Below, in pieces: positions 1 to 24,472 of a DNA stretch of 24,472 bases. Made by a program: the position numbers and the translations under genes. The stretch lies in the NCBI GenBank assembly GCA_013331575.1, contig DUGD01000050.1, positions 18,367 through 42,838 of the forward strand, given 5' to 3'. The notes beneath the pieces were generated by a model. The model was not told the origin of the DNA, ran no database searches, and saw nothing but the letters and a program-made list of their open reading frames with translations. Position 1 is the first letter of the stretch. Each line of letters opens with the position of its first letter. Source of the stretch: Candidatus Woesearchaeota archaeon (GTDB taxonomy: Archaea; Nanobdellota; Nanobdellia; Woesearchaeales; UBA525).

Positions 1-842
1 CATCGCTCCGGTCCACAGGCACCTCCTGCAAAAAGACGCTCGAGAACCTCATCCCGGACAGGGTATCGACGGACGCAAGGTCGCCGGTCGTGATAGTCAC
101 GGACGGCACCGGCTCGATGGGAGATTTCCCGAAAGTCATCTTCGAGAAGCTCCCATTGCTCGATCTCGGCATCGCGGATTACCTCGACGACGTTGAGATA
201 TCCGTCGCGATGATCGGTGACGCGCAATACGACGCGAGGCCGCTGCAGGTGCAACCGTACACCAAGGGGAAAGGCCTCGTGGGCGCGCTCAACAACCTCG
301 TCATCGAGGGCGGTGGAGGCGGCAACCAGACAGAGAGCTACGATCTCGCGGCGCTCTACTACGCGCGCAACGCCGACATGCCGAAAGCGACCAACCCGGT
401 GATGATCTTCATCTGCGACGAGGGCATCTACCCGCAGGTGGACGCGAACTGGGCGAAAGACTACGCGAAAGTCGATATCGACAAGAAAATGAAGACCGAC
501 GCGCTCTTCGAAGAGCTCAAGAACAAATACTCGGTCTACTGCATCCGTAAGCACTACGGCGACCACAGCGGCGACAAGATGCAGGGCGCCGACCTCGCGG
601 TCCATAAGCAATGGGAGCGGTATGTGGGCGCCGAACGCATCGCGATGCTCGATGATCCCCGCAGGGTCGTCGATGTCATCTTCGGGCTGCTCGCATACGA
701 GACGAACAAGATGGACTTCTTCAAGAAGGAGCTGTCATTCCGCCAAACGCCTGCGCAGGTGGAGGCGGTAATGAAGTCCATGCTCACCGTCGGCAAACCG
801 CAAGCGATGCTCCCGGCCGCGAAATCGGTGCTCAAACGCTGA
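1..842 (+). CDS. vWA-domain protein, 5' end cut by window edge
   Basis: The reading frame is open from base 3 to the TGA at 840-842, so about 279 residues are visible and the true start lies outside the window. The GTG at 90 falls directly before the first metal-binding motif and is not a credible start. The sequence VIVTDGTGSMGDF is a MIDAS motif (DxTxS) of a von Willebrand factor A domain. A downstream Thr in QTESYDLAALYYARN and an Asp in FICDEGIYP are candidates for the other two metal-coordinating positions. vWA domains usually mediate metal-dependent protein-protein contacts; the partner cannot be told from this sequence. No signal peptide or membrane segment is visible. The gene ends in its own terminator and is followed on the same strand by two genes of less certain function. 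The vWA call is fairly sure; the role is unknown. Confidence 0.8.
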   Translation, partial: SLRSTGTSCKKTLENLIPDRVSTDARSPVVIVTDGTGSMGDFPKVIFEKLPLLDLGIADYLDDVEISVAMIGDAQYDARPLQVQPYTKGKGLVGALNNLVIEGGGGGNQTESYDLAALYYARNADMPKATNPVMIFICDEGIYPQVDANWAKDYAKVDIDKKMKTDALFEELKNKYSVYCIRKHYGDHSGDKMQGADLAVHKQWERYVGAERIAMLDDPRRVVDVIFGLLAYETNKMDFFKKELSFRQTPAQVEAVMKSMLTVGKPQAMLPAAKSVLKR

Positions 843-865
843 ACCGTCGCACGGTTCCTTTTTTT
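841..865 (+). terminator. Hairpin plus T-run terminator of the vWA gene
   Basis: GAACCGT (841-847) and ACGGTTC (851-857) form a perfect 7-bp stem with a CGC loop, followed by C and seven T (859-865). The stem starts inside the TGA stop codon. In archaea the T-run alone can terminate; the hairpin makes this look like a bacterial intrinsic terminator. Confidence 0.75.
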
Positions 866-930
866 CTCTCCTCGTTTTTTCCGCTCAACAATCGAAAACG
901 AACACTACAGACCGACAAACATGAACGAAC

Positions 931-966
931 ATCGATAAACATCGATCCGCATCGACAAGTATCGAT
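931..966 (+). promoter_or_regulatory. Four ATCGAY hexamers at exact 10-base steps
   Basis: ATCGAT occurs at 931-936, 941-946 and 961-966, and ATCGAC at 951-956, so four copies recur every 10 bases, close to one helical turn. The array lies between the vWA terminator and the Shine-Dalgarno of the next gene. No clear TATA box is seen nearby. A phased protein-binding site is inferred. Confidence 0.4.
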
Positions 967-1004
967 GCGTGATAGCAATCAACAGGCACTATGGAGGCGT
1001 ACCG

Positions 1005-1877
1005 ATGGGGCTAGGCGATGCATACAAGACGAGCGCGAAGGTCTTCGCGCAGGTGACGAGACGAAGCAATCCGGACCTGCTCGCGCAGCTGGATGCGATC
1101 AAAGAGGGGGACATCAATGTGGTGCCGGGAGCCCACGACCACGTCGAAGAGATACTCGACGCGCTCAAGATACCGTACACGATGACCGGCGACAACGCGC
1201 TCGAGCGGTCCATCCCCGGCCGCGTGCTCTTCGCCAATTGCGCGTCCTACGGCGGTCCTGGCGGCGCGTCGTACGATCCGGAGACGTCCTACAAAAAGAG
1301 ACCGCTCCAGGATTTCGTCCAACGCGGCGGGAGATTGGTCACGACGGATTGGGCGTTGGGACTCGTCACTAAGACATTCCCGAACCACCTCTACAAGACC
1401 AAGGAGACGTCGGACGATGTCGTCGAGATACAATGCCACACGCCGCTCGCCCGACGGTTCATCGGCATGCACTATGCGGAGTGCCACCCGAAATGGTGGC
1501 TCGAAGAAAGCAGCCACATCTACCGCATCAACAACAGCACGGTGACTCCCATCATCACGAGCGACGAGATGGAACGGAAATACGGCCAACCGTATGTCGC
1601 GGCAGGATTCAAGGAAGGCGCTGGAGAGGTGCTGCACTTCATCAGCCACTTCGTGCTGCAGCGCACGCATCAACGGTCCGATTCGGATCGCGGCGGGCTT
1701 GAGAGCTTCCTCAAGAAGATGAACGCGAAATCGAGCGCCGGGATGATCGGCGGGAACGTCGCAGAGCTCGAGGCCGCGTACAGCACGCTCAACACCGTCG
1801 CGCACCTGTGCGGCACGACGCCGCTGCTCTCCGACAACACAGAGACGAAAAGTGTCTTGAAAAAAACACGAAGGTGA
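1005..1877 (+). CDS. Hypothetical alpha/beta protein (290 aa)
   Basis: I do not recognise the family with certainty. The start at ATG 1005 is chosen because GGAGG (993-997) sits 7 bases upstream; an in-frame GTG at 969 has no such site. The protein is soluble, with no membrane segments. The middle part has alternating beta strand and glycine-rich turns: GRVLFANCASYGGPGG (about 72-87) and GGRLVTTDWALGLV (about 108-121). These resemble the strand-turn patterns of Rossmann-like or class I glutamine-amidotransferase-like (ThuA/DUF4159-type) folds. Cys79 in the FANCASYGG segment could be a nucleophile, but no matching His-Glu pair is evident. A second conserved-looking block is PYVAAGFKEGAGEVLHFISHFVLQ. 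The TGA stop overlaps the Shine-Dalgarno of the pyruvate kinase-like gene, so the two are likely translated together. Confidence 0.75.
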   Translation: MGLGDAYKTSAKVFAQVTRRSNPDLLAQLDAIKEGDINVVPGAHDHVEEILDALKIPYTMTGDNALERSIPGRVLFANCASYGGPGGASYDPETSYKKRPLQDFVQRGGRLVTTDWALGLVTKTFPNHLYKTKETSDDVVEIQCHTPLARRFIGMHYAECHPKWWLEESSHIYRINNSTVTPIITSDEMERKYGQPYVAAGFKEGAGEVLHFISHFVLQRTHQRSDSDRGGLESFLKKMNAKSSAGMIGGNVAELEAAYSTLNTVAHLCGTTPLLSDNTETKSVLKKTRR

Positions 1878-1881
1878 TACC

Positions 1882-2862
1882 ATGAGACCTCTTGAAGTGC
1901 TAGTGACCCTCGCACCGGACCTGCCGCACTACCGGCGGTTCGCGCGCGACAGCAGGGTCGACGGTATACGATTCAACACCGCGATGGAGAAACCGTCCGA
2001 GATGCCGATGCTCCTGCGCAAGGCGATCGACGAGTCATGCGGCACACCGCTCTATCTCGACGTGAAAGGGCGGCAGCTGCGCGTCACGAAAGTAGGTCCT
2101 GCGAAAGACCACCTGGAGTGCTACCTCAACCATCCGGTCGATGTGAAGACGCCGACGCCGGTGCTCTTCAAATCAGGTGCTGACGGCGCGCTCCTCGACC
2201 ATCTCGAAGACGACGGGTACAAGCTCGTCTTCCAAGGAGGGCCGCGTTACAACCTCAATCCCGGCGAATCGCTCCACATACGTCACCCGTCGCTTGCCAT
2301 CAAGGGGCCGCTCTTCACGGAGGACCAGCTCCAATTCCTGGCTGCAGGGAAAGAGGCGGGCATCGACAAGTACATGCTCTCGTATGTCGGATCGATGGGG
2401 GAGATAGACGCTCTGCGAGCCATCGTGGGCGACGCGCATATCACCGCGAAGATAGAGGACAAAAAAGGGCTGGACTTCGTCAAGAACAGCTATGTGAAGA
2501 CGCCCAACCTCGGGCTTCTCACCGCTCGCGGCGATCTCTTCGTCGAAGTGGACAAGCCGCATCAGATCATGACGGCATCACAGAACCTCGTCGATGCCGA
2601 TCCCGACGCCATCCTGGGTTCGCGCATCCTCCTGTCGATGTCAGAAGGCCCGGTCCCTTCCTGCTCGGACATCAACGAGGTCGGCATGCTCGTGGCGCAA
2701 GGATACTACAGGTTCATGTTCTGCGACGGCATCTGCCTGAACGAGGACCACCTCAGCAGAGCAATCGACGTGCTGCGCGCGACATACGATGACTGCGCGG
2801 CCAAGTATTCGGCGCGGCTCGCGCAACCGAGTCCGCGGGCGATGTACGCGACGAAATCATGA
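1882..2862 (+). CDS. Pyruvate kinase-like TIM-barrel protein lacking the C-terminal domain
   Basis: The 326-residue protein follows the pyruvate kinase barrel in order. GIRFN (about 28-32) matches the substrate Arg-x-Asn strand. DVKGRQLR (60-67) matches DTKGPEIR. TAKIED (188-193) carries the Lys and Glu of the active site, TARGDLFVE (214-222) matches ARGDLGVE with the metal-binding Asp218, and GSRILLSM (246-253) stands where ATQMLESM normally is. SDINEVGMLVAQGYYRFMFCDG matches the usual SDVANAVLDGTDAVMLSGET region. Canonical enzymes are about 470 residues; the C-terminal allosteric/tetramer domain is absent here and the B domain is short. The usual catalytic Thr appears as Ser247 and the next Gln as Arg248. 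The start has a strong Shine-Dalgarno (AAGGTGAT, 1870-1877) that includes the upstream stop codon. It could be a minimal pyruvate kinase or a relative acting on another enol phosphate; the context does not decide. Confidence 0.7.
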   Translation: MRPLEVLVTLAPDLPHYRRFARDSRVDGIRFNTAMEKPSEMPMLLRKAIDESCGTPLYLDVKGRQLRVTKVGPAKDHLECYLNHPVDVKTPTPVLFKSGADGALLDHLEDDGYKLVFQGGPRYNLNPGESLHIRHPSLAIKGPLFTEDQLQFLAAGKEAGIDKYMLSYVGSMGEIDALRAIVGDAHITAKIEDKKGLDFVKNSYVKTPNLGLLTARGDLFVEVDKPHQIMTASQNLVDADPDAILGSRILLSMSEGPVPSCSDINEVGMLVAQGYYRFMFCDGICLNEDHLSRAIDVLRATYDDCAAKYSARLAQPSPRAMYATKS

Positions 2863-2956
2863 CATCGCTCGGTTTTTTTCTATGTATCGTATATGTAGCG
2901 CGGCAACGGGTGAGCGCGAAACCGTTGCTCTTTTGAGAATGCTATGCTATGATGGG
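2863..2956. terminator. Convergent intergenic terminator region
   Basis: This is the gap between a + strand gene and a - strand operon. A run of seven T (2873-2879) directly follows the pyruvate kinase-like gene. Further on, GCAACGG (2903-2909) pairs with CCGTTGC (2922-2928), followed by TCTTTT on the + strand. Termination of the rightward transcript is well supported; no T-run is seen for the leftward operon. Confidence 0.55.
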
Positions 2957-3511
2957 TTATTTGCAGCCGAGGAAGACGTTCTCGTCGTAATTTCCTTTCT
3001 TCATAGTAGTATGGACGAACAGTATCTCCTCTTCTGACACGGGCCGGAAGTGCCACGCGTCGGTGCTCACGTTGATTGTATTGGGTTTCACTTTCCACAG
3101 GCCGTGGATATGTCCGACGATATTGAACCTATCAGGCCGACGTTTGACGGGATAGTGGTTGAGATAGCAATCGACGCCGCCGATGGTCAACTCAAGATCG
3201 TCGCTCATGCTCTGGAAATGCCCTCGCAATGCATCGATCTTATCTGTGTCGTAGTTGCCGAGGACAAGCACTCTGTTCTTGCAGCGGATATCGTTGAGAA
3301 GCGCCACGCCCTCGAGATCCATCGCTATATCGCCCACCATGTAAAGCGTGTCCTGCGGTCTCACGATCTCGTTGATGTTCCGGATGATGGTATCGTTCTG
3401 CTCCTCGACGCTCTTGAACGGCCGGAAGAACGGGTTGAACGCACCGATGCGCGTCTCGTTCAAATGCAGGTCGGACGTGAAGTACCGTCTTGATCGGTCG
3501 GAGTTATCCAT
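2957..3511 (-). CDS. Calcineurin-like metallophosphoesterase with GNYD variant
   Basis: The 184-residue protein is a compact single-domain metallophosphoesterase. Visible motifs in order are TSDLHL (Asp14, His16), GDIAMD (Gly60-Asp61), GNYD (85-88), NHYP (118-121) and GHIHG (133-137), which together supply most ligands for a two-metal centre. The canonical GNH[DE] motif has Tyr at position 87 in place of the His that normally acts as proton donor. Activity may therefore be altered, or another His may take over. The substrate cannot be predicted; small family members act on nucleotides, phosphodiesters or phosphoproteins. The gene starts 15 bases after the second kinase gene, with AAGGT upstream of the ATG, so it is the last gene of the kinase operon and could oppose the kinases. 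Confidence 0.85.
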   Translation of the reverse strand: MDNSDRSRRYFTSDLHLNETRIGAFNPFFRPFKSVEEQNDTIIRNINEIVRPQDTLYMVGDIAMDLEGVALLNDIRCKNRVLVLGNYDTDKIDALRGHFQSMSDDLELTIGGVDCYLNHYPVKRRPDRFNIVGHIHGLWKVKPNTINVSTDAWHFRPVSEEEILFVHTTMKKGNYDENVFLGCK

Positions 3512-3526
3512 GCAAGGACCTTCGTC

Positions 3527-5326
3527 TTACGCATCGTAGGTGTAAAGCGGCAACGGCTTGAGCATGTTGTCGAGTATGAGCTGTTGCGTCCTCTGTTCGG
3601 CTTTGTGCATGTACTTCGCGATGCGCGCAGTGTCGTGCGCGAGTTTGCCGACAAGGTGGTGCTGCGCGAATGGGATGAGTCCGTAGGCGTAGCTTTTGTC
3701 TTTTGTGAGACAATTCTTGGGCACGAGTTTCGTGGGGAATGCGTCGTAATAATTTTCCATCTTATGGGTTGCGAAATATCCACCGACAACATTCGCCGCC
3801 AATCCGATGCCTGCTCCTACGACGTACGTTGCCGGAATGACGACGAATCCTGTGCTTGCGACAAGCGCAGCGAGCACTCCAGCGCCTAAGGCGCCTGCTG
3901 CCAATCGTCCGGTCGATTTGAAGTTATTATACCAGGCTTCCGACACGTTGATGTCCGTAATCTTTTCCGGCGGCGGGAGCAATGATCCGTCTTTCGTGAT
4001 TGTGTGGCTGAAGTAGTTCTTCCCTTTGCCGTGCAGGAAAACCGTCTCTATCGTGTGCTCATGGAGTCTCGTGCGCTGGAACACGCGCGTGCCGTCAGCG
4101 GTCGCTTTTCGTATCTCCTCGCGGCGTCTCTGGACGGCGACGCTATCAAGACCATCGCCAACGACGTTCTCGAAGCATGCCTCTGTGTAGTGCAATCGTT
4201 GCAATGCATCGACGAGCCGGTCCTTGTACTCGGTATCGAGCGGTTTGTCCTGTGCGAACGCGACCTTCGCGTACTCCTCTTTGAACAACGCCTCGAGGCC
4301 GTTGATGCTTTCCGTAAGCGCGATGCCGGGTGTATCCTTTGACCGCACCTGCTCGAGCCGTCGCGCGCTCGCGAGGTCGAGCGCGGTCGTGTCCTTGCGC
4401 GAGAGCTTCTTGAGTTCACCGACTATTTCATCTACACTCTTGTACGGCTTCTTGTGGCCGTACATGCGCAGGAGGACGCGCTTGAAATCATTATCGACAG
4501 GAAGGCGTTCGACCTTCTTCTCGTCGTCGATCCTGTCCTGCTCCGCGCTAAGATGAGCTTCAGGCTTCGTGCCGTTGAACAAAAGACACGCCGTCTCCGC
4601 GAGCGCGTAGTAGTCTCTCGTAGGAGTGTGATCAGTGATGTATGGCCGTGAGTACCCGGGCGTCCCTTTGCTTGAGATGAGTGTCACCGTTCCGGCCGGT
4701 CCCTCCTCATGGAGAAGTCCGAAATCAATCATGGTGTACGTGCGCACGCCGTCCTTGATGCCAACGATGATGTTCTCCGGCTTGATGTCGCCGTGGATGA
4801 GGCGCTCTTTATGGAGCGGGCCGAGCTGTTTCTCTGTCATCTGCACGAGGAAATCGATCGTCTCTGCCGCGCTGAACCGCCGCTTCGTCGCTTCGAGGAA
4901 CTCCGCGAGGTTGACGCCCTCTGTGTAATCGCGCACGATGGCGTAGTCGATGGGATTGATCTTGAGGACTGTCGTGTCTGTGCCGAGCGCCGCGTTGAGC
5001 CGTAGGAATTGCTTGGAGAGCTGCTCGCCGAGGTCGTTGCCGTCGCGCTCGCGGTACATCTTGACGACTTTCTTCACGCCGTTCTGGTCGTGCGCGAGGT
5101 AGCTGAGCGCTTCTCCTCCTTGTCCGAGAACCTTCTCTATCTCGAGCGCAGTCCTGCCGTCGTTTATCACGGCTCCCGCGCCGAGACGGAACGTCTCGAT
5201 GGGGCTGATGAGATCATCTCTCTCTGTCCGCTGTATCGATGTCGCAGTATCCGCTACGGCGCTCCCCACGGTGCTCTGCAGCGCCTGTTGGGTTATGGGT
5301 CGTCGTGTAGCTTGTGCGAGTGTCAT
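3527..5326 (-). CDS. Ser/Thr protein kinase with C-terminal membrane region (paralogue 2)
   Basis: This 599-residue protein has a eukaryotic-type kinase domain: the glycine loop LGQGGEA (about 67-73), a candidate Lys at 89 (KVVKMY), the catalytic loop HGDIKPEN (178-185), DFG (201-203) and GTPGYSR (221-227). After the kinase comes an alpha-helical linker with several charged segments. A Gly/Ala-rich hydrophobic stretch of about 40 residues (roughly 474-515) could form a membrane hairpin. The C-terminal tail contains QHHLVGK and ends PLPLYTYDA. The upstream gene encodes a paralogue with the same layout, including MTLAQA at the start, QHHL and the PLY-Y-D end, so tandem duplication is likely. 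A Shine-Dalgarno AGGAG lies 9 bases before the ATG. The substrates and signal are unknown; it probably phosphorylates a cytoplasmic partner from the membrane. Confidence 0.9.
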   Translation of the reverse strand: MTLAQATRRPITQQALQSTVGSAVADTATSIQRTERDDLISPIETFRLGAGAVINDGRTALEIEKVLGQGGEALSYLAHDQNGVKKVVKMYRERDGNDLGEQLSKQFLRLNAALGTDTTVLKINPIDYAIVRDYTEGVNLAEFLEATKRRFSAAETIDFLVQMTEKQLGPLHKERLIHGDIKPENIIVGIKDGVRTYTMIDFGLLHEEGPAGTVTLISSKGTPGYSRPYITDHTPTRDYYALAETACLLFNGTKPEAHLSAEQDRIDDEKKVERLPVDNDFKRVLLRMYGHKKPYKSVDEIVGELKKLSRKDTTALDLASARRLEQVRSKDTPGIALTESINGLEALFKEEYAKVAFAQDKPLDTEYKDRLVDALQRLHYTEACFENVVGDGLDSVAVQRRREEIRKATADGTRVFQRTRLHEHTIETVFLHGKGKNYFSHTITKDGSLLPPPEKITDINVSEAWYNNFKSTGRLAAGALGAGVLAALVASTGFVVIPATYVVGAGIGLAANVVGGYFATHKMENYYDAFPTKLVPKNCLTKDKSYAYGLIPFAQHHLVGKLAHDTARIAKYMHKAEQRTQQLILDNMLKPLPLYTYDA

Positions 5327-5383
5327 GATGTGCTCCTGTTACTCATATCTCATCGTTCCGTTGCGTATCGTGATATGTTCAAC

Positions 5384-7075
5384 TCAATCGTACTCGTACA
5401 GCGGAATCGCAGTGAGCGCGTCCTCGAGGACGTTGCCTTGCTTGCGGTGCTCGCCGTGGCGGTTCCATTCTATCCTGCGGGTAATATACTCGCTCGCTTT
5501 TCCGATGAGGTGATGCTGTCCGCCGGGGAGAAATCCGAATCCTAGTGTATCTCTTGAGTCGAGACATTTTGGATTATAATCCGCTACGAAAACAAATGTC
5601 CCGATTAGGTTCAATCCTGCAGCAATCCCCGCACCAAGCGCTGCGGTCGCTCCTATAACCATAGTTGGTCCGATAGTGAGTGCACCGACGCCGAGCGCGA
5701 CACCCGCGCCGAGTGCCGGAACCACGAGACGTCCGACTTGTTTGCCGACATAATACGCATCCTCTTTTTTCGGTATATCTTTGAACGTATCTGGGCGTGT
5801 GAATTCACCCTCTTTCTCAGTGATGACGTGCGTGAAGTACGCGGTCTTGCCGTTGTGGATGATGAATGCCTCGTTCTTGCCCTCGTGCAGGCGCTTGCGG
5901 ACGTAGACTGTGTCCGAGGTGTCCGTCGGGGCCCTGGTATAGTGTAGCTTTCCGAGTACGTTATCCAGCCGCGTGAGCAGCTCATTGTCGAGCGGTTTGT
6001 CGCGTGCGAACTTGACACCGGCGTACTCCGTCTGGAAGATGGCTTCGATGCCTTTGATTTCTTGCATGAGTGCTTCGCTCGGCTTCTCTTTCGAGCGTAC
6101 AGTTTCTATTCTCTTCGCGCTCGCTAGGTCGATCGGGACGGTCTCATTCTCAGTGAGTCCTTCGAGGTCCTTGATGAGTTCATCCGTGCTCGCGTACTTT
6201 TCGTCGTGGCCGTACATTTTCATGAGCACTTTTTTGAATTCGGCGCTCACGTTCAATCGTTCGATTTTGCCGTTGTCATCCAGTTTGTCCATCGTCGGGT
6301 CAAACTGTGCTGTGGGCTCTTTTCCGTTGATCAGGAAGTAGGTTGTCTCCGCTAGGGCGTATAAATCGTCGGTGGGGTCGTGTTTTGTGTTGAGGAGTCT
6401 GCTGTATCCGAGTGTACCTTGCGGTGCGATGAGTGTCTTCGTGCCGACAGGCCCTTCCTCGTGGATGCAGCCGAAATCGATGAGCTTGTAGGTGCGTTTT
6501 CCGTCCTGTTCGCTCACGATGATGTTTTGCGGCTTGATGTCGCCATGCACTAGTCGTTCGTCGTGAACTGGCTTGCATTCTGTGCGTGCCATCTGTAACA
6601 AGAACGCCACTGCATCGTTTCCAGTGAATGCGCGTTTCGACGCAGTGAGGTATTCTGCGAGATTGAGACCTTCCACGTAGTCGCGGATGACTGCGTGGTC
6701 GACCGAGTTGAGCCTGACGAGTTCCGCGGTCGTGCCGAGCGCTTTGTTGACGCGCAGGAGTTCGCGTGAGAGTTTCTCATGCAGGTTACCGCCATTCATC
6801 TCACGATAGATCTTCATGACTTTACGCACACCGTTGTTGTCATGCGCGAGGTAACTGATCCCTTCACCGCCCTCTCCGAGCTTAGCTTCGACCGTGTAGT
6901 GTTCATCACCTATGGCGAGTACGCGTCCCTTCTCTAGTCTGAATGTCTCCCCGCCGTCGATGATGGTTCCGTTGATTGCGAGGGCGCTACTTCTCTCTGT
7001 GATCGTTTCTAGGGTTGGCGTTGCCGGGCTGGCGAGCGGTGTTGCTAGTCTACGCTGTGCCTGTGCGAGTGTCAT
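5384..7075 (-). CDS. Ser/Thr protein kinase with C-terminal membrane region (paralogue 1)
   Basis: The 563-residue kinase has the glycine loop LGEGGEG (66-72), Lys88 (VMKIY), HGDIKPQN (177-184), DFG (200-202) and GTLGYSR (220-226), so all catalytic residues are present. A short regulatory-looking helical region follows. A Gly/Ala-rich hydrophobic stretch at about 449-497 probably makes two membrane passes. The tail has QHHLIGK and ends IPLYEYD. The ATG at 7075 is preferred over one at 7108 because the upstream ATG lies inside the TATA box, and because starting at 7075 gives the same N-terminus (MTLAQA) as the neighbouring paralogue. It is the first gene of a three-gene operon with paralogue 2 (57-base gap) and the metallophosphoesterase. 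HGD in place of HRD is common in prokaryotic kinases. The function as a kinase is well supported; the pathway is not known. Confidence 0.9.
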   Translation of the reverse strand: MTLAQAQRRLATPLASPATPTLETITERSSALAINGTIIDGGETFRLEKGRVLAIGDEHYTVEAKLGEGGEGISYLAHDNNGVRKVMKIYREMNGGNLHEKLSRELLRVNKALGTTAELVRLNSVDHAVIRDYVEGLNLAEYLTASKRAFTGNDAVAFLLQMARTECKPVHDERLVHGDIKPQNIIVSEQDGKRTYKLIDFGCIHEEGPVGTKTLIAPQGTLGYSRLLNTKHDPTDDLYALAETTYFLINGKEPTAQFDPTMDKLDDNGKIERLNVSAEFKKVLMKMYGHDEKYASTDELIKDLEGLTENETVPIDLASAKRIETVRSKEKPSEALMQEIKGIEAIFQTEYAGVKFARDKPLDNELLTRLDNVLGKLHYTRAPTDTSDTVYVRKRLHEGKNEAFIIHNGKTAYFTHVITEKEGEFTRPDTFKDIPKKEDAYYVGKQVGRLVVPALGAGVALGVGALTIGPTMVIGATAALGAGIAAGLNLIGTFVFVADYNPKCLDSRDTLGFGFLPGGQHHLIGKASEYITRRIEWNRHGEHRKQGNVLEDALTAIPLYEYD

Positions 7076-7098
7076 ACTATGTTGTAAGATGAAGAAGT

Positions 7099-7122
7099 AT
7101 ATAAACATTACTACTCAATAGT
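7099..7122 (-). promoter_or_regulatory. Promoter of the kinase operon with palindromic upstream motif
   Basis: On the - strand a TATA box TTTATATA (7106 to 7099) ends 23 bases before the ATG at 7075, which predicts a leaderless transcript. Directly upstream lies the imperfect palindrome ACTATTGAGTAGT (7122 to 7110), separated by 3 bases from the TATA box. Related motifs precede two other genes in the window. Confidence 0.65.
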
Positions 7123-7137
7123 GGTTATTATCTTAGT

Positions 7138-7986
7138 TTACGGTTCTTCGCCCTTCACAGCATCGATGATCGGACGGACGGCTTCTTCCATGCCGGGAAG
7201 CAAGAACGCTATCTCGCCGCGCTCGTTGCATTCGAAGATCTCCTGCGAGAGCGGGATGCTCCCGAGGTAAGGGATGCCCATCTCTTCGGCGATAGCAAGC
7301 CCTTTGTCTTTGCCGAACAGGGAATCGCTCATGTTCTCGACGAGACCCAAGCAATGGATGCCGAACTGCTTGACCATCGCTATCGACTTCTTCGTGTCGA
7401 TGATCGCCTCCTTCTGCGGGCTCGTTATGAACATGACGCCATCGAGCTCGCCGAACTCGAGCAGGCTCATGGGCACGTCCGACGTGCCGGGCGGCAGGTC
7501 GACCAGAAGGATGTCGAGCGCGTCCCACTCGGTGTTCGCGAGAAGGTCTATCGCGATACGATGCTTGGCGGGACCGCGCAACAAAAGCGGCTCTTTCTCA
7601 TCTTGTTTGATGAATCCGGTGCTTACGATGCGTACGCCTCGATGCGTGACCGGCTGGAATTTCTTGTCCTGCACGAAGAGCTGTCGTTGCAATCCCAAGA
7701 ATTTCGGGACGTTCGGGCAGTCCACGTCGGCATCGAGGATTCCGATGGAGAGGCCGTGTAGCTCCGCGAGCGCGTACGCGAGGTTGCATGTCAAGAATGT
7801 CTTGCCGACGCCTCCTTTGCCGCTGTGGATGGCGATGACGCGTTTCACGCTCTCGAGCGCATGCTCCGCCTTCCGTTTGGCGTCGGTGACCGCGACTATT
7901 CTATGGAATTCATCATTCGGAGAGCTATTATGGTCGTCGGTCGTAGCGTTATGTTCCCGCTGTACCGGGTCGAGTCGTATCGGCAT
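7138..7986 (-). CDS. Mrp/Nbp35-family P-loop ATPase lacking the CxxC motif
   Basis: The 282-residue protein contains the deviant Walker A motif GKGGVGKT (56-63). It also has the Mrp signatures ILDADVDCPNVPKFLGL (about 83-99), VDLPPGTSD (162-170) and LVENMSD (215-221), ending with LGSIPL (241-246). Family members normally bind and transfer 4Fe-4S clusters through a CxxC just after ENMS. Here the sequence runs ENMSDSLFGKDKGL with no cysteines, so the cluster-binding site is missing. The N-terminal 48 residues are polar and also lack a ferredoxin-like or Cys motif. It may be a non-cluster member of the Mrp/MinD ATPase superfamily. No clear Shine-Dalgarno precedes the ATG at 7986, which lies 24 bases after the stop of the HExxH gene; the two are probably co-transcribed. 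Confidence 0.85.
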   Translation of the reverse strand: MPIRLDPVQREHNATTDDHNSSPNDEFHRIVAVTDAKRKAEHALESVKRVIAIHSGKGGVGKTFLTCNLAYALAELHGLSIGILDADVDCPNVPKFLGLQRQLFVQDKKFQPVTHRGVRIVSTGFIKQDEKEPLLLRGPAKHRIAIDLLANTEWDALDILLVDLPPGTSDVPMSLLEFGELDGVMFITSPQKEAIIDTKKSIAMVKQFGIHCLGLVENMSDSLFGKDKGLAIAEEMGIPYLGSIPLSQEIFECNERGEIAFLLPGMEEAVRPIIDAVKGEEP

Positions 7987-8010
7987 GGGTGTGGGTGGAT
8001 AGCGGACTTC

Positions 8011-8700
8011 TTATGCCTTTTGCGGATTGCGGTCATAATCTCTGTATCGTAGAAGGGTGCGTCTGATGTGCGCGGCCTGTGCGTCGAGGACGGTCTTTTC
8101 GAGTTGAGAGTTCGGCGTCGCCAGCTCTATCTTCTTCGTGTAGTTCCGTAGGTCTGAGAATGCGTCCTTGAACATCGACGATATCGTTCCCTCTCGCGTT
8201 ATGAATTCGCGTATCTCGGCGCGTAATGCCCTCGTCTCCAGAAGGATGTCGTAGACGTTATCGGAGAGTGACTGGATGTTGCTCTTATCGATGCGTGTTC
8301 CATCCGGTAGGTCGATGCCTGCGTAGAAATCGTGCGCGTGTTGGTGCTCGTGACCGAATAGTACCGTCTGGAACGTCTTCTCTCGCATTCTATCGAATGC
8401 CCTACTGTTCACGACGACGATGGCAGGGGTCTTCGTGCCGACGATATCGCCCGGCACGAATGCGTACATGTAGTGCGCGTTGTTCTTGGGGTCGTGAAGC
8501 ACAACATCGCGGTAGATCTCGCGGTCGTGCTTGCGATCATGCCCGGGAAGGACTTTGCGTATGTACTCTCGGACTGCATCGTGCTTCCTATCGTAGATTA
8601 TGCGATCGATCGCCTGACGAGGGTGCGCACGCAAAAGCTCGTCAAGATAGGCTTGTCGTCGAGTAGGTTGCTCTGCCGCTTCACGGTACGGTATCGCCAT
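8011..8700 (-). CDS. HExxH-motif metalloprotease-like protein
   Basis: The 229-residue soluble protein carries HEHQH (117-121), an HExxH zinc-binding motif inside a predicted helix (FGHEHQHAHDF). Glu155 in ILLETRALRAE lies 34 residues downstream and is a plausible third ligand, as in gluzincins and ImmA/IrrE-like peptidases. No signal peptide or membrane segment is seen, so it is probably cytoplasmic. The N-terminal half is rich in charged residues and the C-terminal part is helical. I do not recognise the exact family. The start at 8700 is supported by AAAGGAA a few bases upstream and by a TATA-like TAAAATA about 45 bases upstream. It is followed closely by the Mrp-like ATPase. Protease activity is inferred from the motif only. 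Confidence 0.7.
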   Translation of the reverse strand: MAIPYREAAEQPTRRQAYLDELLRAHPRQAIDRIIYDRKHDAVREYIRKVLPGHDRKHDREIYRDVVLHDPKNNAHYMYAFVPGDIVGTKTPAIVVVNSRAFDRMREKTFQTVLFGHEHQHAHDFYAGIDLPDGTRIDKSNIQSLSDNVYDILLETRALRAEIREFITREGTISSMFKDAFSDLRNYTKKIELATPNSQLEKTVLDAQAAHIRRTLLRYRDYDRNPQKA

Positions 8701-8745
8701 CCACGTTCCTTTGTCTCTCAGAGTGGACTCATTATTATGTGTAGC

Positions 8746-8752
8746 TATTTTA
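8746..8752 (-). promoter_or_regulatory. TATA box of the HExxH gene
   Basis: TAAAATA on the - strand lies 45 bases before the ATG at 8700. That predicts a leader of about 20 bases containing the AAAGGAA ribosome-binding site. The same arrangement (44 bases plus Shine-Dalgarno) is seen for the hypothetical gene starting at 12721. Confidence 0.4.
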
Positions 8753-8760
8753 TCGCATGT

Positions 8761-8966
8761 CTTCGTACCGGCTCTGAGGCAATAGATGCCTTTGTTGCGG
8801 CCATAGTCACCTCATTCCTTGGTTTGTCTACTGCGTAGCCAAACCTTGGTGCGTATCCAGACTGTCGTCATGGCCGCAGCCGACGACAGTCGCACATGGA
8901 CTACCGTCACAGATGCACCGCCGCAACACGCAAATAATAATGATTTGCCTCAGAGCCCTTTGTACC
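8761..8966. mobile_element. MITE-like element with 13-bp terminal inverted repeats and direct-repeat flanks
   Basis: GGCTCTGAGGCAA (8770-8782) is repeated exactly as its reverse complement TTGCCTCAGAGCC (8945-8957), bounding a 188-bp segment. Immediately outside lie CTTCGTACC (8761-8769) and CTTTGTACC (8958-8966), a 9-bp direct repeat with one mismatch that looks like a target-site duplication. No transposase or other credible gene lies inside. Internally there are further stems: TGTTGCGG (8793-8800) with CCGCAACA (8921-8928); GGTTTG and CTAC paired with GTAG and CAAACC (8821-8845); and a perfect 10-bp hairpin GACTGTCGTC/GACGACAGTC (8860-8891). It is either a non-autonomous transposable element or a structured RNA gene. 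Confidence 0.55.
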
Positions 8967-9108
8967 GCTCCGTTACACCTTTTTCTGCGTTGATTCATCG
9001 TTCTTTTGTCTTATGACTCACGTTTTGTAACGACAACCCTTCTTAGTAACCACTATATAATAGTCATAATCAATAATGTTTAAATATCCGTTGTCGATTG
9101 CCAGATGC
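8967..9108 (+). promoter_or_regulatory. Promoter region of the glycosyltransferase-like gene
   Basis: TTTAAATA (9079-9086) lies 22 bases before the ATG at 9109, fitting a leaderless transcript. Upstream, ACTATATAATAGT (9052-9064) is a palindrome with a 3-base centre. Together with the preceding TAACC it matches the motif upstream of the kinase operon. The remaining bases of the region show nothing else. Confidence 0.6.
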
Positions 9109-10272
9109 ATGCCTGCACCAAAGAATCCCGCGAAAAAGCCCCGCGTAGAACTCTACGCCCGGGAACTCGCCGATCTCTATGGCCTGCTGACGCTCCACGA
9201 TTACCTCGCTTCCCGGGAACAGGATGTCGAATTCGTCTTCAGAGCAGACTTGGGCTTCCCGCGATACCGAGAACTGCTGTGCGATCGCCCTAGCATCGAC
9301 CGTTACGCCGACTTCAACATGCAAGGCGACCTCCTTCCCGATCCGACGCTCATCATCACTCCGTACTCCGATCTGGTGCCTAGTCTGGACACTGAGATGA
9401 GGTTCTACTTCGATATCGCGATACTCAAAAACGCGGTGATGCCGCAAGCACCGGATGCGAAAACGCTCCTTCGCGAGCAGCACGGTATCGCATCGGACCG
9501 CCCGGTGCTCTTGCTCGCAAGACCTGAGCAGGAAGAGGCGCTTGCGAATAACGTCGCGAAAGCGCTGCGTAATGACGCGCGTGTGATCCTGTATGGAGAT
9601 GCCGATTACACGCCGCCGCGCGATGTCAGGCGCAACTGCGAGGTCATCTACGGCCATGGTCTGCTCGCCGAGATGTACGCGCTCGCGGACGCCGCTATCG
9701 ATTGCCATATGCTCGCGCCCATGAACCGGTCATTGCATAATTTCGTCGAGGCCACCGCGGGCGGCCCGCTCTTTGCCATCGCTCCCACGCATGGCGGAGG
9801 ACAGTACGGTTATCGCGATCTCATCACCGCAGGGGCTATCCGTGAATTCCAGACCGTCCCCGATCTTATCGGCGCCTTACGCACGTACGTCAACGATTCG
9901 TCGGATGCGTTGAAGATCGCGGCGCGACGGACGGCGCACCTCGTGGGGACGCGCGATCGATATCTCCCTGTCGCTCATGCGGTGATGCGCAACCTCCTGG
10001 GCCGCAAGACCAAGGTGCCCGCAAGCGACCTGGAGGCGGGAGTGTGCTCTATGTCTCCGACCGTCACAGTCTTGCACTCGGAGAGCGGATGGCGACGGTT
10101 CGAGGCATTCGATCGGCAGATCGATCTTTCGATGATACATCGACGTAATCCTTTCTCGGCGTATTGGATACCGCGATTCGGTGTCGCTTCCAGCAAACAC
10201 CCGGACAAGCATTCGTCTACTATGATCATGCCGTCCGCGAAAGCGAGTTGGCCTGTGATACAGAACGCTTAG
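9109..10272 (+). CDS. GT-B-type glycosyltransferase-like protein, Kdo-transferase-like C-terminal half
   Basis: This 387-residue soluble protein has a Rossmann-type C-terminal half. It contains RPVLLLARPEQEE (131-143), ARVILYGDADY (157-167) and EVIYGHGLLAEMYALADAAID (178-198). These are followed by SLHNFVEATAGGPLFAIAPTHGG (208-230), which aligns in pattern with the nucleotide-sugar-binding end of GT30-type (WaaA/Kdo transferase) enzymes. The N-terminal half is shorter than in those enzymes and is poorly recognisable. Typical GT30 enzymes are over 400 residues and act in lipopolysaccharide synthesis, which archaea lack, so the substrate must differ. The ATG at 9109 is preferred over the in-frame ATG at 9076, because a TATA box (TTTAAATA) overlaps the first codons of the longer version and sits 22 bases before 9109. 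It stands alone downstream of the MITE-like element. Confidence 0.6.
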   Translation: MPAPKNPAKKPRVELYARELADLYGLLTLHDYLASREQDVEFVFRADLGFPRYRELLCDRPSIDRYADFNMQGDLLPDPTLIITPYSDLVPSLDTEMRFYFDIAILKNAVMPQAPDAKTLLREQHGIASDRPVLLLARPEQEEALANNVAKALRNDARVILYGDADYTPPRDVRRNCEVIYGHGLLAEMYALADAAIDCHMLAPMNRSLHNFVEATAGGPLFAIAPTHGGGQYGYRDLITAGAIREFQTVPDLIGALRTYVNDSSDALKIAARRTAHLVGTRDRYLPVAHAVMRNLLGRKTKVPASDLEAGVCSMSPTVTVLHSESGWRRFEAFDRQIDLSMIHRRNPFSAYWIPRFGVASSKHPDKHSSTMIMPSAKASWPVIQNA

Positions 10273-10302
10273 TTGTTTCTGCGATATCGGTCTTTTAATT
10301 TA

Positions 10303-10545
10303 GGAGTACCTCGTGCTTCAGCTCGAGGGTGAACGCGAAGGAGAGCAAAGCTCTCCTTGCGCAAGAAATCTCTGATTTCTTCGCGCCTTGGAGTATATCC
10401 AGAAATCGTGCCGATTCGCTCGGAAGCAGCGGCTTCCGGCGCCCCGACAACAAGTTGTCGTGGGTATGCAGGCACGATTTCGTATGTTCACGGAACGGAG
10501 TGAGTTAAATGCTCCGCGTTCATCGAGTTGAGTAAATGATACTCC
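10303..10545. ncRNA. Candidate structured RNA or palindromic element with nine nested helices
   Basis: No protein-coding sense is visible, but the whole segment folds without conflicts. P1 is 10303-10308 with 10540-10545, P2 is 10318-10326 with 10523-10531 (one G-U pair), and P3 is 10329-10334 with 10486-10491. H1 is AAGGAGAGC/GCTCTCCTT (10338-10358, loop AAA). H2 is 10359-10386 (AAGAAATC/GATTTCTT plus GCGC/GCGC). P4 is AAATCGTGCC/GGCACGATTT (10403-10412 with 10471-10480), enclosing H3 (10421-10438) and H4 (10442-10464). H5 is 10493-10521. I do not recognise known RNase P, SRP or riboswitch signatures. The strand is unknown, and a cruciform-forming repeat insertion is an alternative. Confidence 0.45.
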
Positions 10546-10549
10546 AGCT

Positions 10550-10795
10550 TTGGTCCGGGAGGATTCATCTGAGATATTAGCAAGGGTAACTGTTGTCGAT
10601 GAGCGAACGTTACTCCCCTATCTTTCTCAGGCAAAGGACGTGGTTGTCTCGTTTGACCCAAAAGACGCTGCGTTCGTTGCCTGCGCGCTCGCGACAAGAA
10701 GTGTTGTATGGAGCGATGATGGACCACTGCATGACAAACAGAATGTAATAAAGGTACTCAACACAGCAGAGATGCTGGAGCTAATCAGTCAATAA
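10550..10795 (+). pseudogene. C-terminal half of a PIN-domain (VapC-like) toxin
   Basis: About 80 residues remain. FDPKDAAFVACAL (35-47) and SVVWSDDGPLHDKQ (51-64), followed by VIKVLNTAEML, match the second half of PIN domains, including two of the four acidic metal ligands (Asp39, Asp56). The N-terminal half with the first Asp is missing. An in-frame TGA lies at 10529-10531, and the preceding 240 bases form the multi-helix element. No convincing start codon or ribosome-binding site is present; TTG at 10550 is only the first possible codon. The 3' end runs 11 bases into the convergent top6A stop. It is most likely a decayed toxin gene, broken by or next to the structured element. Confidence 0.65.
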
Positions 10796-11891
10796 ACTCT
10801 TGGTTCTTGATCTTCTCCGGGAGGTAGACATCAGAAATGAATGTGATTCCTCGAGAAGAGAGCGACTGGATTTCTACTTTCGCCCCGGCGGTCTTCATGG
10901 CCTTGAACTGCTTCTGCCACTCCTTGTGGTCCTTGAACCAGTCGTACTCCGCCATCTGCTTGAGGCGCGCGATGTCCTGCTCCGTCAGTTTGATGTAGTG
11001 GCGCTCCAGTTTGTACTTGAGCACGTCGTCGCATGTCACGCCGAGATACCTGACGTCGCTTATCGCGAGCTCGTCGCTCATGTGCGCGAGCGAGATCGAG
11101 CCGTACTTCAAGACGGAGTAGATGTAGATACCCCACGGGTCGTTGTCCGTAAGGACGTAGATGGGGAGCTTGTGCTCGTTGGCCAGACGCTGTAGTAGTC
11201 GCCGGACGCCTCGCGTCGACTGGCCCTGCGAGCACATGATGATGCAGTTCTGCTTCTGCCAGAACTTGTCCTCGTGGAGGCGCTCCCACACGGCCGCCTT
11301 CTCCATGTAGATGATGTATTTTGCGTCTATCTTCTTGAACAGGATGTTCTCGACATTCGATGGGATGGACCAGCCGCCGGAGCCGAGTTTCGACCAGTCG
11401 ATGGTGTCGCCGGAATCCTCGACGATGACCTTGCCCGCGACCGAGCCCATCTTGTTCGCGTTGATGTTGAGCTGCTCGCGCGTGAACTCGGTGATGAGCT
11501 CGAGGTCCTCGATGGCCTTGTCGCTCTCCGTCTGCTCGTCGACCACGTTGGTCTTCGAGCCGGGGATCGTGCGCTTCGCCATGTAGAAGACGTCTCGGAG
11601 TGAAGCGTGCTTGTTGATGTCGAGGAGCGATTTGGAGATGGCGGCGACCTCGATGGTCTGCAGGAATTTCTTCGCGTGCGCCACGTTGAAGAACGCGCGC
11701 TCGGAGGTCTTGTCGCCGATGCCGAGCTTCTCGGTCTTCTTGTCGTACACGACGTTCGAGAGGCCTCGGACGGAGAGCTCGATGGTCGGCTGCTCGCCTT
11801 TCTCTATCTGATCGGTGACATGCTCGCCTAGTTTCACGAGCTTGTCCTTCGGCCCCGATGCCGTGTCGACTTTCTTCGGTTCCTTAACCAC
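10785..11891 (-). CDS. top6A: DNA topoisomerase VI subunit A
   Basis: This 368-residue protein is the Spo11-like DNA-cleaving subunit of type IIB topoisomerase, which forms an A2B2 complex that relaxes and decatenates DNA. The 5Y-CAP domain contains SLRDVFYM with the catalytic Tyr103 (RxxxY pattern). The Toprim domain has YMEK (Glu197) and LTDNDPWG (Asp249, Asp251) as metal ligands. The length is normal. The start codon is GTG (11891-11889). A palindromic TATA box TTTATAAA (11914-11921) ends 22 bases upstream, so the transcript is probably leaderless and no Shine-Dalgarno is seen. The partner gene top6B lies about 2.4 kb upstream on the same strand, not adjacent as in many archaea. Confidence 0.95.
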   Translation of the reverse strand: MVKEPKKVDTASGPKDKLVKLGEHVTDQIEKGEQPTIELSVRGLSNVVYDKKTEKLGIGDKTSERAFFNVAHAKKFLQTIEVAAISKSLLDINKHASLRDVFYMAKRTIPGSKTNVVDEQTESDKAIEDLELITEFTREQLNINANKMGSVAGKVIVEDSGDTIDWSKLGSGGWSIPSNVENILFKKIDAKYIIYMEKAAVWERLHEDKFWQKQNCIIMCSQGQSTRGVRRLLQRLANEHKLPIYVLTDNDPWGIYIYSVLKYGSISLAHMSDELAISDVRYLGVTCDDVLKYKLERHYIKLTEQDIARLKQMAEYDWFKDHKEWQKQFKAMKTAGAKVEIQSLSSRGITFISDVYLPEKIKNQEFID

Positions 11892-11913
11892 GGGAAATCT
11901 GGAACGAGGACGG

Positions 11914-11921
11914 TTTATAAA
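11914..11921 (-). promoter_or_regulatory. TATA box of top6A
   Basis: TTTATAAA ends 22 bases before the GTG start at 11891, predicting leaderless transcription. The same spacing is seen for the glycosyltransferase-like gene. Confidence 0.6.
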
Positions 11922-11966
11922 ATTTTGGGCGAGAGCACTGTGATGTGTAGGAGAAAAGATGTTAAG

Positions 11967-11972
11967 AAAAAA
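11967..11972 (-). terminator. T-run terminator of the hypothetical gene ending at 11990
   Basis: Six T on the - strand lie 18 bases after the stop codon of the gene and before the top6A TATA box. A short T-run is sufficient for archaeal RNA polymerase termination; no hairpin is evident. Confidence 0.4.
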
Positions 11973-11989
11973 GGAGTTTAGTTGAGATT

Positions 11990-12721
11990 TTAGCGCACCG
12001 GACGGACGCGGCCGTGGTTGATGAGGTCGTCGACGGCGATCAGGTTGCCGATCCTGCCGAAGTCGAGGAAGCCGCCGACGCTCAAACGCCGGATTTCAAC
12101 GTGATTCTCCGGTATGCCATTAAAGTCCCTGATGCTATAGACTCGTCCCTTGGCATGGCCTTTCTTTCGAATGGTTTGCGCGTTTATTTCACTCGTCAAC
12201 GGCAATGCTGCCTTGATGATTGCGTTGCATCCATATTCGCTCATGGCGTTTTCTTGCGGTGTGGTTGACAATGTGATCGTCTCGAGCGGTGCTGGTACGA
12301 TGCGATTGTTCTTCTCTGCGCGTTTGAGCGCGGCACGCACATCCGCGTCTTTGCTTGAGATTGTCCAACGCTTACCTTGCGCATGCGTATCATATCCTTT
12401 TTGCGCGCGAGCGATGACAAGACCATTCTCATCATCATCGAACGCCATATGCCACACACCGTCATTCTTTACGTACAAGACTGTGGTGCCAGAAACATGA
12501 TACTTCATCGCTTCAGTCTCTTCAGATGTGCCGATTGCTGCCTTACGGAACGCGATAATTTCATCGCCTGTCGGCATACGGAATCCTCGGCCGTACTCTT
12601 TGCAGAACTTGATTGCCGCAGGCTGGGCAAGCCATGCATAGCTACTCGCACCATAGGCGCGGTTCTCGAAACCGGGCGTGTCGATGCTATATTGCGGTTG
12701 TGAAACAAGCGTTATTGCCAT
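11990..12721 (-). CDS. Hypothetical protein (243 aa)
   Basis: I do not recognise this protein. It is soluble, with no signal peptide or membrane segment. The N-terminal third contains GRGFRMPTGDEIIAFRKAAIG (about 44-64), a pattern reminiscent of short conserved blocks in archaeal hypotheticals. The middle VLYVKNDGVWHMAFDDDENGLVIARA looks like a beta hairpin of a WD/sheet-like fold. The C-terminal part has GRVYSIRDFNGIPENHVEIRRLSVGGFLDFGRIGNLIAVDD. The gene is monocistronic: a TATA box TTTAAATA (12773 to 12766) lies 44 bases before the ATG, leaving a short leader with the Shine-Dalgarno GAGGA 6 bases before the start. It diverges from the vapBC pair. The same ACTA-TAGT motif as at the kinase and glycosyltransferase promoters lies upstream of its TATA box. 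Confidence 0.75.
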   Translation of the reverse strand: MAITLVSQPQYSIDTPGFENRAYGASSYAWLAQPAAIKFCKEYGRGFRMPTGDEIIAFRKAAIGTSEETEAMKYHVSGTTVLYVKNDGVWHMAFDDDENGLVIARAQKGYDTHAQGKRWTISSKDADVRAALKRAEKNNRIVPAPLETITLSTTPQENAMSEYGCNAIIKAALPLTSEINAQTIRKKGHAKGRVYSIRDFNGIPENHVEIRRLSVGGFLDFGRIGNLIAVDDLINHGRVRPVR

Positions 12722-12765
12722 GAGTATTCCTCGGTAAGGATTTTGTTTGATGGGGCGTTCCGTAC

Positions 12766-12804
12766 TATTTAAATATTGTTATTTTATCACTATTATTGAG
12801 TAGT
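12766..12804 (-). promoter_or_regulatory. Promoter of the 12721 gene with ACTA-TAGT motif
   Basis: The TATA box TTTAAATA (12773 to 12766) and the inverted motif ACTACTCAATAATAGT (12804 to 12789) lie upstream of the gene. The motif shares ACTACTCAATA with the kinase operon promoter. Confidence 0.5.
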
Positions 12805-12829
12805 TAATTTCTCGTGTAATGAGGTGATT

Positions 12830-12881
12830 TTCCGTTTCTATCGGAATATTTCCGATTAGCTATCGGAAAAGTATTTAAATA
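12830..12881 (+). promoter_or_regulatory. vapBC promoter with alternating TTCCG/CGGAA half-sites
   Basis: Half-sites alternate as TTCCG (12830-12834), CGGAA (12842-12846), TTCCG (12850-12854) and CGGAA (12864-12868). The middle pair forms TCGGAA-TAT-TTCCGA. The TATA box TTTAAATA follows at 12874-12881, 20 bases before ATG 12902 and 23 before ATG 12905. Toxin-antitoxin operons are commonly autorepressed by antitoxin binding to such inverted repeats next to the promoter; VapB binding here is inferred. Confidence 0.6.
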
Positions 12882-12901
12882 TCATCGTCTTAACATACTG
12901 T

Positions 12902-13162
12902 ATGATGCAGCTCAATATAAGCAAACGAGGTGAGATAGTTATTCCGAAGAAAATCCGGGAGCATCTTGGTATTACGCACGCGAGAACCGTGGTGGTTGAC
13001 ATCAAGGATGACGCTTTAGAGCTACGTCCGGCAATCGACGTGGTCAAACTAGCCGCGGAGCGTGCGAAACGTATACAACTCGACGTGTCGAAGATCAAGA
13101 TGGGCAATGATTTCTATGAAGAAGAATTCGATAAGAAGTGGGCGCATGTATCTCGACGCTAA
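12902..13162 (+). CDS. AbrB-type antitoxin (VapB-like)
   Basis: The 86-residue protein starts with LNISKRGEIVIPKKIREHLGI, the classic swapped-hairpin AbrB/SpoVT DNA-binding domain. This is followed by VVVDIKDDALELRPA, and its charged C-terminal tail (about 50-86) probably wraps the toxin. It should bind its own promoter and neutralise the adjacent PIN ribonuclease. The start is at 12902 or the immediately following ATG at 12905. A TATA box 20-23 bases upstream makes the transcript leaderless. The toxin gene begins inside its 3' end (17-base overlap), which enforces coupled translation. The pair is intact, in contrast to the toxin remnant at 10550. Confidence 0.9.
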   Translation: MMQLNISKRGEIVIPKKIREHLGITHARTVVVDIKDDALELRPAIDVVKLAAERAKRIQLDVSKIKMGNDFYEEEFDKKWAHVSRR

Positions 13163-13538
13163 TTTTTTCATCTACCTACACACTGAAGAATCCGCGCAAG
13201 GTCTTGCCGCTCGGACAATACTCAGTCGTATCGTCAAAGGTGAATTAGCGTTCACCTCAGTATTGACCTTGGACGAGGTGATGTGGGTTTTCCGTAAGCT
13301 CGGCAGGAGAGGAGAACTTGCCGGTATACTGGAAGAGACATACGCGACACAGAACCTCGAAGTCTTACCTGTGAGTTCCTCCATCCCGCTCGCGGCGCTT
13401 GATCTCATGGAGAAACACAATCTCAAGCCGCGTGACGCTTTCCACGTCGCAATCATGAAGGAGAAAGGCATCAAGACGATTGTCAGCACCGACGCCGATT
13501 TCGACAAGGTGCCTAGTATCAAGCGTCTGAAGTTCTAA
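13146..13538 (+). CDS. vapC: PIN-domain ribonuclease toxin (VapC)
   Basis: The 130-residue PIN domain keeps all four acidic metal ligands: Asp4 (YLDANFFIYL), Glu44 (LTLDEVMW), Asp98 (KPRDAFHVA) and Asp116 (VSTDADFD). The ATG at 13146 is chosen because MYLDAN is the usual PIN N-terminus; the frame is open further upstream only because it overlaps the antitoxin gene. VapC toxins cleave tRNA or rRNA and stop translation when the antitoxin is lost. It overlaps vapB by 17 bases and its stop is 9 bases from the convergent hydrolase gene. Function as an active toxin is likely; the RNA target is unknown. Confidence 0.9.
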   Translation: MYLDANFFIYLHTEESAQGLAARTILSRIVKGELAFTSVLTLDEVMWVFRKLGRRGELAGILEETYATQNLEVLPVSSSIPLAALDLMEKHNLKPRDAFHVAIMKEKGIKTIVSTDADFDKVPSIKRLKF

Positions 13539-13547
13539 AGAATATCC

Positions 13548-14126
13548 TTATCGTGCCATGTCTATTATCTCTTTGAGCGCTATGGGGAGTTTCTTCACGC
13601 CCGCTTCATCGTCGAAGTGTCCTTTGTTCTTCTCTATGATGATATGCGATCCTATAACTTTCTTGAACACGAGAGAGTTCGCCTGGAGGGGGATTGCGGG
13701 GTCGTTGTCCGAGAATATCGCAGTAGAGCACACCATGCTCCTTCTCGCAGTCTCGAAATCGACCGGGTCGAGGCACCATTTCGCGGCGGTGCGTCGTGAT
13801 GCGGCGTCCGGTGTGCTTTCGCTGTTGAGTGTGAACCATCCGGCGACGAACACGGCTCCGCCGCAGCGATCCTGCTGGCCCATGAGGTAACGGATGATGG
13901 TTTGGCAGCCGATGCTGTGCCCGACGAAGTATGTATCCGCATCTATCTCTTTGACCTGTTTCTTGAGGTGTGATACCCACGCGTTGATCTTCGGGTTCTT
14001 CGGGTCGGGCATCTTCGGCGTTATGACGGTGAATTTCCGTTTCTGCAGCTCGCTCTTGAGCCATGGGATCCATGCGTCTCGTGGGCTGCCGTCCCATCCG
14101 TGGATGATGAATACTCGTTTCGTCAT
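13548..14126 (-). CDS. Alpha/beta hydrolase, RBBP9/YdeN type
   Basis: The 192-residue protein opens with KRVFIIHGWDGSPRDAWIPWLKSEL, typical of RBBP9/YdeN serine hydrolases. The nucleophile elbow is GHSIG (Ser71). SDNDP (Asp142) and KGHFDDEAG (His170) complete the catalytic triad. Length and motif order fit the family, whose natural substrates are mostly undefined. The ATG at 14126 gives the usual short N-terminus; a longer reading from 14165 would add 13 residues that match nothing. An AAGGCG purine stretch precedes the start. The gene lies downstream of top6B, separated by an inverted-repeat region, and converges with vapC. Confidence 0.85.
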   Translation of the reverse strand: MTKRVFIIHGWDGSPRDAWIPWLKSELQKRKFTVITPKMPDPKNPKINAWVSHLKKQVKEIDADTYFVGHSIGCQTIIRYLMGQQDRCGGAVFVAGWFTLNSESTPDAASRRTAAKWCLDPVDFETARRSMVCSTAIFSDNDPAIPLQANSLVFKKVIGSHIIIEKNKGHFDDEAGVKKLPIALKEIIDMAR

Positions 14127-14144
14127 GTGTTCGCCTTTTTTCTC

Positions 14145-14283
14145 GTGCCGCCAGCGACTCGTCACCTCGACTTCGTCTAGGTTCCTCGTCCGGGGCTCGC
14201 CTGTTTTCAGTTCTTCGCTTTTGCGTTTGCTTTTTGCCGCTCGCCCCTTCAGGCTGGCGGCACTCGTTGATTGTGATTTTTTT
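14145..14283. other. Inverted-repeat region, candidate small RNA
   Basis: GTGCCGCCAGC (14145-14155) pairs perfectly with GCTGGCGGCAC (14253-14263), enclosing about 97 bases. Nested inside are ACCT-GAC/GTC-AGGT (14164-14182, triloop TTC), GGGGC/GCCCC (14192-14196 with 14243-14247), and short hairpins CTG/CAG and CGC/GCG with four-base T loops on the + strand. Seven T at 14277-14283 would terminate a + strand transcript. No flanking duplication is seen. It sits between top6B and the hydrolase gene. It may be a + strand small RNA or a structured intercistronic region of the - strand transcript. Confidence 0.35.
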
Positions 14284-14309
14284 GTGGATGTGATGTGTGT
14301 TTTGTTTAA

Positions 14310-16157
14310 CTACTTCTTCTTGTTTCCGTCGTTCGTCTTATCGTCTGCTGATTTCTCATCTCCTTTCTTCGCGTCGTCTTTCGCTTTCTTCTTGAGGCTG
14401 TGCGAGAGCGCCGATTCTTCTTCCGCGTCGGGGTCGATGTGTTCGTCTTCGTCATCCCCGGCGCCGATCTTCGCGAACTCCTCGTCGTCCTCCGTGTTCT
14501 TCGCCTGCATGTCCTCGATGCGCTGCTGGAGGGCGTCTTTCTTCACCATCGCTTGCAGTCCGGACACGATCGCCGGTTCGGGCTTGCCGGTGAGGCGGTG
14601 CAGCGCGTTCGCGACCTCGGGGATGTACCTCTCGAAGAGGTTCGCCCTCTCGAGCTGCAGGTGCACTTTCGATTTCTTGTGCACGTACTTCTGCAGGTCG
14701 CGGCCTGCCTCCTGCAATGCGAGCTTGATCTCCTTGATGATATCGTCGTAGTGCGCGATGGCCTCTTTCGATTCCGACGTGAACGGCACCCAGACCGATG
14801 CGATGTGCACTACGACAGTCATAGGTCCGACAGGCAATGATCCGCCCGATTGCTGCATGCCGTACGCCTTCCAGTTCGTCGTGGTCACGGCTTTCGTGAC
14901 GCCGCACGCGCCTTGCTGGTAGAGAAGCGGGACGCGGTTCGCGAAACGCATGAGCGTGATGGCGCCGTCCTTCTCCTGCTCGCCGCCGTACGCGAGCGCG
15001 ACCTCTATCTGGAACGGGTTGCCCTTGTAGACGACGGGCGGGCGCGTGATCGCGGAGTAGAACTCTGCCTGGACCTCTTTCATGAGGCCTTTCTTGAGCA
15101 GCTCCTCGCCGATAGGAGAGAGGCAGTCGGTCGGCGGGTTCATGATCGAGGTCGAGCTGAACGCCTTGATGAGCGCCTCGGCGCCGTCGCGTGTGATCTC
15201 GTCCGGCTTGAAGTTGGGCGGGATGCGCGCGTTCTCGCATATCTCCTTCGCTACCTGCGGCGAGACGCGCGAGAAATTCTCCTGCAGGAACGCGGAGAGC
15301 GTGCGGTTCTCGGATTCCGAGAGCATCTTGATGAGCGTGCCGAGTTCCACGCCGTGCGGGTGGGGGAGTATCTCCTGCGCTGGTTTCGGCAGCGTGTCTG
15401 TCGCGCGCGCGAAGACGTATTGTTCGGCTTTCGGGTTGACGTATATTATAGTGGCGTGCGGGTTCGTGACCGCTGTCGATTTGAGATAGGTGTCGACCGA
15501 TTGCGATCCCTTCTGGTACGATGCCTCGATGTCGAGCTCGATGCGCGTGCCGTGTTCCTTGTTCCACTCCTTCTCTGATTCTTTGAGGATATCGGGGGAG
15601 TTCGTTGCGGTGTTGATCGTGAGCTCGACGTAGTTCGCCGGGTGCTTTGGACTGATGCGTGTCAGGATCTTGGCCGGCCTGCCGGTGGTCAATCCCGCGT
15701 ACATGACTGCCGCCGAGATGCCGATGCCCTGTTGTCCGCGTTGTTGCTTGCGCGAGTGGAACTTCGAGCCGTAGAGCAGCTTCGCGAAGATCTTGCCTAT
15801 CTGCTGCTTGACGATACCGGGACCGTTGTCTTCGACGATGACGCGGAACCGGTTCTCTGCCATCTCGATGATCTCGACGGATATCTCGGGCGGGATGCCG
15901 GATTCTTCGCATGCGTCGAGCGCGTTGTCGACCGCCTCTTTGACCGCGGTCATGAGCGCTTTGCGGGGGTTGTCGAAACCGAGGAGGTGCTTGTTGCGCG
16001 CGAAGAACTCGGCGACGCCTATCTCACGCTGTTTTTTGGCGAGCTCGACCGCTTTGGGCTGGCTCGTGCCTGCTGGCGCTCCGTCGGTCGATAATGTCGC
16101 TTGCAGGTCTTTTCCTGCCTCTTTCGCGTCGTTTTTTCCCTTTGCCACCTTGGCCAC
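14310..16157 (-). CDS. top6B: DNA topoisomerase VI subunit B
   Basis: The 615-residue ATPase subunit has a GHKL fold. The N box is KEAVDNALDA (Glu74, Asn78), then DNGPGI (110-115) and GQQGIGIS (141-148), followed by the H2TH and transducer domains (RFANRVPLLYQQGACGVTKAV). ATP binding dimerises it and drives strand passage through the cut made by subunit A. The C-terminus (about 565-615) is a low-complexity Asp/Glu then Lys-rich tail ending KKK, and about 45 polar residues precede the domain. The start codon is GTG at 16157. The TATA palindrome CTTATAAG (16182-16189) lies 24 bases upstream, again suggesting leaderless transcription. Confidence 0.95.
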   Translation of the reverse strand: MAKVAKGKNDAKEAGKDLQATLSTDGAPAGTSQPKAVELAKKQREIGVAEFFARNKHLLGFDNPRKALMTAVKEAVDNALDACEESGIPPEISVEIIEMAENRFRVIVEDNGPGIVKQQIGKIFAKLLYGSKFHSRKQQRGQQGIGISAAVMYAGLTTGRPAKILTRISPKHPANYVELTINTATNSPDILKESEKEWNKEHGTRIELDIEASYQKGSQSVDTYLKSTAVTNPHATIIYVNPKAEQYVFARATDTLPKPAQEILPHPHGVELGTLIKMLSESENRTLSAFLQENFSRVSPQVAKEICENARIPPNFKPDEITRDGAEALIKAFSSTSIMNPPTDCLSPIGEELLKKGLMKEVQAEFYSAITRPPVVYKGNPFQIEVALAYGGEQEKDGAITLMRFANRVPLLYQQGACGVTKAVTTTNWKAYGMQQSGGSLPVGPMTVVVHIASVWVPFTSESKEAIAHYDDIIKEIKLALQEAGRDLQKYVHKKSKVHLQLERANLFERYIPEVANALHRLTGKPEPAIVSGLQAMVKKDALQQRIEDMQAKNTEDDEEFAKIGAGDDEDEHIDPDAEEESALSHSLKKKAKDDAKKGDEKSADDKTNDGNKKK

Positions 16158-16181
16158 CGGTAGTCTGTCGGTCGGGGGTCT

Positions 16182-16189
16182 CTTATAAG
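16182..16189 (-). promoter_or_regulatory. TATA box of top6B
   Basis: CTTATAAG ends 24 bases before the GTG start at 16157. The same TATA-to-GTG layout occurs at top6A, so the two subunit genes share promoter architecture although they are separated. Confidence 0.5.
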
Positions 16190-16220
16190 TGTTACGGAAC
16201 TGTCGACTCTCGGTATACAG

Positions 16221-16364
16221 TTACTTCTTCTTGCTTGCTGCGGCGGATATGCTGCTCTTCACATCGCAGGGTGTAGTCGCGCCCTCGCATGATGGCTGCG
16301 CCGCTGCTTGCCATGCTCGGGCGCTTTGCGTGGTGCCAAGGCAGCATTCCTGGTGCGGTGCCAT
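16221..16364 (-). CDS. Possible small Cys-containing protein (47 aa)
   Basis: A short open frame runs from ATG 16364 to TAA 16221 between atpD and top6B. The product has four cysteines (two adjacent near the N-terminus, then PSCEG and TPCDV) and ends SISAAASKKK. A Lys-rich end is also seen on top6B in this window. An in-frame TAG lies 24 bases upstream of the ATG. No Shine-Dalgarno or TATA box is visible at the usual distances, so it could be chance in a GC-rich gap. The rest of 16190-16421 shows no gene. Confidence 0.2.
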   Translation of the reverse strand: MAPHQECCLGTTQSARAWQAAAQPSCEGATTPCDVKSSISAAASKKK

Positions 16365-16421
16365 GACGGGATCTCTGTCACGTCGAGTCTATCGCATCGA
16401 GTGATGCCATCATCTTAGGCG

Positions 16422-17012
16422 TCACCCTAAGCGTAGTTTCACTCTCAAGAATTCTTCGCGTTCGCGTTCATCGAGGGCGTTCACGATGTGCGCGTTCTCG
16501 TGTTCGAGGTCCGGGATGACGATGTCGGAGAGCGCTTTGGTACGTCGTTTCACCTTGCCTATCTCGAAGAGCACTTTGCGCAATGCCGCTTCGCGGGCGG
16601 CCACCCGTACTATGCGGTCGAGCACCTTGCGGTACGCTGTTCCGACATCTTGTAGAAGCAGTGAATCGTATAGTTGCACCGTGGTGTTATCTGCCGGTGG
16701 GGCAATTATGTCGGGGATGCGGACGCCGGCGATGTTCTTCATCCGCAGTTCTACTGGCGCCATGCGTTGGACTGCGAGCGACGCCGAACGGATGCGCAGG
16801 TCGCTCTCGAGCGCCCTTGCCTGTGCGAGCATATTCGAGGCGCGTGTGTACTCCTGCTGCAGCGCATCCCGTTCTCTGCGTACGAGCTTGAGGAGTTTGA
16901 AGAACTCGATGATGAGCGCGTCGTGTTTGCGTTTGAGGAGGTCGTGGCCGTGCCGAGCGAGTCCGATGCGTCGCCGTACTGTGAAGAGCGCTCCTCGTGT
17001 CGGAGGCATCAT
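16422..17012 (-). CDS. atpD: A-type ATP synthase subunit D
   Basis: The 196-residue protein is the central-stalk subunit that rotates inside the A3B3 head. It has the expected long N- and C-terminal helices forming a coiled coil: [29 protein letters not shown] near the start and [27 protein letters not shown] in the second half. It begins [10 protein letters not shown], close to the usual family start. The ATG overlaps the atpB stop as ATGA, and an AGGAG lies 10 bases upstream. It is the last gene of the operon. CTTAGG/CCTAAG (16414-16431) forms a hairpin across the stop codon, but no T-run follows. Confidence 0.95.
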
Positions 17013-18499
17013 GGTCTCTCATCTCCTGCGTTGCCCGTTATCGTACCGCTCTCCGGTCTGCCGGTGCCATTCCCGCCATCCTCTTGTTCGTCTTTTGCAT
17101 GGGGTTCTTGCCTCTCAGCATGGTTATCTTGCTTATCTTGCTTGCCGTAGCGTGAATCCTTGATGTCGTCGCTCATGCGCCGGAGGCTTTCGCGCGGATA
17201 CACGCTCAGGAGGTCCCACGCGATATCGATCGTCTCATCGAACCTTCGATCCTCCCGTCCTGTCTGCGCGAGCAGTCTCCTCTCGAAATTTTCGGCGAAT
17301 ACGAGGGAACGGCGATCGTCGTCTCCGAGAGCATCCTCTCCGATGATCGAGACGAGCCCGCGTGCCTCTTTGCCGTCGGCATAGCACGCGAACACCTGGT
17401 CGGCCACGGGTTTGTGGTCTACCTGTGTCTTGCTCGCGCCTATCGATCCGCTCATCAACCGCGATAGGCTCTGGAGCACGTCTATCGGAGGGTAGATGCC
17501 CTTGTTGTGCAGTTCACGAGAGAGCACGATCTGTCCTTCGGTGATGTAACCGGTGAGATCGGGGATCGGGTGCGTGATGTCGTCGCCTGGCAGCGTGAGG
17601 ATGGGCAGTTGCGTGATGCTTCCTTCTCTTCCCGCGATGATGCCTGCGCGTTCGTAGATGGCAGCGAGGTCGGTATACATATAGCCCGGGTATCCTCGCC
17701 TGCCAGGGAGCTCTTGGCGAGCCGCGCTTATTTCGCGCAACGCCTCGCAGTAGTTCGTCATATCGTCGAGTATCACGAGTACGTGCATGCCCTTGTCGAA
17801 TGCCAGGTATTCCGCCGCCGTGAGCGCCATGCGAGGAACGAGGAGCCGTTCGACGGATGCGTCAGCGGCGGTGTTGAGGAAGACGACGCTGCGCGAGAGC
17901 GCACCGCTGGCGGCGAAATCGTCCATGAACGCGTGCGCTTGCGCTTCCGTGATGCCGATGCCGGCGAATACCACAGCGAACCGCGACGCATCGCCGCTTA
18001 TCGTCGATTGCCGGGCTATCTGCATCGCCAGCTCGTCGTGCGGAAGCCCCGCGCCGGAGAAGATCGGTAGTTTCTGTCCGCGGATTATGGTGGTTGCCAT
18101 GTCGATGGCGCTCACGCCGGTCTTTATGACATCGCCGGGCCGCTCGCGCGCGTATGGGTTGATGGGTTTGCCGTTGACCGGTAGGCGCGTCGCGGGTATG
18201 ATCGCAGGGCCGTCGTCTTTCGGCCGTCCTCTGCCGTCGAAGACCCGGCCGATGATGTCGGGTGACGCGTCGAAAAGGACGCCTTGGCCCAAGAATCGGA
18301 TTTTTGCGTCCAGATGCATCCCGCGTGTGGTCTCGAAGACGCTCACGACCACTACATCGTCCGACGTGTCGAGCACCTGGCCCGTCTTCATAACACCGTC
18401 CACTTCGATGCGGACGAGTTCGCCGAAACCGACCGGGTGCGTCTTCTCGACGAAGATGAGCGGCCCTTCGATGCGTGCGATGGTGGAGTACTCTCTCAT
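17009..18499 (-). CDS. atpB: A-type ATP synthase subunit B
   Basis: The 496-residue protein is the regulatory, non-catalytic head subunit. It starts with the beta-barrel [28 protein letters not shown] and contains the degenerate P-loop [12 protein letters not shown] in place of a Walker A motif, as in all B subunits. Later it has the family blocks [31 protein letters not shown] and [14 protein letters not shown]. Typical length is about 460; about 50 extra residues form a hydrophilic, Asp/Glu/Lys/Gly-rich tail after LRRMSDDI. It overlaps the stop of atpA by 4 bases and the start of atpD as ATGA, so translation is coupled. Confidence 0.96.
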
Positions 18500-20586
18500 G
18501 CGCCGCCTCCGTCTGGCTGCTTCGGTCGTCCTCGTTGCACGTTGATATCGCTCGGTTTTCCAGTCATTGTCTTATCGATCGCTGCGATATCTGCATGTAT
18601 GGCCGTCACGCTTGCGTCGAACGCATCATCCGGTGCGTGCCGCAACGAGAATATCGCGATATCCACTTTGCGCAGCACGATGTCCTGCAAGGGGATTCCT
18701 CGGGCTATGGCGCGCGCACCGACGGTGTGGTACTCGGCCATGGCGCGCAACATCTGCCTCGTGCGAGCGAGCGAGCAGTACGTCTCGCGTTCATTCCTCG
18801 CCTCTTGCTGGAGCAATCCTTCGCGGATGAGCCTCGAGGTGTGGAGCGTGAAGCGTTGGGAGTCGGGCAATGCGTCGCTGCCCACGAGCCGGACTATCTC
18901 CAGAAGCCGTGACTCCTCCTGGAGCAATGATAGGACGGCTGTCACATCGCTGTTCCAATCAGGACCTGCGTTCCTATCATACCAATCGCGCAGCGTGAAA
19001 CGGTAGAGCGAGTACGCATTCAGCCAATGTATGCTCGGGAAATGGCGTTGCTGAGCGATCCTTGCATCGAGCGCCCAGAATGTTTTCACTACGCGTAGGC
19101 TGGCTTGGGTCACGGGTTCGAAGAAATCGCCGCCTGGAGGCGATACCGCGCCGATGATGGTGAGCGAGCCGGTGGTTCCGGCGGCGCTATCGGTCGTATG
19201 ATCTGCGGTGGCGCCTAACAGGGTGATGACGCCGGCGCGTTCATAGAACTCCGCTATCCTCGTGGTCAAGTAGGCAGGATATCCTTCTTCGACCGGCATC
19301 TCGCCTAGACGGGAACTTATTTCGCGCAGCGCTTCTGCCCAGCGCGATGTGGAATCGGCCATGAGCGCCACGTCATATCCCATGTCGCGGAAGTACTCCG
19401 CGATGGTCGCGCCGGTGTACACCGACGCTTCGCGTGCCGCGACCGGCATGTTGCTCGTGTTCGCGATGAGCGCGGTGCGTTGCATGAGCGGTTTGCCGCT
19501 GCGCGGGTCCTTGAGTTTCGGGAATTCCACGAGGACTTCAGTCATCTCGTTGCCGCGCTCACCGCAGCCGACGTACACGATGATATCCGCGTCGGACCAT
19601 TTGGCGAGCTGGTGCTGCAGCACTGTCTTTCCCGATCCGAACGGTCCGCTCACGATGGCGGTACCGCCCTTCGCTATGGGGAATAACGCATCGACCACCC
19701 GCTGTCCCGTGATGAGGGGTGTCGTTGGCGCGTGCTTGCGTTCGACCGGCCGCGGAGTCCTCACCGGCCATGATTGCATCATCCGCACCTTGCCTGTGGT
19801 TGATGGTGTCGCGCCGATTATTTCGCATAACACTTCATCGACGGTGAAATCGCCTTGCCGCGGTGAGCGGATGACGCCATCGAGGCCATGCGGCACCATG
19901 ATGTGGTGCTTGAAGCCGGCGAACTCCTCGACGTATCCTATCCGTTGCCCGCCGGTCACCCGCATGCCGTCGTGTACGACGGGATTGAATCGCCATCGCC
20001 TCTTTCTATCGAGGGAGGGGATTACGGCGCCGCATCCCATGAACGCTCCTTGTTCATCGACGAGCGAAGATAGAGGGCGTTGTATTCCATCGAACACATT
20101 GCCGAGGAGCCCCGGTCCCAGCTCGACGGCGAGCGGATGCCCGGTGCCTGTCACCGGTTCGCCCGGTCGTAGCCCGGCGGTATCCTCGTATACTTGTATT
20201 GTCGCAGTATCACTGTTGATGCGGATGACCTCGCCTAAGAGCCTCTGTTCTCCTACGCGGACTATCTCGTTCATCGCGATGGCGAGCGGGCGAGCGATCA
20301 CTACCGTGCCGAATACGCGTGTTATCCTGCCGTGCTGCGTTGGTTGCGGCAACGGTCCATGTCGTGCGCTATGCAGGATTGTATTCCGAATTCCGTTTTC
20401 CGCAACCGTCTCCGATCTCTTTGTTTTCGTCCTCTTGCTTGTTCTTATCGATCGCGTGCTCTTCTCATCGTTCTGCATCTTCGTCCTTCTCTCTCCCTTT
20501 ATCGTCTTCATAGTCTTCAGGTCGGCGATGGAGGATTTCCTCGCCGTCTCTCTTTTCGCGTCCGACATCGACCTCCGTGCGCTCAT
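18496..20586 (-). CDS. atpA: A-type ATP synthase catalytic subunit A with basic N-terminal extension
   Basis: This is the catalytic head subunit: Walker A GPFGSGKT (314-321), GERGNEM (342-348), [16 protein letters not shown] and [10 protein letters not shown] are all present, with no intein. The protein is 696 residues, about 100 longer than usual. The beta-barrel that normally begins the protein ([14 protein letters not shown]) starts only at about residue 86. The first 85 residues are rich in Lys, Arg, Ser and Thr. The ATG at 20586 overlaps the atpF stop as ATGA, which supports translation of the extension. However, Met7 (GGAGGT upstream) and Met37 (AAGGA upstream) are possible alternative starts. 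A polar tail of about 20 residues ends the protein. Confidence 0.95.
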
Positions 20587-20942
20587 ATGGATCGCCCCGG
20601 CTTATCGTGCGGTGCATTGTACGGATTCGCGTCATAGGATATGATCTTGGGATCGATGCCTATTGTCGATGATATCAGCCGGTCCAATCGTCGGGCGTAC
20701 ATCGTCGCGTCGCGCGAGAGCAGGATCACCGCCGGCTCTGTGCTCATCTCGATTGTCATGCGTTCTTTCGCTGTGAGCGATGCGACGATGCTGTCCTCCA
20801 TGATGATGATAGCGGCGTTTTTCTCTTGCGAGAACAACTCCATGGCGGTGCTGGGGGATGCTTCTATCGTGCGGATACCTGCGAGGCCGAAACCCGGCAA
20901 GAAATCCGCCCGACCCATTGCTACCACGCCATCACGGTTCAT
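20583..20942 (-). CDS. atpF: A-type ATP synthase subunit F
   Basis: The 119-residue protein is the small central-stalk subunit. It has the expected Rossmann-like layout: VVAMGRADFLPGFGLAGI, the strand AAIIIMEDSIVASL, and PAVILLSRDATMY. Length is typical of the family (about 100-115). The start overlaps the atpC stop as ATGA, and its stop overlaps the atpA start in the same way. Sequence identity to well-known F subunits looks low, so the call rests on size, fold pattern and position between C and A. Confidence 0.88.
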   Translation of the reverse strand: MNRDGVVAMGRADFLPGFGLAGIRTIEASPSTAMELFSQEKNAAIIIMEDSIVASLTAKERMTIEMSTEPAVILLSRDATMYARRLDRLISSTIGIDPKIISYDANPYNAPHDKPGRSI

Positions 20943-22006
20943 GCTGCGCCTCCAATACTCGCGACGATTGCGCCGCTTCCTGTGCTGTTCTTGGTGGCGT
21001 CACTCTTCTCTATCGGTGTCGCGGAGAGCATCATGTGGGATTGTATGAACGTCGCGTCCAACCCCAGGTGTTTTGCTTTAATGATGAGGCGCAGATTGTG
21101 ATGTTCTCTCTCCTTGTCCACTAGGTAATGCATGAGCACGGCGGCGTGCAGCGGCGCTATTCCAGCCATTCTCTTTATCATTCGTAGTGTAATCATGCGG
21201 ATATCGTACTCGAGCATCACGAACCGGTCGTCGTCTCCGCGACGCAGCGCCGTCGTGACCGCCGCGCGGAACGGTGTCCGTTCCAGTGCACGCAGCGTGT
21301 CGATGACGCTCTTTGGTTCGCATGCGTCGCGCAATGTGGATTGCCGTATGGTGCCGCCCCGATGGAGGCGTTCCAACGCTCTTGCTCCATGCACTCCGTC
21401 GCGTTTGAGCAGTATGATGGTGATAATGTTATCGCAGTCGATAAGCAGGTCATACGTCCGGTCCATGACGCGATCTTTTCGTGCGCGGGATTCGGGCGCG
21501 GCGTGGAGTCCTCGTAATGCGATGGCTATCCCGTGCGTGGTGGAGAGGTCGCCTGTGACGTGCAGTCTCTCCGTGATCATGCGCGCGAACTCCGCCACTG
21601 TCCTCGCGCGTTCGTACCCCGCGGTGTCGAGCGTGCCTTGTTTTCCGTACTGCGTTATCGCCGCGTGCGGATCGTTTCCGCTAGCGATCGCTTCGAGCAC
21701 GACCCGGAGGTTCCACTCATCGTTGTTTTTCGCGTAACGTTCGAGGGCTTCGGTGAATTCGCCTCCGGCAATATGCCTTATCTTCCCGATGAGCCGCCGG
21801 CTATTGTGCACGAGCATGCGATCCACCACTTCAGGGTCGTCCAGATCGCGTAGCGAAAGCGCGTTGATGTCCTCACGGTAATCGCCCGATTGCAGCATGC
21901 TGAATATCTCCGGTATGCTCATGTTCGCCAACGCGTTGTATTGCGCGTCGGTCATGTTCCTGGATAGCATCGCGTGGATCCTCGCGGCGGCGTAGCTCTC
22001 GTTCAT
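20939..22006 (-). CDS. atpC: A-type ATP synthase subunit C
   Basis: The 355-residue helical protein couples the central stalk to the membrane ring (V-type d subunit family). Its all-helical pattern with repeated segments (NDEWNLRVVLEAIASG, DCDNIITIILLKRDGV, EYDIRMITLRMIKRM) and its length fit. The NxxxLRxxL-like segment NNDEWNLRVVLEA is the type of block seen three times in the family. The Shine-Dalgarno GGAGG lies inside the last codons of atpE, 5 bases before the ATG, and the junction is an ATGA overlap. Identification is by position and pattern. Confidence 0.88.
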   Translation of the reverse strand: MNESYAAARIHAMLSRNMTDAQYNALANMSIPEIFSMLQSGDYREDINALSLRDLDDPEVVDRMLVHNSRRLIGKIRHIAGGEFTEALERYAKNNDEWNLRVVLEAIASGNDPHAAITQYGKQGTLDTAGYERARTVAEFARMITERLHVTGDLSTTHGIAIALRGLHAAPESRARKDRVMDRTYDLLIDCDNIITIILLKRDGVHGARALERLHRGGTIRQSTLRDACEPKSVIDTLRALERTPFRAAVTTALRRGDDDRFVMLEYDIRMITLRMIKRMAGIAPLHAAVLMHYLVDKEREHHNLRLIIKAKHLGLDATFIQSHMMLSATPIEKSDATKNSTGSGAIVASIGGAA

Positions 22007-22704
22007 GCGCGCCTCCGAGTCCTGCTAGCCGGGCTTCGTGTCCGTCGTGCTCGTGTGCGCAGGATCCGTTTCTTTCTCTGCGCTCTTCCCTGTCGTTGCG
22101 CTGTCTGCGACTCCCCGAACAGCGCGGCCGCAATATCGCCCGCGTATCGCACGCGGATGTCTGCAAGGAGTGTCTCGAAACGCGCGTCGTACGATACCCG
22201 TCGTCCTTTCGCGTATGCGATGAATCCTCCTTGCCAATGGGCTGTGGTGCGCACGTCCGTCCGTCTCGCGAAGAACGTGGCATCACGATGCGCAACATCG
22301 GCGTGATCGATAGCCATCATGGTCGATGCGTGGCGCCAGTGAGCTATAAGCAGCTCGTTGCGTTCTTTGCGGGGCATCTTGTTTATCGCGTCTTCCGCTT
22401 TCTTGCACGCGATGTTGACTAGCGTGTGCTTTCGCGCGAGGCGTCTTTTCGCATCGCCGATCGATACGTCTGCGTTCTCTCGTCGATTGCGGGTGTCGCG
22501 TGCACGGAGTGCCTCTTCGAGGAGGGCGTGTTCCCGCGCCTTTACGAGCGTGTCGGTCTCTGTATCGATGCCTGCCACTTCGCGCGCGCTATCATCGTCT
22601 ATCTTTGCCGCGCTCGCTCTGGCATCGTCCATTATCGTCTGGATGAGCCTTTGGGCGTCTGCCGAAGTCTCCGTACGTGCTGTCTCCATGTGCATCGAAT
22701 CCAT
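22003..22704 (-). CDS. atpE: A-type ATP synthase subunit E with Arg-rich C-terminal tail
   Basis: The 233-residue protein is the peripheral-stalk subunit E. It has a long charged N-terminal helix (about 10-120, coiled-coil-like), then a C-terminal domain with IRVRYAGDIAAALFGES, a typical ending of the family. After ALFGES there are about 34 extra residues dominated by Arg, with few acidic residues. That tail is not part of usual E subunits (about 200 residues). The start is 9 bases after the atpK stop; Met4 and Met6 are possible alternatives. The stop overlaps atpC as ATGA. Confidence 0.88.
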   Translation of the reverse strand: MDSMHMETARTETSADAQRLIQTIMDDARASAAKIDDDSAREVAGIDTETDTLVKAREHALLEEALRARDTRNRRENADVSIGDAKRRLARKHTLVNIACKKAEDAINKMPRKERNELLIAHWRHASTMMAIDHADVAHRDATFFARRTDVRTTAHWQGGFIAYAKGRRVSYDARFETLLADIRVRYAGDIAAALFGESQTAQRQGRAQRKKRILRTRARRTRSPASRTRRRA

Positions 22705-22713
22705 ATATCGTCT

Positions 22714-22944
22714 TCACGCCGCTAACTGGATGATGAGTATCGCAACGACGAGACCGAAGATGACTATCGTCTCCGGGATGACAGTGAGGATGAGCCCTTT
22801 ACCGAACAGCTCCTCTTTCTCCGTCATCGCGCCTACAGCGGCGGTGCCTATCTCCTTCTCGGCTATCGCCGCCGCTATCGCGCTCATGCCGATGGCGAGC
22901 GCGGCTGACAACCCTAGTAATCCCGTTCCTATTTCGACTGCCAT
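22714..22944 (-). CDS. atpK: A-type ATP synthase subunit K (proteolipid c ring)
   Basis: The 76-residue protein is a two-helix hairpin proteolipid. Helix 1 (about 7-28) is Gly/Ala-rich, the polar loop AEKEIGTAAVGAMTEKEELFGKG connects, and helix 2 (about 50-74) carries Glu58 in VIPETIVIFGLVVAILI, the ion-carrying carboxylate. The single-hairpin form is the simplest type. No Na+ signature can be confirmed by eye, so a proton or Na+ ring is open. It has its own Shine-Dalgarno (AGAGGT) upstream. Confidence 0.95.
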   Translation of the reverse strand: MAVEIGTGLLGLSAALAIGMSAIAAAIAEKEIGTAAVGAMTEKEELFGKGLILTVIPETIVIFGLVVAILIIQLAA

Positions 22945-23138
22945 GCTCTCAACCTCTTGTGTGCACCTCTTTCGTGCATCGTGTGTCTCTTGCTTCCCTC
23001 TTGATTATGTTCATTGCATTGTCTTGTTATCGTCGGATTCATGTTTTTGATCGTGTTCCCGTATTCGTTATCGGGTGGATTTTTTCGACGGTTATTCGTC
23101 GTATGCGGATTGCCCGACGGGAGCTGTCGTTCTTTCAT
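22929..23138 (-). CDS. Possible hidden small gene between atpI and atpK (69 aa)
   Basis: The gap between atpI and atpK holds an open frame whose ATG overlaps the atpI stop as ATGA, exactly like four other junctions in this operon. GGAGG lies 10 bases upstream inside the last codons of atpI. The frame ends 16 bases inside atpK. The product is very hydrophilic and basic (MKERQLPSGN start, HKRLRAW near the end), with no membrane segment or recognisable domain. Third-position GC is lower than in neighbouring genes and Asn is common, which argues for chance. It is uncertain whether it is translated. Confidence 0.3.
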   Translation of the reverse strand: MKERQLPSGNPHTTNNRRKNPPDNEYGNTIKNMNPTITRQCNEHNQEGSKRHTMHERGAHKRLRAWQSK

Positions 23139-24472
23139 TCGTAATCGCCCTCCGGTTCGCCGAACGCCTTGAATCGCGATCCGCCGCCCTCGTAGAACCG
23201 GGCGTTGAATTCGACGTAGTGCAAGCGCATCGTGTGCAAGAACGCGCCGAGCGTTCCGATAGCCAGGTTCATCGCATGGCCTGCGAAGAGCAGCACCACC
23301 CCGAGCGCTATCCATATGCCGCCGAGAGCGTAGAGGTCGCTCGCGGCGTTGTTGATGATGAACGTGAGCCATATCGATGCTATCGCGAGCGCGGCGAGGC
23401 GCGTGTAGCTGAGCGTGTTGCTGATCGTTGTCGGCAGCTCGAGCGCTCCGTGCCACCTCTGCGCGTATACGATGCCTGCTATCGAAGCGACGAGGACGCT
23501 TGCGGTGATGATGATGGGGGGTGTATCGATGCCGCCGAAGAGGGGCATGCCTCGCAGGAGTCCTATATCGACGCAAACGCATATCGCCGCGCCGACGATG
23601 AACAGCCATGACGCTTTACCGATAGCGGTCTTGACGTCGTTGGTGTTGATGATGCCGAAGAGGGTGCCTATCGTGAGGTGGATGATTCCTATCGCCGCCG
23701 CTATGGCGAATACCATGCCTATCTCCTCCGCGCGATGTAGCACGGGTGTGAGCGTCAACGCATGACCCATCGCACCGATTGTGCTCGTGCCGAACACTTC
23801 TCCGTAGAGGAGACCGAAGACGATGGTCGCGCCCGCGCTAAGCATGAGCATCTCTGTTATAGGGCGCAACGGCTTGTATTGGTGGTGGATGATCCATGCG
23901 ATGATGAGTGCCGCAACTCCGTAGCCGATGTCGCCGATGATGAATCCGAAGAGGACTGGGAATGTGATGGCTATCGCGGTAGTGGGATCTATCTCATCGT
24001 AGCGCGGCAGCGCGTAGAGCCTCAGGAGCGATTCGAACCCGCGGATCGGCCGCGGGTTATCGAGGAGTATGGGTGCGTCGATGGCGGGCGCGCGTTCGAG
24101 TAGCGCGTTGATGCCGCGTCCGTGCAGCACGTCGTCCACCGCCGAGGTCTTTTTCGCCGGGATATACCCGTCCACAATGGTGATGCGCGATGTCTGTCCG
24201 AATCGTTCTGGCGCGTTCGCCTCGATCAGCTCTCGGACGAGCTCGAGTTCAGTGTGGGTCAGGAACGCGTGGTGGTCGGCGAATGAAGAGATCTCCCGTC
24301 GCAATGCCTCGAGCCGATCATTCTTTTCGTTCAATTCTTGCAGTAATCGCGCCCGCGCGTTGTTCGGCATCCCTTCACTGCCGAGTATCGGGGTGATGTC
24401 GATGCACCGTTCACGATCGATATTGTCGGCATCGCTCGATCGGACGATGAGGACAGTCGTGTCATGCTGCTT
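23135..24472 (-). CDS. atpI: A-type ATP synthase subunit I (a), 5' end cut by window edge
   Basis: The frame is open to the window end, so 445 C-terminal residues are visible; the ATG at 24370 is internal. The first about 150 visible residues belong to the soluble stalk-contact domain, with a coiled-coil segment LLQELNEKNDRLEALRREI. Then roughly eight membrane segments follow, for example ITFPVLFGFIIGDIGYGVAALIIAW and LRLAALAIASIW-like helices. The ion-channel motif MRLHYVEFNARFYEGGG near the end holds the conserved Arg that faces the Glu of the c ring. It is the first visible gene of the operon, and upstream genes lie beyond the window. Confidence 0.93.
   Translation of the reverse strand, partial: KQHDTTVLIVRSSDADNIDRERCIDITPILGSEGMPNNARARLLQELNEKNDRLEALRREISSFADHHAFLTHTELELVRELIEANAPERFGQTSRITIVDGYIPAKKTSAVDDVLHGRGINALLERAPAIDAPILLDNPRPIRGFESLLRLYALPRYDEIDPTTAIAITFPVLFGFIIGDIGYGVAALIIAWIIHHQYKPLRPITEMLMLSAGATIVFGLLYGEVFGTSTIGAMGHALTLTPVLHRAEEIGMVFAIAAAIGIIHLTIGTLFGIINTNDVKTAIGKASWLFIVGAAICVCVDIGLLRGMPLFGGIDTPPIIITASVLVASIAGIVYAQRWHGALELPTTISNTLSYTRLAALAIASIWLTFIINNAASDLYALGGIWIALGVVLLFAGHAMNLAIGTLGAFLHTMRLHYVEFNARFYEGGGSRFKAFGEPEGDYE

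Follow-up and report, generated by a model that had tools for sequence, protein, structure and literature searches.

A nested palindromic segment beside a PIN-domain remnant in Woesearchaeota: evidence for a probable non-autonomous mobile DNA element

The window analyzed here is a stretch of 24,472 nucleotides from the genome of a Candidatus Woesearchaeota archaeon (G000, called the own genome below). Beside a truncated PIN gene it holds a 243-nucleotide segment in which a sequence-only reading found helices packed closely together, and for which two explanations were offered: a large structured RNA of unknown class or an inserted palindromic element. Which of these accounts for the segment, and how did so many helices come to lie in so short a stretch of DNA?

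A dense palindromic segment and its parts

Folding energies confirm that the helices exceed what chance would produce. The plus strand of positions 10303–10545 folds at −119.3 kcal/mol, whereas 200 dinucleotide shuffles have a mean of −75.6 kcal/mol (sd 4.4; z = −10.0) and none folds as low. For the minus strand, the same comparison gives −111.6 kcal/mol and a z value of −9.8. The helices had been described as one mutually nested set, and they do exist. However, the outermost stem (GGAGTA/TACTCC) is impossible in the simple paralogues L004–L006, whose 3′ side has GGATACC and whose right end folds as a separate hairpin. The right boundary also had to be shifted from 10545, as the element runs to about 10568 and the stretch 10538–10568 aligns, with several mismatches, with the right-end hairpin of the paralogues. 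The features of the window are listed below, where R1 is a covariance model of the core and A1 is an alignment of 31 cores.

10303–10568, plus strand: the complete element, a single member of the family (aligned with L004, L005, and L006 of the own genome; the 5′ edge is uncertain by about 5–15 bases)
10309–10328, plus strand: left end (LE), a possible hairpin CCTCG..CGAGG that is like IS200/IS605 left ends (23 distinct own-genome motif copies, including that of the window)
10330–10336, plus strand: 5′ arm of P1, TGAACGC, partner 10516–10522 (fold; covariation over 31 cores)
10337–10386, plus strand: module A, an inserted double hairpin (missing from L004, L005, L006, L010, L011, L012, and L017)
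10387–10393, plus strand: CTT and the 5′ strand of P2, GGAG, partner CTCC at 10512–10515 (R1 match, E = 7e-15; alignment A1)
10402–10412, plus strand: 5′ arm of P3, 11 bp, partner 10471–10481 (covariation)
10417–10464, plus strand: module B, another double-hairpin insert, which occupies the conserved loop of P3 (comparison with copies without it)
10471–10481, plus strand: 3′ arm of P3 (fold, covariation, R1)
10489–10502, plus strand: P4 region, CAC..GTG (short hairpin in several paralogue folds; alignment A1)
10510–10522, plus strand: 3′ strand of P2 and 3′ arm of P1 (fold, covariation)
10538–10568, plus strand: right end (RE), a mismatched hairpin with terminal TTCAT (alignment with L004–L006)
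10550–10795, plus strand: PIN-domain remnant (Pfam PF10130, PIN_2; E = 3.5e-11, profile positions 62–115 of 133)
16227–16355, minus strand: a further, diverged family member whose P3 insert is longer (window search with R1, E = 4e-4; fold)

Four of the hairpins first noticed belong to two inserted double-hairpin blocks, modules A and B. Module A consists of hairpins at 10338–10358 and 10363–10381 joined by the linker GCGC (10359–10362), and it is flanked on both sides by CGC (10334–10336 and 10384–10386). Module B has hairpins at 10421–10438 and 10443–10464, again joined by GCGC (10439–10442). If 10337–10386 and 10417–10464 are removed, the window copy is identical to L004 and L005 at 126 of 130 positions each and to L006 at 125 of 130. 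At the site of module B, the seven copies that lack module A read GATTTATGCA or GATTCATGCA. Without both blocks the remaining 169 nt fold with a z value of −4.9, compared with −8.6 for the full 10303–10569 (100 shuffles each).

Copies of these pieces are abundant in the own genome, where a search with 10290–10560 returned 77 matching pieces on many contigs. In the short copies, three of these pieces are joined directly, and the window copy has the two extra blocks. Insertion goes further in L002, an own-genome copy in which modules A and B are accompanied by three or more additional inserts: one inside a module A hairpin, one at the module B junction, and a compound one further on. Judged from these sequence comparisons, the segment is dense in helices because of nested insertion, in which smaller double-hairpin elements entered a simpler element. 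An unfilled orthologous site was sought within the genus and none was found; a search with PIN gave matches in two of eight relatives (G002 and G007), whose frames were uninformative. In three other own-genome copies (L035, L042, and L046), P3 is swapped for an unrelated hairpin, GGCGCGAG..CTCGCGC, with much of the remaining core retained.

The PIN gene is indeed truncated beside the segment, as had been claimed. Its PIN_2 match lacks the first 61 profile positions and begins at residue 8 (base 10568), which is the right end of the element. On the left flank, a 398-aa frame with no Pfam match ends at 10272, about 30 bases before the element. The missing half of the PIN domain was probably deleted rather than displaced, and perhaps it was lost together with the insertion. 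Such a loss is unexpected from a simple IS200/IS605 insertion and therefore counts against a mobile-element reading of the segment.

The ends of the window copy are imperfect. The RE is mismatched, and the LE hairpin is one of two pairing options, as bases 10309–10328 have an alternative pairing with the 3′ side and both pairings appear in folds. No target duplication is seen at this copy. The RE is damaged, and the element is probably dead.

Elsewhere in the window, the diverged element at 16227–16355 has CTTGGCA where others have CTTGGAG. Six loci of another genome, G304 (L229, L222, L235, L234, L226, and L219), are larger multi-hairpin relatives in which one hairpin has a P3-like loop, TGATTYATGCA, and some of them read CTTGGCA..TGCCG. 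The window also contains a direct repeat, 71% identical between 4652–4807 and 6404–6559, in neighboring long minus-strand frames of 599 and 574 codons; this is perhaps a tandem duplication.

A conserved core with covarying helices

A P3-loop pattern search of one genome per GTDB species returned 35 stretches, of which 34 are titled Woesearchaeota; the other comes from a Bacteroidales bin and its fold is unlike the element. When the stretches are aligned with the own-genome copies, a core of about 111 nt emerges that comprises the P1 arms, CTT, P2 (GGAG/CTCC), an 11-bp P3 with the loop GATTYATGCA, and P4. Eight of the 35 stretches (L075, L078, L080, L087, L092, L093, L098, and L101) failed a stricter core pattern, which gave 37 matches, or 36 without one duplicate. 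Alignment A1 holds 31 of these 36 and excludes three near-identical own copies (L006, L010, and L012), a minus-strand copy in L097, and L099.

A lack of compensatory changes and energies within the shuffled range had been named as grounds for refutation, and on both points the result is the opposite. Across the 31 cores, standard pairs occupy 93.8% of pair cells compared with 69.3% after shuffling, where the free positions are mainly P1 and the inner five P3 pairs; the P3 loop with its ends, TTTCG, and parts of CTTGG and CTCCG were prescribed by the search patterns. Cells in which both partners depart from the commonest pair number 227 versus 71.7 in shuffled data, with related copies counted repeatedly, as in all pair counts here. 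P4, whose placement varies in A1, is omitted from these counts.

The pair changes are mostly from one Watson–Crick pair to another. Over all 27 pairs, A1 has 777 Watson–Crick cells, 8 GT cells, and 17 AC cells. For a second alignment, A2, made of 67 matches fitted to the model and overlapping A1 in copies, the numbers are 1522, 43, and 26, respectively; distinct cells amount to 26 GT and 19 AC (binomial p = 0.053), which leans to RNA. A control with 16 of 23 distinct tRNA genes, taken from fetched sequence, gave 8 GT and 1 AC. By Fisher's test A1 differs from this control (p = 0.006), whereas A2 does not (p = 0.15). The GT excess of A2 comes largely from the outer pairs of P1 in G000, at which a single state recurs among related copies. 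Broken down by part, A1 has 6 GT and 7 AC cells in the nine pairs of P1 (0 and 4 in the outer three), 1 and 5 in P2, and 1 and 1 in P3. The corresponding values for A2 are 29 and 14 in the whole of P1 (6 and 5 in the inner eight pairs), 1 and 5 in P2, and 13 and 7 in P3.

These data bear directly on the possibility that the family is a multi-copy structured noncoding or cis-regulatory RNA whose helices selection preserves in the transcript. The 31 cores covary strongly and have strand-specific conserved loops, as such an RNA would, and the predominance of GT over AC in A2 points the same way. However, AC outnumbers GT in A1, opposite to the tRNA control. Because wobble pairs are not clearly favored, covariation does not alone imply RNA. 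That it is mostly of the Watson–Crick type hints, although it does not prove, that pairing may be maintained in DNA. The Rfam results also weigh against an RNA: the whole window has no match at curated cut-offs, and six other family loci have no relevant match at E values up to 1.

The distribution of the core is patchy. R1 detects it in 18 of 352 genomes of the order, spread over several families, in a search whose filters lose weak matches; the 334 genomes without a match at the threshold used argue against an RNA. Among 371 genomes sampled evenly across the phylum, nine have the core, and all nine belong to the same order. Where present, it is numerous. Six genomes, the own genome first, contain at least 55, 39, 73, 30, 73, and 38 copies, which are lower bounds from 150 candidates scored per genome. 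Viral contigs gave no match to one exact pattern and plasmid records gave none to the window copy as query, and viral or plasmid carriage was rejected.

In the stretches read, cores tend to lie outside open frames, which favors a mobile-element reading. Overlap with an ORF proxy is below 10% for 33 of 38 cores in G259 and for 15 of 29 in G000, but for only 8% of random stretches. In G259, 17 of 21 cores (L173–L192) have the same orientation as their tandem neighbor genes, which is also explicable by RNA and so counts against a mobile-element reading, but in G000 this holds for just 6 of 10. Moreover, transposon ends enclose the core, and inserts of 48 to about 104 nt are tolerated within it. 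We consider an RNA quite unlikely. As the main reading, the large structured RNA lacks support, given the lack of an Rfam match, the patchy multi-copy distribution, the transposon ends around the core, and the tolerance of large inserts.

Transposon-like shells and double-hairpin units

Many own-genome cores lie between the left end and a right hairpin of the form ATACC..CTTTAG..GG..TTCAT. In the own-genome sequence examined, 23 LE and 13 RE motifs represent these IS200/IS605-like terminal hairpins. The left flanks are T-rich, with TC.T at −16 in 9 of 23 and at −12 in 7 of 23. The relatives G008 and G006 have a Y1 transposase gene that appears to be damaged, with an RE of the same type after it (L068 and L069).

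An RE behind a Y1 gene would also be expected if an IS200/IS605 element had left behind an OMEGA-type guide RNA locus, the partner of TnpB, and the right end resembles those of IS605-type elements. This explanation is highly improbable. The TnpB zinc ribbon PF07282 has no match in five genomes, whereas 6 of 14 control genomes are positive, and elsewhere the core lies in inverted-repeat shells. An OMEGA RNA of TnpB was rejected for lack of a TnpB match in these five genomes.

The other shells have GG..CC inverted repeats and exact 9-bp direct repeats. A script requiring both found them in 5 of 115 flank pairs (L187, L161, L114, L131, and L145, of which L161 is from the own genome), compared with a mean of 0.02 and a maximum of 1 in a shuffled-flank control. 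That only 5 of 115 cores pass is a point against the mobile-element reading. Two more cases, L115 and L174, were recognized by eye; the script had rejected the repeat of L174 for its low complexity. In a scan of 111 flank pairs, duplications of 5, 6, 7, and 9 bp occur 2, 3, 4, and 4 times versus control means of 1.15, 0.5, 0.1, and 0.1, respectively, and shorter target duplications around the cores were rejected. Both scans are approximate in that loci L105–L152 longer than 2900 bases were assumed to match at 1501–1612.

Candidate sources of these shells are present in G259, which has two DDE_Tnp_1 insertion sequences with GG..CC ends. They measure 1018 bp (L209, 1076–2093) and 1076 bp (L212, 1073–2148), contain open frames 306 and 324 codons long, and are flanked by repeats of 9 bp with one mismatch and of 8 bp, respectively. 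Their terminal repeats resemble those of L174 (G259) and L145 (G038). We take GG..CC terminal repeats and 9-bp target duplications to be features of IS5-type elements (IS903 group). The core-bearing elements of G259 differ from such insertion sequences in being about 140–155 bp long and lacking a gene.

The own genome, which is about 75% complete, has no match to Y1_Tnp, the TnpB zinc ribbon, or DDE_Tnp_1, the three families searched, which weighs against a mobile-element reading. Y1 occurs in 6 of 18 genomes that have the core and in 12 of 30 that lack it, about equal shares, and general mobilization of the core by Y1 is unsupported. Because the core lies in both IS200/IS605-like and GG..CC inverted-repeat shells, it seems from these sequences that two unrelated kinds of transposon have carried it.

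The inserted blocks form a class of their own. In all loci then examined, 90 oriented pairs of adjacent hairpins, or about 45 units counted on both strands, have mirror-image bulges. In 69 of the 90, the left 3 nt are complementary to the linker at an offset of exactly 1 nt (the bulge), whereas offsets of 0, 2, 3, and 4 give 0, 2, 1, and 1 matches, and 2000 permutations of the linkers average 17.1 matches and never exceed 27. These scans contain multiple copies of a single insertion and are weighted toward G000, which contributes the most sequence; G000 supplies 60 of the 69 matching rows, and the rest come from G003, G006, G038, G040, and G279. A scan for strictly perfect hairpins found few adjoining pairs because of the 1-nt bulge. 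In the alignment of double hairpins, A3, left arms are misplaced.

The flank triplets of the 69 matching pairs are CGC (34), CAC (7), TAC (5), GCC (5), TTC (4), TGC (4), and others. At the foot of P1, the triplet belongs to the core, and five different units lie there: two at TGC with the linker GCAC and three at CGC with GCGC. In the P3 loop, CGC comes with the unit itself, and for this reason the linker–flank rule is partly plain hairpin structure. At the ends of IS200/IS605 elements, a tetranucleotide located 5′ of the hairpin is described as a guide (PMC6006769). By analogy, the target-derived flanking nucleotides at some sites suggest that base pairing may help to choose the insertion site.

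Complementarity between linker and flank would also be explained if replication errors, namely template switching at palindromes, grew the hairpins on the spot without a transposase. The complementarity across several different flank triplets fits this origin, as do the mostly Watson–Crick covariation expected from palindrome correction and the lack of matches for three transposase families in the own genome. However, units at unrelated sites are alike in sequence, for example in purine-rich 5′ arms such as AAGGAAAGC, and apparently descend from a common source; the core also recurs in several families of the order. We regard template switching as an unlikely origin.

Dispersed copies, precise insertions relative to paralogues, and target duplications at some other copies support the suggestion of an inserted palindromic element. 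We think it likely that the segment is a palindromic, non-autonomous mobile DNA element whose shells are moved in trans and whose units of about 48 bp nest into the core and into each other. The core of about 110 nt would ride inside shells that have either IS200/IS605-like ends, as in many own copies, or inverted repeats with 9-bp duplications, as in some others. Transposases of two classes would have moved these shells in trans; what is seen are the ends, the duplications, and the insertion sequences of relatives, from which we infer the movement. The units, each made of two bulged hairpins in mirror orientation with a linker of usually 4 nt, would insert at loops and junctions of the core and into each other. 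Pairing of the linker with the flanking 3 nt on the far side of the 1-nt bulge may take part in the choice of site.

A bolder version, which we offer only tentatively, is that the core is a transposon parasite, a hairpin that enters unrelated mobile palindromes at their middle and travels by means of any transposase that mobilizes them. The units might then be minimal single-strand transposons in which the 4-nt linker is a target-pairing DNA guide, and the palindromes would grow by guided insertion.

Known systems and biological meaning

Non-autonomous derivatives of IS200/IS605 elements are known as PATEs and are counted among the MITEs. The elements described here share with MITEs and PATEs the lack of a gene, the transposon ends, the many copies, the often intergenic location, and the presence of like-ended insertion sequences in relatives. 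They differ in that one conserved core is common to shells with two kinds of ends and in that smaller palindromic units insert repeatedly.

REPINs and BIMEs are also close to the units. REPINs are described as pairs of inverted hairpins in which compensatory changes are common, and E. coli REPs are described as bulged (PMC3116915, PMC8266576). As far as these accounts describe them, the two systems have in common with the units here (about 45) two inverted hairpins per unit, compensatory changes, and hairpins related to IS200/IS605 ends (PMC3116915, PMC8266576). Compared with REPINs and BIMEs with RAYT as set out in the same accounts, the units here have variable stems, a shared linker complementary to the flank, and self-nesting (PMC3116915, PMC8266576). 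The REP tag GTAG/GTGG is absent among the flank triplets listed for the 69 matching units, and a search of G000 (about 75% complete) for a RAYT (Y1) gene gave no Y1 match.

Double-hairpin elements and palindromic repeats of organelles, as characterized in one account, are likewise short hairpins dispersed in noncoding DNA (PMC2670323). Palindromes of the Volvox plastid are described there with the motif TCCCCTTTAGGGA, whose CTTTAG tip is like that of the right-end hairpins here (PMC2670323). Relative to the organelle elements of that account, the present case differs in its archaeal genome, its filled and unfilled sites at base resolution, and its conserved carrier core (PMC2670323). Among the titles listed by searches of an open-license PMC library, none described such a layered system.

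The family carries a caution for the interpretation of structured sequences, in that strong covariation need not mean RNA. For Woesearchaeota, it represents a layered, apparently mobile DNA system. It provides natural filled and unfilled sites for hairpin insertion at base resolution, together with a testable rule for pairing between linker and flank.
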